DNA of 64,000 nt, taken from NCBI RefSeq assembly GCF_017565705.1, contig NZ_JAGDYL010000003.1, positions 1 to 64,000 of the forward strand, given 5' to 3'. Of the stretch, positions 1 through 64,000 are shown piece by piece. A program made the position numbers and the translations under genes. This stretch comes from Leucobacter ruminantium. Its GTDB lineage: Bacteria > Actinomycetota > Actinomycetes > Actinomycetales > Microbacteriaceae. The notes below the pieces were generated by a model that did no database searches, had not been told where the DNA came from, and saw only the letters and a list, made by a program, of their open reading frames with translations. Position 1 is the stretch's first letter. Every line of letters starts with the position of its first letter.

Positions 1-124
1 CAATGGTCGGCTCGAACACCTCCGTGGCTCCGCGCTGGGGTTCCGGAACCTGACCCACTACATTGCGCGGTCGTTGCTCGAAGCCGGCGGATTCAGACCG
101 CTCCTACACCCTCAATTCCGATGA
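1..124 (+). pseudogene. ISL3-type transposase, C-terminal tail cut by window edge
   Basis: An open frame entering the window at base 2 and ending with TGA at 122-124 encodes about 40 residues with the segments NGRLEHLRG, SALGFRN and YIARSLLE. These resemble the conserved C-terminal end of ISL3-family transposases of actinobacteria (DDE enzymes that move their own insertion sequence). Only the tail is visible, so I cannot tell whether the element is intact to the left. Just after the stop, a short tandem repeat of CGGTCCCA lies near 140-162. I could not identify a terminal inverted repeat with confidence. It is called by recognition of the peptide only. Confidence 0.7.
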
Positions 125-255
125 GCCAGCAAAGGTTCCACGGTCCCACGGTCCCACGGTCTCGGGGCGCCACGCCGACTCGCACCCCGCCGCGGCGGGC
201 GGACTCCTCTTCGAACGCCGCGGGCGCAGCCCCGCCGCTCACGCCCGGACCGGGA

Positions 256-726
256 TCAGCGCCGCTGCGCCTCCACCTGGCGCAGATCGGCCTCGAGCGC
301 GACCCAGCCGAGCATCGCGCACTTGACGCGCATCACGAACTTCGAGACGCCCTGCAGCGCGACCGCGTCGCCCAGCAGATCCTCGTCGGGCTCGCCCTCG
401 CCGCGCCCCTGGATCATCTCGCGGAACGCATCGATCCGCTCCTGCGCCTCGGCGACCGTGAGCCGCTCATCGCGCAGCAGCTGGGACAGGATCGATGCCG
501 ACGCCATCGAGATCGAGCACCCCTGGCCGTCCCAGGCGAGGCCGTCGATGCGGCCGCTCTCGGGGTCTACGGCGATCGACAGATCGATCTCGTCGCCGCA
601 GCTCGGGTTGAACTCGTGGTGGCTCGCGGTGAGGGATCCCTCGGGAGCCTCGAGGGATCCCTTGCCGACCGGCCGCTTCGAGTGGTCGAGGATCACCTCC
701 TGGTACAGCCCGTCGAGCGCGCTCAT
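256..726 (-). CDS. sufU: SufU, Fe-S cluster assembly / sulfur-relay protein
   Basis: This 156-residue protein belongs to the SufU (IscU/NifU-like) family. In Gram-positive bacteria SufU accepts persulfide sulfur from SufS through a zinc site for Fe-S cluster building. The three zinc-site cysteines are visible: Cys43 in NPSCGDEI, Cys70 in GQGCSIS and Cys136 in VKCAMLGW. Its ATG overlaps the sufS stop codon by four bases (ATGA), so the pair is translationally coupled and transcribed sufS then sufU. An insertion before NPSCGDEI reads GSLEAPEGSL, and both GSL tripeptides are encoded by copies of the dispersed GAGGGATC octamer. Identification is firm. Confidence 0.95.
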   Translation of the reverse strand: MSALDGLYQEVILDHSKRPVGKGSLEAPEGSLTASHHEFNPSCGDEIDLSIAVDPESGRIDGLAWDGQGCSISMASASILSQLLRDERLTVAEAQERIDAFREMIQGRGEGEPDEDLLGDAVALQGVSKFVMRVKCAMLGWVALEADLRQVEAQRR

Positions 727-2021
727 GCCGCCGCCTCCACTCCGAAGTACCGCTGGGCGCCGCGGAGCGCGTCGAGGAAGCGATCGACCTCGTCCTCGGT
801 GGTGGTCAGGTGCACGCTCGCGCGTGTGGAAGAGGTGATGCCGAGCGCGCGGTGCAGGGGTTGCGCGCAGTGGTGGCCCACCCGCACCAGCACGCCCTGC
901 TCGTCGAGGAACTGCCCCACGTCGTGGGCGTGCAGGCCCTCGACCACGACCGAGGTCAGGGCGATCCGCTGCGAGGGATCGGCGGGGCCGAGCAGACGCA
1001 GTCCGGGCGTGGCGCTGATCCCCTCGACCAGCCGCTCGACGAGCTCGTGCTCGCGCGCTGCTGCGCGCTCCATGCCGACGCCCTCGAGGAATTCGACGGC
1101 CGCGCCGAGCCCGACCGCCTGGGAGACGGGCTGGGTGCCCGGCTCGAAGCGCATGGGCGGAGGCATGAACTGCGCAGATTCCATCGTCACCTTCGTGATC
1201 GCGGAGCCGCCCGTGCGCGACGGGGGCAGCGCCGCGAGCAGTTCCGGTCGCCCGTAGAGCACGCCGATGCCGTTGGGCCCGAGCATCTTGTGGCCCGAGA
1301 ACGCGGCGAAGTCGACGCCGAGGGCGTCGAGGTCGACCGGCATGTGCGGCACCGACTGACAGGCGTCGAGCACGGTGATCGCTCCCACCGAGCGCGCGAG
1401 TTCGGCGAGTTCGGCGACAGGCGCCACGTAACCGGTCGCGTTCGACACATGCGCGAAGGCGAATATGCGCGTGCGGGTGTTTAGCGCCTCGCGGGCGTCG
1501 TCGAGCGTCCAGGTGCCGTCCTCCCGGACGGGGATGTAGCGGAACGTCGCGCCGGTGCGGGCTGCCAGCCGCTGCCAGGGGATGAGATTCGCGTGGTGCT
1601 CGGCCTCCGTGACGAGGATCTCGTCGCCCGGGCCGAGTGCGAAGCGCTCACTGCCCGGAACGCCGAGCGCGGCTCCCGCGCTCGCCTCGCCGATCCCGAG
1701 GGCCACGATGTTGAGCGCGTCGGTGGCGTTCTCGGCCCAGACGATCTGCTCGGGCGCGGCGGCGCCCACGAAGGCCGCGACGCGGGCTCGTGCACCCTCG
1801 AACGCTGCGGTGGCGGCGCCGACCGCGCCGCTCGTGCCCCGGTGCACCGCCGCGTTCGCCGTCTCCAGGAAGTGCCGCTCGGCGTCGAGCACCGCGGTGG
1901 GCCGCTGCGAGGTGGCCGCCGCGTCGAGGTAGGCGGGCGGCTCGGGCTGCGCGTCGAGGGTCGCGAAGTAGGGGAAGGCCGCGCGCAGCTCGGCGACTTC
2001 TGAGGAGGTGAGGGATCCCAT
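723..2021 (-). CDS. sufS: SufS cysteine desulfurase
   Basis: SufS is a PLP-dependent class V aminotransferase-fold enzyme that removes sulfur from cysteine and passes it to SufU. With the start chosen here (432 residues) the PLP lysine is Lys245 in FSGHKMLGP, the PLP-stacking histidine lies in EAEHHAN near 142, and the persulfide cysteine is Cys385 in VGHHCAQP. The frame stays open upstream to 2264, but that part is arginine/proline-rich and unlike the family. The first plausible starts are ATG at 2030 (MERMGSL) and ATG at 2021 (MGSL). I prefer 2021 because GGAAGA sits about ten bases upstream. SufS is usually about 405-430 residues. Coupled to sufU downstream. Confidence 0.93.
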   Translation of the reverse strand: MGSLTSSEVAELRAAFPYFATLDAQPEPPAYLDAAATSQRPTAVLDAERHFLETANAAVHRGTSGAVGAATAAFEGARARVAAFVGAAAPEQIVWAENATDALNIVALGIGEASAGAALGVPGSERFALGPGDEILVTEAEHHANLIPWQRLAARTGATFRYIPVREDGTWTLDDAREALNTRTRIFAFAHVSNATGYVAPVAELAELARSVGAITVLDACQSVPHMPVDLDALGVDFAAFSGHKMLGPNGIGVLYGRPELLAALPPSRTGGSAITKVTMESAQFMPPPMRFEPGTQPVSQAVGLGAAVEFLEGVGMERAAAREHELVERLVEGISATPGLRLLGPADPSQRIALTSVVVEGLHAHDVGQFLDEQGVLVRVGHHCAQPLHRALGITSSTRASVHLTTTEDEVDRFLDALRGAQRYFGVEAAA

Positions 2022-2160
2022 GCGTTCCATTCTTCCATCCCGCCCGGCGCTGGCCTCGCGGGGGTTCGTTCTGGTCAACGCGGCCCTCGCGGCGGGTATT
2101 CCGATCGGAGAGGACCTTCGCAGCCGACTCGAAGGCGGAGCCGGCCGGTCGCCCGCGCGC

Positions 2161-3408
2161 TCAGCGGGCTTCGGCAGTCGTGCGGGTGAGCGCCCAGTTC
2201 GCGATGCCCGTCGCGAGGGTGAGGCCGGCCGCACAGAGCGGCAGGAACTGCGCGGCCGCGACACCCTGGCTCTCGGCGACGGCGCCGGTGACGCCGGCCG
2301 CGAGGGACTGCCCGAGCATGATCGCCGAGCCGAGCATCGTCATGACCGTCGCTGAGCGGCCCTCTGGGCTGCGCGCCGCACCGAAGCCGTAGATCGTGAC
2401 GAGCAGCGGCCCGATGCCGATGCCGGTGAGCGCGAGGCCCGCGATCACCCAGCCGACCGTCTCCGCCTGCGAGAGCACGGTCGCCCCGGCGACGATGCAC
2501 GCGCTGAACACCAGCCATCGGTAGCGCAGGGTGAAGCGCGTCGAGAAGAGCGCGACGCTCAGCGCGAAGATCGCCGATCCGAGGCCCATGACGCCGTAGA
2601 GCACACCCGCGGCCTCCGCCTCCCCGCGCGCCTGCATGAACGCGGTGAGCGAGGTGAGCACCGTGCCGAAGACGAGGCCGACGCCGAAGATGCCGAGCAC
2701 GGTGACGAGCAGGGTCGGGCGCAGCAGATCGCCGGCCGGCGCGAGCGTCGCGGCCCGCTCGGCCCTCGTGCGCGCGGGGACGGCCGTGCGGTGCAGCGCG
2801 AACGCGACCACGAACACCAGGGTGAGCACCGCCGCGCCCGCGACGGGCGCCCAGGCGCCCAGTACGGTCGCGAGCACGCCGACGACCACCGGTCCGAAGA
2901 CGAACACGATCTCATCGGCGGTCGACTCGTAGGCGAGCGTGGTGGAGAGCGTGCGGGGCGCGCGGTCGGCGGGCAACCGCGAGGTGATGATCGTGACGAG
3001 CCGCGAGCGCGACATGGGCGAGACCTGCGGCACGCTCGCGCCGACGCAGAACGCGGCCGCGAACACCCACCACACTGAGATGTCGGCGTAGGCCGCCCAC
3101 GCGAGCAGTCCGAGCGCGGCGCTGTTGGCCGCGGCGCTGACGAGCAGCGTCGGGCGCTGGCCGAAGCGATCGGCCGCAGCGCCGATCAGGGGCCCGACGA
3201 TCGCGGAGCCCAGTCCCACCATCGCCGAGCCGAGCCCGCCGATCTCGACGGAGCCGCGCGAGGAGACGATGAGCGTCAGCACCCCGACGACGACCATCGC
3301 GAAGGGCAGCCGCGCGACGATGGCGAGCGGGAAGTAGGCGAAGCCGGTGTGCGAGAACAGCGTCGCCCGCTTCGTATCGGGGGAGTTGTTCGTTTCGACC
3401 TGAGGCAT
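2161..3408 (-). CDS. MFS transporter, 12 membrane segments
   Basis: A 415-residue major facilitator superfamily protein with about twelve hydrophobic segments. The loop between segments 2 and 3 carries AADRFGQRPTL, the typical MFS motif A. A central cytoplasmic loop (around residues 210-220) separates the two halves. The substrate cannot be deduced; drug or metabolite export are both possible. It is divergent from rsmI, and the short gap holds a candidate -10 box TAAACT (revcomp of 3417-3422) nine bases before the ATG. It ends 139 bases before the sufS start and could be transcribed with sufS-sufU, but the gap and lack of functional link make that uncertain. Confidence 0.85.
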   Translation of the reverse strand: MPQVETNNSPDTKRATLFSHTGFAYFPLAIVARLPFAMVVVGVLTLIVSSRGSVEIGGLGSAMVGLGSAIVGPLIGAAADRFGQRPTLLVSAAANSAALGLLAWAAYADISVWWVFAAAFCVGASVPQVSPMSRSRLVTIITSRLPADRAPRTLSTTLAYESTADEIVFVFGPVVVGVLATVLGAWAPVAGAAVLTLVFVVAFALHRTAVPARTRAERAATLAPAGDLLRPTLLVTVLGIFGVGLVFGTVLTSLTAFMQARGEAEAAGVLYGVMGLGSAIFALSVALFSTRFTLRYRWLVFSACIVAGATVLSQAETVGWVIAGLALTGIGIGPLLVTIYGFGAARSPEGRSATVMTMLGSAIMLGQSLAAGVTGAVAESQGVAAAQFLPLCAAGLTLATGIANWALTRTTAEAR

Positions 3409-3430
3409 AGCCGACCAAGTTTAGCAGGAG

Positions 3431-3466
3431 GCGAGGGATCCCGCTCCGCAGGAAGGGATCCCTCGC
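3431..3466. repeat. Inverted GAGGGATC pair between divergent genes
   Basis: Two copies of the dispersed octamer face each other. The 11-base arm 3431-3441 (GCGAGGGATCC) is perfectly complementary to 3456-3466 with a 14-base loop. It sits between the MFS gene and rsmI, next to both of their presumed -10 boxes. Confidence 0.7.
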
Positions 3467-3474
3467 CCGCGGCG

Positions 3475-3480
3475 TACGAT
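3475..3480 (+). promoter_or_regulatory. Candidate -10 box of rsmI
   Basis: TACGAT ends six bases before the GTG start of rsmI, placing the expected transcript start at or next to the start codon (leaderless or nearly so). No clear -35 box is visible. GGAG lies in the six-base gap but is too close to the GTG to be a normal ribosome-binding site. Confidence 0.4.
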
Positions 3481-3486
3481 GGAGCG

Positions 3487-4323
3487 GTGATCATCCTCGC
3501 CGCGACCCCCATCGGCAACCTCGGGGACGCGTCCCCGAGGTTGAGAGAATTGCTCGGCAGCGCGGCGGTGGTCGCAGCGGAGGACACCAGGCACACGGCG
3601 CAATTGCTGCGCCTGCTCGGCATCGAGCACAGGCCCGAGCTGGTCGCCCTGCACGACCACAACGAGCACGACCGCGCCGCAGCCCTCGTCGAGCGCGCCG
3701 AACGCGAGGACGTCGTGCTCGTCAGCGACGCCGGCATGCCGACGGTCTCCGACCCGGGCTTCCGCGTCGTGCAACTCGCCGCCGAGCGCGGCGTCGACGT
3801 CACCGCGATCCCCGGCCCCTCGGCCGTCATCACGGCGCTCGCCGTCGCGGGCCTTCCCACCGACCGCTTCGCCTTCGAGGGCTTCCTGCCGCGCAAGGCG
3901 GGTGAGCGGTCGCGATCCCTCGCCGCGCTCGCCGCCGACCGCCGTACCCTCGTCTTCTTCGAATCGCCGAACCGGCTCGCCGCGTCGCTCGCCGACCTCG
4001 CAGCGGCATTCGGCGATACGAGGCCGGCCGCCGTGTGCCGCGAGCTCACGAAGCTCCACGAGGAGGTGCGGAGAGGATCCCTCGCCGAATTGGCCGCATG
4101 GGCGGCCGAGGGCGTGCGCGGCGAGATCGTGGTGGTCGTGGGCGGGGCGCCCGAGCAGGCCGCCTCGCCCGAGCAGGCGCTCGTGGAGGTGCAGCAGCGC
4201 GTCGCGGGCGGCGAACGTCTCAAGGACGCGAGCCGGGCCGTCGCAGAGGCCACGGGGCTGTCGTCGCGAGAGCTCTACGCCGCCGCGCTCGCCGCGCGCC
4301 GCAGCCCCCGGGGCGAACGGTGA
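3487..4323 (+). CDS. rsmI: RsmI, 16S rRNA 2'-O-methyltransferase (C1402)
   Basis: RsmI methylates the ribose of C1402 in 16S rRNA with S-adenosylmethionine. The 278-residue product starts with MIILAATPIGNLGD and carries the tetrapyrrole-methylase-fold motifs AEDTRHTAQLL, SDAGMPTVSDPG, PGPSA and FFESPNR in the usual order. Start GTG at 3487 is set by the conserved N-terminus; the frame is open further upstream but without homology. The stop TGA overlaps the GTG of the next gene. Two in-frame copies of the dispersed octamer occur, one encoding the RSRSLAAL stretch near residue 140. Length matches the family (270-290). Confidence 0.95.
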   Translation: MIILAATPIGNLGDASPRLRELLGSAAVVAAEDTRHTAQLLRLLGIEHRPELVALHDHNEHDRAAALVERAEREDVVLVSDAGMPTVSDPGFRVVQLAAERGVDVTAIPGPSAVITALAVAGLPTDRFAFEGFLPRKAGERSRSLAALAADRRTLVFFESPNRLAASLADLAAAFGDTRPAAVCRELTKLHEEVRRGSLAELAAWAAEGVRGEIVVVVGGAPEQAASPEQALVEVQQRVAGGERLKDASRAVAEATGLSSRELYAAALAARRSPRGER

Positions 4324-4811
4324 CGGAGCGAATCGACAGGGGAGGCGCCGGCATCTCCGTCGAGCTGTGGCGGCTCGCACTGCCGGTCCTGTGGCTCGGC
4401 ATGGTCGGAGCGATCTCCTTCATCGAGGCTCCGCTGAAGTTCCAAGCCCCCGGCATCACGATCCCGCTCGGACTCGGGATCGGGCGGCTCGTGTTCACGG
4501 CGCTCAACGCGGTCGAGGGTGCGATTCTGCTCGCCTACTCGGTACTTGCCCTGTGGCCGTCCGCCTGCCGCCTCACCGGGCGTCGACTCGCGATCTGGCT
4601 CGGCCTGATCGTGGTGTTCGTCGCCAAGGTCGCCGTCGTCCGCCCTCCGCTCAACGCCCGCACCGACCTCGTGCTCCAGGGTGCTGATCCCGGCCAGTCG
4701 CCCTGGCACTACGTCTACATCGCCTGCGATCTCGTCACACTGGCGCTGCTGATCGCTGCCGCGGTCACCTCCGCCCGCGCCGCACGATTCTCCGCCGTCG
4801 CGGATCGGTAG
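4320..4811 (+). CDS. Uncharacterised membrane protein with four membrane segments
   Basis: A 163-residue protein starting at GTG 4320, which overlaps the rsmI stop codon (GTGA) and implies translational coupling. Four hydrophobic segments are visible at about residues 14-32, 46-76, 87-106 and 130-154. The first carries the conserved-looking phrase SFIEAPLKFQAPG. I recognise it only as a small integral membrane protein found in actinobacteria, and no function can be assigned. The much longer upstream frame is the shadow of rsmI in another frame. Confidence 0.75.
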   Translation: MTERIDRGGAGISVELWRLALPVLWLGMVGAISFIEAPLKFQAPGITIPLGLGIGRLVFTALNAVEGAILLAYSVLALWPSACRLTGRRLAIWLGLIVVFVAKVAVVRPPLNARTDLVLQGADPGQSPWHYVYIACDLVTLALLIAAAVTSARAARFSAVADR

Positions 4812-4919
4812 TGCCGCTCAGAGACTCCCCACCGTATCCCGGTAACCTCGTACTCGATCCGCGCCCGGGCCCCGCCGCGCGCCAGACCCCGACCCGCTCC
4901 CACCGTTAGGAACCCAGCC

Positions 4920-5939
4920 GTGAAGCTCACCCGCGCTATTCTCCCCGCCGCCCTCGCCGGTGCCCTGCTGCTCACCGGTTGCTCGGGTGGAGGCAAGGAC
5001 GCCTCGGGGGTGGACTGCCTCCCCGCGGGCGACGCGAGCAAGTCGCTCGAGGTGAAGGGCAAGACCGGCGACGACCTCGAGATCACCTCCAAGACCCCGC
5101 TGAAGGCGAAGGAGATGCAGCGCTCCGTGCTCGAGAAGGGCAAGGGCGACACGGTGAAGGACGGGCAGAACATCGCCGTCGCGATGTCGATGTTCAACGG
5201 CGCGGACGGCACGAGCCTGCAGCAGTTCCCCGAGAGCGAGGTGCCGGTGGCCAAGGAGCAGCTCGCAGAGTGGGCCTACGAGGGCATCCGCTGCGCGGTG
5301 CCGGGCGAGCAGGTCGCCGTCGTCGCGCCCTACGACAAGGTCTTCGGCGAGACGCCGGCCGACCAGACCGGCTTCGAGGGCCTCTCCGAGAAGGACTCCA
5401 TCGTGGTCGTCATGAAGTTCGGCAAGACCAGCGAGGGATCCGGTGCGAGCACCGCCGAGCCAGGCGAGCTCGAGCCCGACCAGTTGCTGAAGAAGGCCGA
5501 GGGCGAGAAGAAGCCGGCGCCCGAGGGCTTCCCGACCGTGAAGCTCGACAAGGACGGCGCCCCCACGATCACCATGCCCGAGGGTGTGGAGGCTCCGGAC
5601 AAGCTCGAGATCGCGACCCTCATCGAGGGCGACGGCGAGACCGTCGAGCCCGGCGACCGCGTCTACGTCAACTACCGCGGCGTGATCTGGCGCACCGGCG
5701 AGGAGTTCGACTCGAGCTGGAGCCGTGGCGAGGCGACGAGCTTCACCACGGACGGTGTCATCGGCGGATTCCAGAAGGCCCTCGAAGGCCAGAAGGTCGG
5801 CTCGCAGGTCATCGCGGTCGTCCCGGCGGATGACGGCGGCTACGGCGCCGCGCAGCTCGAGCAGATGGGGCACGAGCCCGACGACGTCATGGTGTTCGTG
5901 CTCGACATCCTCGGCACGGTGCACGCCGACTCGAAGTAG
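4920..5939 (+). CDS. Lipoprotein FKBP-type peptidyl-prolyl isomerase
   Basis: A 339-residue secreted lipoprotein. The N-terminus has a hydrophobic signal and the lipobox LLTGC with Cys21 as lipidation site. The C-terminal part (about 225-335) is an FKBP isomerase domain with VYVNYRGV, FDSSW, VIGGFQKALEG and the YGAAQ stretch in place of the common YG loop. The region 40-170 looks like a second, degenerate FKBP-like half. It probably folds or holds exported proteins at the outer face of the membrane. Start GTG 4920 is set by the signal peptide. It is not clearly in an operon with the preceding gene (108-base gap). Confidence 0.9.
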   Translation: MKLTRAILPAALAGALLLTGCSGGGKDASGVDCLPAGDASKSLEVKGKTGDDLEITSKTPLKAKEMQRSVLEKGKGDTVKDGQNIAVAMSMFNGADGTSLQQFPESEVPVAKEQLAEWAYEGIRCAVPGEQVAVVAPYDKVFGETPADQTGFEGLSEKDSIVVVMKFGKTSEGSGASTAEPGELEPDQLLKKAEGEKKPAPEGFPTVKLDKDGAPTITMPEGVEAPDKLEIATLIEGDGETVEPGDRVYVNYRGVIWRTGEEFDSSWSRGEATSFTTDGVIGGFQKALEGQKVGSQVIAVVPADDGGYGAAQLEQMGHEPDDVMVFVLDILGTVHADSK

Positions 5940-6026
5940 AGACGCAGCGCTCGCTTCGCTCGCCGGGCCAGCCTGTGACACGATGCGCCTCATGCCGCAT
6001 TCGGCCCTGTCGGGCAGAATGGAGGC

Positions 6027-7118
6027 ATGAGGCGCATCGTCATCCTGGGATCCACCGGCTCGATCGGTGAGCAGGCTCTCGACGTGGTCAGGCGCAATCC
6101 CTCGAGATTCCAGGTGGTCGGCCTCGTCGCGGGCACGCAGGCCGACCGAATGCAGCAGCAGGCCGACGAGTTCAACGTCGAGCACACGGCTCTCGGCGCG
6201 GAGGCGGCGGAGCAGCTGATCCGCGAGGTGCCGGCCGACATCGTGCTCAACGGCATCACCGGCTCGATCGGCCTCGGCCCCACGATGGCGGCGCTGCAGG
6301 CGGGTCGCACGCTCGCGCTCGCCAACAAGGAGTCGCTCATCGTCGGCGGCGACCTGGTGACGGGACTCGCGAAGCCCGGCCAGATCGTGCCGGTCGACTC
6401 CGAGCACTCCGCGATCGCGCAGGCCCTGCGCTCCGGCTCCCGCGACGAGGTGCGGCGCCTCGTGCTCACCGCGTCGGGCGGGCCCTTCCGCGGGCGCAGC
6501 CGGGAATCCCTGCGCGACGTCACGCCTGCAGAGGCGCTTGCGCACCCGACCTGGGACATGGGCAGGGTCGTCACGACCAACTCCGCGACCCTCATCAACA
6601 AGGGCCTCGAGGTGATCGAGGCGCACCTGCTCTTCGGGGTGTCCTACGGCGACATCGAGGTGGTCGTGCACCCGCAGTCGATCGTGCACTCGATGGTGGA
6701 GTTCATCGACGGATCGACCATCGCCCAGGCCTCGCCGCCCGATATGCGGCTGCCCATCGCGCTCGGCCTGACGTGGCCCGACAGACTCGCGAATGCCGGT
6801 GCGCCGCTCGATTGGCGGGAGGCCACGAGCTGGGAGTTCGAACCGCTCGACTCCGAGGCCTTTCCCGCGGTCGAGCTGGCCAAGGAGGTGGGGCGCGCCC
6901 GCCGCACGTACCCGGCCGTCTACAACGCGGCCAACGAGCAGGCCGTGGAGGCGTTCCACGCCGGTCGCATCGGGTTCCTCGACATCGTGGACACGGTGCG
7001 CGACGTGCTCGAGGTGCACTCCGCGCCCGACGAGTTGACGCTCGAGAGGCTGCTCGAGGCCGAGCGCTGGGCGCGCGAACAGGCCGAGAAGGTCATCGCC
7101 GCCCGCGCGGGTCGCTGA
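6027..7118 (+). CDS. dxr: Dxr (IspC), 1-deoxy-D-xylulose 5-phosphate reductoisomerase
   Basis: Dxr makes 2-C-methyl-D-erythritol 4-phosphate, the committed step of the MEP isoprenoid pathway. The 363-residue product begins [14 protein letters not shown], an NADPH-binding loop at residues 8-14. It also contains [16 protein letters not shown] and ASGGPFRG, with the metal- and substrate-binding residues in order. The ATG follows GGAGGC; a CAGAAT box six bases upstream of it may be a -10. The MEP gene ispG lies 3.1 kb downstream in the same direction, and dxr-rseP-ispG is a well known actinobacterial arrangement, here interrupted. Confidence 0.97.
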
Positions 7119-7127
7119 TCCCCCAGA

Positions 7128-7175
7128 GGTCGCGCGGATAGGCGCACCGAAGTAGGTACGCCTATCCGCGCGGCC
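7128..7175. terminator. Strong hairpin between dxr and rseP
   Basis: The arm 7131-7144 (CGCGCGGATAGGCG) pairs perfectly with 7159-7172, and three more pairs (one G-T) extend it to 7128/7175. A small inner ACC/GGT helix closes the loop GAAGTA. No T-run follows, as is common in GC-rich actinobacteria. It probably ends the dxr transcript, since rseP has its own -10 box. Confidence 0.65.
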
Positions 7176-7220
7176 CCTCACCGCCCGGGCCGCTCCCCGA
7201 AACCCCACAGCGCCGGGCAG

Positions 7221-7226
7221 TAGCCT
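7221..7226 (+). promoter_or_regulatory. Candidate -10 box of rseP
   Basis: TAGCCT lies six bases before the GTG start codon of the M50 protease gene with no purine-rich ribosome-binding site between, which fits a leaderless transcript. Confidence 0.4.
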
Positions 7227-7232
7227 GTCTCC

Positions 7233-8678
7233 GTGACTGAGGTGCTGCTCTACGTGCTCGGGATCGCGATCATCCTCCTGGGGCTCGCGGTCTCCATCGG
7301 CCTGCATGAGATCGGGCACCTGCTGCCGGCGAAGCTGTTCGGGGTGAAGGTCACGCAGTACATGGTGGGTTTCGGCCGCACCATCTGGTCGCGCCGCATC
7401 GGCGAGACCGAGTACGGCGTGAAGGTGCTTCCGTTCGGCGGGTACGTGGCGATGACGGGCATGTACCCGCCGCAGAAGCCGGGGGAGCGCGCGAGGGCGT
7501 CGACGACCGGTTTCCTGAACACCGTCGTGCAGGAGGGCGCTCCGACCGCGAAGCGCGACGGCGGCACCGCCGTGCTCGACGAGATCGATCGCATCGGCGA
7601 CGTCGACGAACCCGTCGAGTCCCGGCGAGGGATCGCAGGGCTCGTCGACGAGGCCCGCCTCGCGAGTGCCGAGACCATCGAGACGGGCGAGGATCACCGC
7701 ACCTTCTACCGGCTGCCCGTGTGGAAGAAGATCGTGATCATGCTCGGCGGGCCGTTCATGAACCTCGTGCTCGCCTTCGTGTTCTTCGGCATCGTGCTCG
7801 TGGGCTTCGGCGTGCCGCAGAGCAGCACGACGCTCGGCAGCGTGAGCGAGTGCCTGATCCCGGCGACGAGTTCTGCCGCGAGCTGCGGCAGCGGCGACCC
7901 CGCGGCTCCCGCGGCCGAGGCGGGGATGCAGCCCGGCGACCGCGTGGTCTCGGTCGACGGCGCGAAGATCGAGAGCTGGGAGCAGTTCCGCGCTCGCGTC
8001 GCCGCGTCGCCCGGCACGACGCTCGACGTGACCGTCGATCGCGACGGTGCGGAGCGATCCCTCGCCCTCACCCCGATCGCCAACGAGCGCGCCCTCGTCG
8101 ACGAGGCGGGCAACCCGCTCACCGACGCCTCGGGCGAGCCCCGCACCGAGACCGTCGGCATGATCGGCGCGACCCCGGCCTCGGAGAACGTGCCCCAGCC
8201 GCTCACGGCGGTGCCGTCGTACGTGGGGGAGAACGTGAGGGTCGTCGCCGGCGTGATCGTGCGGCTGCCCGAGCGCATGGTCGATATCTGGAACGCCGCC
8301 TTCGGCAGCGCCGAGCGCGACCCGAACGGGCCCATGAGCGTCGTGGGCGTCGGCAGGCTCGCGGGCGAGGTCGCGAGCCTCGACGCGCCCGTCGCCGCCA
8401 AGGCGCAGACCATGTTCGGGCTGCTCGGCTCGCTCAACGTCGCCCTGTTCGTCTTCAACCTCGTGCCGCTCATGCCGCTCGACGGCGGGCACGTCGCGGG
8501 AGCTCTCTACGAGGGCGCGAAGCGAGGGATCGCGCGGCTGCGCCGCAGACCCGATCCGGGCCCCGTCGACACCGCCCGGATGGTGCCCGTCACCTTCGCA
8601 GTCGTCGTGGTGCTCGGCGCCATGAGCGCGCTGCTCATGTACGCGGACATTGTGAAGCCGGTATCGTTCTTCGGATAG
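7233..8678 (+). CDS. rseP: RseP-type M50 site-2 metalloprotease
   Basis: An intramembrane zinc protease of 481 residues. The zinc motif HEIGH is at 25-29 in the first membrane segment, a PDZ domain spans about 215-290, and the C-terminal MPLDGGH motif supplies the third zinc ligand. Homologues (RseP, mycobacterial Rip1) cut membrane-anchored anti-sigma factors and other single-span proteins. A 70-residue variable region (about 85-155) between the first segment and the second is acidic and contains one GAGGGATC copy; two further copies lie in the gene. Start GTG 7233 is set by the conserved N-terminus. The next gene is convergent, on the opposite strand. Confidence 0.93.
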   Translation: MTEVLLYVLGIAIILLGLAVSIGLHEIGHLLPAKLFGVKVTQYMVGFGRTIWSRRIGETEYGVKVLPFGGYVAMTGMYPPQKPGERARASTTGFLNTVVQEGAPTAKRDGGTAVLDEIDRIGDVDEPVESRRGIAGLVDEARLASAETIETGEDHRTFYRLPVWKKIVIMLGGPFMNLVLAFVFFGIVLVGFGVPQSSTTLGSVSECLIPATSSAASCGSGDPAAPAAEAGMQPGDRVVSVDGAKIESWEQFRARVAASPGTTLDVTVDRDGAERSLALTPIANERALVDEAGNPLTDASGEPRTETVGMIGATPASENVPQPLTAVPSYVGENVRVVAGVIVRLPERMVDIWNAAFGSAERDPNGPMSVVGVGRLAGEVASLDAPVAAKAQTMFGLLGSLNVALFVFNLVPLMPLDGGHVAGALYEGAKRGIARLRRRPDPGPVDTARMVPVTFAVVVVLGAMSALLMYADIVKPVSFFG

Positions 8679-8699
8679 GGATCCGGCCTCGGCGCTCGC

Positions 8700-9983
8700 T
8701 CAGTACGTCGGCGCAGCCGGCAGGCCCAGATACTCCTCGAGGTTCACGATCCCCTTCGCCTGCATGTCCATCGCGATCTCCGTGCCCACGTAGCGGAAGT
8801 GCCAGGGCTCGTAGACGTACCCGACCACGGGCTCCTGACCCTGGTCGTAGCGGAGGATGAATCCGAAGCGGGGAGCGTTTGCGCGGGCCCACTGCCCCTG
8901 CGGGGTCTCGCCGAACGCCTCGCTGAGCCCGCAGCCCATGCACTCCGAGATGTCTGCGGCGAGACCGGTCTGATGCTCGGAGTGGCCCGGCCTCGCGGAG
9001 TACGTCTCTGCCGCGGCGATGCCGTCGGAGGCGGCGTAGTTGTTGAAGAGGCTGGTCTGCAGGTTGTAGTCGCGGAACGCGCTCACGAGTGTGAACGGGA
9101 CCCCCGCGGCGGTCGCCTCGGCGTGCATCGCCTCGAGGGCGGCGGCCGCCTCTGCGCGCAGGGGCTGGCCGTTGGCGTTCGGCACGTTCGGCATGACGAG
9201 ATCGGAGGGCGCCCAGTCGATCGGGTTCAGCGGCCGCTGCTTGTTCACGACGACCTGCAGCGAAGCGGGGTCGTCGAGCGACCACTGCGGCTGCGGCGGT
9301 TCGGGGGCGGGGGGCTCGGTGGGGGCCGGTTCCTCGGGCTTCGGCTCGGGGGAGGGTGTCGTCTTGGGCGTCGTCTTCGGCGAGGGATCCGCAACCTCTG
9401 CGGAGTCGTCGGAGAGGAGCGCGACACCGGCCCAGGCGGCACCGCCGCCGAGCAGCACGGCCGCGGCGCCGATCGCCGTCGCGATCAGCAGACGCCGCCG
9501 CTTGCGCTGCCGCGCATCCGGCCGTGCGGAGGGGGAGGCGGGAGCGGGCTCGGTGCGCGTCGAGTCGATGTGAGTCGAGCGGGTGCGGGCCGGGCCGTCG
9601 GGCTCCGAGTCGGTTCGTGCGGGGCCCCTGGGCGCGGGGGCGGGTTGCGCGGGGGACGGCGAATCGTTCTGCGCGGGTGCGGCCTGCGTCGATCGCGCTC
9701 GCACGGGGGCAGCGGGTGCCGGGGCGTCGTGGTCGGGTTCTGGTGACGCTGGGAGCGGCGCCTCGGGTGCCGGGGTCGCTGAAGCGGGCGGCGCCGGTTC
9801 GGTCTGCGCCGGTTCGGTCTGCACCGAAAGCCTCCGCGCACCGCGGGGACGCCTGGGGCCGACCCGTGACGCGCGAGTCTGCGCGAGGCCGGCCTCGGAC
9901 TCCCGTCGCTCGCGCTCCTGCTGCTCCTGGATGCTGCGCACCAGGTCGGAGAGATCGGCGGGATCTTCGGGAGTGGTCATCAT
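8700..9983 (-). CDS. VanY-type D-alanyl-D-alanine carboxypeptidase, membrane anchored
   Basis: A 427-residue protein in three parts. Residues 1-160 are a cytoplasmic region rich in proline, alanine, threonine and arginine with no recognisable domain. One membrane segment lies at about 165-190, followed by a proline/threonine linker. The C-terminal M15B peptidase domain (about 235-427) carries the zinc motif SEHQTGLAAD and the EPWHFRY motif. Such enzymes trim peptidoglycan stem peptides outside the cell. The start is the double ATG at 9983; the open frame beyond that is antisense to ispG. The gene sits between rseP and ispG in reverse orientation, an unusual break in that cluster. Confidence 0.88.
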   Translation of the reverse strand: MMTTPEDPADLSDLVRSIQEQQERERRESEAGLAQTRASRVGPRRPRGARRLSVQTEPAQTEPAPPASATPAPEAPLPASPEPDHDAPAPAAPVRARSTQAAPAQNDSPSPAQPAPAPRGPARTDSEPDGPARTRSTHIDSTRTEPAPASPSARPDARQRKRRRLLIATAIGAAAVLLGGGAAWAGVALLSDDSAEVADPSPKTTPKTTPSPEPKPEEPAPTEPPAPEPPQPQWSLDDPASLQVVVNKQRPLNPIDWAPSDLVMPNVPNANGQPLRAEAAAALEAMHAEATAAGVPFTLVSAFRDYNLQTSLFNNYAASDGIAAAETYSARPGHSEHQTGLAADISECMGCGLSEAFGETPQGQWARANAPRFGFILRYDQGQEPVVGYVYEPWHFRYVGTEIAMDMQAKGIVNLEEYLGLPAAPTY

Positions 9984-10084
9984 GGCCCATCGCGCTTCGG
10001 ATACGGAAGAGGCAGCGCCTCGGTCACCACCGATCCTAACCGGGCCGACGATCCGACCGCTCTCGATCCCTGTCGGGTGGCGGG

Positions 10085-10180
10085 CTTCCGCTGGTCGAGC
10101 GAGGGCTTTCCCTGGACGGGCGAGGCTCTGCGCTGGACAGTAGATGCTCTCTTCTCGAGAGTTTTCGACATCTACTGTCG
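10085..10180. repeat. Hairpin with degenerate half-repeats upstream of ispG
   Basis: An 11-base arm at 10136-10146 (GACAGTAGATG) pairs perfectly with 10169-10179. The loop region contains the palindrome TCTCGAGA. Just before it are loosely repeated units resembling CGCTGGTCGAGCGAG (from about 10089), similar to the arms of the longer REP-like repeats at 14938 and 44468. It lies between divergent vanY-type gene and ispG. Confidence 0.55.
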
Positions 10181-10232
10181 AGCGGAGCGGGGGTGAGGAT
10201 GCTTGCCGCCGATCGCCGCGGACGGCACGGAG

Positions 10233-10238
10233 TAGACT
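10233..10238 (+). promoter_or_regulatory. Candidate -10 box of ispG
   Basis: TAGACT ends seven bases before the GTG start of ispG and no ribosome-binding site lies in the gap, which suggests leaderless transcription. Confidence 0.45.
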
Positions 10239-10245
10239 CATCGAC

Positions 10246-11397
10246 GTGGCAGCTGTGAATCTGGGAATGCCGAAGGCGCCCGAGGTGCTCGCACCGCGGC
10301 GCGAGAGCCGGCGGATCAACGTCGGGTCGGTCGCCGTCGGCGGCGGTGCCCCCGTCTCCGTGCAGTCGATGACCACGACGCCGACCACCGACATCAACGC
10401 GACGCTGCAGCAGATCGCGGAGCTCACGGCCGCCGGCTGCGACATCGTGCGCGTCGCCTGCCCGTCCCGCGACGACGCCGAGGCGCTCCCGATCATCGCG
10501 ATGAAGAGCCAGATCCCGGTCATCGCCGACATTCACTTCCAGCCGAACTACGTGTACGCCGCGATCGACGCCGGCTGCGCCGCGGTGCGCGTGAACCCGG
10601 GCAACATCCGCAAGTTCGACGACCAGGTGGGCGAGATCGCCCGCCGCGCGAAGGCCGCCGGCGTCTCCCTGCGTATCGGCGTGAACGCCGGATCCCTCGA
10701 CCCCCGCCTGCTGCAGAAGTACGGCAAGGCCACGCCCGAGGCGCTCGTCGAGAGCGCCGTCTGGGAGGCGTCGCTGTTCGAGGAGCACGACTTCCACGAT
10801 TTCAAGATCTCGGTCAAGCACAACGACCCGATCGTCATGGTCAAGGCCTACCGCCTGCTCGCGGAGCGCGGCGACTGGCCGCTGCACCTCGGCGTCACCG
10901 AGGCAGGCCCCGCGTTCCAGGGCACGATCAAGAGCGCGACCGCGTTCGGGATCCTGCTCTCCGAGGGCATCGGCGACACGATCCGCGTCTCGCTCTCCGC
11001 CCCGCCGGTCGAGGAGGTCAAGGTCGGCTTGCAGATCCTGCAGTCCCTCAACCTCCGCGAGCGCAAGCTCGAGATCGTCTCGTGCCCGTCGTGCGGCCGC
11101 GCCCAGGTCGACGTCTACACGCTCGCCGACGAGGTCACGAAGGGCCTCGAAGGCATGAGCGTGCCGTTGCGCGTCGCCGTGATGGGCTGCGTCGTGAACG
11201 GGCCCGGCGAGGCGCGCGAGGCCGACCTCGGCGTCGCGAGCGGCAATGGCAAGGGGCAGATCTTCGTCAAGGGCGAGGTCATCAAGACCGTGCCCGAGAG
11301 CGAGATCGTCGCGACCCTGATCGAAGAGGCGAACCGCATCGCGGCCGACATGGGTCACGAGGCCGGCATCGGCGCGCCCGAGGTCATCACGGTCTGA
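10246..11397 (+). CDS. ispG: IspG, 4-hydroxy-3-methylbut-2-enyl diphosphate synthase
   Basis: IspG is the [4Fe-4S] enzyme that converts methylerythritol cyclodiphosphate to HMBPP, the penultimate MEP-pathway step. The 383-residue product shows [33 protein letters not shown] and VRVNPGNI of the TIM barrel. The cluster cysteines lie in SCPSCGRAQ and [13 protein letters not shown] near the C-terminus. Start GTG 10246 gives the family-typical N-terminus (about 380 residues); the open frame further upstream includes the hairpin and is not coding. It completes the dxr-rseP-ispG set. Confidence 0.96.
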
Positions 11398-11441
11398 CGA
11401 GGGATCGCCGCTGACGTCTGGATGACACCGGGGTATGCCGG

Positions 11442-12929
11442 TCAGGCGATCGTGAGCTCGATCTCACCGCTCGGCACATCGGCGCGCAGCACGCGCACGC
11501 CGGTGTTCGCGCCGGCCTTCAGCGCCCCGCCGGCGGGAGTCTCGGCCGGGCCCAGCGCGGTGACGGGCGGATCCTCGATCTGCAGGCGGGTGCGCGAGCC
11601 CCGTACCTCGAGAACGGTCGCCGGGAGCGCCTCGCCCACGCGGTCGTGCAGGAGCGCGGCCTCGATGCGATCGAGCGCCGCCGCCCCGAGCCGCCCGGCC
11701 CGCGACGAGGAGGCCCGCATGAGCGCGGGCAGATCCGCGAGGCTCGCCACCGCCCACTCCGGGACCGGGGTCTCCGCGCAGAGCGAGGCGCATATGACGA
11801 GACCCCAGCGATCCACGAGCCGCCTGAGCGGTGCGGTTACGTGAGCGTACGGGGCCGCGATCGCCGCCTGCTCGGGCCGCTCGGGAGGCGCGATCGGCGC
11901 CCCGTCCTGCCCGCGGACGCCGAACACGGTGTAGTCGGCACCTCTGAAGAGGCTCGACGCCGCGTGCAGCACGGCCATGCCCTGCGTCGTGCCGCGGGGC
12001 ACCGAGCGCAGGTAGTCGCCGTAGTCGACGGCCTCGTCCCAGGGCAGGCCGAGCGCCGCGACGCGGCCCCGGAACTCCGAGAGCGCCGACTCCTCGGCGG
12101 CGGGCATCGTGCGGAGGATCCCTATACCGCCGTCGAGCATCATGCGGGCCGCGACCATACCGGCGAGCAGGGAGAGCTGCGCGTTCCAGTCCTCGACCGC
12201 GAGCGGGGAGCGGCGTTCGATGCGATACCCGTGCGCGTCGCGCACGATCTCCTCGTCGGGGAGGTTCAGGCTCGCGCCGCCTCGCCGCAGCTCCTGCTCG
12301 ATGCGCAACCGCCCGAACTCGCGCAGGCGGAGCAGCGGTTCCTCCGCCGTCTCGGCATCGAGGTCCCGCTGGGCGGAGACGTAGTCGAGGCGCGAGCGTG
12401 AGCGGATGACTGCGCGCTCGACGCGTGCCGGCCCGGCAGCCGATCCCTCGAAGCCCGAGAGGCCGTGCTCGTCGACGGGTATCGTCCACACGTAGGCCGT
12501 GCGCTCGGCTCCCGGCAGCAGTGACGCCCGATCCTCGCTGAGCACCGGCGGATGCAGAGGCACGGTTCCGTCTGGAAGGTAGAGGGTCTGCCCGCGGCGC
12601 CTGGCCTCCGCGTCGACCGCTCCGCCCGGACGAACGAATGCGGGGACGTCGGCGATAGCGTAGCGCAGCACGAAGCCGTGTCCGCTCCGTTCGATGTGGA
12701 AAGCCTGGTCGAGGTCGCGCGAACCCGGCGGATCGAGCGTGACGAACGGCACATCGCGCAGGTCGAGCGCCGCTTCGGCGGGGCCGCTCGCCGCGGCCGT
12801 CTCGGCCTCGGTGAGCACGTCGGCCGGGAAGTCGTCCGGCACCTCGAACTCCTCGCGCAGCGCGGTCAGTGCTGCGGTGAGGCTTCCGCGAGCGGATCGC
12901 GGTGCGATGTGCGTTCGCCTGCTGGGCAT
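11442..12929 (-). CDS. RNB-domain ribonuclease (RNase II/R family)
   Basis: A 495-residue 3'-to-5' exoribonuclease-type protein. The catalytic RNB core is clear: FVTLDPPGSRDLDQAF with its metal-binding aspartates near 78-86, YAIADVPAFV, RRGQTLYLPDGTVPL, and VSxxR-like and VTAPLRRLVDRW segments further on. The usual N-terminal cold-shock and C-terminal S1 domains are short or absent, as in the single-RNB proteins of actinobacteria. It ends 44 bases from ispG in convergent orientation. RNA turnover or maturation is the likely role; the specific substrate is unknown. One octamer copy encodes a linker GSA near residue 160. Confidence 0.9.
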   Translation of the reverse strand: MPSRRTHIAPRSARGSLTAALTALREEFEVPDDFPADVLTEAETAAASGPAEAALDLRDVPFVTLDPPGSRDLDQAFHIERSGHGFVLRYAIADVPAFVRPGGAVDAEARRRGQTLYLPDGTVPLHPPVLSEDRASLLPGAERTAYVWTIPVDEHGLSGFEGSAAGPARVERAVIRSRSRLDYVSAQRDLDAETAEEPLLRLREFGRLRIEQELRRGGASLNLPDEEIVRDAHGYRIERRSPLAVEDWNAQLSLLAGMVAARMMLDGGIGILRTMPAAEESALSEFRGRVAALGLPWDEAVDYGDYLRSVPRGTTQGMAVLHAASSLFRGADYTVFGVRGQDGAPIAPPERPEQAAIAAPYAHVTAPLRRLVDRWGLVICASLCAETPVPEWAVASLADLPALMRASSSRAGRLGAAALDRIEAALLHDRVGEALPATVLEVRGSRTRLQIEDPPVTALGPAETPAGGALKAGANTGVRVLRADVPSGEIELTIA

Positions 12930-12938
12930 GGCGACAGC

Positions 12939-13595
12939 CTAGCGCCGGTGCGTCTGCTGCGCGGCCGGCACGGCTGGCGTCTGCGAGACCGGCCCGGCCT
13001 GCGCCTGCGCGCCGTGGAGACGCGAAGCGGCGCGCTCCCGCGCGTACGCGTTGGCGGAGGGCAGCCAGGCGAACACGATACCGGCGATGTGCAGCGCGAT
13101 GAGCACGAGGCCCAGGTGGTTCGCCGACAGGGCCTTCAGCGGCAGCCATGAAAACGCGGCGAACGCCTGCCACAGTGCGAACACTGCGGTGGAACCGAGC
13201 GCGGCGATCACGGTCGCGACCACTCGCACCCAGGTCACGCCCCGCGCCGTCGCGATGCCGAGCGGCAGGTAGCAGGCCAGTGTCAGCGCCGCGAAGCACA
13301 GGTAGAACAGGAGGATCGGCAGCAGAGCCCACCCCGAGGCGTCGCCGACGGCGGCCTCGATCCGCTCGAAGTCGGCGAGGTAGGGTTCGAGCCGCACGAA
13401 CTGCTCGGGGGTGAAGCGGTCGGCGAGATCGGCGACGCGGAAGGCGCTGCCGCGCAGCGAGACGTACTGCGAGCGCAGCAGCAGGGCGGCGACGAGCGGG
13501 GTGAGCGCGAATACGACGCCCGCGAGGATCCAGCAGATCCCCGCGAGTCGGAGACTCCATGGCGGTCGGGGTGCAGCCTGCTGCGGGTCGCTCAC
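12939..13595 (-). CDS. Uncharacterised membrane protein
   Basis: A 218-residue integral membrane protein with about four hydrophobic segments: roughly 15-38, 88-110, 118-140 and 155-178. A charged extracytoplasmic-like loop follows the first, and the tail is alanine/glutamine-rich and polar. The GTG at 13595 is chosen over the longer frame (to 13664) because GGAG stands six bases before it. The gene lies nine bases upstream of the RNB ribonuclease and is probably co-transcribed with it. I do not recognise the family. Confidence 0.7.
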   Translation of the reverse strand: MSDPQQAAPRPPWSLRLAGICWILAGVVFALTPLVAALLLRSQYVSLRGSAFRVADLADRFTPEQFVRLEPYLADFERIEAAVGDASGWALLPILLFYLCFAALTLACYLPLGIATARGVTWVRVVATVIAALGSTAVFALWQAFAAFSWLPLKALSANHLGLVLIALHIAGIVFAWLPSANAYARERAASRLHGAQAQAGPVSQTPAVPAAQQTHRR

Positions 13596-13720
13596 GGGAG
13601 CTCCTCTCGATCTCTCACGGGCGCTCTTCTCGATCCCAGACCTCTGCGTCGCCTCCTCCCACACTAGCCGTCCGTGCCGCGCCGGTGTGCGAGTTCAGGC
13701 AGGCCGGTCGCGGCTTCTCC

Positions 13721-13726
13721 TAGACT
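13721..13726 (+). promoter_or_regulatory. Candidate -10 box of the LOG-family gene
   Basis: TAGACT ends seven bases before the ATG at 13734. The gap contains GGAGG, but only one base from the ATG, too close for a normal ribosome-binding site. Confidence 0.4.
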
Positions 13727-13733
13727 CGGAGGC

Positions 13734-14915
13734 ATGGCTGAGGTCGAACGCATGTCGAACGAGGACGCACTGGCCCGCGCGATCGCGGAGCTGCTCGACG
13801 AAGCCGGCGTGCGGGCGCAGCGCAAGCTCATCGAGCGGTTGGTGGAGACGAGCATCGGGCTCGGGCGAGACGGCACGAGCCGCGCGAACCTGAAGCTCTC
13901 GTCAGCCGCGCTGTCGGAGATGCGGCGGGCGTTCCGGATCTTCGCGGGTCACGACGGCACCCCCAAGGTCACCATCTTCGGCTCGGCGCGCACCCTGCTC
14001 GACGACCCGCTGTGGGTGCAGGCCGAGGCGACCGCGCGCCGGCTCGCCGAGCAGGGCTGGATGGTCGTCACGGGCGCCGGCCCGGGCATCATGGAGGCCG
14101 CGGCGCGCGGCGCCGGCCCGCAGCAGTCGCTCGGGGTGTCGATCAGGCTTCCGTTCGAGGAGAAGCCGAACGACATGATCAACCAGGACGGCAACCATGT
14201 CGCCATGCGCTACTTCTTCACGCGCAAGCTCATGCTGGTGAAGGAGTCGAGCGGCTTCGTCTGCCTGCCAGGCGGCTTCGGCACGCTCGATGAGACCTTC
14301 GAACTGCTGACGCTGCAGCAGACGGGCAAGATGCTGCCTGCGCCCATCGTGCTGCTCGACCGGCCGGGCGGCGGTTTCTGGCGCGGCTTCGAACGGTTCG
14401 TGCGCGAAGAGCTCACCGACTACGGGATGATCTCGCCAGGCGACCTCGACCGCGTGCTCATCACCGACTCCGTCGAGGCCGCAGTCGAGGAGATCGAGGG
14501 GTTCTGGCGCAATTTCGACTCGCTGCGCTGGACGCCCGACCGCAGCGCGACCGGCCCGAGGCCGGGAGCCTCGGCGCCTCGGGGCGGCGATGCGGGTGAG
14601 GGATCCGCTGCCCGGGAGGGATCATCACACGCGCATCTCGCTCCGTCCCCGGCGAACGAGGCGCAGTACGATCGGCTCGTGCTGCGGTTGCGGAACGCCC
14701 CGAGCGAGGAGGAGATCGCCGAGCTCAACGAGCGCTTCGCCGACATGCTCGCGGAGGGGCGGATCGAGGCGACCGAGCCGTTGCAGCCGGAGGTCGCCGA
14801 CCGCGACCGGCTCGACCTGCCGCGGCTCACGCTCGTGCCGACCCCGCGCGCGATCGGCCGCCTGCACGTGCTGATCCGCGCCATCAACGAGCTCGGCTCG
14901 GCGCCTTCCCGCTGA
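13734..14915 (+). CDS. LOG-family (TIGR00730) nucleotide phosphoribohydrolase-like protein
   Basis: A 393-residue protein. Residues about 70-260 form a Rossmann-like LOG domain with TIFGSART, VTGAGPGIMEAA and the signature PGGFGTLDE. Family members release ribose 5-phosphate from cytokinin-type or other nucleoside monophosphates, but the bacterial substrate here is unknown. A low-complexity linker (about 278-305) contains two copies of the dispersed octamer (14599, 14617). It joins a second, unrecognised region of about 90 residues rich in charged residues. ATG 13734 is preferred; ATG 13752 is an alternative. The gene is monocistronic and followed by a REP-like hairpin. Confidence 0.85.
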   Translation: MAEVERMSNEDALARAIAELLDEAGVRAQRKLIERLVETSIGLGRDGTSRANLKLSSAALSEMRRAFRIFAGHDGTPKVTIFGSARTLLDDPLWVQAEATARRLAEQGWMVVTGAGPGIMEAAARGAGPQQSLGVSIRLPFEEKPNDMINQDGNHVAMRYFFTRKLMLVKESSGFVCLPGGFGTLDETFELLTLQQTGKMLPAPIVLLDRPGGGFWRGFERFVREELTDYGMISPGDLDRVLITDSVEAAVEEIEGFWRNFDSLRWTPDRSATGPRPGASAPRGGDAGEGSAAREGSSHAHLAPSPANEAQYDRLVLRLRNAPSEEEIAELNERFADMLAEGRIEATEPLQPEVADRDRLDLPRLTLVPTPRAIGRLHVLIRAINELGSAPSR

Positions 14916-14937
14916 TCGAGCGAGGCGGAGCCTTCCC

Positions 14938-15020
14938 GCTGATTGAGCGAGCGAAGCGAGTCGAAATCGAGGGCTGCGGGATCCTGGGTTTCGACTCGGC
15001 TCCGCCTCGCTCAGCCAGCG
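14938..15020. repeat. REP-like hairpin repeat, copy A
   Basis: A long imperfect inverted repeat starts CGCTGATTGAGCGAGCGAAG and ends with its complement CTCGCTCAGCCAGCGG. The outer arms share the cores TGAGCGAGCG and GAGTCGAAA. A near copy occurs at 44468-44550. A half-copy (CGCTGATCGAGCGAGGCGGA) stands just before it at 14910-14929. It sits between convergent genes. Confidence 0.85.
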
Positions 15021-15033
15021 GATGCGGACCCGC

Positions 15034-15474
15034 TCAGCCGGAGACCTTCGCGACCGCCGCAGCGATGCGGCGCTCCCGCGTCTCGGGCTTCTTCGCCTCG
15101 AGGATCGCGTTCACGTGCTCCTTCCGGTGGGTGTAGGGCAGGCGGTCGAACGCCGCGCGCGCACCGTCGACGGCTGCGAGCGCGGCGGCGAGATCATCGG
15201 GCACCTCGACCTCGCGGGGAGCGTCGTCGAGCGCGACGGTCGCCTCCACCTCGTCGCCGATCTCGACGCCGAGCGCCGCCCGATTCGCCTTCGAGATCCC
15301 GATCAGGTATCTGCCGCCCATCGACGCGAGACGCAGCCGTGCGGTGCGTCCGCCGATCGAGACGACCACGGCGGCGCGCCTGCCGCCGCCCAGCTGCTCG
15401 ACCTGGGCCTCGTCGAGCTCGATCGCGGTCGCGGGTCCGTGCGGTTCGAGCACGGTTCGGATGGTGAGTGACAT
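15034..15474 (-). CDS. DUF1905/YdeI-type protein
   Basis: A 146-residue soluble protein. The first 95 residues resemble the DUF1905 beta-barrel (phrases VVVSIGGRTARLRLASMGGRY, split by a turn, and IGDEVEATVALDD). The last 45 residues resemble the helical YdeI/OmpD-associated domain: LPYTHRKEHVNAI followed by AKKPETRERRI. Proteins of this architecture are common in actinobacteria and have no established biochemical role. Monocistronic, convergent with the LOG gene. Confidence 0.8.
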   Translation of the reverse strand: MSLTIRTVLEPHGPATAIELDEAQVEQLGGGRRAAVVVSIGGRTARLRLASMGGRYLIGISKANRAALGVEIGDEVEATVALDDAPREVEVPDDLAAALAAVDGARAAFDRLPYTHRKEHVNAILEAKKPETRERRIAAAVAKVSG

Positions 15475-15518
15475 GGGAACCTCCCGGCGTTCCGCGAGGG
15501 ATCCTCGAGCCCCCGCCC

Positions 15519-16457
15519 CTATCGCTTCAGATTAGTGCCCTGCGCTCCGCCGTCCGGTTCAGTGCGGCTCGGGGCGAGGGCGAGCAGGCCCGCTGCGAGG
15601 ATCAGGGCGGAACCCGCGAGGTCGGGGAGCGTGGGGCGTTCGCCGAGCAGGATCGCGGCTGCGGCGATGCCGAAGACGGGAACGAGCAGCGTGCCCATCC
15701 CGGCCGTGCTCGCGGGCAGGCGCTGCACGACCCTGAACCAGATCAGGTAGGCGACCGCCGTGCCCGCGACGGCGGTGTAGACGATTCCCGCCCACGACGC
15801 CGGGCCCGGAACGGCCGTGAAGACGGGATCCCTCGTGAACAGCGCCGCGAGTCCGAGCACCGCCGTGCCCGCGACGAGCTGCCACACGGTCAGCGCGATC
15901 GGCGGGGCGTCGACGCCCGCCCGCTTCAGATAGACCGTGCCGATCGCCCAGCTCAGCGCGGCACCGAGAGCGGCCGGCGTTCCCGCCGACTCGCCCTCGA
16001 CAAGCAGAGGAACGAGAAGCACCGCGAGGCCGGCCGCACCGAGCGCCACGGCGGTCAGCCGTCTGCCGCCGATGCGCTCGCCCAGCATCAGCCGACCGAA
16101 CAGTACGACCCACAGCGGCATCGTGTAGACGATGATCGATGTGCGCCCGACCCCGCCGCTCAGCACTGCGAGGGCTGCGAGCAGACCGAACCCGGTGATG
16201 CTGAAGACGCCGGCCACGAGCAGGTGCAGATAGTCCCTGGTGCGCGGCAGCCGCAGGTTCGTGCGCGAGCAGGCCGCGACGACGGCGACGATGGCGGCGC
16301 CGCCTCCGAAGGTGAGCACCCGGAAGCCCAGCGGGGTCGTAGCGTCCAGCCCGAAGCGGGCGGAGACGAAGTTGACGCCCCACACCGCGGTGACCAGCAC
16401 GAGGAGCGCGCGGTCGATCCGCGACGCCCGCTCGAGCGGCTCTCCCGGGGCTCCCAT
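15519..16457 (-). CDS. EamA-family (DMT) transporter
   Basis: A 312-residue drug/metabolite transporter with ten hydrophobic segments in two EamA repeats. The first begins LVLVTAVWGVNF, and the second has AALGAALSWAIGT. Such proteins usually export amino acids or related metabolites. The ATG at 16457 follows the amidase stop codon by two bases, so it is the last gene of the four-gene transporter-hydrolase-amidase operon; export of a product or overflow amino acid would fit, but this is inference. The longer frame upstream is antisense or out-of-frame amidase sequence. Confidence 0.88.
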   Translation of the reverse strand: MGAPGEPLERASRIDRALLVLVTAVWGVNFVSARFGLDATTPLGFRVLTFGGGAAIVAVVAACSRTNLRLPRTRDYLHLLVAGVFSITGFGLLAALAVLSGGVGRTSIIVYTMPLWVVLFGRLMLGERIGGRRLTAVALGAAGLAVLLVPLLVEGESAGTPAALGAALSWAIGTVYLKRAGVDAPPIALTVWQLVAGTAVLGLAALFTRDPVFTAVPGPASWAGIVYTAVAGTAVAYLIWFRVVQRLPASTAGMGTLLVPVFGIAAAAILLGERPTLPDLAGSALILAAGLLALAPSRTEPDGGAQGTNLKR

Positions 16458-16459
16458 CG

Positions 16460-17944
16460 TCAGCCGAGTGGTGCCAGCAGCGGCCAGGGCTGCAGCGACT
16501 CCAGTGCTGCTCCGGCGTGGAACACCGAGCTCTCCGCGTACGGGTGCCCCACGATCTGCATGCCGATCGGCAGCCCGTTCCCGGCGATGCCCACCGGAAC
16601 CGAGAGCACTGGACAACGGTTGTTCACATTGAACGGCACCGTCATGTGGGCCTGCCAGTAGTGGTCGAGCCGCACTTCGCCCCCGGCCTGATCCGGCGAG
16701 GGCACGGTGATCCCGTCGAGGTAGCTGGCGTCGGCGACGAGCCCGTCCACCGCGTTCACGGGGGCCAGCAGCACGTCGAAGCCGTCCATCGCGGCCGCGA
16801 GCTCCGCCTGCATACGAGCCTCGCCTGCGAGCGACTCGACGAGGCTCATCCGCTCGCCGGCCGCGTGCGCGTCCGAGATGAAGCGCTCGGTGTAATCGCT
16901 GAGCTCCGTCATGCCCGCCGTCAGCTCGGCCATGGCGGGGCCGAGGATCTTGCCGAAGTGCGCCATCGTGATGTCGCGGATGCGCCCGCTCGCCCAGGGC
17001 AGCTCCACCTCCTCGACGATCGCGCCTGCGCCGGCGAGCACGGCTGCCGTGCGCCGTATCGCGGCCTGCACGTCCGAATGCACCGGGTAGTCGCCGAGGC
17101 GCACCGACAGGGCGATGCGCTTCCCGGCGAGCCACCCCGCGGCGTCGGGATATTCGATCGGCAGGGATCCCTCGCCCGGAACCGTGCCGTGATCGGCCGG
17201 ATGCATGCCCGACATGACGCCCGCGAGCAGAGCGGTGTCGGCGACCGTGCGGGCCATAGGCCCGTCGCCGCGGTACCAGTCGGCGGAGAGCGGCGGCAGG
17301 CCCGGGACGCGGCCGTAGGGCGCCTTGTAGCCGACGACGCCGTTGAACGCCGCGGGAATGCGCGTCGAGCCGGCGATGTCGGAGGCCGTGGCGAGCGGGG
17401 CGTAGCCGGCCGCGAGCGCGGCCCCGGCGCCGCCCGACGAGCCGCCGGGGGAGAGCGCACGGTTCCAGGGGTTGCGCGTGACGCCCCACAGCCGCGAGTG
17501 GGTGACGGTGGCGCAGCTGAACTCCGGCGAGCTCGTGCGTGCGTGGACGATGCCCCCGGCCGCGCGGATCCGCTCGATCACGGGGTGGTCGGCCTCGGCG
17601 CGCTCGTCCCGCAGCGCGACGAGGCCCTGGCTCAGGGGCTCGCCGGCGAGACCGTGCTTCTCCTTCGTGGCGACCGGGAGGCCCAGCAGCGCCGTCCCGC
17701 CCCTGCCGAGCGGTTCGTCGACGCCCGCGGCGTAGCGCCGCTCCGCCTCCTCGGCTGCGCCGCGGGCGCCCTCGAGCACCTGCACGACGGCGTTGATCGC
17801 GCCCTCGCCTTCGGAGTCGGCCGCGTCGACGGCGGCGATGCGCGCCACGCTCGCGTCGAACAGCTCGACCGGCGACAGCTCGCCCGAGCGGAAGGCGCGC
17901 AGCGCCTCGACGGCGCCCAGCTCGTGGAGGGATCCGGCCGTCAC
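16460..17944 (-). CDS. Amidase (amidase signature family)
   Basis: A 494-residue amidase signature enzyme that hydrolyses an amide to acid plus ammonia. The Ser-cisSer-Lys triad is visible: Lys94 in PVATKEK, the cis-serine in SPGGSSGG near 170, and the nucleophile Ser193 in DIAGSTRIP. The usual glycine before GS is alanine (IAGS for xGGS), a small change. It starts at GTG 17944 two bases after the M20 hydrolase stop and ends two bases before the EamA gene. Substrate unknown; with the neighbouring carbamoyl-amino-acid-hydrolase-like protein, an amide or ureide catabolite is plausible. Confidence 0.92.
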   Translation of the reverse strand: MTAGSLHELGAVEALRAFRSGELSPVELFDASVARIAAVDAADSEGEGAINAVVQVLEGARGAAEEAERRYAAGVDEPLGRGGTALLGLPVATKEKHGLAGEPLSQGLVALRDERAEADHPVIERIRAAGGIVHARTSSPEFSCATVTHSRLWGVTRNPWNRALSPGGSSGGAGAALAAGYAPLATASDIAGSTRIPAAFNGVVGYKAPYGRVPGLPPLSADWYRGDGPMARTVADTALLAGVMSGMHPADHGTVPGEGSLPIEYPDAAGWLAGKRIALSVRLGDYPVHSDVQAAIRRTAAVLAGAGAIVEEVELPWASGRIRDITMAHFGKILGPAMAELTAGMTELSDYTERFISDAHAAGERMSLVESLAGEARMQAELAAAMDGFDVLLAPVNAVDGLVADASYLDGITVPSPDQAGGEVRLDHYWQAHMTVPFNVNNRCPVLSVPVGIAGNGLPIGMQIVGHPYAESSVFHAGAALESLQPWPLLAPLG

Positions 17945-17946
17945 GA

Positions 17947-19260
17947 TCAGCGCTCCCCGCCGGCGTAGTCGGCCGCCTCGCCCGGGTAGGAGACCCCGTC
18001 GAGCGCGCCGGTGAGCATCTCCGAGATCACGCCGCTCAGCGCTGCGAGCCCGTTCACCATGTCCTCGTCCCTCGTGAACTCGCGCTCGCAGTGAGAGACG
18101 CCGTCGACAGAGGGGACGAACATCATGACCGAGGGCGCGACGGTGTTGAGCGCGACCGAGTCGTGACCCGCCATCGTCTGGATGCGGCGCACGCCGAGGC
18201 CCAGGCGCTCCGCCACCCGCTCCTGCAGCTCGACGCCCTCGCGGGGGTAGTAGCGGTTCGGGCGGATGTCGAAGTCCTTCGCGACGATCTCGAGCCGCTC
18301 CTCCTCGGCGACCCGTCGGAAGCGCTCGACCAGCGCGTCGCGCGCGCCCTGCACGATGGCCGGGTCGTTCGCACGGAGGTCTGCGACGAGGTGCACGTGG
18401 CTGTTGACCACGATCGGGGAGTTGGGCTCGACGGTGATCTGACCGACGGAGGAGACGAGCGACTCCGCCGGGTACTCGTCGCAGATGTCGCGCACGAGCA
18501 GGGTGACCTTGGCCGCTCCGACGAGGGCGTCGCGGCGGTCGGCCATGGCCGTGGCGCCCGTGTGCGACTGCTCGCCGATGATGTCGATGTCGAGCTTCTG
18601 CGTGTACCAGCTCGAATCGACGGCGCCGATCGCGATGCCCTCGCGCTCGAGGATGCGGCCCTGCTCGATGTGCACCTCGGCGTAGCCCGCGAGATCCCTC
18701 GGCCCCTGCGCGGAGCCGAGGTAGCCGATGCCGTCGAGCGCGTCGCGCACGCTCGTGCCCGCGAGATCGCGGACGGCCAGGATCTCATCTCGGTCCATGA
18801 GGCCGGTGTAGACCGAGCTGCCCATGATCGAGGGCGCGAAGCGGCTGCCCTCCTCGTTGAACCAGTCGACCACGACGAGGTTGTACTTCGGCCGGAGCTC
18901 GCCGCCCTCGACCCTGCGCTGGATCTCGACGGCGGCGTGCAGCGAGGCGATCACGCCGTAGGCGCCGTCGAAGCGACCGCCGCGGGGCTGCGAGTCGAGG
19001 TGCGAGCCGGTGAGGACGGCGGGGGCGCCGGGCACGAACTCGATCGTGGCGAACACGTTGCCGATGCCGTCGACCTCGACGGTCCAGCCGCGGGAGCGCG
19101 CGAACTCGGAGAACCAGTCGCGGGTCTGCCGGTCCTCCTCGGTCGCGGCCTGGCGCTCCACGCCGTTACGGTCGGTCGCCCCGATCGTGGCGACGTGGTG
19201 GAAGTTGCGCAGGAAGAGGTCCGCGGTCTCGGTGCTGAGCGGCGAGATCGTGTCAGTCAT
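17947..19260 (-). CDS. M20-family Zn-dependent amidohydrolase (N-carbamoyl-amino acid hydrolase / ureidopropionase type)
   Basis: A 437-residue binuclear zinc hydrolase of the AmaB/beta-ureidopropionase/allantoate amidohydrolase group. Metal and substrate residues are visible: GSHLDSQ (His87, Asp89), RFDGAYG (Asp98), NEEGSRF, HIEQGR, AGHDSVALN, and SVDGVSHCEREFT near the end. The family cleaves N-carbamoyl or related amide groups to free amino acids and ammonia. It follows the MHS transporter gene by 55 bases and precedes the amidase by two bases, so the three are probably one operon. The exact substrate cannot be read from sequence. Confidence 0.92.
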   Translation of the reverse strand: MTDTISPLSTETADLFLRNFHHVATIGATDRNGVERQAATEEDRQTRDWFSEFARSRGWTVEVDGIGNVFATIEFVPGAPAVLTGSHLDSQPRGGRFDGAYGVIASLHAAVEIQRRVEGGELRPKYNLVVVDWFNEEGSRFAPSIMGSSVYTGLMDRDEILAVRDLAGTSVRDALDGIGYLGSAQGPRDLAGYAEVHIEQGRILEREGIAIGAVDSSWYTQKLDIDIIGEQSHTGATAMADRRDALVGAAKVTLLVRDICDEYPAESLVSSVGQITVEPNSPIVVNSHVHLVADLRANDPAIVQGARDALVERFRRVAEEERLEIVAKDFDIRPNRYYPREGVELQERVAERLGLGVRRIQTMAGHDSVALNTVAPSVMMFVPSVDGVSHCEREFTRDEDMVNGLAALSGVISEMLTGALDGVSYPGEAADYAGGER

Positions 19261-19315
19261 GTCTCCGTGTCTTTCTGGGTGGGTGAAGCGGGTGGGCAGT
19301 GCGGTTCGACGGGGG

Positions 19316-20689
19316 CTACTTGGTCCAGCCGCGGGTCTCGGGAACCCGCGTGGCCGCGATGACGATGAGCGTCATGATTGCGACGCCGATGACGTAGAAC
19401 GCGGGCGAGTGGGGCACACCGGTCGCGTCGACGAGGGCGGTGCCGATGAACGGCGCGGTGCCGCCGAGCAGCGCGTAGCCGAGGTTGTAGCTGAAGGCGG
19501 CCGAGGTGAAGCGGTTGCGCGTGTCGAAGACCTCGATGAAGAAGGTGTAGCAGCCGCCGCCGTAGAAGCAGATCGCGACGACGAAGATCAGCTGGCCGAG
19601 GAATGCGAGCCCGACGCTGCCGCTCGTCACGAGTGAGAACGCGGGGATCGCGAGCACGGCGATGGCGATCGCGCCGCCGATCATCATGGGCCTGCGGCCG
19701 ACGCGGTCGCCGATGGCTCCCGCGACGGGGAGGAGGAGCGTGTAGGCGAGCATCGCTCCGCCGTTGAGGAGCAGCGACTGCTCGCGGCTGAGGTTGCCGG
19801 TCGTCGAGACGTACGAGATGAAGTAGCCCGAGAGGAAGTAGAAGCCCATCGCTGTGAGGCCCATCACGAACACGACCTGGATCATCTGCAGCCAGTTCTT
19901 GCGGAAGGCCTCGCCGATGGTGGTGTGGCTGCCGACCTCGGGACGGACCTCGGCCTCGTCGGCGCGCTGCTCCGCCATCATCTCCTTGAACGCCGGCGAC
20001 TCCTCGGTCTTCGCGCGGATCCAGAGGCCGACGAGCGCGAGCGGCAGGGCGATGATGAACGGCACGCGCCAGCCCCAGGACATGAACGCGGCATCGCTCA
20101 TCGAGGAGGAGAGGAAGAACACGAGGAACGCGGCGACGACCGAGGGCAGCGCGGTGGCTGCGAGGGTGATGTTGACGAAGAGGCCGCGACGGTGGATGGG
20201 TGCGTGCTCGAACACGAACGACGGCGCGCCTGCCGACTCTCCGCCGGCGGAGAGCCCCTGCAGCAGACGGAGCAGCACGAGCAGGATCGGGGCCGCCGCC
20301 CCGATGACCTCGAAGGTGGGCAGCAGGCCGATGCCGGTGGTGGCGAGGCCGATCGTCAGCAGGGTGATGACGAGGACGTTGCGGCGGCCGAGGCGGTCGC
20401 CGAGCGCACCGAAGAACAGGCCGCCGATCGGGCGGATGAAGAACGCGACGCCGAAGGTGGCGAAGAGCACGAGCAGCCCGGCGAGCGGGTTGTCGGAGGG
20501 GAAGAAGTGTTCGGCGAGCACGACGGCGGAGACGCCGTAGAGGGCGAAGTCGTAGAACTCGATGAACTGGCCGACACTGCCGCCGAGGAGCACTCGGCGC
20601 TGCATCGGGGTGATGCCGGGGGACGGCTTCGCGGAGGGTCCGGATGCGGTCGGGGCTGGTGAGGCTGGAGCTTCATTGCTGCGAGTCAT
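19316..20689 (-). CDS. MHS-type MFS transporter (metabolite:H+ symporter)
   Basis: A 457-residue major facilitator protein of the metabolite-proton symporter group (relatives: ProP, KgtP, ShiA). It has twelve membrane segments with GGLFFGALGDRLGRRN between segments 2 and 3, LQGLSAGGE in segment 4, and a second GDRVGRRP in the C half. It is the first gene of the catabolic block and probably imports its substrate. A strong promoter-like sequence places the transcript start at the ATG itself. The polar N-terminal 25 residues are proline/alanine-rich. Which carboxylate or zwitterion is carried is unknown. Confidence 0.9.
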   Translation of the reverse strand: MTRSNEAPASPAPTASGPSAKPSPGITPMQRRVLLGGSVGQFIEFYDFALYGVSAVVLAEHFFPSDNPLAGLLVLFATFGVAFFIRPIGGLFFGALGDRLGRRNVLVITLLTIGLATTGIGLLPTFEVIGAAAPILLVLLRLLQGLSAGGESAGAPSFVFEHAPIHRRGLFVNITLAATALPSVVAAFLVFFLSSSMSDAAFMSWGWRVPFIIALPLALVGLWIRAKTEESPAFKEMMAEQRADEAEVRPEVGSHTTIGEAFRKNWLQMIQVVFVMGLTAMGFYFLSGYFISYVSTTGNLSREQSLLLNGGAMLAYTLLLPVAGAIGDRVGRRPMMIGGAIAIAVLAIPAFSLVTSGSVGLAFLGQLIFVVAICFYGGGCYTFFIEVFDTRNRFTSAAFSYNLGYALLGGTAPFIGTALVDATGVPHSPAFYVIGVAIMTLIVIAATRVPETRGWTK

Positions 20690-20696
20690 GGACGTG

Positions 20697-20726
20697 AATC
20701 TAGGTTCTTTGAATAGCTTGTGTCAA
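20697..20726 (-). promoter_or_regulatory. Consensus-like promoter of the MHS/M20/amidase operon, apparently leaderless
   Basis: On the minus strand TTGACA (20726-20721) and TAGATT (20702-20697) are separated by 18 bases, close to a housekeeping sigma consensus. The -10 ends seven bases before the ATG at 20689, so transcription should begin at the start codon. Confidence 0.65.
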
Positions 20727-20739
20727 TGGATTGCGACTG

Positions 20740-20924
20740 GAGCGGGGCCGCGTTCGCGGCGCATGGTGCCTTGATTATTGCGGGCCGGTTACGGGCCACC
20801 GCGGATAACTGAGTCTATTTGGGTCGAAAAGGTCTGCGAGTGTGGATGTTCACCACTCATTCCGAAGGTGTTCCGGAGGCCGTGTGTTTCGTTTGTATAG
20901 ATATTGCCTATGGATAATGCGAGA
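20740..20924. promoter_or_regulatory. AT-richer upstream region of the operon, possible LysR operator
   Basis: This is the lowest-GC stretch in the neighbourhood. Around 20904-20921 the partly dyad-symmetric ATTGCCTATGGATAAT has the loose ATT-N10-AAT form seen in LysR-type sites. No other gene fits here. Assignment is tentative, resting on position between the LysR gene and its presumed target. Confidence 0.3.
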
Positions 20925-21869
20925 TTATTCCCGTGCAGCCGCATCGTGCCGCGCCACCGCGCCGCTGCGCGAGAAGAGGCTCCGGCAGACATCGGCGAAG
21001 ACCCTGACGCGCTGGGATTCGTCGTCGGGGCGACGCAGCAGTTGCAGCGTGAGACCGGGGAGATCCTCCGCGAGATCGACGGCCCTCACCTTCGCACCGC
21101 CGTAGGTGACGTCGTGGCCCATGCGCTGGTTCAACAGCGCCACGCCGAAGCCGCGCCCCACGAGCCCGCGCACGGTCTCGTAGCCCTGCACGCGGTAGCG
21201 CACCTCGGGGTCGATGCCCACCATCCGGTAGAGGCTGAGGTAGTAGCTGGCGGTGTGCGGCAGATCGAGGAGCACGAGGGGGTCGCCCGCGAACCGGGTG
21301 AGGCTCACGGGCTCGGCGGAGGCGCCCAGCGGGTGCTCGGGCGCGACGATCATATGGGGAGGGATCACCTCGAGCGCCTCGCTCGTCAGGTGCTCGAGCG
21401 GCGCCATGTCATAGCCGATCGCGACGTCGATCTCGTGGTCCTCCAGCATCTCGACGAGGCGGTCGTGGTTCGCCTCGAAGAGTTCGACCGTGATGCTCGA
21501 GTGCCGCCTGGTGAACGCCTGCAGAATGGTCGGGGCGCGGAACGGGGCGAGCGGGAGGTACATCCCCACCCGGAGCGTACCGGTGAGCGAGTTCGCGAAG
21601 CTGCCTGCCCGCTCGGCGAGCCCGGCGGCGTGCGCGAGCAGCCCTGCGGCATCGGTGTGGAACTGGCGGCCGGCCGACGTCAGGCGCACGCCCCGGCGCG
21701 GCACGCGCTCGAAGAGCTGCACGCCGAGATCGTGCTCGAGCTGGTTGATGGCCGAGGAGAGGGCGGGCTGGGAGATGTGGAGACGACGCGCCGCCTCCGT
21801 CATGCTGCCGACGCGGGCGGTCTCGGCGAAGTATCGCAGCTGTGTCAGCGTGAAGCCCGGATCGATCAC
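20925..21869 (-). CDS. LysR-family transcriptional regulator
   Basis: A 314-residue LysR-type regulator: the N-terminal winged helix-turn-helix reads TLTQLRYFAETARVGSMTEAARRLHISQPAL with SSAINQLEHDLG following, and a periplasmic-binding-protein-like effector domain occupies about 90-300. It starts at GTG 21869. It lies immediately upstream of the MHS transporter operon and in the same direction, rather than divergently as is usual. Control of the amidohydrolase operon is therefore inferred from adjacency only. The effector is unknown. Confidence 0.92.
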   Translation of the reverse strand: MIDPGFTLTQLRYFAETARVGSMTEAARRLHISQPALSSAINQLEHDLGVQLFERVPRRGVRLTSAGRQFHTDAAGLLAHAAGLAERAGSFANSLTGTLRVGMYLPLAPFRAPTILQAFTRRHSSITVELFEANHDRLVEMLEDHEIDVAIGYDMAPLEHLTSEALEVIPPHMIVAPEHPLGASAEPVSLTRFAGDPLVLLDLPHTASYYLSLYRMVGIDPEVRYRVQGYETVRGLVGRGFGVALLNQRMGHDVTYGGAKVRAVDLAEDLPGLTLQLLRRPDDESQRVRVFADVCRSLFSRSGAVARHDAAARE

Positions 21870-21888
21870 CGCGCTCCCTCCCCTCGCG

Positions 21889-24252
<2,364 letters not shown>

Positions 24253-24366
24253 GACGACAGGCTACTGCCGACCTGCGGCATCCGTCTTCTTCGAAACTGA
24301 TCGGTCTGGGCGCGGAGACCGGGATGAGCCGCTGCTTCGCACCGGCTCGCGAGCGGTCGTTCGGCG

Positions 24367-24547
24367 AGGGATCCCTCATCGTGTACGATATATAGCTGTA
24401 CTTCGGCGAGGGGCGCGTTCGCGTGCCCGTGATCGACGCGGTAGAGCCTCTTCGCGGGCCCTTCTGACGCGCCGTACGGCGAGACATCACCCATCAGGCG
24501 GGCCACCCCGCCTCATCTGGGCGGAAGCCCGCAAAGGAGAGACTGAC
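24367..24547 (+). promoter_or_regulatory. Promoter and leader region of rplY
   Basis: The gap 24253-24547 contains no gene I can support. A full GAGGGATCCCTC palindrome at 24367-24378 is followed by the AT-rich TACGATATATAG (about 24384), which could supply a -10 box. That would give an mRNA leader of about 150 bases before a good ribosome-binding site (AAAGGAGA at about 24533). Confidence 0.35.
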
Positions 24548-25132
24548 ATGAGCGAGTTCAAGCTCGTCGCGACCGCACGCGACAACTTCGGCAAGGGCGC
24601 TGCCCGCAAGCTCCGCGCCGCCGGCCAGACCCCCGCGGTCGTCTACGGCCACGGCACCGACCCCGTGCACGTCTCGGTCGAGACCCACCCGCTGAGCCTC
24701 ATCGTGCGCCACGCCAACGCGCTCATCGAGCTCGATGTCGCGGGCAAGCCCCAGCTCGTGCTGGTCAAGGACGTGCAGAAGGATCCGGTGCGCCAGATCA
24801 TCGAGCACGTCGACCTCCTCGTGGTGAAGAAGGGCGAGACCGTCGACGTCGAGGTGCCCATCCACGTCGTCGGCGAGTCCTTCTCCGGCACCAACGCCCT
24901 GCAGGAGCTGAACACCCTGCACCTCAGCGTGCCCGCCACCTCGATCCCCGAGGCGGTCGAGGTCAGCGTCGAGGGTCTCGAGGAGGGCGCCCAGGTGCTC
25001 GCGGGCGCCATCGAGCTGCCCGCCGGTTCGACTCTGCTGGGCGACGCCGAGCAGCTCGTCGTGCACGTCGTCACTCCGCGCGGCGCAGCCTCGGACGATG
25101 AGGGCGCCGCGGAGGAGGAGGCGGCCGAGTAA
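24548..25132 (+). CDS. rplY: Ribosomal protein bL25 (CTC/long form)
   Basis: A 194-residue L25/CTC protein that binds 5S rRNA in the large subunit. The N-terminal L25 domain (about 1-95) reads FGKGAARKLRAAGQTPAVVYGHG and is split from the C-terminal beta domain (about 96-180) typical of the long general-stress CTC form. The tail is acidic (DDEGAAEEEAAE). The ATG follows AAAGGAGAG with good spacing; the upstream extension of the frame is not coding. It heads the conserved rplY-pth-mfd order. Confidence 0.95.
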   Translation: MSEFKLVATARDNFGKGAARKLRAAGQTPAVVYGHGTDPVHVSVETHPLSLIVRHANALIELDVAGKPQLVLVKDVQKDPVRQIIEHVDLLVVKKGETVDVEVPIHVVGESFSGTNALQELNTLHLSVPATSIPEAVEVSVEGLEEGAQVLAGAIELPAGSTLLGDAEQLVVHVVTPRGAASDDEGAAEEEAAE

Positions 25133-25291
25133 GGTCGTTCCAGCCTCGAACCCGTCGGGCCCGCGCTTCGCCGCGGTCCGACGGGTTCTTCGTCTTCCGG
25201 GCGCGGGGCGGCGGGACCGGTGCGATGTCTGAGGTCGATGCGAGCATGGGAGCGGTGGATGTTCTGGCGCAAGCGGAGAGAAGAGGGACGA

Positions 25292-25879
25292 GTGTCTGAA
25301 GACAGCTGGCTGATCGTCGGCCTGGGCAATCCCGGTGCGAAGTACGAGGCGACGCGGCACAACGTCGGGCAGATGGCGGTCGACGTGCTCGCAGATCGGC
25401 TCGGCTCCCGGTTCTCGCCCCATAAGACGGGCTCGCGCGTCGCCGAGGGCAGGCTGCGTCCCGGCGGCCCGAAGCTCGTGCTCGCGAAGTCGAACGGCTA
25501 CATGAACACCTCGGGCGGTCCGGTGTCTGCGCTCGCGAAATACTTCGGGATCCCCGCCGACCGCGTCATCGTGCTCCACGACGAGCTCGATCTGCCCTTC
25601 GACGCCCTCAAGCTCAAGCAGGGCGGCGGACACGGCGGCCACAACGGGCTGCGCGACATCGCGAAGGCGCTCTCCACGCCCGACTTCCTGCGCGTCAGGA
25701 TCGGCATCGGCAGGCCGCCTGGCCGACAGGATCCGGCCGACTTCGTGCTGCGGCCCTTCGCGAGCGGAGAGCGCGAATCCCTCGCCGTGCTGCTCGAAGA
25801 CGCCGCCGACGCGGCCGAGGCGCTCGTCGAGGACGGGCTGCTCGCGGCCCAGCAGCGCTTCCACGGGCGGGCGAAATGA
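25292..25879 (+). CDS. pth: Peptidyl-tRNA hydrolase
   Basis: Pth releases peptides from prematurely dropped peptidyl-tRNAs. With GTG 25292 as start the product has 195 residues, with Asn13 in GLGNPGAKY, the catalytic His23 in TRHNVGQ, NGYMNTSGGPV, and HDELDLPF supplying the conserved aspartate. GAGGGA precedes the GTG; the upstream ATG at 25259 would add an arginine-rich 11 residues (MFWRKRREEGR) and cannot be excluded. The stop overlaps the mfd start by four bases (ATGA). Confidence 0.94.
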   Translation: MSEDSWLIVGLGNPGAKYEATRHNVGQMAVDVLADRLGSRFSPHKTGSRVAEGRLRPGGPKLVLAKSNGYMNTSGGPVSALAKYFGIPADRVIVLHDELDLPFDALKLKQGGGHGGHNGLRDIAKALSTPDFLRVRIGIGRPPGRQDPADFVLRPFASGERESLAVLLEDAADAAEALVEDGLLAAQQRFHGRAK

Positions 25880-28800
25880 GCCTGCAAGGAATCGACCGAC
25901 TGCTCGAGCGCTCCGAGTCGTTCGCGCGCGCGCTCGACGCGTCGTCGCTCGACACCGACTACTCCGTCGCCGAGGGGCTGAGGCCCGCCCTCATCGCCGG
26001 TCTGATCAGGCGCCGGCGCGAGAACGGCGACCGCGGAGCCCTGCTCGTCATCGCGGCGACGAGCCGCGAGGCCGACGCGCTGCGCTCGGCACTGGCTTCG
26101 CTCATGCCCGAGGCGCAGACGGTCGAGTTCCCGGCGTGGGAGACGCTGCCGCACGAGCGGTTGAGCCCGAGCGCCGAGACGGTGGGGCGGCGCGCGGTCG
26201 CGCTGCGCATGCTGCGGGAGCACACGGGCGACCGCCCACTGGTCTTCGTCGCGTCGGTGCGGGCGGCGCTGCAGCCCGTGTCTCCCCACGCCGCGGAGGC
26301 CGAGCCGCTCGTGCTGCGCGCCGGCGCCGAGTCCGAGGGGCTCGAGTCGATCGCGCGCGAACTGGTCGCGCGCGCCTACACGCGCGTCGACATGGTCACG
26401 AGGCGCGGCGAGTTCGCGGTGCGCGGTGGCATCCTCGACGTCTTTCCTCCCGAGGCGCCGCACGCGGTGCGCGTCGACTTCTTCGGCGACGAGGTCGATC
26501 AGGTGCGCCGGTTCTCGGTCTCCGACCAGCGCAGCGCGGGCGACCCGCTGCCCGAGGTCGAGCTGTGGCCCGCTCGCGAGCTGCTGCTCACGGATGAGGT
26601 GCGGAAGCGCGCGGCCGAGCTGCTGCCCCGCTTCCCCGCGCTCGGATCGCTGCTCGAGAAGATGAGCAACGGGATCCCCGTCGAGGGCATGGAGAGCCTG
26701 CTGCCGCAGCTCGTGCCCGGCCTCTCGCCCCTCACGGCGCTGCTCCCGGAGGGCGGCGCGGTCGTCGTGGCCTCTCCCGAGCGCGTGGCCGGCCGGGCCG
26801 TGAGCCTCGCCGAGACGAACCGCGAGTTCCTCGAAGCCGCCTGGCAGGCCGCGACGGCGGGCGCCGATGCGCCCGTGCCGGTCGACGACAGCGGCATGCT
26901 GTCGATGGGGGAGCTGCGGGCAGCGTCGCGGGGCCGTCCGTGGTGGACGGTCTCCGGCTTCACCCACGACGACGAGCTGCCCGGCGACGGCGGCGAGCCG
27001 CGGTTCGGAGACCCGGGGGTCGTGGCGGTGCGCGGCGGCGCCTTCCCGAAGCCGGCCGCAGGGGCGGATCCGACGGGCTCGGCGATCCGACTGATCGCCG
27101 AGCGGCTTCGCGAGGGATGGCGCGCGGTCGTCACCGCCCAGGGCACCGGGCTCGTCGAGCGCGCCCGCGATGTGCTTGCGGAGGCGGGTGCCGCTGCGCG
27201 CATCGTCGACCGGCTCCCCGACGAGGAGCCCGGCGCGGGGGACGGACTCGAGGACGGGGTCGTCTACCTCGTCGCGGGCACCGCGTGGTCGGGCTTCGAG
27301 AGCGCCGAGGCGAAGCTGCTGCTGGCGACCGAGGCCGAGTTCTTCGGGCGCGCGGTGAGCGCGCAGGCCGCAGGCGGGCAGAAGCTGGCTCGTCGCGGCA
27401 AGAACGTCGTCGACCCGCTGAAGCTCGTGGCGGGCGACTACGTGGTGCACGAGACCCACGGCATCGGCCGCTTCGTCGAGCTGACTCAGCGCATGGTTCC
27501 CACCGGCATCGGCCGCGATGCGACCAAGGCACTGCGCGAGTACCTCGTGCTCGAGTACGCTTCCTCGAAGCGCGGCATGCCGAAGGACAAGCTCTACGTG
27601 CCGACCGACCAGCTCGATCAGCTGTCGCGCTACGTCGGCGGCGAGGCGCCGGCGCTCTCGAAGATGGGCGGCAGCGACTGGGCCAATGCCAAGAAGAAGG
27701 CGCGCAAGGCCGTTCGCGACATCGCGGTCGAGCTCGTCAAGCTCTACTCCGCCCGCGTCGCCTCGAAGGGGCACGCCTTCTCTCCCGACACCCCGTGGCA
27801 GCACGAGCTCGAAGAGGCGTTCCCGTATGCGGAGACCGTCGACCAGCTCACCACCATCGACGAGGTGAAGCGCGACATGGAGCGCCCGATCCCGATGGAC
27901 CGGCTGCTCGCAGGCGATGTCGGCTTCGGCAAGACGGAGGTCGCCGTGCGCGCAGCGTTCAAGGCGGTGCAGGACGGCAAGCAGGTCGCGATGCTCGTGC
28001 CGACGACGCTGCTCGTGAACCAGCATCTCGAGACGTTCCAGAACCGCTTCGCCGGTTTCCCCGTCACTCTCCGCCCGCTCAGCCGCTTCCAGACCGACAA
28101 AGAGGCGAAGGACACGATCGACGGGCTCGCCGCGGGTACGGTCGACGTGGTCATCGGCACGCATCGCCTGCTCGCCGACGGCGTCCGCTACAAGGATCTG
28201 GGCCTCCTGATCATCGATGAGGAGCAGCGCTTCGGCGTCGAGCACAAGGACGCGCTGAAGAAGCTCAAGACGGGCGTCGACATCCTCGCGATGAGCGCGA
28301 CGCCGATCCCTCGCACCCTGGAGATGGCCGTGACGGGCATCCGCGAGATGTCGACCCTCGCGACCCCGCCCGAGGATCGCCACCCGATCCTCACCTTCGT
28401 CGGCCCCCGCAGCGACAAGCAGATCGCTGCGGCCATCCGACGCGAGCTGCTGCGCGAGGGCCAGGTGTTCTTCGTGCACAACAGGGTGCAGTCGATCGGC
28501 CGGGTCGCCGCCCAGATCTCCGAGCTCGTGCCCGAGGCCCGCGTCGCCGTCGCGCACGGCAAGCTCTCCGAGCACCAGCTCGAGCAGGTGGTGCAGGACT
28601 TCTGGGAGCGCAAGTTCGACGTGCTCGTGTCGACCACGATCATCGAGACCGGCCTCGACATCGCGAACGCCAACACGATCATCATCGATGCCGCCGACAA
28701 GTACGGCCTCAGCCAGCTGCACCAGCTGCGCGGCCGCGTCGGCCGCAGCCGCGAGCGCGCCTACGCCTACTTCCTCTACGACCCCGACAAGCCGCTCACC

Positions 28801-29526
28801 GAGCACGCGCACGAGCGGCTCGAGACGCTCGCGACCAACAACGAGCTCGGCTCGGGCATGCAGGTCGCGCTGAAGGATCTGGAGCTGCGCGGCGCCGGCA
28901 ACCTGCTCGGCGGAGAGCAGTCCGGCCACATCGCCGGAGTCGGCTTCGACCTCTACCTGCGCATGATCGGCGAGGCGGTCAACACCTTCAAGGGGCAGGA
29001 GACGAGCGGTCCATCGGAGCTCGTGCTCGAACTGCCCGTCGACGCGCACATCCCGGAGGAGTACGTCGAGAGCGAGCGCCTGCGGCTCGAGGCCTACCAG
29101 AAGTTCTCCGCCGCGTCCCACCCGCAGGCCCCTGAGGAGCACGTCGCACTCGTGCTCGAAGAGCTCGCCGATCGCTACGGGCCGCCGCCGGCGGAGGTGC
29201 AGCGCCTCGCCGCGGTCTCGTCGCTGCGCCGCCGCGCCTCCAAGCTCGGCCTCGCGAAGGTCGTCGCCGCGGGCCCCGCGCTGCGCATCGAGCCGGTGAA
29301 GCTGCTCGACTCCAGGCGCATGCGCATGAACCGCATGTATCCGGGCGCCCGCTACACCGAGACGACGGGCGTGCTGCAGGTGCCGCTTCCCGGTGGCACC
29401 GCCTCCTCGCGCAGCCCGCTCGCGGGCGTCGGTCAGAGAAGCGTCGGAGACGAGGGCGACATCGTCGCGTGGACGGGACGCGTGCTCGCGACCCTGCTCG
29501 AGGAGGATCCGCCCGCCGCGGGCTAG
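25876..29526 (+). CDS. mfd: Mfd transcription-repair coupling factor
   Basis: Mfd is the DNA translocase that removes RNA polymerase stalled at lesions and recruits UvrA. The 1216-residue product has the family's full length. The N-terminal UvrB-like half shows RGGILDVFPP. The RNA-polymerase interaction domain contains DYVVHETHGIGRF near 515-525. The RecG-like motor has Walker A GDVGFGKTEVA (near 675), the DEEQRFGVEHK box and the GLDIANANTIII motif, and a C-terminal TRCF domain follows. Only one copy of the dispersed octamer falls within the whole 3.6 kb. Translationally coupled to pth. Confidence 0.97.
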   Translation: MSLQGIDRLLERSESFARALDASSLDTDYSVAEGLRPALIAGLIRRRRENGDRGALLVIAATSREADALRSALASLMPEAQTVEFPAWETLPHERLSPSAETVGRRAVALRMLREHTGDRPLVFVASVRAALQPVSPHAAEAEPLVLRAGAESEGLESIARELVARAYTRVDMVTRRGEFAVRGGILDVFPPEAPHAVRVDFFGDEVDQVRRFSVSDQRSAGDPLPEVELWPARELLLTDEVRKRAAELLPRFPALGSLLEKMSNGIPVEGMESLLPQLVPGLSPLTALLPEGGAVVVASPERVAGRAVSLAETNREFLEAAWQAATAGADAPVPVDDSGMLSMGELRAASRGRPWWTVSGFTHDDELPGDGGEPRFGDPGVVAVRGGAFPKPAAGADPTGSAIRLIAERLREGWRAVVTAQGTGLVERARDVLAEAGAAARIVDRLPDEEPGAGDGLEDGVVYLVAGTAWSGFESAEAKLLLATEAEFFGRAVSAQAAGGQKLARRGKNVVDPLKLVAGDYVVHETHGIGRFVELTQRMVPTGIGRDATKALREYLVLEYASSKRGMPKDKLYVPTDQLDQLSRYVGGEAPALSKMGGSDWANAKKKARKAVRDIAVELVKLYSARVASKGHAFSPDTPWQHELEEAFPYAETVDQLTTIDEVKRDMERPIPMDRLLAGDVGFGKTEVAVRAAFKAVQDGKQVAMLVPTTLLVNQHLETFQNRFAGFPVTLRPLSRFQTDKEAKDTIDGLAAGTVDVVIGTHRLLADGVRYKDLGLLIIDEEQRFGVEHKDALKKLKTGVDILAMSATPIPRTLEMAVTGIREMSTLATPPEDRHPILTFVGPRSDKQIAAAIRRELLREGQVFFVHNRVQSIGRVAAQISELVPEARVAVAHGKLSEHQLEQVVQDFWERKFDVLVSTTIIETGLDIANANTIIIDAADKYGLSQLHQLRGRVGRSRERAYAYFLYDPDKPLTEHAHERLETLATNNELGSGMQVALKDLELRGAGNLLGGEQSGHIAGVGFDLYLRMIGEAVNTFKGQETSGPSELVLELPVDAHIPEEYVESERLRLEAYQKFSAASHPQAPEEHVALVLEELADRYGPPPAEVQRLAAVSSLRRRASKLGLAKVVAAGPALRIEPVKLLDSRRMRMNRMYPGARYTETTGVLQVPLPGGTASSRSPLAGVGQRSVGDEGDIVAWTGRVLATLLEEDPPAAG

Positions 29527-29626
29527 CGGCGGGCGGTCCCCGGGGCGGCGCTCGCGTCGGTGCGGCCGACCCGTGCCGCGCTCGAGGCCGGTGGCCGGGG
29601 CCCGGGGGAGTGCCGGCGGCGGAAGC

Positions 29627-30127
29627 TCAGCCCTTGCCGCAGAGCGCCTGCAGCTCGCCGCTCGCCGCGTTCAACCGCTCGAGCTGAGAGCGGAGCTCGC
29701 CGAGATATGCGGGAGCGCCGAACAGCGAATCGGGCTGCTCGATGTCGCCGAACCCCTCGAGCGATGCGCGGATCTCCGCGAGCGCGGCGGAGACCTCGGA
29801 GTTCTCGACGCCCGCCCTGACCTCGTCGAGCGAACCGCTCAGGGTATCGCCGAGGTCGCTGAGATCGGGGATCTCGCCCGAGGCGACACCCGCTCCGGCC
29901 TCGGAGATCTCCGCCCTCGCTCGATCGGTGAGGTCCGAGATCGCCCCGCCCGAGATGTCGCAGGCCTCGGCCACCGACTGCGTCGAGGTCTCCGACGGCG
30001 GTTGCGTGGGCGTCGATCCCTCGCCCGAGGTCTGCGCCGAGGCGCACGAGGCCAGCGCGACCGTCAGGCCCATCGCGATCAGCGCGGAAAGCGCGGAATG
30101 CACGGTGCGTCTGCTCTGCTGCGTCAT
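29627..30127 (-). CDS. Small putative lipoprotein
   Basis: A 166-residue exported protein: signal peptide with hydrophobic core LIAMGLTVALAS and lipobox ending in ASC (Cys28), then a threonine/serine/proline linker. A predicted helical acidic domain follows (about 50-160), with regularly spaced Leu and Ile and two cysteines at about 54 and 163 that could pair. I do not recognise the family. ATG 30127 is set by the signal peptide. The gene is convergent with mfd and divergent from rplM. Confidence 0.72.
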   Translation of the reverse strand: MTQQSRRTVHSALSALIAMGLTVALASCASAQTSGEGSTPTQPPSETSTQSVAEACDISGGAISDLTDRARAEISEAGAGVASGEIPDLSDLGDTLSGSLDEVRAGVENSEVSAALAEIRASLEGFGDIEQPDSLFGAPAYLGELRSQLERLNAASGELQALCGKG

Positions 30128-30331
30128 GCCGCGAGTGTAGCGGCGTCGGCGGTACGCCGACTGAGGGGACGACCGATCCCTCGCCGTCGACCGCTCCGAC
30201 TGTGCTAAAGTAGATCCTTGGTGCGCAAGCATCCGATTTGTTGAGCCCTCCACCGCCCTGGCACCCTCACGGGACCGGACAACGGAGTGGGATCCACGAA
30301 CACCTCCATTTCGACAGAAAGCAGCACGACA
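30128..30331 (+). promoter_or_regulatory. Promoter and untranslated leader of the rplM-rpsI operon
   Basis: A 204-base gap. An inverted repeat GTCGGCG-GTA-CGCCGAC lies near 30144-30160. The AT-rich CTAAAGTAGATC at 30205-30216 offers -10 candidates (TAAAGT or TAGATC), giving a leader of roughly 110 bases before the rplM GTG. No clear -35 was found. Confidence 0.4.
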
Positions 30332-30778
30332 GTGACTCGCACTTACTCGCCGAAGGCAGCTGAGCAGAAGCACGACTGGATCGTCATCGACGCCACCGAT
30401 GTGGTGCTCGGCCGACTCGCCTCGCACGCCGCAGCCCTGCTCCGCGGCAAGCACAAGACCACGTTCGCCCCCCACATGGATATGGGCGACTACGTGATCA
30501 TCGTCAACGCCGACAAGGTCGTCCTGACCGCCAACAAGGCGTCCAAGAAGCTGGCCTACCGCCACTCGGGCTACCCGGGCGGCCTTCGCTCCGTGAGCTA
30601 CACCGAGCTCCTCGCGAACAACCCGGAGCGCGCCGTCGAGAAGGCCATCCGCGGCATGCTCCCGAAGAACTCGCTCGGCCGCGACCAGTTCCGCAAGCTG
30701 AAGGTCTACGCGGGCGCCGAGCACCCGCACGCCGCCCAGCAGCCCACCCCCTACAACTTCGGCCAGGTCGCGCAGTAA
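30332..30778 (+). CDS. rplM: Ribosomal protein uL13
   Basis: The 148-residue uL13 of the large subunit. The start GTG 30332 gives the family N-terminus [20 protein letters not shown]; the open frame 45 bases further upstream is not conserved. Characteristic phrases are [40 protein letters not shown], and [11 protein letters not shown] near 115. It leads rpsI by 39 bases in the universal rplM-rpsI order. Confidence 0.97.
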
Positions 30779-30817
30779 TCCGCGGCGCCAACGAGACGTA
30801 AGAAGAGAGACTGCACA

Positions 30818-31295
30818 GTGACTGAAGAGCAGACCGTGGCCCCCGAGAGCTACACCACCGAGACCCCCGCCTCGCAGGCGGCCGCGTCCACCCCCCGCCC
30901 CGCGCTGACCGTTCCCGGTTCGGCCGTCGGACGCCGCAAGCAGGCCATCGCCCGCGTGCGCCTCGTCCCGGGCTCCGGCTCGATGACCGTCAACGGTCGC
31001 GAGCTCGCCGAGTACTTCCCGAACAAGCTGCACCAGCAGCTCATCACCGACCCCTTCACGGTCCTCGAGCTGAACGGCTCGTACGACGTGATCGCCCGCA
31101 TCAAGGGCGGCGGCCCCTCGGGGCAGGCCGGTGCGCTCCGCCTCGCGATCGCGCGCGCTCAACGAGATCGACGCCGAGCACAACCGTCCGACGCTCAAGA
31201 AGGCCGGCTTCCTCAGCCGCGACGCTCGCGTCATCGAGCGCAAGAAGGCCGGTCTCAAGAAGGCCCGCAAGGCTCCCCAGTACTCGAAGCGCTAA
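30818..31295 (+). pseudogene. rpsI: Ribosomal protein uS9 gene with a frameshift
   Basis: This is the small-subunit protein uS9, but the frame is broken. From GTG 30818 it reads correctly through [18 protein letters not shown] and [18 protein letters not shown] to about 31156. The expected tail ([35 protein letters not shown] and TAA at 31293-31295) then continues in another frame. Two bases appear missing from the alternating GC run 31151-31158. As written, the upstream frame has no stop and runs in frame into glmM. uS9 is highly conserved and normally essential, so an assembly or sequencing error in the GC run is the likeliest cause; a real mutation or recoding is possible. Confidence 0.88.
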
Positions 31296-31309
31296 CGCGG
31301 GAGTACCCG

Positions 31310-32659
31310 ATGGGACGCCTATTCGGCACCGATGGGGTTCGGGGTCTGGCCGGGGTCGATGTGACCGCCGACCTGGCCCTGGACCTCGCCCATGCAGCGG
31401 CTCTCGTCCTCGGCCGGTCGGCCAGGGGCGAGAGCCGTCGCGCTATCGCCGTCGTCGCGCGCGATCCGCGCGTCTCCGGTGAATTCATCGCCGCTGCGGT
31501 CGCGGCCGGCCTCGCCTCAGCAGGCGTGGACGTGCTCGACGCCGGCGTGATCCCAACCCCCGCCGCCGCCTACCTCGTCGCGGACACCGGCGCCGACTTC
31601 GGCGTCATGGTCTCGGCATCGCACAACCCGGCCCCCGACAACGGCATCAAGTTCTTCGCTGAGGGCGGCCGCAAGCTCGCCGACGACATCGAGGACGAGA
31701 TCCAGGAGGCCATGAGCCGACCGCCGATCGCCGTGACGGGCCGCGAGGTCGGGCGCATCCGCCGCTTCGCCGACGCGGAGGACCGCTACCTCGTGCACCT
31801 GCTCGGCACGCTCGAGGGACTGAGGCTCGACGGTATCGACGTGGTGCTCGACTGCGCCCACGGCGCCGCGGCAGGCATCTCGCCCGACGTGTTCACCGAT
31901 GCGGGAGCCAAGGTGACGGTGATCGGCAACGATCCCGACGGCTTCAACATCAACGACGGCGTCGGCTCGACCCACCTCGAACCGCTCATCGCAAAGGTCC
32001 GCGAGACCGGGGCCCACCTCGGCATCGCGCACGACGGAGACGCCGATCGCTGCCTCGCGGTCGACGCCGACGGCAACGTGGTCGACGGCGACAAGATCAT
32101 GGCGATCCTCGCCCTCTCGATGGCCTCGCGCGGCAAGCTCGAGCGCAATACGCTCGTCGCGACCGTGATGTCGAACCTGGGGCTCAAGCTCGCGATGGCC
32201 GACAACGGCATCGACGTCGTCGAGACCGGGGTCGGAGACCGCTACGTGCTCGAGGCGATCAACGAGCACGGCTACTCGCTCGGCGGTGAGCAGTCGGGCC
32301 ACGTCATCATGAGCGACTACGCGACGACCGGCGACGGCATTCTCACCGGTCTGCACCTCGCGGCGGAGATCGTGCGCAGCGGCAAGTCGCTCGCCGAGCT
32401 CGCGGAGTGCATGACCGTCTACCCGCAGGTGCTCGTGAACGTGCGCGGCGTCGACCGCACCGGAGTCGCGGGCGACGACGTGCTGCAGCAGGCCGTGCAC
32501 CAGGCCGAGCTCGCACTCGGCGGCAAGGGCCGCGTGCTGCTGCGCCCATCGGGCACCGAGCCCGTGGTGCGCGTGATGGTCGAGGCCGAGCACGAGGAGC
32601 AGGCTCAGAGCCTCGCCGACGATCTCGCGGCGGTGGTCAAGGAGCGGCTCGCCGTGTGA
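31310..32659 (+). CDS. glmM: Phosphoglucosamine mutase GlmM
   Basis: GlmM converts glucosamine 6-phosphate to glucosamine 1-phosphate for UDP-GlcNAc and peptidoglycan. The 449-residue product starts [12 protein letters not shown] (ATG 31310 after GGGAG). It has the phosphoserine loop [12 protein letters not shown], the metal loop [11 protein letters not shown], the sugar-binding GGEQSGHVI, and the phosphate-binding [14 protein letters not shown] at the end. The start lies 14 bases after the restored rpsI stop. glmS, which makes its substrate, is one gene further on. Confidence 0.96.
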
Positions 32660-32676
32660 CGCGGTCGCCTTTCACG

Positions 32677-32716
32677 AGGGGCGAGGGATCCTGACGCAGG
32701 ATCCCTCGCCCCTTTT
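32677..32716. terminator. Bidirectional terminator built from the dispersed octamer
   Basis: A perfect 17-base stem (32677-32693 with 32697-32713, loop ACG) followed by TTTT serves the convergent glmM and coaA genes. The stem is made of AGGGGCGAGGGATCCTG, an inverted pair of GCGAGGGATC units. Confidence 0.9.
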
Positions 32717-32734
32717 CGTGCGCTCCGCCCGCAG

Positions 32735-33724
32735 CTACAGCTTGCGCAGCAGCACCTTCTGCACGCTGTGGTCGGCCTCCTTGCGCAGCACGAGCGTCGC
32801 GCGGGCCCGCGTCGGGCGGATGTTCTCGATGAGGTTGGGCTCGTTGATGTTGTTCCAGAACTCATCGGCGACGGCGACGGCGACCTCGTCGTCGAGGCCC
32901 GCGTAGCGCCGGAAGTAGGAGTCGGGGTTCGAGAACGCGCTCTGCCGCAGCTTGAGGAAGCGGTCCCGGTACCAGCGGTGGATGTCGGAGGTCCGCGCGT
33001 CGACGTAGACGGAGAAGTCGAAGAGGTCGCTGACCGCGAGCGGGTGCTGCATGGAGGGCGGCTGCAGCACGTTGAGCCCCTCGACGATGAGGATGTCGGG
33101 GCGGCGCACGACGGTGAACTCGCCCGGCACGATGTCGTAGACGAGGTGGCTGTAGTGGGGCGCCTTCACCTCGGGCACGCCGGCCTTCACCTGCGACACG
33201 AAGCGCAGCAGCGCGCGTCGGTCGTAGGACTCGGGGAACCCCTTGCGCGAGGCGATGCCGCGCCGCTGCAGTTCGGCGTTGGGGTAGAGGAAACCGTCCG
33301 TCGTGATCAACTCGACGCTGGGGGTCTCGGGCCAGCGCGCCAGCAGATCGCGCAGGATGCGCGCGACGGTCGACTTGCCGACGGCGACGGAGCCGGCCAC
33401 GCCGATCACGAACGGGCTCTGCTGCTCGTCGCCGTGTCGCAGGAAGCCCCGGGTGCGCTGATGCATCTCCCTCGCGGCGATCGCGTACTGGTTGATGAGG
33501 CGGCTGAGCGGGCGGTACACCTCCGACACCTCCGCCATGTCGAGCGGCTCGCCGAGGCCGCGGAACGCCGCGATCTCCTGTTCGGTGAGCGGCATCGGGG
33601 TCGAACCCGCGAGCCTGGCCCACTCCTCGCGGTCGATCTCGGTGAACGGAGAGGTGTACTCGGGGCGGACGAGCGCCTGCGTATCGGTGCCGACCTCGGT
33701 CGGGGAAGCGCTGTTGTCAGTCAT
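32735..33724 (-). CDS. coaA: Type I pantothenate kinase CoaA
   Basis: CoaA phosphorylates pantothenate in the first step of coenzyme A synthesis. The 329-residue product has the P-loop [12 protein letters not shown] near 108-119, [30 protein letters not shown] and the C-terminal [15 protein letters not shown] motif of the prokaryotic type I family. It starts at ATG 33724, divergent from glmS with a 32-base gap, so the two promoters must overlap. Confidence 0.96.
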
Positions 33725-33743
33725 CGTCCACCCATCGTGCCAC

Positions 33744-33749
33744 TAAACT
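33744..33749 (+). promoter_or_regulatory. Candidate -10 box of glmS
   Basis: TAAACT ends seven bases before the ATG of glmS in the 32-base divergent gap. There is no ribosome-binding site in the gap, consistent with a leaderless mRNA. Confidence 0.5.
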
Positions 33750-33756
33750 GTGCATC

Positions 33757-35601
33757 ATGTGTGGAATCGTCGGATATGTCGGCCCCAATGATACGGTCGA
33801 CGCTCTGATCAGCGGCCTGCGCCGCCTGGAATACCGAGGCTACGACTCGGCGGGAATCGCCGTGACGGACGCCGAGGGCGAGATCTCGGTGCGCAAGCGC
33901 TCGGGCAAGCTCGCGCGGCTCGAGGAGCTGCTCGAGGTGAACCCGGTCGTAGCGGGCTCGACAGGGATCGGACACACCCGCTGGGCGACGCACGGCGGCC
34001 CGACCGACGCGAACGCGCACCCGCATCTCGGCGACGACGGGAAGCTCGCACTCATCCACAACGGCATCGTCGAGAACTTCGCCGACCTGCGCGCGGAACT
34101 CGGCGACGTCGAGCTCAGCAGCGAGACCGACACCGAGGTCGTCGCCGTGCTGCTCGGCCGCGAGGTCGCCGCCACCGGCGATCTCGAGACCGCCTTCCGC
34201 AACGTCGTGAGGCGCCTCGAGGGCACCTTCACCCTGCTCGCGATGCACCGCGACGAGCCGGGCAAGATCGTCTCGGCCCGTCACCACTCGCCCCTCGTGG
34301 TGGGCCTCGGCGAGGGCGAGAACTTCCTCGGCTCCGACGTGGCGGCCTTCGTCAGCTCGACGCGCCGCGCCGTGGCGGTCGACGAGGACAACATCGCGAT
34401 CATCACCCCCGACGAGGTGCGCATCGTCGACTTCGACGGCGCTCCGGTCGAGTTCGCCGAGTTCGAGGTGGAGTGGAACGCGGACGCCGCGGACAAGGGC
34501 GGCTGGTCCTCGTTCATGGCGAAGGAGATCAACGAGCAGCCCGAGTCGGTCGAGAACACGGTGCGAGGCCGCATCTCGGGCGGCGGCGTCGTGATCCCCG
34601 AGCTCGCGGAGCTCGGGGACGAGCGCCTGCGGAGCATCGATCGCATCATCATCATCGCCTGCGGCACCGCCTCCTACGCCGGTCAGGTCGCGGCCTACGC
34701 GATCGAACAGTGGGCGCGCATCCCAGTCGAGGTGCAGCTCAGCCACGAGTTCCGCTACCGCGATCCGGTGCTGAGCGATCGCACCATGGTGATCTCGGTG
34801 AGCCAGTCGGGCGAGACCATGGACACCCTGATGGCCGTGAAGTACGCGATCGAGCGCGGCGTCACGACCGTGTCGGTCTGCAACACGCAGAGCGCGACGA
34901 TCCCTCGCGAATCCGATGCCGCGGTCTACACGCACGCCGGCCCCGAGGTGGCGGTGGCCTCGACCAAGGCGTTCACGGCGCAGATCACCGCCCTCTACCT
35001 CGTCGGCCTGCACCTCGGCCGCGTACGAGGAACGATCAGCGCCGAGGAGTCGGCTCAGGCCGTCGCACAGTTCGAGGAGCTGCCCGCGAAGCTGCGCGAG
35101 GCGGTCGACACCCACGAACAGGTCGCGCAGCTCGCGCACTGGATGGCCGACACCCGCTCGGTGCTCTTCCTGGGTCGCCACGTGGGCTTCCCGATCGCGC
35201 TCGAGGGCGCGCTCAAGCTCAAGGAGATCGCGTACATCCACGCCGAGGGCTTCGCCGCGGGCGAGCTGAAGCACGGCCCGATCGCGCTGATCGACCACGG
35301 CCAGCCCGTCTTCGTGCTCGTGCCGAGCCCGCGCACCGCGCCGCTCATGCACTCGAAGGTCGTCTCGAACATCCAGGAGATCCGCGCGCGCGGCGCCCGC
35401 GTGATCGCGATCGTGGAGAAGGGCGACACCGCGGTGCTGCCCTACGCCGACGACGTGATCCGCCTGCCGCTCGCCGATGCGCTGTTCGAGCCGCTGCTGC
35501 AGGTGATCCCGCTGCAGTGGTTCGCGCTCGAGCTCTCGACCGTCAAGGGGCTCGACGTCGACCAGCCGCGCAACCTCGCGAAGTCGGTCACGGTCGAGTA
35601 G
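33757..35601 (+). CDS. glmS: GlmS, glutamine-fructose-6-phosphate aminotransferase
   Basis: GlmS makes glucosamine 6-phosphate from fructose 6-phosphate and glutamine. The 614-residue protein starts MCGIVGYVG with the nucleophile Cys2, followed by RRLEYRGYDSAG, HTRWATHGGPT and HNGIVEN of the glutaminase domain. Two SIS isomerase domains follow (CGTASYAG, SQSGETMDT, LKHGPIALID). It ends KSVTVE, as the family does. The stop codon TAG forms part of the apparent -10 of acpS. No glmS ribozyme is possible in the short divergent gap. Confidence 0.97.
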   Translation: MCGIVGYVGPNDTVDALISGLRRLEYRGYDSAGIAVTDAEGEISVRKRSGKLARLEELLEVNPVVAGSTGIGHTRWATHGGPTDANAHPHLGDDGKLALIHNGIVENFADLRAELGDVELSSETDTEVVAVLLGREVAATGDLETAFRNVVRRLEGTFTLLAMHRDEPGKIVSARHHSPLVVGLGEGENFLGSDVAAFVSSTRRAVAVDEDNIAIITPDEVRIVDFDGAPVEFAEFEVEWNADAADKGGWSSFMAKEINEQPESVENTVRGRISGGGVVIPELAELGDERLRSIDRIIIIACGTASYAGQVAAYAIEQWARIPVEVQLSHEFRYRDPVLSDRTMVISVSQSGETMDTLMAVKYAIERGVTTVSVCNTQSATIPRESDAAVYTHAGPEVAVASTKAFTAQITALYLVGLHLGRVRGTISAEESAQAVAQFEELPAKLREAVDTHEQVAQLAHWMADTRSVLFLGRHVGFPIALEGALKLKEIAYIHAEGFAAGELKHGPIALIDHGQPVFVLVPSPRTAPLMHSKVVSNIQEIRARGARVIAIVEKGDTAVLPYADDVIRLPLADALFEPLLQVIPLQWFALELSTVKGLDVDQPRNLAKSVTVE

Positions 35602-35604
35602 GGT
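35599..35604 (+). promoter_or_regulatory. Candidate -10 box of acpS overlapping the glmS stop
   Basis: TAGGGT, beginning with the glmS stop codon, ends seven bases before the acpS ATG. It may allow the acpS-tsaD chain its own leaderless transcript in addition to read-through from glmS. Confidence 0.35.
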
Positions 35605-35611
35605 TCCCGGC

Positions 35612-35992
35612 ATGATCGTCGGGATCGGCGTCGATACGGTCGACATCGCACGCTTCGAGCGGCAGCTGGCGCGAACGCCGGCGCTGCGCGAGAGACTCTT
35701 CACCGAGTCGGAGCGCGGTCTCGCCGACGCCTCTCTCGCGGCCCGATTCGCCGCGAAGGAGGCGCTGATCAAGGCGCTGGGCGGCTCCGGCAGGCTGAGC
35801 TGGCAGGATATGGCGGTGGCGAGGGATCGCGATCGCGCTCCCGGCTTCGTCTCGACGCCCGGCCTCGATGCCGCGCTCGCGGCGCGCGGGGCCGATCGTG
35901 CGCACCTGTCGCTCACGCATGACGGCGGCACGGCGACGGCGTTCGTGGTGGTCGAGTCGACCGGCGGAGTGGAGCAGGAGGAGGGGCGTTGA
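35612..35992 (+). CDS. acpS: Holo-[acyl-carrier-protein] synthase AcpS
   Basis: AcpS transfers 4'-phosphopantetheine from CoA to acyl carrier protein. The 126-residue product has GIGVDTVDIARFE with the metal aspartate near residue 8, the FAAKEALIKALG helix with the metal glutamate, and SLTHDGGTATAFVV at the C-terminus. One octamer copy encodes the exposed stretch ARDRDRAPG. It overlaps tsaE by four bases. CoA synthesis (coaA) lies nearby, but on the other strand. Confidence 0.95.
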   Translation: MIVGIGVDTVDIARFERQLARTPALRERLFTESERGLADASLAARFAAKEALIKALGGSGRLSWQDMAVARDRDRAPGFVSTPGLDAALAARGADRAHLSLTHDGGTATAFVVVESTGGVEQEEGR

Positions 35993-36603
35993 ACACCGAG
36001 ATCCGAGACCCCGACGAGATGCACGCGCTGGGGGAGCGCATCGGGCGTCTGCTCGGTGCGGGGGACCTGGTGATCCTGACCGGCCCGCTCGGGGCAGGCA
36101 AGACGACGCTCACGCGAGGGATCGGCGCCGGGCTCGGCGTGCGGGGCCCCGTGCAGAGTCCGACCTTCGTGCTCGCTCGCACGCACCCCTCCCTCGTCGG
36201 GGGTGCTCCGCTCGTGCACCTCGACGCCTACCGTCTCTCCGATGCGACCGAGCTCGACGACCTCGATATCGACTTCGAGGGATCCGTCGTGGTCGCCGAG
36301 TGGGGCGCCGGACTCGTGGAGGAGGGCGACTCGTGGATCGAGATCGTCATCGAGCGACCCGTCGGCGGTGACGCGGAGGGCGTCGATCCGGAGACCGAGG
36401 ACGCCTCGGAGGAGCCGGTCGAGCCCCGTACGGTCACGGTCACCGGTTACGGGCCGCGCTGGCTGGCCGACGCGGAGAGAGCGGCTGCTCTGCGCTCGGC
36501 GCTGCGGGAGTCGGGGTCGGAGCGCGGCGCAGGGACCGATCGCGGCGCGGCGCGGGAGCGCAGCGCCGAGGCCGGCACGGAGCAGAACGGAGCGAGCGAG
36601 TGA
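35989..36603 (+). CDS. tsaE: TsaE, ATPase for tRNA t6A synthesis
   Basis: TsaE is the ATPase partner of TsaB/TsaD in making N6-threonylcarbamoyladenosine at tRNA position 37. The P-loop GPLGAGKTTLTRG is near residues 32-44, followed by SPTFVLARTH, HLDAYRLS and VVAEWGAGL. At 204 residues it is longer than usual (about 150). The extra C-terminal 60 residues are low-complexity and rich in Glu, Arg, Gly and Ala. The start TTG 35989 overlaps the acpS stop (TTGA). Two octamer copies occur, one within the P-loop helix codons. Confidence 0.94.
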   Translation: MNTEIRDPDEMHALGERIGRLLGAGDLVILTGPLGAGKTTLTRGIGAGLGVRGPVQSPTFVLARTHPSLVGGAPLVHLDAYRLSDATELDDLDIDFEGSVVVAEWGAGLVEEGDSWIEIVIERPVGGDAEGVDPETEDASEEPVEPRTVTVTGYGPRWLADAERAAALRSALRESGSERGAGTDRGAARERSAEAGTEQNGASE

Positions 36604-37238
36604 ACGAGGCCCCCGAACTCGGCGAGCGGGTGCTGCTCGCCATCGACACCGCGATCGGCACGAGCATCGCGCTCGGCGTCGACGGGCGCATCTTCGAGGC
36701 GACGAGCGACGACCCGCGGGGGCACGCCGAGCGCATCGGCTCGCTGCTCGCCGAGGTCTTCGAGACCGCGGGAGTCGGCCCGGAGCGCGTCGAGGGCGTC
36801 GTCGCCGGTATCGGGCCCGGCCCCTTCACCGGTCTCCGCGTCGGCATCGCGGCGGCGCAGGTCTTCGCGCAGTCGCGCGGGGTGCCGCTGCTGCCGCTGC
36901 AGGGCCATGAGGCGGTAGCGCTCGAAGCGCTCGCAGGCGCTCTTGCAGGGGTGCACGTCGTGCAGGACGCGAAGCGGCGCGAGCTCTTCGTCACCGAGTA
37001 CTCCGGCATCGACTGGGCTGGCGTTCCCGTGCGCAGCGTCGAGCCGCACCTGGTCGCCCGCGCCGATCACACGCCCGCGGCGAACGAGGTGTGGCCCGAG
37101 CGCATCCCGGCGGCGGGCCTCGTGCGGCTCGCCGCGCGCCGCCTCGCGGCGGGTCGCGATTTCGAGCCGAACCGCGCGCTCTACCTGCGAGCTCCCGATA
37201 TGCGACAGCCGACCGCACCGAAGCGGGTCTCGACGTGA
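36600..37238 (+). CDS. tsaB: TsaB, tRNA t6A synthesis scaffold
   Basis: TsaB is the inactive paralogue that dimerises with TsaD. The 212-residue product carries LLAIDTAIGTSIALG, GIGPGPFTGLRVGIAAAQ and QDAKRRELF, all typical of TsaB (YeaZ). The start GTG 36600 overlaps the tsaE stop (GTGA), and its own stop overlaps rimI in the same way. Together with tsaE and tsaD the t6A enzymes other than TsaC are present in the chain. Confidence 0.95.
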   Translation: MNEAPELGERVLLAIDTAIGTSIALGVDGRIFEATSDDPRGHAERIGSLLAEVFETAGVGPERVEGVVAGIGPGPFTGLRVGIAAAQVFAQSRGVPLLPLQGHEAVALEALAGALAGVHVVQDAKRRELFVTEYSGIDWAGVPVRSVEPHLVARADHTPAANEVWPERIPAAGLVRLAARRLAAGRDFEPNRALYLRAPDMRQPTAPKRVST

Positions 37239-37702
37239 GCGGCGGCGATCTCTCGCTGCGGGAGGCCTCACCCGACGATCTCGACGCGATCTGGTCCATC
37301 GAGGCCGGGGTGTTCGGCGCCGAGGCGTGGAGCCGCGAGACGATGCGCTCGGAGCTCGAGGGCGAGTACCGGCACTACATCGTGCTCGTCGACGGCGCCG
37401 GGGCCGTGCGCGGCTACGCTGGCCTGCTCGCGGTCGGCGACGACGGCGACGTGCAGACGATCGCGCTCTCGCCCGAGGTGCGGGGCGAGGGGCACGGCCG
37501 CCGACTCATGGACGAGCTGCTCGACGAGGCCGACCGGCGCGGCGTGACGCAGGTCTTCCTCGAGGTGCGGGCCGACAACCCGCCCGCCCGCGGGCTCTAC
37601 GCCTCGCTCGGCTTCGAGGAGATCGCCGTGCGCCCGCACTACTACCAGCCCGATGACGTGGATGCGGTCGTGATGCGGCTGCGGATGGAGGAGCGCCGAT
37701 GA
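37235..37702 (+). CDS. rimI: RimI-type N-acetyltransferase
   Basis: A 155-residue GNAT acetyltransferase. The acetyl-CoA loop is [18 protein letters not shown], and [19 protein letters not shown] is the conserved RimI region; RHYIVLVDG forms an early strand. RimI acetylates the N-terminus of ribosomal protein bS18, and in actinobacteria the gene usually lies between tsaB and tsaD, as here. The start GTG 37235 overlaps the tsaB stop; the open frame upstream is antisense-like shadow. Confidence 0.92.
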
Positions 37703-38781
37703 GCGCCGACGAGCCCCTGGTCCTGGGCATCGAGACGAGCTGCGACGAGACCGGTGTCGGCATCGTGCGGGGCCGCACCCTGCTCGCCAACACGATCGCC
37801 TCGTCGATGGACGAGCACGCCCGCTTCGGCGGGGTGGTGCCCGAGGTCGCGGCGCGTGCGCACCTCGAGGCCATGACCCCCACGATCGAGCGGGCGCTCG
37901 CAGAGGCGGGCGTGACGCTCGACGATCTCGACGCCGTCGCGGTGACGAGCGGCCCCGGGCTCGCGGGCGCGCTCATGGTCGGGGTGTCCGCTGCGAAGGC
38001 GCTCGCGGTCTCGCGCGGGTTGCCGCTCTACGCGGTGAACCATCTCGTCGGCCACGTCGGCGCCGACCTGCTGCGCGGAGAGCAGCTGCGCCCGGCGCTC
38101 GGCGATGTCGGCGAGCTCGAGCTTCCGACGGTGGCGCTGCTGGTCTCGGGAGGGCACACCTCGCTGCTCGTCGTGAGGGACCTCGTGAGCGACGTCGAGA
38201 TGCTCGGCGAGACGATCGACGACGCAGCGGGGGAGGCCTTCGACAAGGTCGCGCGCCTGCTCGGCCTGCCCTACCCCGGCGGCCCGCAGATCGATCGGGT
38301 CGCCGCCGACGGCGACCCCCTGGCCATCCGCTTCCCGCGCGGGCTGTCCCTGCCGAAGGACATGGCGAAGCACCGCTACGACTTCTCGTTCTCCGGGCTG
38401 AAGACGTCGGTCGCGCGCTGGGTCGAGAAGCGCGAGGCCACCGGTGAGCCCGTGCCGGTCGCCGATGTCGCCGCGAGCTTCCGCGAGGCAGTCGCCGACG
38501 TGCTCGTCACGAAGGCGCTCGCGGCCTGCGCAGACCTCGGGATCCCTCGCCTGCTGCTCGGCGGCGGCGTGGTCGCGAATGCCAGGGTGCGCGAGCTCGC
38601 CGCCTCGCGCGCCTCGCGGGCCGGCGTGGAGCTGCGCGTGCCGCCGCTGTCGCTCTGCACCGACAACGGTGCGATGATCGCCTCGCTGGGGGCTCAGCTC
38701 GTGGCGGCCGGCCGTGCACCATCCGGCCTCGATTTCGGGGCCGATTCGACGCTTCCGGTCACGGAGATCCAGGTGCGCTGA
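37699..38781 (+). CDS. tsaD: TsaD, tRNA threonylcarbamoyltransferase
   Basis: TsaD (YgjD/Kae1) transfers the threonylcarbamoyl group to tRNA A37. The 360-residue product starts with [13 protein letters not shown] and includes the metal motif HLEAM with its flanking [23 protein letters not shown], and [14 protein letters not shown] 37699 overlaps the rimI stop. A full octamer palindrome stands directly after the stop codon (38782-38797) and could act as a terminator stem. Confidence 0.96.
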
Positions 38782-38797
38782 GCGAGGGATCCCTCGC
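38782..38797. repeat. Perfect GCGAGGGATCCCTCGC palindrome after tsaD
   Basis: A complete 16-base palindrome containing the dispersed octamer in both orientations, immediately behind the tsaD stop. It is followed by CGCTCCGCGAGCGGAGCG, another short inverted repeat (38799-38816). The pair may end the acpS-tsaD transcript. Confidence 0.6.
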
Positions 38798-38946
38798 CGC
38801 TCCGCGAGCGGAGCGAGCCGGAACCCGACATCGCACGAACGCGGAAACTCCGGTGAAACCTGAACGGAATGCGGGTTTCTCGTTAGTGTGTAGTACGGGC
38901 GGGGCGGAAGAATCCGCTCCCCGCCGGCTCAGAACGCAGAAGGAGC

Positions 38947-39495
38947 ATGATGTCCGACAACCTCCCAGGCGATCAGCCCGAGACCAACCCGGCGCCCGAC
39001 GCGGCGCCCTCGCAGCCGGAGTCCGGTGCTCCCAGTACCCCTACGGCGCCGAGCACCCCGAGCGCTCCCAGCGCACCCCAGACTCCCGGCGCGCCTCAGT
39101 CTCCGAGCGCGCCTCAGGCCCCGAGCGCCGCCCCGTCGTTCGGCGCGCCGAGCGCTCCCAGTGCTCCCAGCACCCCGAGCGCGCCTCCGGCGATGCCCTC
39201 CTACGGCGCACCGGCGGGCGCAGGCCAGACGGGCTACGCCGCACCGCAGTCGAACGGCCTTGCGATCGCGGCGCTCTGCTGCGGCATCGGCGGCATCCTC
39301 TTCGCCTTCCTGTTCGCGCTGCTCGGCTACGTCGGCGGCATCCTCGGCCTCGTCATGGGCATCATCGCCCGTAAGAAGGGGCAGGCGAAGGGCCTCGCGC
39401 TCGGCGGCATCATCACGGGTTCGGTGGCGCTCGGCCTCTCGGTGATCTCCTCGATCATCGGGTTCATCATCATGACGTCGATCATGAACTACTGA
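38947..39495 (+). CDS. DUF4190-type membrane protein with repetitive N-terminus
   Basis: A 182-residue protein. Residues 1-90 are a low-complexity Pro/Ala/Ser region built from repeats such as APSTPSAPSAP. The last 85 residues hold two membrane segments of the DUF4190 kind: LAIAALCCGIGGILFAF with GYVGGILGLVMGIIA, then GLALGGIITGSVALG. The ATG follows AAGGAG. A second protein of the same architecture is encoded at 40845-41300. Function unknown; these are common in actinobacteria. Confidence 0.8.
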   Translation: MMSDNLPGDQPETNPAPDAAPSQPESGAPSTPTAPSTPSAPSAPQTPGAPQSPSAPQAPSAAPSFGAPSAPSAPSTPSAPPAMPSYGAPAGAGQTGYAAPQSNGLAIAALCCGIGGILFAFLFALLGYVGGILGLVMGIIARKKGQAKGLALGGIITGSVALGLSVISSIIGFIIMTSIMNY

Positions 39496-39510
39496 CCCGG
39501 GCCGATCACC

Positions 39511-39545
39511 AGCCGGGGCGGGCCGCTGGGCGGCGCGCCCCGGCT
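39511..39545. terminator. Hairpin between convergent genes
   Basis: AGCCGGGGCG at 39511-39520 pairs perfectly with 39536-39545 around a 15-base loop. It lies between the DUF4190 gene and the convergent methyltransferase, so it could serve both. Confidence 0.55.
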
Positions 39546-39603
39546 GCGGCGTTTCCGAGGGTGTGAACGCCTACTCCTGCGCCCGATCCCGTGCGACGAC
39601 GTC

Positions 39604-40839
39604 TCAGAGGCGTTCGGCCAGCAGCGCGACGTGGCGTCCGCCGGCGCGTGTGAGGAACAGCGTCGCACCCTCGGCGCCGCGCAGCTTCAGCCGCTTGCGC
39701 AGGGCGGCGGGGTCGACGTCGGCGCCTCGCTTCTTGATCTCGAGCCGTCCGATGCCGCGGTCGGCGAGTGCGCGGCGCAGCTCCTTCTCCTTGACCGGCA
39801 GTTCCTCGAGCACCCGGAAACCGGTCGCGAACGGTGTCGCCACCGCGCGGTCGCCCGTGAGATAGGCGATGCGCCCGCTCACCATCCCGGCGTCGAGCCG
39901 TTCCGCGAGGGAGCCGATGAGTCGGGCGCGGATCACGGCCCCGTCGGGCTCGTAGAGGAACTCGCCGAGCGGTCGCTCGTCGGCGTCGGGCGTATCGGCC
40001 GGAGCGGTGAGCTCGTGCGCCTCGTCGGGTGAGGAGCCCCTGCCGCTGCGATGCACGAGGGCTGCGCGGCCGAGACCCGGGCGTGCGACCGCGCCGAACC
40101 AGAGCCCCATCTCGACGAGCTGTCCGTCGGACGACACCCACTGCGCTTCGGCTCCGTCGGGGATCAGCTCGCGGTCGAGACCCGGACCGAGCTTGACCCC
40201 TGTCGGCAGACGGTCGCCGTGGGCGAACGCGAAGCCGAGCGAAGGGGAGTAGTCATCGGGGGATGCGACGCGGCGGGTGTCGCGGTGCCCCGCCGTGCGC
40301 CTCGCCGGGTCGAGGAAGACGCCGTCGACCTCGGCGGGCAGCGGCATCCGTTCCGCGTCGCCGACCGTCACCGGGGCTTCGCTGCCGACCGCGGCGAGAT
40401 TGTGCTCCGCGATGCGGGCCGTGAAGGGATCCAACTCGACGGCGTGCGGGCGGATCCCTGCCGAGGCGAGCGCGAGCGATTCGGCGCCGATGCCGCACCC
40501 GAGGTCGGCGACGCTGCGGCACCCCGCCTCCGCGAAGCGCGCCGCGTGGAGCGCGGCGATCGGCGCGCGGGTCGCCTGCTCGAGGCCCGCCGGGGTGAAG
40601 AGCAGGAGCTCGGCGAGCGGGCCGAACTTCGCCGCTGCGCGTCGGCGCAGCTCGGCTTGAGTGAGCACCGCGGCGATGAGATCGGAGTCGACGCCTGCTG
40701 TGCGCAGCTCAGCGCCGACACGGATGCTGTCGCTCCCCGATGCGAGCTCGCGCTCGGCCGTGGCGAGCGTCTCGGCGCCGTTCGACGAGAGCAGCGCCTC
40801 CCAGCCGGGAGGCGCTGCGACGATCGCGGCTTCGGGCAA
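39604..40839 (-). CDS. Class I methyltransferase with THUMP-like C-terminal domain
   Basis: A 411-residue SAM-dependent methyltransferase. The SAM-binding signature VADLGCGIGAESLALA lies near 108-123, PHAVELDPF follows it, and FLDPARR resembles the catalytic loop of N-methyltransferases. The C-terminal 75 residues (EIKKRGADVDPAALRKRL and onwards) match the THUMP-like domain of a conserved actinobacterial family. An RNA substrate is likely by family, but no reaction is established. The gene starts five bases after the DUF4190 protein's stop in the same direction. Confidence 0.88.
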   Translation of the reverse strand: MPEAAIVAAPPGWEALLSSNGAETLATAERELASGSDSIRVGAELRTAGVDSDLIAAVLTQAELRRRAAAKFGPLAELLLFTPAGLEQATRAPIAALHAARFAEAGCRSVADLGCGIGAESLALASAGIRPHAVELDPFTARIAEHNLAAVGSEAPVTVGDAERMPLPAEVDGVFLDPARRTAGHRDTRRVASPDDYSPSLGFAFAHGDRLPTGVKLGPGLDRELIPDGAEAQWVSSDGQLVEMGLWFGAVARPGLGRAALVHRSGRGSSPDEAHELTAPADTPDADERPLGEFLYEPDGAVIRARLIGSLAERLDAGMVSGRIAYLTGDRAVATPFATGFRVLEELPVKEKELRRALADRGIGRLEIKKRGADVDPAALRKRLKLRGAEGATLFLTRAGGRHVALLAERL

Positions 40840-40844
40840 CGGGA

Positions 40845-41300
40845 TCAGTAGTCGTACGAGTAGTCGTCGTAGGAGTAGTCGCCGGAGCCGAAGGAATCCA
40901 TGCTCGAGAACGCGGCGCCCATCGTGCCGAAGACCATCACCAGCATGCCGATGTAGAAGATGATGAAGAGGCCGATCGCGACGAAGTAGGCGTAGCCGAT
41001 GATGGTGCCGGTGAGCGCGATGCCGCGGCCGGCATCGCCGGTGCGCTTGATCTGGCTGAGCCCCATGTGGCCGAAGATGATGGCGGCGAGCGGGGCGATG
41101 AACGCGAGGATGATCGAGAGCAGCGCGAAGGTGTTGGTGTCGGAGACCTTCGTTCCCGCGGGCGCCGGTGCGGGGGAGGCCTGCGCGGGCGCGTAGCCCG
41201 GCTGCGCCGCCTGATAGGGCTGCGTCGGCGCCGTGTAAGGCGGCAGGGGCTGCGTCGGCTGCGCGGGACCGGCCTGATGCTGCGGGGCGGTGTTCGACAT
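40845..41300 (-). CDS. DUF4190-type membrane protein
   Basis: A 151-residue protein with a Gln/Pro/Ala/Tyr-rich N-terminus (about 1-48) and two or three membrane segments: [34 protein letters not shown], and a strongly hydrophobic [14 protein letters not shown]. The tail is acidic and tyrosine-rich ([10 protein letters not shown]). The motif [12 protein letters not shown] between the segments is typical of DUF4190. The ATG at 41300 follows GAGG. The longer upstream frame is not coding. Function unknown; probably co-transcribed with the methyltransferase. Confidence 0.82.
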
Positions 41301-41441
41301 GGGATCCTCGATTCCGTCGTTACGGCATCCGCGCGAGCGCGCCGGAGCACTGGTCCCGATTATCCCACAGGGCCGCTCGGGAGGCCGGAGGCCGGCCGGT
41401 GGGTGCGCGGCGTTCGCTTTCGGCGATCCCTCGCCCTCTGA

Positions 41442-41468
41442 TTGGCACTCGCCTTGCGAGAGTGCCAA
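41442..41468 (+). promoter_or_regulatory. CIRCE operator for HrcA
   Basis: TTGGCACTC, nine bases, GAGTGCCAA: a perfect 9-9-9 inverted repeat matching the CIRCE element (consensus TTAGCACTC-N9-GAGTGCTAA). It overlaps the groES promoter, so HrcA binding should repress groES until heat shock. Confidence 0.92.
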
Positions 41469-41483
41469 TGCGGCCCCTAGAAT
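41454..41483 (+). promoter_or_regulatory. groES promoter
   Basis: TTGCGA (41454-41459) and TAGAAT (41478-41483) are 18 bases apart. The right CIRCE arm lies inside the spacer. The transcript would carry a leader of about 60 bases, with GAAAGAGG before the GTG. Confidence 0.65.
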
Positions 41484-41550
41484 CGGCTGCAGGGCCCGGC
41501 CGAGGTGGTCGGGTGCGAGAGTCACTTTCGTCATTGGAAAGAGGTCAACC

Positions 41551-41847
41551 GTGTCGGTAGCCATCAAGCCGCTCGAGGATCGTATCGTCATCAAGCAGGT
41601 CGAGGCGGAGCAGACCACCGCTTCCGGTCTCGTGATTCCGGACAGCGCCAAGGAGAAGCCCCAGGAGGGCGAGGTCGTGGCCGTGGGCCCCGGTCGTGTC
41701 TCCGATAACGGCACCCGCATCCCGCTCGACGTCAACGTCGGCGACCTCGTGATCTACTCGAAGTTCGGCGGCACCGAGGTCAAGGTCGGCGGCACCGACT
41801 ACCTCGTGCTCTCGGCCCGCGACATCCTCGCGATCGTCGAGCGCTGA
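41551..41847 (+). CDS. groES: Co-chaperonin GroES
   Basis: The 98-residue 10-kDa chaperonin cap. It reads [14 protein letters not shown], the mobile-loop region [24 protein letters not shown], and [14 protein letters not shown], and ends [15 protein letters not shown] 41551 is the family start. It stands alone here: no groEL follows, as in many actinobacteria in which groEL copies lie elsewhere. Control by the upstream CIRCE site is strongly indicated. Confidence 0.97.
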
Positions 41848-41865
41848 GCCTCAGGCCGCGCATCG

Positions 41866-41902
41866 AGCGGGCCCGCCGATCCCTGCGATCGGCGGGCCCG
41901 CT
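41866..41902 (+). terminator. groES terminator hairpin
   Basis: A perfect 16-base stem (41866-41881 with 41887-41902) and a five-base loop. The GC-rich arms are AGCGGGCCCGCCGATC and its complement. No T-run follows. Confidence 0.75.
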
Positions 41903-41926
41903 CCGTCATATCGAGGGGGGTCGGCC

Positions 41927-42856
41927 GTGCCGGTGAGACGAACCCGCGCCGGCCTGGCCTACGGGATCAGCGCCTACGTCATCTGGGGGTTCTTCCCCAT
42001 CTACTTCGGCCTCCTCTCCGCCGTCAACCCCCTCGAGGTCGTGCCGTGGCGGGTATCGGCCACCCTCGTGTTCTGCGCCCTCATCGTCACGATCTCCCGG
42101 CGCTGGGGCCGTGTGCTCGGCATCGTGCGCAGCCCGCGCCAGCTCGGCTGGTTCGCGCTCTCAGGAATCATGCTCTACGCCAACTGGCAGCTCTTCGTCG
42201 TGGGCGTCATGACGGGGCACGTCATCGAGACGGCGCTCGGATACTTCATCAACCCGCTCTTCACGATCCTGCTCGGGGTCGTCTTCCGCGGTGAGCGCCT
42301 GACGCGTCTGCAGTGGGCGGCGGTCTCGGTCGCCGCCGTCGGCGTGCTCATCGCGGCGATCGCCTACGGCACGGTGCCGTGGATCGCGCTCGGCCTGGCA
42401 CTCACCTTCGGTCTCTACGGCCTCGCGCACAAGGCCGGGGGCGAGGCGGTCGACGGCATCACCGGCCTCGCCATCGAGACGCTCGTGACCGCGCCGGTGG
42501 GCGCCCTCCAGCTCGTTCTCATATCGGCGCTCACGGGCCTCGAAGCCTTCTCGCACGGCGCCGCAGTCTCGTTCTTCGTGCTCTTCAGCGGCGTGCTCAC
42601 CGCCGTGCCGCTCATCCTGTTCGGCGAGTCGGCGCGGAGGCTTCCGCTCTCCTATCTCGGCTTCGTCCAGTTCCTCACCCCGATCATGAGCTTCCTCTAC
42701 GGCACGCTCGTGCTGCACGAGGAGATGACCTCCGGTCGCTGGATCGGATTCATCGCGGTGTGGGTCGCGCTCGTGATCCTCATCGTCGACATGCTCGGTC
42801 AACTGCGCCGTCCGCCCGGCGGTCAGACGAATACGGAGCCTGTTCCCTTAGACTGA
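41927..42856 (+). CDS. rarD: RarD-type EamA transporter
   Basis: A 309-residue ten-segment transporter of the RarD branch of the EamA/DMT superfamily. Typical phrases are YVIWGFFPIYFGLL at the N-terminus, ANWQLFVVGV, ETALGYFINPLF, and YLGFVQFLTPIMSFLYG near the C-terminus. RarD proteins are named from a chloramphenicol-sensitivity phenotype; their transported substrate is not established. The start GTG 41927 has GGGGGG upstream. It precedes guaB by 73 bases. Confidence 0.9.
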   Translation: MPVRRTRAGLAYGISAYVIWGFFPIYFGLLSAVNPLEVVPWRVSATLVFCALIVTISRRWGRVLGIVRSPRQLGWFALSGIMLYANWQLFVVGVMTGHVIETALGYFINPLFTILLGVVFRGERLTRLQWAAVSVAAVGVLIAAIAYGTVPWIALGLALTFGLYGLAHKAGGEAVDGITGLAIETLVTAPVGALQLVLISALTGLEAFSHGAAVSFFVLFSGVLTAVPLILFGESARRLPLSYLGFVQFLTPIMSFLYGTLVLHEEMTSGRWIGFIAVWVALVILIVDMLGQLRRPPGGQTNTEPVPLD

Positions 42857-42923
42857 TATGAGGTGCGGGGCCTCGATCAGCGGACCCTCGGCATCCACCA
42901 GGCTCCAACCACAACACAGATGA

Positions 42924-44432
<1,509 letters not shown>

Positions 44433-44467
44433 GCCCGTCGCCCGGAGTGAAAGAGCGGAGCCCCCTC

Positions 44468-44550
44468 CGCTGATTGAGCGAGCGGAGCGAGTCGAAATCG
44501 AGGAGCGCGCCCTCTGGTTTCGACTCGGCTCCGCCTCGCTCAACGGGCGG
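44468..44550. repeat. REP-like hairpin repeat, copy B
   Basis: Nearly the same 83-base inverted repeat as 14938-15020: left arm CGCTGATTGAGCGAGCGGAG, right arm ending CTCGCTCAACGGGCGG. Both arms agree with copy A at almost every position, while the loop differs. It lies between convergent guaB and the LuxR-type gene, followed by GGGATCCCTC, a dispersed-octamer copy. Confidence 0.87.
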
Positions 44551-44565
44551 GATGGATGGGATCCC

Positions 44566-45486
44566 TCACGGGATGAGGCCGTGTCTCCTGGCCGTCGCGA
44601 CCGCCGCGTGGCGGGTCGACGCCTCGAGCTTCGACATCGCCGTCTTGAGATAGCTTTTGACGGTGCTCTCGGCGAGGCCCAGCGCCTGCCCGATCTCGGC
44701 GTTCGTTCCGCCGAGCGCCGCGTGCGAGACCACGTCGAGTTCGCGGGCGGTGAGCCGCGGCGCATCGCCGCCCTCGGACGCCTCAGCGGTATCGGCCTGC
44801 GTCGCTTCGATGCGCAGCGAGGCGGCGGAGCTCTCAGGTGAGGCGGCTTCGATCGTCGCGAGACTGCGCTCGAGCCGGGCGAGGCGGCTGCGCAGCGCTT
44901 CGTCGTGAACCGTTGCCGCGATGCTGCGCAGTTCGGCGTGGCTGCTGCGCAGCGTCTCGAGCACGGGTCCGGGCAGCCCCCGGGGCGCCTGCTCCGTCGC
45001 CAGGCGCGCGGCGAGGCGCGTCGCCCGGCGATCGATCTCGTCCTGCACCTCGATCTCGCGAGCGAGCTCGGCACCGACCGAGGCCGCCGCCTGCGCGAAC
45101 TCGGCCCCTCCGAACGTGCTCGTGCGCGCGCCCCCGTAGAGCACGGCCCTGGTGGCGCCGCCGACGATGACGGGATAGGCGAACAGCGCCCGGATCCCTT
45201 CGCCGAGCACCTGCGAGTCGTAGTCGTGGGTGATGTGGCGCGAGCTCCGGTAGTCCATGGTCAACCGGGGCCGCCGCTCGATCATGGCCCTGCCGCCGAG
45301 GCCTCGGCCGGAGTGCACGCACAGGCCGAGCAGGCTCTGCGTGCGGTTGCCCGTGATCGACGTCACGGTCGCGATCCCTCGCGATTCGAAGCCCCCGAAG
45401 ACGAGGGGAAAGCGGGTCGCGGCCGCGAACTCGGCCACTGCGAGATCGAGCAGGTTCTGGTGGGCCTGCGGATCGAGTCGCTGCAT
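44566..45486 (-). CDS. GAF-LuxR regulator, RamA-like
   Basis: A 306-residue regulator. The N-terminal two thirds resemble a GAF-type sensor, and the C-terminal LuxR helix-turn-helix reads LTARELDVVSHAALGGTNAEIG and AESTVKSYLKTAM. This layout matches RamA, the LuxR-type activator of acetate genes in Corynebacterium. Divergence from an acyl-CoA synthetase/ActP block supports such a role, but that is inference. The start ATG 45486 is preferred; a TTG at 45498 would add four residues. G- and C-runs of the kind RamA binds lie in the divergent gap. Confidence 0.82.
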   Translation of the reverse strand: MQRLDPQAHQNLLDLAVAEFAAATRFPLVFGGFESRGIATVTSITGNRTQSLLGLCVHSGRGLGGRAMIERRPRLTMDYRSSRHITHDYDSQVLGEGIRALFAYPVIVGGATRAVLYGGARTSTFGGAEFAQAAASVGAELAREIEVQDEIDRRATRLAARLATEQAPRGLPGPVLETLRSSHAELRSIAATVHDEALRSRLARLERSLATIEAASPESSAASLRIEATQADTAEASEGGDAPRLTARELDVVSHAALGGTNAEIGQALGLAESTVKSYLKTAMSKLEASTRHAAVATARRHGLIP

Positions 45487-45502
45487 CGGGACTACCAACT
45501 TT

Positions 45503-45538
45503 CGGGGGTATTGGGTGGGCCCCCTCGCTCAATAGCCT
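45503..45538 (+). promoter_or_regulatory. Divergent control region of the prpE-actP block
   Basis: A G-run CGGGGGT (45503-45509) and a C-run GCCCCCT (45519-45525) resemble RamA binding sites. TTGGGT (45511-45516) and TAGCCT (45533-45538), 16 bases apart, make a possible promoter. It gives a leader of about 45 bases, ending in AAAGGAG before the GTG. Confidence 0.45.
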
Positions 45539-45590
45539 AATCCACGCACACGACGGCCGCATGGCCGCGCTGGTTTCAAAGGAGAAATGA

Positions 45591-47570
45591 GTGAGCACAG
45601 CAATATCTGTTCCCCGCCCAGGAGATCGCTATCCCGAGGTCATCTCACGGAGCATCGAGGATCGCGACGCGTTCTGGCTCGATGCGGCCGAGAGCGTGTC
45701 TTGGGAGACCCGGCCGACCCGCACCATCGACGAGCGCAGCGCGAGCGAGTGGCGGTGGTTTCCCGACGGCAGGCTGAACGTCTGCTACAACGCGCTCGAC
45801 CGGCATGTCGAGGCCGGGCGCGGCGCCGAGGCGGCCCTGATCTACGACTCCGCGATGACGGGCACCCGCGCGAGCATCAGCTACGAGCAGCTGAGGGATC
45901 ACGTGGCCCGCTTCGCTGGCGTGCTGCACGACGCGGGCGTCGTCGCAGGCGACCGCGTGCTGATCTACCTGCCGATGACGCCGGAAGCGGTGATCGCGAT
46001 GCTCGCCTGCGCGCGCATCGGCGCGATCCACTCGGTCGTCTTCGGCGGCTTCGCGGCGAACGAGCTCGCGGTCCGGATCGCGGACGCGAAGCCCCGCGTG
46101 ATCGTCACCTCCTCGGGCGGCCTCGAACCGAATCGCGTTGTCGAGTACCTGCCGCTCGTGCAGCGGGCGCTCGAGATCGCGGGCGGCCCGGAGTCGGGCG
46201 TCGAGACGGTGATCGTGCGCGACCGCGACGCCGTGCCGGGCTCGGCCGCCGACTACGCGGACGAGCAGGGGATCGCGTGGCGGGACTGGGCGGAGCTCGA
46301 GGACCGGGCGACGCCGGCCGATCCCGTGCCCGTGCGCTCCGAGGATCCGCTCTACATCCTCTACACCTCGGGCACCACGGGCAGCCCCAAGGGCGTGGTG
46401 CGCGACAGCGGCGGCTACGCGGTCGGGCTCGGCTGGGCGATGCGCAACATCTACGACTTCGGCCCGGGCGACACGATCTTCACCGCCTCCGATGTCGGCT
46501 GGGTGGTCGGCCACTCCTTCATCGTCTACGGGCCGCTGCTCGCGGGCGGCACGACGGTGCTCTACGAGGGCAAGCCGGTGGGAACGCCGGATCCCGGGGC
46601 CTTCTGGCGCATCCTCTCGAGCTACGGCGCGAAGATGCTCTCCACAGCACCCACGGCGCTTCGCGCGATCCGGCGCGAGGATCCCGAGCTCGTCGAGCTC
46701 GCGAAGTACGATCTCTCCTCGCTGCGAGCCGTCTACCTCGCGGGCGAGCGGATGGATCCCGAAACCTGGCACTGGATCAACGACGGTCTCGGAGTGCCGG
46801 TGGTGGACCACTGGTGGCAGACCGAGACCGGCTGGATGATCTGCGCGAATCCGCTCGGCATCGAGACGCTGCCGTCGAAGGCCGGTTCGACCTCGGTGCC
46901 CATGCCCGGCTTCGACGTGCGCATCGTCGACTCGAAAGGCGAGGACATCACGGCTCCCGGCGTCGAGGGCAACATCGCGATCAGGCTGCCGCTCGCGCCT
47001 GGCGCGCTGCTCGGCATCTGGGGGAGCGAGCAGCGCTTCGTCGACTCCTACCTGTCGGCGTTCCCCGGCTACTACGCCACCGGCGATGCCGGGCACTACG
47101 ACGAGGACGGCTACCTCTTCGTGATGGGCCGCACCGACGACGTGATCAACGTTGCAGGGCACCGGCTCTCGACGGGCTCGCTCGAGGAGGTGCTGACGCA
47201 GCACCCCGCCGTTGCCGAGTGCGCGGTGATCGGCGTGCACGACGAGCTCAAGGGGCAGCGGGCCGCGGGCTTCGTCACCCTGAAGCACGGCGAGGAGGTG
47301 GTGCGCGAGGAGCTTGCGGCCGAGCTGGTGCGCATGGTGCGCGAGCACATCGGGCCCGTGGCCGCCTTCCGCGACGTCACCATCGTGGAACGGCTGCCGA
47401 AGACGCGCTCGGGCAAGATCCTGCGCAAGACGATGCGCCAGATCGTCGACGGCGAGGAGTACCGAGTGCCCGCCACCATCGAGGATCCGACCGTGATCGA
47501 CGCGCTGATCGAGGCCCTCGGCGACACGGTCTCGGCTCCGCCGACGCAGGCGGTGTCGGTGCCGCGCTGA
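45591..47570 (+). CDS. prpE: Acetyl/propionyl-CoA synthetase, PrpE-like
   Basis: A 659-residue AMP-forming acyl-CoA synthetase. The phosphate loop YTSGTTGSPKGVVR is followed by SDVGWVVGHSF, LYEGKPVG, the acyl-site motif WWQTETGWM, and the C-terminal RSGKILRKTMR with the regulatory acetylation lysine. TETGW (rather than TETGG, as in Acs) and the phrase VRDSGGYAVGL point to propionyl-CoA synthetase. The substrate range may include acetate. The start GTG 45591 follows AAAGGAG. The transporter actP is 0.5 kb downstream. Confidence 0.88.
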   Translation: MSTAISVPRPGDRYPEVISRSIEDRDAFWLDAAESVSWETRPTRTIDERSASEWRWFPDGRLNVCYNALDRHVEAGRGAEAALIYDSAMTGTRASISYEQLRDHVARFAGVLHDAGVVAGDRVLIYLPMTPEAVIAMLACARIGAIHSVVFGGFAANELAVRIADAKPRVIVTSSGGLEPNRVVEYLPLVQRALEIAGGPESGVETVIVRDRDAVPGSAADYADEQGIAWRDWAELEDRATPADPVPVRSEDPLYILYTSGTTGSPKGVVRDSGGYAVGLGWAMRNIYDFGPGDTIFTASDVGWVVGHSFIVYGPLLAGGTTVLYEGKPVGTPDPGAFWRILSSYGAKMLSTAPTALRAIRREDPELVELAKYDLSSLRAVYLAGERMDPETWHWINDGLGVPVVDHWWQTETGWMICANPLGIETLPSKAGSTSVPMPGFDVRIVDSKGEDITAPGVEGNIAIRLPLAPGALLGIWGSEQRFVDSYLSAFPGYYATGDAGHYDEDGYLFVMGRTDDVINVAGHRLSTGSLEEVLTQHPAVAECAVIGVHDELKGQRAAGFVTLKHGEEVVREELAAELVRMVREHIGPVAAFRDVTIVERLPKTRSGKILRKTMRQIVDGEEYRVPATIEDPTVIDALIEALGDTVSAPPTQAVSVPR

Positions 47571-47636
47571 GCGGCGCGATCCCTCATCTTCCCCGTCCGA
47601 TCCCAGATCTTCCCATCCATGAGGCAAGGAGGCCCC

Positions 47637-48065
47637 ATGTCCAATGAACCCCGGGGGTTCGAAGAGACCCCCATCGACTACGAGGCGTTCCAGGCGCGCC
47701 CGGAGTTCCAGGAGTACAAGCACCGCTTCCGGCGCTTCGTCTTCCCGCTCGCCGCCGCGTTCATGATCTGGTTCCTGCTCTACGTGGTCCTCGCGGCCTA
47801 CGCGCACGACTTCATGGCGCGTCCGCTGCTGGGCCTGAACGTCGGGCTGTGGCTCGGCCTGGCGCAGTTCGTCACGACCTTCGGCATCACGATGTGGTAC
47901 GTGTCGTTCGCGAACAAGCGCCTCGATCCCGCCACGGTCGAACTGCGCGGCGAGCTCGAGGACATCGAGCGCGGTGCGGATCCCTCAGGCGCCGTCGGCA
48001 CCCGCAACAGCGATGACACCGACGGCCTCGACGGCACCACCGGCACCGAGGGAGGCGCCCGATGA
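47637..48065 (+). CDS. DUF485 membrane protein
   Basis: A 142-residue protein with two membrane segments (about 38-58 and 68-95) and the DUF485 phrases FRRFVFPLAAAFMIWFL and ITMWYVSFANKRLDP. It normally accompanies ActP-type symporters and is thought to help their assembly or function. ATG 47637 is chosen because AAGGAGG stands five bases before it; the alternative ATG at 47619 has none. The C-terminal 35 residues are acidic and Gly/Thr-rich. It overlaps actP by four bases. Confidence 0.92.
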   Translation: MSNEPRGFEETPIDYEAFQARPEFQEYKHRFRRFVFPLAAAFMIWFLLYVVLAAYAHDFMARPLLGLNVGLWLGLAQFVTTFGITMWYVSFANKRLDPATVELRGELEDIERGADPSGAVGTRNSDDTDGLDGTTGTEGGAR

Positions 48066-49678
48066 CCGCGCAGATCTTCCACCTGACCGAGACCGGCCAG
48101 CAGAACCCGGTGCTCAATATCGGCATCTTCCTCGCCTTCGTCGCGGTGACGATGGTCATCGTGATCCGCGCGAGCCGCAACAACAAGAGCGCGGCCGACT
48201 TCTACGCGGGCGGGCGCTCGTTCTCGGGCAGGCAGAACGGGCTCGCGATCGCCGGCGACTACCTCTCGGCGGCGTCGTTCCTCGGCATCTGCGGCGCGAT
48301 CGCGATCAACGGCTACGACGGCTTCCTCTACTCGATCGGTTTCCTCGTCGCCTGGCTCGTGGCGCTGCTGCTCGTCGCCGAGCTCATGCGCAACACGGCG
48401 AAGTTCACGATGGCCGACGTGCTGTCGTTCAGGCTGCGGCAGAAGCCCGTGCGCATGGCCGCGGCGCTCACGACCCTCGCGGTCTGCTTCTTCTACCTGC
48501 TGGCGCAGATGGCGGGCGCGGGCGGCCTCGTGTCGCTGCTGCTCGGGATCGACGACAAGCTGGGGCAGTCGCTCGTGATCGCGGTCGTGGGGGTCGTCAT
48601 GATCCTCTACGTGCTCATCGGCGGCATGAAGGGCACCACCTGGGTACAGATCATCAAGGCCGTGCTGCTCATCGCGGGCGCCGGCGCGATGACGGTGTGG
48701 GTGCTCGCGCTCAAGGGCCTCGACTTCGGCGCCGTGCTCGACGCCGCCGTCAACAACCCCGAGAACGCGAACGGTGCGGCGATCCTCGCACCGGGCCTGC
48801 AGTACGGCGCCAACCCGATCGACTTCGTGTCGCTCGCCCTCGCCCTGGTGCTCGGCACCGCGGGCCTGCCGCACGTGCTCATGCGCTTCTACACCGTGCC
48901 GACGGCGAAGGAGGCGCGGCGCTCAGTCGTGTGGGCGATCTGGTTGATCGGCATCTTCTACCTGTTCACCCTCGTGCTCGGCTACGGCGCCGCGGCTCTC
49001 GTCGGGCCCGAGACGATCGCGAACGCACCCGGCGGCCAGAACTCGGCGGCACCGCTGCTCGCTTTGCACCTGGGCGGCCCGCTGCTGCTCGGCTTCATCT
49101 CGGCGGTCGCGTTCGCCACGATCCTCGCCGTGGTCGCGGGGCTCACCATCACGGCCTCGGCCTCGTTCGCCCACGACATCTACAACAGCGTCATCAGGAA
49201 GGGGCAGGCGTCGGCGAAGCAGGAAGTGCGTGTCGCGAAGATCACGACGCTCGTGATCGGCGCGGCCGCGATCCTCGGCGGAATCGGCGTGCAGGGGCAG
49301 AACATCGCCTTCCTGGTGGCGCTCGCCTTCGCGGTCGCGGCCTCGGCGAACCTGCCCACGATCCTGTACTCGCTGTTCTGGAGTCGCTTCACCACCCGCG
49401 GCGCCGTGTGGTCGATGGTGGGCGGACTGGTCTCGGCCGTACTGCTGATCGCCCTCTCGCCGGTCGTGTCGGGCGATCCCGCCGCCATGCTCGGAGATGG
49501 ACTCGACTTCGCGATCTTCCCGCTGAAGAACCCGGGCATCATCTCGATACCGCTCGGCTTCCTGCTCGGGTGGCTGGGGTCGATCACCGATCCCGGTCGC
49601 GAGTCGAAGCGCCTGGCCGCCGAGATGGAGGTGCGCGCGCTCACGGGCCACGGCGCGGAGCCGCCCGTGCAGCACTGA
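48062..49678 (+). CDS. actP: ActP-type cation/acetate symporter
   Basis: A 538-residue sodium:solute symporter with about thirteen membrane segments. The features are DFYAGGRSFSGRQNGLAIAGDYLSAASFLG at the N-terminus (here split across segments 1-2), GLPHVLMRFYTVP in the middle, and LTITASASFAHDIY. This pattern is characteristic of acetate/pyruvate/propionate permeases. ATG overlaps the DUF485 stop (ATGA). With prpE it forms a short-chain carboxylate uptake and activation unit, probably under the divergent RamA-like regulator. Confidence 0.93.
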   Translation: MTAQIFHLTETGQQNPVLNIGIFLAFVAVTMVIVIRASRNNKSAADFYAGGRSFSGRQNGLAIAGDYLSAASFLGICGAIAINGYDGFLYSIGFLVAWLVALLLVAELMRNTAKFTMADVLSFRLRQKPVRMAAALTTLAVCFFYLLAQMAGAGGLVSLLLGIDDKLGQSLVIAVVGVVMILYVLIGGMKGTTWVQIIKAVLLIAGAGAMTVWVLALKGLDFGAVLDAAVNNPENANGAAILAPGLQYGANPIDFVSLALALVLGTAGLPHVLMRFYTVPTAKEARRSVVWAIWLIGIFYLFTLVLGYGAAALVGPETIANAPGGQNSAAPLLALHLGGPLLLGFISAVAFATILAVVAGLTITASASFAHDIYNSVIRKGQASAKQEVRVAKITTLVIGAAAILGGIGVQGQNIAFLVALAFAVAASANLPTILYSLFWSRFTTRGAVWSMVGGLVSAVLLIALSPVVSGDPAAMLGDGLDFAIFPLKNPGIISIPLGFLLGWLGSITDPGRESKRLAAEMEVRALTGHGAEPPVQH

Positions 49679-49690
49679 GTCGGCTGTCTC

Positions 49691-49742
49691 TCGCGAGCGC
49701 CCTCCGCGCGCCCCGCCCCGGGCGGGTGGAGGTCGCTCGCGA
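49691..49742 (+). terminator. actP terminator hairpin
   Basis: The arms 49691-49705 and 49728-49742 (TCGCGAGCGCCCTCC and complement) form a 15-base stem with one mismatch around a GC-rich loop that itself contains CCCCGCCCCGGGCGGG. Confidence 0.6.
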
Positions 49743-49762
49743 ATCTCCGAGAGGAGGCCGGG

Positions 49763-49768
49763 TAGACT
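49763..49768 (+). promoter_or_regulatory. Candidate -10 box of guaB3
   Basis: TAGACT ends six bases before the GTG of guaB3; no -35 is evident. It suggests a leaderless transcript. Confidence 0.45.
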
Positions 49769-49774
49769 GGCGGG

Positions 49775-50896
49775 GTGAGCAACGAGATCGAGATCGGCCG
49801 CGGCAAGCGCGCGAGGCGCGTATACACCTTCGACGAGATCGGCATCGTGCCGACGCGGCGCACCCGCGATCCCGAACTCGTCTCGACCGCGTGGGCGATC
49901 GACGCGTTCCACTTCGACATCCCGGTGCTCGGCGCCCCCATGGACTCCGTCATGTCGCCGGCCACCGCGATCGCTCTGGGCCGTCTCGGCGGTCTCGGCG
50001 TGCTCAACCTCGAGGGCCTCTGGACGCGCCACGAGGATCCGGAGCCCCTGCTCGCCGAGCTCGCAGGCATCGACGACGAGGTGACCGCGGTGAAGCGCAT
50101 GCGCGAGCTCTACTCGGCTCCCATCCGCCCCGAGCTGATCACCTCCCGCCTCGGTGAGATCCGCGAGGCGGGCGTCACCGTCGCCGGCGCGCTCTCGCCG
50201 CACCGCACCGCCGAGTTCACCGACACCGTCGTGAACGCGGGCGTCGACCTCTTCGTGATCCGCGGCAACACCGTCTCGGCCGAGCACGTGGCCGAGCCCG
50301 GCCGCGAGCCGCTCAACCTCAAGCAGTTCATCTACGAGCTCGACGTGCCCGTGATCGTGGGCGGCGCCGCGACCTACCAGTCGGCGCTGCACCTCATGCG
50401 CACGGGTGCGGCAGGGGTGCTCGTCGGCTTCGGGGGCGGCGCCTCCTCGACCACCCGTGCGACCCTCGGCATCCGCGCCCCCATGGCGAGCGCGATCGCC
50501 GATGTGGCCGGCGCCCGCTCCGACTACCTCGACGAGTCCGGCGGCCGCTATGTGCACGTGATCGCAGACGGCGGGCTCGGCACCTCGGGCGACCTCATCA
50601 AGGCGATCGCCTGCGGCGCCGACGCCGTGATGCTCGGCGCGGCCCTCGCGAAGGCCTCAGACGCCCCGGGCCTCGGCTGGCACTGGGGGCAGGAGGCCCA
50701 CCACGAGGATCTGCCGCGCGGCCGCCGCCTCCGCGTCGAACCCGTCGCGCCGCTCGCCGAGGTGGTGAACGGGCCCGCGCATGTCGCCGACGGCAGCGCC
50801 AACCTGGTCGGGGCTCTGCGCCGCGCCATGGCCACGACCGGCTACTCCGAGGTCAAGGAGTTCCAGCGGGTCGGCATCGTCCACGCCGAACGCTGA
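49775..50896 (+). CDS. guaB3: GuaB3-type IMP dehydrogenase-like protein
   Basis: A 373-residue TIM-barrel protein of the IMPDH/GMP reductase family, without CBS domains. Family phrases are LGAPMDSVMSPATA, SGGRYVHVIADGG, and TSGDLIKAIACGADAVMLG. The loop aligned with the catalytic GPGSICTTR of GuaB reads GFGGGASSTTR, so the nucleophilic cysteine is replaced. This is usual for actinobacterial GuaB3 and means it cannot act as an ordinary IMPDH. Some cyanobacterial GuaB3 proteins have been reported to reduce XMP to IMP; whether this one does is unknown. It precedes SURF1 by two bases. Confidence 0.9.
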   Translation: MSNEIEIGRGKRARRVYTFDEIGIVPTRRTRDPELVSTAWAIDAFHFDIPVLGAPMDSVMSPATAIALGRLGGLGVLNLEGLWTRHEDPEPLLAELAGIDDEVTAVKRMRELYSAPIRPELITSRLGEIREAGVTVAGALSPHRTAEFTDTVVNAGVDLFVIRGNTVSAEHVAEPGREPLNLKQFIYELDVPVIVGGAATYQSALHLMRTGAAGVLVGFGGGASSTTRATLGIRAPMASAIADVAGARSDYLDESGGRYVHVIADGGLGTSGDLIKAIACGADAVMLGAALAKASDAPGLGWHWGQEAHHEDLPRGRRLRVEPVAPLAEVVNGPAHVADGSANLVGALRRAMATTGYSEVKEFQRVGIVHAER

Positions 50897-50898
50897 TC

Positions 50899-51771
50899 TT
50901 GTCAGGCACGACGTCATCGCGCCGCCCGGAGTACCTGGGCGATCCGACGCTCGCACGCGTCATGCTGCGCCCGCAGTGGATCCTCGCGCTCCTGCTCGCC
51001 CTCATCGTCGCCGCGGTCTTCGCGTGGCTCGGCAGGTGGCAGATGGACAACGCGATCCGCACCGACGCCCACGAGACCTCGCAGTTCGAGACGCCGCGGC
51101 CCCTGTCAGACCTCGCCGAACCCGGCGCGCCGGTGACGGAGGCCGCCGCCGGGGCCGTGGTCACGGTTCCGGGCGCCTTCCGCGCCGACGATCTGCGGGT
51201 CGTCGCCCCCCGCGACAACGCGGGGGAGCGGGGCGCTTGGGTGGTCGCGCACCTGGTGACCCCGGCCTCGGACGATGGCGAGGGATCCCACCTCGCCGTC
51301 GCCGTGGGTTGGGCGCCCGACGAGGGCGCCGCCGAACGGGTCGTCGCGCAGCTCTCCTCCGACCCGGAGTTCACCGGCGAACGCGAGCTCGAGGGGCGGT
51401 TCATGCCGTCGGAGGGGCCGACGGTTCCCGAGCCCGGGCAGGATCCCTCGCTCCTCGAGAGCATGGTGCCGGCGCAGCTCGTCAACCTCTGGAACGGAGT
51501 CGACGGACCGGCCTACGCCGGATACCTCGTCATGCACCCGACGGGCGATGCGTCCGAGCTCCTCGACACCGCGGGTCTCGATCCGATCGACTCGGTCGCC
51601 CCGGAGGCCCCCGAGTCGGTGAATTGGCTCAACGTGTTCTACGCGATCGAGTGGATCGTGTTCGCGGGCTTCGCGGTCTTCCTGTGGTTCAGGCTCGCGC
51701 GCGACGCCTGGGAGAAGGAGCACGAGCTGCAACTGCTGGAGGCCGCTGACGGCGTCGACTCGTCCGTCTGA
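50899..51771 (+). CDS. SURF1-family cytochrome oxidase assembly protein
   Basis: A 290-residue membrane protein with one segment near each end (about 26-46 and 247-267) around an extracytoplasmic domain. This is the standard SURF1 layout: LGRWQMDNA after the first segment, VTVPGAF and VGWAPDEG in the domain, and NVFYAIEWIVFAGFAVFLW at the end. SURF1 proteins help insert haem into cytochrome c oxidase subunit I. The start is TTG 50899. Two octamer copies fall in loop regions (DDGEGSHL, QDPSLLE). Probably co-transcribed with guaB3. Confidence 0.9.
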   Translation: MSGTTSSRRPEYLGDPTLARVMLRPQWILALLLALIVAAVFAWLGRWQMDNAIRTDAHETSQFETPRPLSDLAEPGAPVTEAAAGAVVTVPGAFRADDLRVVAPRDNAGERGAWVVAHLVTPASDDGEGSHLAVAVGWAPDEGAAERVVAQLSSDPEFTGERELEGRFMPSEGPTVPEPGQDPSLLESMVPAQLVNLWNGVDGPAYAGYLVMHPTGDASELLDTAGLDPIDSVAPEAPESVNWLNVFYAIEWIVFAGFAVFLWFRLARDAWEKEHELQLLEAADGVDSSV

Positions 51772-51859
51772 GCCGCCTCCATTCCCCGAGCCCGCTTCCG
51801 CCCTCTGCGCCTGTCGAAGGCGGCGCCCGTTCCGCGCGACCTCTAAGGCAACCTCTCGA

Positions 51860-51865
51860 TAGAAT
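51860..51865 (+). promoter_or_regulatory. Candidate -10 box of the DUF3817-guaA pair
   Basis: TAGAAT ends seven bases before ATG 51873. The intervening GGAG could also act as a ribosome-binding site if transcription starts earlier. Confidence 0.45.
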
Positions 51866-51872
51866 GGAGATC

Positions 51873-52349
51873 ATGCGACTGCAGCCCAAGCCCGCCGACT
51901 ATCCGCGCATCCGGAAAGCGCTGAGCTTGTACAAGGTGACCTCGGTGATCACCGGCGTCATGCTGCTGCTGCTCTGCGCCGTGATGGTGATGAAATACGC
52001 CTTCGGCGTGCAGCTCTTCCTCTTCACCCCCGACGGCTTCGCGCACTTCTACCCGATCGCGCAGGAGGGGCTCGAGAGCGAGTTCAAGCCCGAAGGCTTC
52101 GATCTGTTCCGGGCCATCCTCATCGCGCACGGCTGGTTCTACGTCGTCTACCTCGTCTCGGACTTCATGCTGTGGAGCCCGATGCGATGGAGCTTCTGGC
52201 GCTTCATCCTCATCGCGCTCGGCGGCGTGATCCCCTTCATGTCCTTCTTCCTGGAGGCCCGCATCGTGCGCGAGGTCACCGAGTTCCTCGATTCGACCGC
52301 AGCCGTTCCAGCGGCTCCCGACTACGAAAGCGCAAAGGATCCCTCTTGA
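51873..52349 (+). CDS. DUF3817 membrane protein
   Basis: A 158-residue protein with three or four membrane segments and the DUF3817 features: a leading [32 protein letters not shown], and [16 protein letters not shown] near the C-terminus. Family members are common next to guaA in actinobacteria and have no known function. ATG 51873 is preferred over the ATG nine bases upstream because GGAG precedes it. The stop overlaps the TTG start of guaA. Confidence 0.87.
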
Positions 52350-53929
52350 CAGAACAGACCAACACGGCGCAGAAACCGGTTCTCGTCGTCGACTTCGGTG
52401 CGCAGTACGCGCAGCTGATCGCGCGCCGCGTGCGGGAGGCGGGGGTCTACTCCGAACTCGTGCCACACTCCATCACCGCAGCCGAGGTGGCCGCCAAGCA
52501 GCCGCTCGGCATCGTGCTGTCGGGCGGCCCCTCGTCCGTGTACGAGGAGGGTGCGCCGCGGCTCGACACCGGCATCTTCGACCTCGGCGTGCCCGTGCTC
52601 GGCATCTGCTACGGCTTCCAGGTCATGGCGAGCGCGCTCGGCGGAGTGGTCGGCAACACCGGCGACCGCGAGTACGGCGCGACCGAGGCGGTCGTCGTCG
52701 GCGGTGGCGGTGCGATCCTCGGCGGGCAGCCCGAGACCCAGAACGTGTGGATGAGCCACGGTGACGCCGTGCAGCAGGCACCTGAGGGCTTCGAGGTGCT
52801 CGCCCGCACAGCGGTCACCCCGGTCGCGGCGTTCGGATCGCCCGAGCGCAAGCTCTACGGCGTGCAGTGGCATCCCGAGGTGAAGCACTCCGATCACGGG
52901 CAGCGCATTCTCGAGAACTTCCTGCACGAGGTCGCCGGGATCCCCTCCGACTGGAACGCGGGCAACGTCATCGCCGAGCAGGTGGAGCGCATCCGCGCGC
53001 AGGTGGGCGATGCGCGCGTCATCTCCGCGCTGTCGGGCGGCGTCGACTCCGCCGTCTCGACCGCGCTCGTGCACAAGGCCATCGGCGACCAGCTGACCGC
53101 CGTGTTCGTCGACCACGGCCTGCTGCGCAAGGGCGAGCGCGAGCAGGTGGAGCGCGACTACGTCGAGTCGACCGGCGTGCACCTCATCACCGTCGACGCC
53201 GCCGACACCTTCCTCGGGCATCTCGAGGGCGTCACCGACCCCGAGCAGAAGCGCAAGATCATCGGCCGCGAGTTCATCCGCGCCTTCGAGAAGGTGCAGC
53301 TCGACCTCGTCGCCGAGGCAAAGGCCTCGGGTGAGAAGGTCAAGTTCCTCGTTCAGGGCACGCTCTACCCCGACGTGGTCGAGTCGGGCGGCGGCGCCGG
53401 CACCGCGAACATCAAGTCGCACCACAACGTCGGCGGCCTCCCCGAAGACCTCGACTTCGAGCTCATCGAGCCGTTGCGCACCCTGTTCAAGGACGAGGTG
53501 CGCGCGATCGGCCGCGAGCTCGGCATCCCTGAGGCCATCGTCGGCCGTCAGCCGTTCCCGGGCCCCGGTCTCGGCATCCGCATCGTCGGCGAGGTGACCC
53601 GCGATCGCCTCGAGACGCTGCGCGAGGCCGACGCGATCGCTCGCGAGGAGTTGACCGCGGCCGGTCTCGACCAGACGATCTGGCAGTGCCCGGTCGTGCT
53701 GCTCGCCGACGTGCGCTCGGTCGGCGTGCAGGGCGATGGCCGCACCTACGGCCATCCGATCGTGCTGCGTCCGGTCTCGTCGGAGGACGCGATGACGGCC
53801 GACTGGACCCGCGTGCCCTACGATGTGCTCGCACGCATCTCGAACCGCATCACGAACCAGGTGCCCGAGGTCAACCGCGTGGTGCTCGACGTCACCTCGA
53901 AGCCCCCGGGGACCATCGAGTGGGAATGA
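52346..53929 (+). CDS. guaA: GMP synthase (glutamine-hydrolysing)
   Basis: GuaA converts XMP to GMP. The 527-residue enzyme has the glutaminase nucleophile Cys88 in GICYGFQ, the WHPEVKH histidine/glutamate site, the PP-loop [12 protein letters not shown], and the dimerisation domain ending [11 protein letters not shown]. The start is TTG 52346, overlapping the DUF3817 stop (TTGA). Its ribosome-binding site AAAGGA is part of an octamer copy (GGATCCCTC). The stop codon is inside a 14-base inverted repeat. Confidence 0.96.
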
Positions 53930-53957
53930 GCCGCGAAGCTGCGCATTCCCACTCGAT
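53915..53957 (+). terminator. Hairpin made from the guaA 3' end and its inverted copy
   Basis: ATCGAGTGGGAATG (last codons and stop of guaA, 53915-53928) pairs perfectly with 53944-53957; a small CGC/GCG helix closes the loop. A 27-base stretch from 53929 recurs at 54059-54085 with two changes. Confidence 0.75.
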
Positions 53958-53981
53958 CGAGGGGGCGGCCAGCCGCTCAAA

Positions 53982-54033
53982 GCAAAGCGGAGCTTTGCGC
54001 GGCGTTGCCGCTGAGCGCGCCCCCGCGCTCAGC
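53982..54033. repeat. Two further hairpins in the guaA downstream region
   Basis: GCAAAG-CGGAG-CTTTGC lies at about 53982-53998, and GCTGAGCGCG (54010-54019) pairs perfectly with 54024-54033 around CCCC. No coding frame is supported in 53930-54170. Confidence 0.6.
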
Positions 54034-54058
54034 CGACGTGCGGAGCACGGAGGATACT

Positions 54059-54085
54059 AGCCGCGAAGCTGCTCATTCCCGCTCG
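54059..54085 (+). repeat. Direct repeat of the guaA-tail element
   Basis: A 27-base near copy (two differences) of 53929-53955, containing AGCCGCGAAGCTGC and CATTCCCGCTCG, separated from the first copy by about 100 bases. Confidence 0.75.
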
Positions 54086-54094
54086 TAGAGCGCT

Positions 54095-54132
54095 GCGGCC
54101 CGGGTCGATCCGAAGGGATCGGCCCGGGCCGC
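54095..54132 (+). terminator. Terminator hairpin before the XRE-cupin gene
   Basis: The 17-base arms 54095-54111 and 54116-54132 pair with one G-T wobble around a GAAG tetraloop; the outer stem is GCGGCCCGGG. Confidence 0.8.
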
Positions 54133-54170
54133 TTGCGTGTCCTGAGCGGGGAGTGTGACAAGATATCGGG

Positions 54171-54710
54171 GTGCTTGGAGAACGCATTCGCAGACAGCGG
54201 CAGTCGATCGGAATGACGGCGCAGCAACTGGCGCGCGACGCCGGGCTGTCGCCGGCCCAGATCAGTCAGATCGAGCACGGGAACAGCGATCCGAGCCTCG
54301 ACGCGCTGCGTCGGATCGCGCGTGCGCTGGGAACGCCGCTGTTCGACTTCTTCTCGGAGAGTGAGGACGGCCCCGTGCGCGTCGTGCGGGAGGACGAGCG
54401 CATGGTCGTGCGCACGCCGCGCGGTGGTCTCTCGTATTCGCGGGTGTCGCCGGGGAGCGGTCGGCTCGAGGTGCTGATGGGGGAGCTGGCTCCCGGGGCT
54501 GCGTCGAGTGAGGAGCCGTGGGCGCATGCGCCGAGCGAGGAGTGCGTGCTCGTGCTGGCGGGAACGCTGACGCTGGAGGTGAACGGCGAGGAGGTCGAGC
54601 TGGCTGCGGGCGACAGCGCGTATTTCGCATCTGCGCATCCGCACCGCTTCCTGAACCGGACCGAGGCGGTGGTGCGGTTCACGCTGTCGGTGACGCCGCC
54701 CAGCTACTGA
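54171..54710 (+). CDS. XRE-family regulator with cupin domain
   Basis: A 179-residue regulator. Residues 5-60 are a Cro/C1-type helix-turn-helix (MTAQQLARDAGLSPAQISQIE, split at a turn). Residues 105-175 form a small cupin barrel (EECVLVLAGTLTLEV, GDSAYFASAHPHRF) that would bind a small ligand. This architecture regulates amino acid or polyamine catabolism and transport genes in many bacteria. The start GTG 54171 has no good ribosome-binding site; CAAGAT six bases upstream may be a -10. It lies upstream of the transporter/aminotransferase pair in the same direction and probably controls it. Confidence 0.9.
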   Translation: MLGERIRRQRQSIGMTAQQLARDAGLSPAQISQIEHGNSDPSLDALRRIARALGTPLFDFFSESEDGPVRVVREDERMVVRTPRGGLSYSRVSPGSGRLEVLMGELAPGAASSEEPWAHAPSEECVLVLAGTLTLEVNGEEVELAAGDSAYFASAHPHRFLNRTEAVVRFTLSVTPPSY

Positions 54711-54777
54711 CCGCCGGGCCGGGCGCGTCCGATGGGGGAGTGCGCGTCTCCGACTCCGCGGTGAGCGAGCACCTCAT

Positions 54778-54820
54778 CAGTTTCACTGATATTGAATTTC
54801 GCTTTTGTTTGAGTAAACTG
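54778..54820 (+). promoter_or_regulatory. Promoter and candidate operator of the NhaC-aminotransferase operon
   Basis: TTGAAT (54792-54797) and TAAACT (54814-54819) are 16 bases apart in a strikingly AT-rich stretch. An inverted repeat, CAGTTTCACT at 54778-54787 and AGTAAACTG at 54812-54820, brackets the promoter and is a natural candidate site for the XRE-cupin protein. Confidence 0.55.
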
Positions 54821-54897
54821 AGTCGAGCGCGATCCTCGCGCCGCGGCACCGCGAACGGCGGTGCCCACTTCGAACTCAGAACAGACAAAGGTGCCTC

Positions 54898-56433
54898 ATG
54901 AGTGAAGACCGGGCCGCAGCGCCCCTCCTCAGTTTCCGGATCGGCCTGCTCGGGGCCTTCATCGCGCCGATCGTGTTCGTCGTCTCGACGATCGTCTTCT
55001 TCGTGGTCTTCCGCGCGTTCGACATGAACGCGCTCACCGCAGCTGCCCTCGCGGGGCTCTTCATCGCGGCGCCCTTCGCGCGTCGCTACGACGCCTTCTG
55101 GGAGGCCGCGGCTCGGGGCGTCTCCTCGAAGACCTCCGTGATCCTGATCCTGCTCCTCTTCTCGATCGGCCTCACCTCCTCGCTCATCAAGTCGACCGGC
55201 ATCTCCGAGGGATTCATCTGGTTGTCCCTGTCGCTCGGCGTGCACGGCGGCCTCTTCATCGCGATCACCTTCGCGGCCGTGTGTGCCATCGCCATGGCCA
55301 CCGCATCGTCCCTCGGCACGATGTTCACCGCCTTCCCGATCTTCTACCCGGCCGGCTTCGTGCTGGGTGCCGATCCCGTGCTGCTCGCGGGTGCCATCCT
55401 GTCGGGCGCCCTCTTCGGCGACAACCTCGCTCCGATCTCCGACTCGACGGTCATCTCCTCGACGACGCAGCGCTACCGCACCAAGGACGGCACGGCCGAG
55501 GTGCCCGGCGTGGTCGGCAGCCGGCTGCGCTACTCGCTGACGGCCGCCGCCATCGCGTTCTGCCTCTTCCTCGGCATCGGAACGCTGGTCTCCCCGGGCA
55601 GCGAGGCCGTGGCCGGTGTCTCGCCCGACGACTTCTCTCCAGCCGGGCTCTGGATGCTCATCGCCGTCGTCGTGCTGCTCGGCACGGCGATCGTCACCCG
55701 CAACATCTTCAAGGCCGTGACCGCCGGCCTCGTATCGGGCATCGTGGTCGGCCTGCTGAGCGGCGTGCTCGAGCCCGCGGGCATCATCGGCGTCGAGGGT
55801 GACGCGATCACCGGCTTCCTCATCGGCGGGGTGGCGAACATCCTGCCCATCATCGGGCTCAACGTGGGTATCTTCGCGATGCTCGGCGTGCTCGAGAGCG
55901 CGGGCGTGCTCGACCGCCTCGTCGAGAAGGTCGTGTCGAGCGGCTGGGTCACCACGCCGCGACGCGCAGAGCTCGCGATCGGTGCCGGCATCCTCGCGAC
56001 GACCACCCTCTTCGCCGGGGTCAACGGCCCGTCGATGCTGGTCTTCGGCCCGATCGCCGATCGCATCGGCGCCCAGGTGAAGCTGCACCCGTTCCGCCGC
56101 GCCAACGTCATGGACTGCTTCGCACTCGGCCTCGGCAGTGTCGTGCCGGTGGTGAGCTCCTTCCTGTTCATCGCGAGCCTGCTCACGGTCGATCAGGGAT
56201 CCGCCCCGGCGCTCGACCCGATGTCGATCTTCACGGGCGCCTTCTACCCGCTCGTGCTCACCTGCGTCATCCTCACCGCTGTGCTCACCGGCTGGGGTCG
56301 CAGATACGAGGGCATCGGCGGTTCCGTCGAGAAGGATCCCTCGCGCGCGGCCGACCTCGATGCCGACGCGCCGCAGGCCGACCCGACCGCCGTCGGCGAC
56401 CAGCGCACCCGCACCACGACCGAAACCCGCTAA
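54898..56433 (+). CDS. NhaC-family antiporter-like transporter
   Basis: A 511-residue membrane protein with about twelve segments, of the NhaC sodium/proton antiporter family: LFGDNLAPISDSTVISST is the family signature in the first half, and GVNGPSMLVFGPIAD the corresponding phrase in the second. Family members also include malate/lactate and amino acid exchangers. Placement with a PLP enzyme and a cupin regulator suggests an organic substrate, but this is inference. The C-terminal 45 residues are polar. The ATG is preceded by AAAGG. Its stop is nine bases before the next gene. Confidence 0.85.
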   Translation: MSEDRAAAPLLSFRIGLLGAFIAPIVFVVSTIVFFVVFRAFDMNALTAAALAGLFIAAPFARRYDAFWEAAARGVSSKTSVILILLLFSIGLTSSLIKSTGISEGFIWLSLSLGVHGGLFIAITFAAVCAIAMATASSLGTMFTAFPIFYPAGFVLGADPVLLAGAILSGALFGDNLAPISDSTVISSTTQRYRTKDGTAEVPGVVGSRLRYSLTAAAIAFCLFLGIGTLVSPGSEAVAGVSPDDFSPAGLWMLIAVVVLLGTAIVTRNIFKAVTAGLVSGIVVGLLSGVLEPAGIIGVEGDAITGFLIGGVANILPIIGLNVGIFAMLGVLESAGVLDRLVEKVVSSGWVTTPRRAELAIGAGILATTTLFAGVNGPSMLVFGPIADRIGAQVKLHPFRRANVMDCFALGLGSVVPVVSSFLFIASLLTVDQGSAPALDPMSIFTGAFYPLVLTCVILTAVLTGWGRRYEGIGGSVEKDPSRAADLDADAPQADPTAVGDQRTRTTTETR

Positions 56434-56442
56434 GGAGAAACC

Positions 56443-57585
56443 ATGTCCGCCACTCCCGCACCGCTCGCCCCTGCGCAGTTCCGCACGCTGTTCCCCGCCC
56501 TCGACGATGCGCCGCACTTCGCGAGCTGCAGCCAGGGCGCGCTCTCCGATCACCTCGCCCACACGATGCAGCGCATGACCGCCGGGCTCATGGACGCGCA
56601 GGCGCCGTGGGGCGCGTGGGTCGCCAAGGTGGAGGAGTACCGATCCCTCGCCGGCCGCTTTCTCGGCACCAGCGGGGAGAACGTCGCCGTCCTCTCCTGC
56701 GCTTCCGAGTGCGCCTTCCAGGTGGTCTCCTCGCTCGACTGGAGCGGCGAGCGCAACCGCCTCGTCACCTCGGATCTCGAGTTCCCCTCGGTCGGCAACG
56801 TGTGGCGCGCGCAGCGCGACGGGATCGACGTCGTGAACGTCGAGGGCGTCGAGGCTGCACTGCACGCCGACAACTGGATCCCGCTCATCGACGAGCGCAC
56901 CAAACTCGTGTCGATCCCTCTCGTCAGCTACATCAACGGCACCCGCCCCGAGATCGAGCGCGTCGTCGAGCACGCCCACTCGGTCGGAGCGCTCGTGTTC
57001 GTGGACGCCTACCAGGGCGCGGGCGTCGTGCCCTTCTCGGTCGATGGGCTCGGCTGCGACTACCTCGTGACGGGCAACCTGAAGTACCTGCTCGGTCTGC
57101 CCGGCATCGCGATGCTCTACGTGCGCGACAGCGGGAACGTGGAGCGCCCCGCCGCCCTGACGGGCTGGTTCGGCCGGGTGAACCCGTTCGCGTTCGACCC
57201 CGCGGGCGTCGACTACCCGGCCAACGCGCGCCGTTTCGAGCTGGGCACCCATCCGATCCCCTCGGCCTACGCGGGCGTCGCCGGCTTCGAGATGGTCGCG
57301 AAGCTCGACCCCGCCGCCGCGTGGGAGCACATCGTGGGGCTTCGCGAGTACCTCGCCGAGCAGCTGCGCGGGCTCGGCCTGCAGCTCGACTACCCGGAGG
57401 ACGCCGCGCACCGAGGTCCCCAGGTGGCCGTGATCGGCGAGGATCCCGACGATCTCGCCGCGCGCCTCGCCGAGCGGCGCATCGGCACCTCGCCCCGAGG
57501 TGAGCGGCTGCGCCTCTCGCTGCACGCCTACTCGGCCGAGCGCGACATCGACGCGCTGGTCTCGGCGCTGCGCGAGGTGCGCTGA
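56443..57585 (+). CDS. Class V aminotransferase-fold PLP enzyme
   Basis: A 380-residue fold-type I PLP enzyme of class V. The presumed PLP lysine is in TGNLKYLLGLPG near 215, the PLP-ring aspartate in FVDAYQGAGV, and SYINGTRPEI precedes it. The lysine context (NLKYL rather than the SxHK of cysteine desulfurases) places it nearer to the kynureninase/isopenicillin-epimerase-like subgroup. Reaction unknown. The ATG follows AAGGAG nine bases after the transporter. Transporter and enzyme probably act on one amino compound. Confidence 0.85.
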   Translation: MSATPAPLAPAQFRTLFPALDDAPHFASCSQGALSDHLAHTMQRMTAGLMDAQAPWGAWVAKVEEYRSLAGRFLGTSGENVAVLSCASECAFQVVSSLDWSGERNRLVTSDLEFPSVGNVWRAQRDGIDVVNVEGVEAALHADNWIPLIDERTKLVSIPLVSYINGTRPEIERVVEHAHSVGALVFVDAYQGAGVVPFSVDGLGCDYLVTGNLKYLLGLPGIAMLYVRDSGNVERPAALTGWFGRVNPFAFDPAGVDYPANARRFELGTHPIPSAYAGVAGFEMVAKLDPAAAWEHIVGLREYLAEQLRGLGLQLDYPEDAAHRGPQVAVIGEDPDDLAARLAERRIGTSPRGERLRLSLHAYSAERDIDALVSALREVR

Positions 57586-57596
57586 CGCGACGGCGG

Positions 57597-57634
57597 CGTT
57601 CGGGCGGGGATCGCGAGGGATCCCCGCCCGAACG
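57597..57634 (+). terminator. Terminator hairpin after the aminotransferase gene
   Basis: A perfect 16-base stem, 57597-57612 with 57619-57634 (CGTTCGGGCGGGGATC and complement). The octamer GAGGGATC straddles the loop and right arm, and a second copy follows at 57641. Confidence 0.8.
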
Positions 57635-57680
57635 GGGTCGAGGGATCGCCTCACTCAGCCGCGCCTGTCAGACTGGGGGA

Positions 57681-58652
57681 GTGCCGGATACTCAGAACGG
57701 CCGCGTTGCGGTCTACCTCGACTTCGATAACATCGTGCTCTCCTGGTACGACCGGGTGCACGGTCGCAATTCCTTCGCGAGGGATCGCCAGCGCATCGCC
57801 GAGAATCCCGACGACCCGGAGATCGCCGCGCGGTTGCGCGCCGCGGTCGTCGACGTCGGCGCGATCATCGACTACGCATCCTCGTTCGGCACGCTCGTGC
57901 TGACGCGCGCATACGCCGACTGGTCGGCGCCCATGAATGCGGAGTACCGCTCCCAGCTCGTGGCCCGCGCGGTCGACCTCGTGCAGCTCTTCCCGGCGGC
58001 GGCCTACGCGAAGAACGGAGCGGACATCCGCCTCGCGGTCGACGCGGTGGAAGACATGTTCCGGCTCGACGACCTCACCCACGTCGTGATCGTGGCCGGC
58101 GACTCCGACTACGTGCCGCTCGCGCAGCGCTGCAAGCGGCTGGGCCGCTACGTCGTGGGTATCGGCGTGGCCGGCTCCACGGCGAAGGCGCTCACGGCGG
58201 CCTGCGACGAGTTCGCCTCGTACGACGCCCTGCCCGGCGTCGAAGCCGTCGAGCGCGAGCAGCCGGCCAAGCGCCAGCGCCGCGGCAAGGGGGCGGACGC
58301 CCCGCAGCGGGAGGAAGCGCCGGCGAAGCGGAAGCCCGAGACCGCGGCCGAGCACGCCGCGCCCGAACCCGAGCTCGAAGACCTCGACGCCTTCACCGAC
58401 TCGGATGACGATTCCGAGGTCGCGGTGACCGGACTCCTCATCCGGGCGCTCTGGCTCAGCCAGGACAAGGACGACTCGGGCTGGCTGTACAGCTCCGCGG
58501 TGAAGCAGCAGATGCGGCGCATGGATCCCTCGTTCAACGAGAAGGCGCTCGGCTTCCGCACCTTCTCCGACTTCCTGCGCTCCCGCTCCGACGTGGTCGA
58601 ACTCGAGGAGACGGGGCACGAGCGGCTCGTGCGACTGCGCGATCAGTCGTAG
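57681..58652 (+). CDS. NYN-domain RNase-like protein with OST-HTH/LOTUS domain
   Basis: A 323-residue protein. Residues 7-170 form an NYN (PIN-like) domain with the acidic active-site residues in VAVYLDFDNI, GADIRLAVDAV and VAGDSDYVPLAQRC. A charged linker (190-250) leads to a C-terminal OST-HTH/LOTUS domain (about 254-318: LLIRALWLSQ, SAVKQQMRRMDPSF, FSDFLRSR). NYN proteins are predicted ribonucleases, and LOTUS domains bind RNA. The start GTG 57681 has CAGACT six bases upstream. No target is known. Monocistronic, with a terminator on its 3' side. Confidence 0.88.
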   Translation: MPDTQNGRVAVYLDFDNIVLSWYDRVHGRNSFARDRQRIAENPDDPEIAARLRAAVVDVGAIIDYASSFGTLVLTRAYADWSAPMNAEYRSQLVARAVDLVQLFPAAAYAKNGADIRLAVDAVEDMFRLDDLTHVVIVAGDSDYVPLAQRCKRLGRYVVGIGVAGSTAKALTAACDEFASYDALPGVEAVEREQPAKRQRRGKGADAPQREEAPAKRKPETAAEHAAPEPELEDLDAFTDSDDDSEVAVTGLLIRALWLSQDKDDSGWLYSSAVKQQMRRMDPSFNEKALGFRTFSDFLRSRSDVVELEETGHERLVRLRDQS

Positions 58653-58670
58653 GAGACTCGGCTCGGACAT

Positions 58671-58718
58671 GAGAAGACGGGAGGGCCCGGCCATTCGGCC
58701 GGGCCCTCCCGTCTTCTC
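58671..58718. terminator. Bidirectional terminator
   Basis: A perfect 22-base stem (58671-58692 with 58697-58718) with loop ATTC between convergent genes. The arm begins GAGAAGACGGGAGGGCCCGG. It is the strongest hairpin of the window. Confidence 0.92.
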
Positions 58719-58731
58719 TGCGAAGGCGCGG

Positions 58732-59556
58732 TCAGTCGCCGCGCAGAATCGCGAGAATGCGCAGGATCTCCACGTACAGCCAGATGAGGGTGACCATGAG
58801 GCCGAACGCGGCCGACCACGCCCACTTCTCGGGAACGCGGTTGCGCACGCCGTTCTGGATCAGTTCGAAGTCCATGACGAGCGAGTACGCCGCGAGCAGC
58901 ACCGCGAGCGCACCGATGGCGACTCCCAGCCAGCCCGAGCGCATACCCCATGGGTTGTCGGTGAGACCGAACATGACCATCACGAAGTTCACGAGCGAGA
59001 AGGCCGCATAGCCGACGAGCGCGATGAGGAAGATCTTGTTGAGCCTGGGGCTCGTGCGCACCTTGCCGCTGCGGAAGAGCAGCAGGGTCACCGCGAACAC
59101 CGAGAGCGTGCCGATGATCGCCTGCGAGACGATGCCAGACCACTGCGCCTCGAAGATGCCCGAGATGCCGCCGAGGAAGACGCCCTGGAACACGGCGTAG
59201 AGCACGATGAGAGGGACGCTCGGCTGCTTCTTGAAGGAGTTGACGAGACCGAGCACGAGGCCGATGATCGCGGCGGGCAGGGCGAGGATCGGCATGAACC
59301 AGCCGACGGCGCCGAACGCGAGCACGACGAGGAAGAGCACCAACGTCTTGGAGATGGTGTTCTCGTAGGTCATCGGCTTGTCGGAGGGCGTGATGACCGG
59401 GGGCTGCTGGGCGCCGAAGCCGGCCTCCGTCGCAGGCTCGTCGATGCCGGGGCGGTGCGTCTGCGCCGCCGGCTGCTCGTAGATGCGGCGCAGCTCATCG
59501 GCGGTCAGCGACCTGCCGTTGAGCGCCGGGTTGTTGCTGAGGGCGGGGTTGCTCAT
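58732..59556 (-). CDS. Bax inhibitor-1/YccA-family membrane protein
   Basis: A 274-residue membrane protein of the Bax inhibitor-1-like family. The N-terminal 65 residues are polar and cytoplasmic. Seven membrane segments follow from about residue 75, with the family phrases FGAVGWFM, GVFLGGISGIFEAQ, and the final stretch LIWLYVEILRILAILRGD. Relatives are calcium-leak channels or modulators of membrane proteases; the bacterial role is not settled. The ATG at 59556 follows GAGAGGATTCC. Confidence 0.88.
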   Translation of the reverse strand: MSNPALSNNPALNGRSLTADELRRIYEQPAAQTHRPGIDEPATEAGFGAQQPPVITPSDKPMTYENTISKTLVLFLVVLAFGAVGWFMPILALPAAIIGLVLGLVNSFKKQPSVPLIVLYAVFQGVFLGGISGIFEAQWSGIVSQAIIGTLSVFAVTLLLFRSGKVRTSPRLNKIFLIALVGYAAFSLVNFVMVMFGLTDNPWGMRSGWLGVAIGALAVLLAAYSLVMDFELIQNGVRNRVPEKWAWSAAFGLMVTLIWLYVEILRILAILRGD

Positions 59557-59653
59557 GCGTCGGAATCCTCTCCTGGCGTATGGGCCTGATGGGTATGGTG
59601 ATTCCAGACTACCCAGCTCGGGCTTTGCGGGGGCTGTGACTTCGCATTTCCCC

Positions 59654-59659
59654 TAGGCT
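59654..59659 (+). promoter_or_regulatory. Candidate -10 box of the glycerophosphodiesterase gene
   Basis: TAGGCT ends seven bases before ATG 59667, with no ribosome-binding site between. This supports ATG 59667 rather than GTG 59661 as the start. Confidence 0.4.
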
Positions 59660-59666
59660 GGTGCGC

Positions 59667-60677
59667 ATGCGGTATTCGGAGCAGGCGCCCCTGATCATCG
59701 GACATCGTGGGGCGTCCGGGTACCGTCCCGAGCACAGCGAGTCGGCCTACCGGCTCGCATTCGAGCTCGGCTCCGACCTCGTCGAGCCCGACATCGTGGC
59801 GACCCTCGACGGCGTGCTCGTCGTGCGGCACGAGAACGAGATCTCGGGCACCACCGACGTCGCGGAGCACCCCGAGTTCGCGGATCGCCGCACCACGAAG
59901 ACGGTCGACGGCGAGAGCCTCACGGGCTGGTTCACGGAGGACTTCACCTGGGCCGAGCTGTCGACCCTGCGCTGCCGCGAGCGGCTGAGCGGCACGCGCC
60001 CCGGCAACCGCGACTACGACGGAGCCGAACCGCTGCTGCGTCTGCGCGACGTGCTGGTGATCGTCGACGAGGAGTGCGCTCGGCTCGACCGGCCTCTCGG
60101 CGTGGTCGTCGAGGTGAAGCACGCCCGCTACTTCCTCGACCTGGGCATCGACCTCGGCGCGCTGCTGCTCGACGAGCTCGCGGCGACGGGGTGGGACGCG
60201 CGCCCGGAGCGGCTCGTGGTCGAGTCGTTCGAGCTGGGCGTGATCGATCGGCTGCGCGACGCAGGTCTGCCCGCCTCCTACGTCTTCCTGATGGAGGTGC
60301 CGGGCGGGCCCGCCGACGAGCCGCTGCCCGGCGCACCCTCGCGCGACTACGGGTGGTACCGCGGCGACGCCGGCCTCGAACTGCTCGCGGGCCGCGTCGA
60401 CGGCATCAGCGTGGACAAGTCGCTGCTCGTCGGCGATTCCGGGCAGGATCTCGTCGGGCGCGCTCACGAGCGCGGCCTGCTGGTCTTCACCTGGACTCTG
60501 CGGCCCGAGAACCGCTTCCTGAGCCGGGGCCGCCGCACTGCGGGCGAGACGGCCGAGTGGGGCGACTGGGCGGGGGAGTTCGGTGCCGTGCTGCGCACGG
60601 GCGTCGACGGGATCTTCGTCGATCACCCCGATCTCGGGTGCTCGGCTCGCGAGGCGCTGGCCGCGGGCGGCGCGTAG
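59667..60677 (+). CDS. Glycerophosphodiester phosphodiesterase
   Basis: A 336-residue GDPD-family TIM barrel that hydrolyses glycerophosphodiesters to glycerol 3-phosphate and an alcohol. IIGHRGASGYRPEHS supplies the catalytic histidine, PDIVATLDGVLVVRHE the metal-binding residues and second histidine, and GVVVEVKHARYF the metal glutamate. No signal peptide is seen, so it is probably cytoplasmic. The 3' end overlaps the end of the convergent acyltransferase gene by 55 bases. The upstream GTG 59661 would add two residues. Confidence 0.92.
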   Translation: MRYSEQAPLIIGHRGASGYRPEHSESAYRLAFELGSDLVEPDIVATLDGVLVVRHENEISGTTDVAEHPEFADRRTTKTVDGESLTGWFTEDFTWAELSTLRCRERLSGTRPGNRDYDGAEPLLRLRDVLVIVDEECARLDRPLGVVVEVKHARYFLDLGIDLGALLLDELAATGWDARPERLVVESFELGVIDRLRDAGLPASYVFLMEVPGGPADEPLPGAPSRDYGWYRGDAGLELLAGRVDGISVDKSLLVGDSGQDLVGRAHERGLLVFTWTLRPENRFLSRGRRTAGETAEWGDWAGEFGAVLRTGVDGIFVDHPDLGCSAREALAAGGA

Positions 60678-61984
60678 GGATCCCTCGCCGACCCTCGACC
60701 CAGCAGCACCGCCGTCGCGACCGCGATCGTGCCGCAGAGCGCCGTCGCGAAACCGAGCCCCGAGACCGTCACCCAGAACGCCGCCGCGAAGGCGAGCCCC
60801 GCGGCGACCACGACCGCCGCGGGCGACGCCGCGCGCTCCGCGAGCGCGGCGGGCACCCGCTCGAAGCGCCCGAGGGGCGCCCCGAGCAGCACGACGATCG
60901 CGAGCACCGCGAGGTAGACGAGCGGGCGCGTCGCCCACCACGCCGCCGATGCGGGAGCCGGTCCGCCTCCGGGCAGCAGCAGGCCGAGGCCGGTCAACGC
61001 GATGATCACCGGCAGATGCCAGAGGTAGACCGTCATGGCGCGCGAGCCGACCAGGAAGGCGACCGCCTGAACGGGGCGAGCCGCCATGCACCGCCGCAGC
61101 GTCGGTCGCAGCAGCTCGAAGAGGGCGATCTGCGAGACGCCGAGCAGGGCGAGCGAAACCGTGGGCGGGTTGAGGTTGTGCAGCATGTCGGGGGAGTGCC
61201 AGCCCGCGGCGACACCGGCCCACAGCAGCAGGTAGCCGGCGGCCGCGACGGCGAGCAGCCGGGCGGCGCCTCCGCGCCGCTGGGCGATACGGGAGAGCGA
61301 TCCGTCGAGCAGCATGAAACCGAGCTGCTGCACGAAGCACCACACGAAGACGAAGTTCAGCCAGCCGATCGCGTCGACGCCGGTCGCGACGCGGAGCGCG
61401 TCGACGGCGACCGCGGCGAGCAGCAGCGCCGCGAGCGCGGGCGTGCGGGCGCGGTCGTGCAACCGCGCGAACAGCGGCACCGCGCTCTGCGCCAGCAGGA
61501 ACGCGGCGAGGAACCACAGCGGCGTGCCCGCACCCGCAGCGACCGCGTCGAGCAGTGCGGGATCGACGCCTGCCGCCCTGCCTCCCGCGAGCACCGCGAG
61601 CCAGAGGACGAAGAAGGGCAGAGCCGGACGTGCGAGCCGCAGCACCCGGCCGCGCACGTAGTGCCACCACCGCTCGCCGCGCGCCGCCGCGCTGCGCCAG
61701 GACCGGATGCCCGTGTAGCCGCCCAGCACGAAGAACAGCGGCATGATCTGACCGACCCAGGTCGCCGCCGCGAACCACGGCTGCGCCTCGAGCGGGCGAG
61801 ACAGCACGACCCCGTCGGGCCCGGCCTCCGCGCCGATCATGAGCAGGTGGATGAGCACGACGAGCAGCAGAGAGCCGATGCGCGCCGCGTCGATCGAGAG
61901 GTCTCGGGCCGCAAGGGATCCCTCGCCCGAACCGCGCGGCGGAGCACCGCCCGCCGCGCGCCCCGGCTCGGGAGCGGTCGGCAT
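60623..61984 (-). CDS. Acyltransferase-3 family membrane protein
   Basis: A 453-residue membrane protein with about ten or more segments. The acyltransferase-3 features are RDLSIDAARIGSLLLVVLIHLL with the family histidine in the first segment, PLFFVLGGYTGIRSW, and YLWHLPVIIALTG near 325. Such proteins O-acylate extracellular glycans, glycolipids or peptidoglycan. The ATG shares one base with the asparaginase stop (TGATG), so it is coupled to it. The C-terminal 20 codons overlap the convergent phosphodiesterase gene. Two octamer copies occur, one near the polar N-terminus (GEGSLAA). Confidence 0.85.
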   Translation of the reverse strand: MPTAPEPGRAAGGAPPRGSGEGSLAARDLSIDAARIGSLLLVVLIHLLMIGAEAGPDGVVLSRPLEAQPWFAAATWVGQIMPLFFVLGGYTGIRSWRSAAARGERWWHYVRGRVLRLARPALPFFVLWLAVLAGGRAAGVDPALLDAVAAGAGTPLWFLAAFLLAQSAVPLFARLHDRARTPALAALLLAAVAVDALRVATGVDAIGWLNFVFVWCFVQQLGFMLLDGSLSRIAQRRGGAARLLAVAAAGYLLLWAGVAAGWHSPDMLHNLNPPTVSLALLGVSQIALFELLRPTLRRCMAARPVQAVAFLVGSRAMTVYLWHLPVIIALTGLGLLLPGGGPAPASAAWWATRPLVYLAVLAIVVLLGAPLGRFERVPAALAERAASPAAVVVAAGLAFAAAFWVTVSGLGFATALCGTIAVATAVLLGRGSARDPYAPPAASASRAEHPRSG

Positions 61985-62970
61985 CAGCCGCGCACCCCGC
62001 TGCACTCCCCGACCAGATTGCGCTCCATGAGGGATCGCAGCTCGTCGCCGCGGTACCCGAGGTCGAGCAGGTATCCGAGTTTCGCGATCGCCGCCTCGAC
62101 CGTGAGGTCGGATCCGTCGATCACACCGGTGGCGGCGAGCTCGCGGCCGACGGCGTAGCGGCCCAGGTCGACGCCGCCGATCGCGCACTGGGTGATCGCG
62201 ACGACTGGGATGCTCGCCGCGATCTCGCGCAGGGCTCCGAGCATGCCCGGCCGGGCCATGGGGCCATTGCCGCTGCCGTAGCACTCGAGCACGATCCCCT
62301 GGGGGCCGGCCCCGGCCGCGGCGGTGAGGTCCGCCGCGGTGACGGCCGGGGTGAAGCGGAAGGCGAGCACGCGGGCCGACCTGGTGGGGCCGTCGCCGCT
62401 GCGGCTCGCCGGGACGCCCTCGGGGCTCGCGGCGAGCGGCAGTTCGGCGCGGAAGGCCTGGAACGCGCGGCTGTCGTGCTTGGTCGCCCGGACCGCGGGC
62501 AGCAGCCCGCCGCCGAAGGCGATCGACGCGGGCGCGCCCGGGGAGGCCCGCACCGCGGTGCGCAGCGCGAGCGACAGGTTGTCGAACGCGTCGGTGCCGA
62601 GAGATCCGTGAGGCAGCTGGCTGCCGGTCACGACGACAGGGGCGCCGAGGTCGGCGAGGTCGAATGCGAGCCTCGCCGCAGTGTAGGCGAGCGTGTCGGT
62701 GCCGTGCGTCACGACGACGCCGCGGGGGCGTTGCAGGCGGGCGCGGGCGCGGATGGCGCGCGCGATGCCCGGCGCCGTGTCGGCGTCGGCGTTCGAGCTG
62801 TCGATGGCGGGGAGGAGGTGGTTCACGCGGTGCTCGATGCCGAGGGGGCGGCAGACGCGCGCGACGACGCCCTCGAGGATGTCGGGGAACTCGGGATCGG
62901 GGGCGAGCCCCGCTTCGGTCTCGCGCATGCCGATCGTGCCGCCCGTCGCGAAGACCAGAACTCCTGCCAT
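61984..62970 (-). CDS. ansA: L-asparaginase
   Basis: A 328-residue type I/II asparaginase fold enzyme producing aspartate and ammonia. The first catalytic threonine is in VFATGGTIGM (residues 6-15), and the second motif is VVVTHGTDTLAYTA near 85-98; TGSQLPHGSLGTDAFDNL and ECYGSGNGP also belong to the family. No signal peptide, so cytoplasmic. It is the first gene of a two-gene unit with the acyltransferase, divergent from the helicase gene. Confidence 0.93.
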   Translation of the reverse strand: MAGVLVFATGGTIGMRETEAGLAPDPEFPDILEGVVARVCRPLGIEHRVNHLLPAIDSSNADADTAPGIARAIRARARLQRPRGVVVTHGTDTLAYTAARLAFDLADLGAPVVVTGSQLPHGSLGTDAFDNLSLALRTAVRASPGAPASIAFGGGLLPAVRATKHDSRAFQAFRAELPLAASPEGVPASRSGDGPTRSARVLAFRFTPAVTAADLTAAAGAGPQGIVLECYGSGNGPMARPGMLGALREIAASIPVVAITQCAIGGVDLGRYAVGRELAATGVIDGSDLTVEAAIAKLGYLLDLGYRGDELRSLMERNLVGECSGVRG

Positions 62971-63077
62971 CCGTCTATTGTCGCACCGGAGCGGGGCGCG
63001 GGAGGACCGGGGCCTCGCGGGAGGCGCGGTCGCGCGGTGCGGCCGGCGGGCGCGGCGCCGTTGTCAGGGGTCGAGCC

Positions 63078-63083
63078 TAGACT
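63078..63083 (+). promoter_or_regulatory. Candidate -10 box of the UvrD/PcrA gene
   Basis: TAGACT ends eight bases before ATG 63092. GAGGG lies in between but very close to the ATG. Confidence 0.4.
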
Positions 63084-63091
63084 TGAGGGCG

Positions 63092-64000
63092 ATGAGCGAA
63101 TTCGAACTTCTTGATCCCTCGGGAATCCCGGTCGGCGACGGTTTCGGCGGCGGCGACGCTCCCGGGGGCGCCGGCGGCGACCCGCTGCTCGACGGGCTGA
63201 ACCCTGCGCAGGAGCGCGCGGTCACGGCCCGCGGCCCCGCTCTGCTCATCGTCGCGGGGGCGGGGTCGGGCAAGACCCGCGTGCTCACCCACCGCATCGC
63301 GCAGCTCATCCGCGGCCGTGAGGCGTGGCCGAGCCAGATCCTCGCGATCACCTTCACGAACAAGGCCGCGGCCGAGATGCGGGAGCGTCTCGAAGGGCTG
63401 CTGGGCTCGGGCGTCGAGGGCATGTGGGTGTCGACGTTCCACTCGGCGTGCGTCAGGATCCTGCGCCGCGAATCCGAGCGCTTCGGCTACGTGTCGGGCT
63501 TCACGATCTACGACTCGGCCGACAGCAGGGCGCTCCTCAAGCGGATCATCAAGGAGCTCGACGCCGACAGCTACGGATTCACACCGGCGAACGCGGGATC
63601 GAAGATCTCCCGACTCAAGAACGAGCTCACCGATGTCGACGGCTACCGGGCGACGATGAACGAGAGCGACCCGAGGGATCGCCTGTTCGTCGAGATCTTC
63701 TCCATGTACCAGCAGGAGCTGAGGCGGGCGAACGCGTTCGACTTCGACGACCTCATCGGACAGACGGTGCAGCTCTTCCGCTCCCATCCCGATGTCGCTG
63801 CGGTCTACCAGCGGCGGTTCCGCCACATCCTCGTCGACGAGTACCAGGACACCAACCACGCGCAGTACGCGCTGATCCGGGAGCTCACGAGACCGGTAGA
63901 GCCGGAGCAGGTCGAGGGGCTGACGCCCCCCGCGAGGGATCGCGAGCTCGACGCGTCGGGCCGCATCCCGGGGGCCTCGCTCACGGTCGTCGGCGACTCC
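63092..64000 (+). CDS. pcrA: UvrD/PcrA-type DNA helicase, 5' part
   Basis: The first 303 codons of a superfamily 1 DNA helicase; the frame stays open to the window edge. Residues 37-46 (LNPAQERAVT) form the Q-motif region, Walker A is AGAGSGKTRVLTHR, and ITFTNKAAAEM, VSTFHSACVRILRR and LVDEYQDTNHAQY (Walker B) follow in order. The N-terminus has a 35-residue Gly/Asp-rich leader. Between RELTRP and SLTVVGDS an extra stretch of about 25 residues, absent from typical PcrA, contains an octamer copy (PARDRELD). Roles are repair, replication restart and removal of protein roadblocks. Confidence 0.95.
   Translation, partial: MSEFELLDPSGIPVGDGFGGGDAPGGAGGDPLLDGLNPAQERAVTARGPALLIVAGAGSGKTRVLTHRIAQLIRGREAWPSQILAITFTNKAAAEMRERLEGLLGSGVEGMWVSTFHSACVRILRRESERFGYVSGFTIYDSADSRALLKRIIKELDADSYGFTPANAGSKISRLKNELTDVDGYRATMNESDPRDRLFVEIFSMYQQELRRANAFDFDDLIGQTVQLFRSHPDVAAVYQRRFRHILVDEYQDTNHAQYALIRELTRPVEPEQVEGLTPPARDRELDASGRIPGASLTVVGDS

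Follow-up and report, generated by a model that had tools for sequence, protein, structure and literature searches.

The window that we analysed, 64,000 nucleotides of contig NZ_JAGDYL010000003.1 from Leucobacter ruminantium (RefSeq assembly GCF_017565705.1), carries three genes in a row on the forward strand, encoding an XRE-cupin regulator, an NhaC-superfamily transporter and a class V PLP enzyme (Table 1). The regulator gene, with its GTG start, is possibly leaderless, and the nine-base spacer between the stop of the transporter gene and the start of the enzyme gene opens with GGAG. The original prediction of an XRE-cupin protein ahead of a two-gene pair was right: its N-terminal HTH_3 and C-terminal Cupin_2 domains score 55 and 62 bits, above the respective cut-offs of 23 and 27.2, and the His/Glu/His positions of the cupin are retained, as judged by eye, in all 14 aligned rows. 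The same protein falls below the cut-off of the PuuR equivalog NF007408 (79.5 vs 211 bits). The transporter passes PF03553 (53.2 bits, Pfam gathering score 23), which bears out its NhaC-type membership at the superfamily level, and stays below the cut-off of TIGR00931, the Na+/H+ antiporter NhaC equivalog (38.5 vs 370 bits). The enzyme matches Aminotran_5 with 113 bits (cut-off 21.5), and its AlphaFold2 model has a pLDDT of 86.

Table 1. Genes and candidate regulatory features of the three-gene locus (positions in the window)
Feature	Position	Strand	Remarks
XRE-cupin transcription regulator	54171..54710	+	HTH_3 + Cupin_2, 179 aa, GTG start
Originally predicted inverted repeat CAGTTTCACT/AGTAAACTG	54778..54820	+	AT-rich stretch; repeat not conserved
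Candidate operator TTCACTGATATTGAA (TTYA-N6-TTGAA)	54782..54796	+	overlaps the -35
Candidate promoter	54792..54819	+	TTGAAT (54792-54797), 16 bp, TAAACT (54814-54819)
NhaC-superfamily (PF03553) membrane transporter	54898..56433	+	511 aa
Class V PLP enzyme, kynureninase-related family	56443..57585	+	380 aa, K214, TGWFGRVNPF = residues 240-249

The neighbourhood is conserved. The trio is kept in eight other Leucobacter and in Glutamicibacter soli, there with the regulator inverted, and the regulator and enzyme occur without the NhaC gene at five further loci. One of the two grounds on which the original prediction was to be abandoned, that these neighbours are not found together elsewhere, thus falls away. 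Among 58 relative loci (L087, at the same place as L006, is excluded), 14 have the regulator no more than 3.5 kb from the enzyme, including the eight Leucobacter with the trio, and in other phyla a CRP-type regulator stands in its place. The enzyme is encoded by 10 of 54 Leucobacter genomes and nine of these ten have the NhaC orthologue (at least 80% identity), two matches of 29% not being counted as orthologues; none of the 54 has this orthologue without the enzyme. Part of the synteny is inheritance, because guaA adjoins at least five of the nine Leucobacter copies and four of the loci (L004, L005, L007 and L008) have downstream neighbours in common. Chance, or mere inheritance without shared function, is nevertheless a very unlikely explanation of the whole. 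The common guaA-side location speaks for it, but the module is also found in Glutamicibacter, the regulator-enzyme pair reaches Nonomuraea and Arthrobacter, and the module is inverted or at another place in some other Leucobacter. Within Leucobacter, moreover, the NhaC proteins group as their partner enzymes do, in a tree built without the split NhaC of L117. Glutamicibacter is the exception, since its NhaC groups apart from those of Leucobacter even though its enzyme is 74% identical.

Regulation of the pair was originally ascribed to an AT-rich promoter bracketed by an inverted repeat. The AT-rich stretch with CAGTTTCACT and AGTAAACTG is there, but the repeat is not conserved and its role as an operator is not supported. 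It is a bulged match of 6+3 bp that the automated repeat search did not report. Dinucleotide shuffles of the 187-bp gap contained at least the two bulged repeats observed in 4.2% of 1000 cases, and at least the six plain 6-bp repeats observed in 15% of 1000. We rejected the repeat as operator on the evidence of its left arm, CAGTTT, which is found in none of eight Leucobacter relatives; the right arm, AGTAAACT, is present in seven of the eight and holds the -10-like TAAACT. Of what was first noted on this DNA, the three genes, the lysine motif of the enzyme and the AT-rich stretch hold, and the repeat as operator is not confirmed. The candidate promoter of Table 1 was read by eye from an alignment of nine intergenic regions, and a consensus promoter scan found none. 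Over its -35 lies a palindrome, TTYA-N6-TTGAA, present in the intergenic regions of all nine Leucobacter and at one place in the window, counts that refer to a motif derived post hoc from these same nine sequences and, for specificity, to a scan that left out L004. Inspection by eye did not reveal it in Nonomuraea, Arthrobacter or Glutamicibacter. Judged on sequence, this palindrome is the most likely candidate for the binding site of the regulator.

The enzyme belongs to a family with a sharp signature. We aligned 22 of 47 proteins (that of the window and those of 46 loci), chosen for spread, from Actinomycetota, Bacillota, Pseudomonadota, Acidobacteriota and Gemmatimonadota, and found TGWFGRVNPF to be invariant. 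The NLKYL lysine motif is present (K214), but its N varies in relatives. The predicted departure from cysteine desulfurases is clear, as all 22 family rows show a gap in the column of the catalytic Cys, where each of 13 SufS has C; only L017 carries a Cys nearby, no more than 12 columns away. We accordingly rejected the enzyme as a cysteine desulfurase. A wider role in sulfur metabolism, as desulfurase or C-S lyase, could be suggested by the fold, by several NCBIfam desulfurase models that match below their cut-offs, and by the best PDB match of the window enzyme alone, the SufS-type desulfurase 4w91 (70 bits, with kynureninase second at 61). SufS is also the top-scoring NCBIfam model for each of six family proteins, the window enzyme included, although none of the six is above any NCBIfam cut-off and the window enzyme reaches 82.5 bits in TIGR01979 (SufS), against a cut-off of 475. 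With the catalytic column gapped throughout the family and a separate SufS encoded elsewhere in the genome (744-1991, reverse strand), we regard this role as extremely improbable.

The kynureninases are a closer comparison. The best PDB match of the family profile is kynureninase 1qz9, by a small margin (137 vs 129 bits), and the fold comparison is a tie between kynureninase and SufS (Foldseek 5.2e-24 vs 9.2e-24; VIA Z 39.2 vs 39.4). In the tree, which is midpoint-rooted and carries a long-branch warning on the VC1184 rows, a branch with 100/100 support parts the family and the kynureninases from SufS and VC1184-type proteins, and the family branches with the kynureninases, but outside them; one VC1184 row of less than 300 aa was dropped from both trees, and the long-branched KYNU_L118 from the second. 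In the numbering of the Pseudomonas fluorescens enzyme (1qz9), counted from the alignment, the kynureninase pocket positions S36, W64, W256, T282 and R375 are matched by S30, W56, W242, T269 and R357 in the window enzyme. S30, W56, W242, R352 and R357 are retained in 22 of 22 family rows and T269 in 21, and among 14 kynureninases W64 is found in 13 and Thr at 282 in nine. In contrast, V117, Q191 and L213 replace Asp132, His204 and Tyr226, and none of these three residues occurs in any of the 22 family rows, whereas each is found in all 14 kynureninases; kynureninase chemistry is therefore not implied. For the kynureninase roles of S36, W64, D132, H204, Y226, W256, T282 and R375, which we take as background, the literature search found no primary paper, the accessible portion of PMC12451956 being without residue data and that of PMC4113996 dealing with pathway families only.

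These results bear on the possibility that the locus scavenges kynurenine, with the carrier importing L-kynurenine and a diverged kynureninase turning it into anthranilate and alanine. Besides the kept pocket positions and the top profile match, this would fit the lack of a Trp 2,3-dioxygenase (TDO) match in the own genome, because of which kynurenine would need import, and the Trp-dioxygenase-superfamily gene and FAD hydroxylase that adjoin five more distant family members. We nevertheless find it improbable. To the altered Asp/His/Tyr positions and the place outside the kynureninases must be added TIGR01814 (cut-off 246 bits), which does not list the window enzyme at E 0.001, weakly matches three of five relatives (43-78 bits) and has its sole match in the own genome at C25:888-1556 on the reverse strand. 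Furthermore, a true kynureninase and a family member coexist in genome G264, and TDO does not track the enzyme, being found in 4 of its 10 carriers vs 17 of 54 Leucobacter overall. We rejected a connection with the Trp-to-kynurenine pathway of the host itself, given the lack of both a TDO match and co-occurrence in the genus, and, on the model, residue and tree results, membership of the kynureninases proper. One may speculate that proteins with the TGWFGRVNPF signature form a new catalytic family, a neighbour of the kynureninases. It would have kept the kynureninase pocket, rebuilt the acid/base machinery (Cys29, Gln191, His361), placed Arg245 and Asn247 in the pocket loop and taken up a PLP reaction for which no class V enzyme is known, acting on an imported amino acid, and different bacteria would have recruited at least five transport-gene families (NhaC, APC, SNF, ABC, TctC-type) to supply it. 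We hold this to be possible rather than likely.

What the transporter carries is suggested by its relatives. The best PDB match of its AlphaFold2 model (pLDDT 77) is the MleN-MetQ integrative model 9a59, and we take MleN to be a member of the NhaC family. Sister NhaC proteins (about 50%) adjoin DAO and DHDPS-family genes, in hydroxyproline-type loci, or another class V enzyme. In the available text of PMC6608401, the domains described for the D-hydroxyproline dehydrogenase and Pyr4H2C deaminase of Streptomyces include DAO and DHDPS; likewise, the accessible parts of PMC2494555 and PMC10882977 describe a Tyr T-box controlling NhaC genes, i.e. amino-acid carriers of this family, and uptake of D-Asn by MleN. 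Neighbourhood and structural likeness thus point to an amino-acid carrier, and its working as an exchanger is only a possibility on sequence grounds. We probed for transport genes of five kinds up to 3.5 kb from the enzyme: 36 of the 58 relative loci have one (TctC 14, NhaC 9, APC 8, SNF 3, ABC 2) and 22 have none. These are raw counts, uncorrected for background, for probes picked from neighbours already seen, and the name of the commonest partner, TctC, does not denote an amino-acid family.

Alternatively, the enzyme might inactivate an antimetabolite or a toxic amino acid, and the carrier might export either this compound or its product. The transporter does match the Tet(35) efflux family weakly (27 bits, cut-off 750), and XRE-cupin units can control exporters, as PA1359-PA1360 in the accessible part of PMC7901475. 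Yet sister carriers lie beside catabolic-type enzymes and the partners elsewhere are APC, SNF, ABC and TctC genes, so that detoxification or efflux seems unlikely. We presume these four to be mostly uptake families.

On balance, we think it fairly likely that the trio is a locally repressed unit for the uptake and conversion of one alpha-amino acid. The XRE-cupin protein would sit on the promoter of the transporter-enzyme operon, most likely at the palindrome over the -35, until binding of the amino acid or a product to the cupin domain releases it; the NhaC-superfamily carrier would then import the amino acid and the PLP enzyme convert it. Because the pocket is kynureninase-like, the likeliest chemistry would be side-chain cleavage or elimination on a bulky or aromatic amino acid. 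The module, its amino-compound theme and the departure from desulfurases survive from the original interpretation, while the specific operator does not; the theme is supported by the conserved neighbourhood, by sister transporters in amino-acid catabolic loci and by the XRE-cupin precedent in the available part of PMC7901475. The suggestion that such a system was not yet described holds for the enzyme family and its substrate, within the literature searched, but not for the architecture. In the limited library covered, we found no paper on the enzyme family or on an NhaC and class V pair, and searches for NhaC with hydroxyproline and for Leucobacter with kynurenine returned unrelated papers only. 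Our analysis delimits an uncharacterised PLP enzyme family by a sharp signature and, since its genes often adjoin transport genes, a direct search for the substrate is possible. A further outcome is neighbourhood evidence that a group of Leucobacter genes resembling Na+/H+ antiporters encodes amino-acid carriers.

The combination of XRE-cupin regulator, transporter and enzyme is of an already described kind. According to the accessible part of PMC7901475, XRE-cupin proteins of Pseudomonas are local repressors of adjoining transporter and enzyme genes, and palindromic sites are expected. Here, too, the XRE-cupin gene directly adjoins such genes, but the present locus, with its candidate palindrome, differs in its genes and phylum. 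The enzyme resembles kynureninase (TIGR01814; 1qz9) in its fold, PLP lysine, Ser/Trp/Thr/Arg pocket positions and GWFG loop, but belongs to a separate clade and goes unlisted by TIGR01814 at E 0.001, with Asp132, His204 and Tyr226 replaced and with invariant Cys29, Arg245, Asn247 and His361. With SufS/CsdA it shares the class V fold and a Gln at position 191 (DACQ in the SufS of its own genome), yet it lacks the catalytic Cys and lies on a separate branch. The transporter shares its Pfam family with the NhaC/MleN antiporters and resembles the MleN model, but is far below the TIGR00931 cut-off. Finally, hydroxyproline loci of the SCO6289-6293 type, as far as the available text of PMC6608401 describes them, resemble ours in having sister NhaC carriers and, in L111, an XRE-cupin protein, whereas the operon of the window has a PLP enzyme and no DHDPS or DAO genes.

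Our results show that the class V PLP enzyme of this module has retained its XRE-cupin regulator through transporter replacement. The enzyme is present in 10 of 54 Leucobacter genomes (66-100% identity), nine of which also carry a transporter orthologue (at least 80% identity); the remaining one, G242, matches the Ca. L. sulfamidivorax locus (L011) in identity and position. Of 199 genomes sampled from the family, only that of the window had the enzyme at 1e-40; in the class, 25 of 394 genomes have it. The regulator, the NhaC-superfamily transporter and the enzyme stand together in relative loci L004-L009 (L004 with a regulator truncated at the contig end), L085 and L086, and also in Glutamicibacter soli (L010), with an NhaC 49% identical and the regulator inverted. 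Five loci (L011-L014 and L092) lack NhaC but have the regulator at a distance of 86-209 bp from the enzyme. Other transport genes occur at some enzyme loci: an ABC solute-binding protein gene adjoins the enzyme in L011 and one of oligopeptide type in L013, and an amino-acid permease gene is near it in L092 and L093.

Features of the module and of other genes in the window
Feature	Position	Strand
SufS-type desulfurase gene	744-1991	-
ORF upstream of the regulator	52172-53929	
CAGAATA/AAGATA-like box and GTG start of the regulator	54150-54173	
XRE-cupin regulator gene	54171-54710	+
PF03553 transporter gene	54898-56433	+
Class V PLP enzyme gene	56443-57585	+

In the 3.3-Mb genome of the window, transporter and enzyme genes are 9 bp apart. 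The translation of the ORF upstream of the regulator reads as a GMP synthase, and Pfam identifies gene c12 of L008 as one. The GTG start of the regulator is a few bases 3' of a box seen by eye in relatives too, a position that suggests a leaderless transcript.

Alignment of nine Leucobacter intergenic gaps showed TT-A and TTGAA to be invariant and TAAACT to be present in eight. The motif TTYA-N6-TTGAA occurs in 9/9 gaps, a count made in the same sequences from which it was derived, and once in the 64-kb window. It is confined to the same site in seven 13-kb relatives, on both strands in L007 and L008, where it is palindromic. This candidate operator overlaps the candidate -35, as would a repressor site. 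The inverted CAGTTT(C)ACT repeat named in the original prediction fails the same comparison.

The transporter scores 38.5 bits, far below the NhaC equivalog cut-off of 370, and its predicted structure (pLDDT 77) best matches the MleN integrative model 9a59, then TRAP and divalent-anion carriers. A second NhaC group (48-52% identical) occurs in eight genus genomes. In five (L110, L112-L115; 48-51%) its gene and that of a class V PLP enzyme are divergently oriented, a second NhaC and class V pairing. The partner enzymes form one cluster (5/5) of TIGR01976 (VC1184) type; in the two of the five loci that were scanned, the enzyme is above the TIGR01976 cut-off and an Lrp/AsnC regulator is beside the pair. 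In the other three (L109, L111, L117) it adjoins a DAO gene. L111 and L117 also have a DHDPS-family gene, L109 and L117 a soxA-like oxidoreductase (BFD domain below cut-off), L117 Fer2_4 and L111 an XRE-cupin. The NhaC gene of G210 (L117:6789-8275) is broken into two ORFs by a frameshift or sequencing error. PMC6608401 and PMC4113996 describe DHDPS, DAO, Fer2_4 and soxA/BFD as the hydroxyproline set SCO6289-6292, complete among these loci only in L117; no proline-racemase gene was found among scanned neighbors. The adjoining DAO (3/3) and DHDPS genes suggest that this sister NhaC is an uncharacterized hydroxyproline carrier. In the NhaC tree, three Leucobacter groups agree with their partner enzymes (99-100% support), and the Glutamicibacter carrier is alone on a long branch, with a program warning of long branches meeting. 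Given these observations, the Tyr T-box control of NhaC genes (PMC2494555) and D-Asn uptake by MleN (PMC10882977), the substrate of the transporter is likely an amino acid.

Farther afield, tblastn over 58 loci (46 from a pattern scan of genome contigs and 12 of 13 later ones) detected one of the transport genes used as probes no more than 3.5 kb from the enzyme in 36 and none in 22 (TctC 14, NhaC 9, APC 8, SNF 3, ABC 2), a descriptive count, since probes were picked from neighbors already seen and related loci counted separately, without background. TctC, a tricarboxylate-type binding protein, is on its own no indication of amino acids. In Variovorax and several Bacillota the place of XRE-cupin is taken by a CRP-type regulator, at times with a YitT membrane protein; enzyme relatives adjoin YitT, with a CRP-type regulator nearby, in L019, L025, L028 and L032. 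Five actinobacterial loci (L015:6001-9993, L016:6001-9870, L088, L089, L090) combine an enzyme relative with an FAD aromatic hydroxylase and a distant member of the Trp-2,3-dioxygenase superfamily (53-62 bits with PF03301 in the four loci scanned), possibly an uncharacterized aromatic amino-acid pathway.

We found no publication on the enzyme family or its substrate in the literature searched. Residues C29-S30, W56, D188, Y190, Q191, K214, TGWFGRVNPF (240-249), R352, R357 and H361 are invariant in the alignment of 22 members. The window enzyme as a single sequence best matches a SufS-type desulfurase (70 bits; kynureninase second, 61), and the family profile best matches kynureninase 1qz9 (137 bits), then a plant desulfurase (129). 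Fold comparison by itself does not decide between kynureninase and SufS. In a midpoint-rooted tree with a long-branch warning (22 members, class hits, 13 SufS, 13 kynureninases, 4 VC1184-type), family and kynureninases lie on the same side of a 100/100 branch. One branch (99/98) unites the 22 members with 12 class hits and a separate one (100/100) holds the 13 kynureninases, with which 12 further class hits share a side of the tree (91/77). The genome's own SufS, barely above its cut-off (479.9 versus 475 bits), is a long branch among actinobacterial SufS. A comparison with 14 kynureninases shows S36, W64, W256, T282, R369 and R375 (P. fluorescens numbering) to be conserved in the family, but Asp132, His204 and Tyr226, found in all 14, to be replaced by V/I/L/M, Q and L/Q/M; C29, R245, N247 and H361 are in 22/22 family rows and 0/14 kynureninases. 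Going by the roles of these residues in the P. fluorescens enzyme, the kept and replaced positions make the pocket look kynureninase-like on the substrate side and not on the catalytic side.

Pseudomonas XRE-cupin proteins keep adjacent genes for transporters and enzymes repressed, and the sensing of a metabolite lifts this repression (PMC7901475). By analogy, the regulator would let go of DNA when the amino acid is present, the carrier would import it, and the PLP enzyme would convert it. The architecture of XRE-cupin, transporter and enzyme is of an already known kind.
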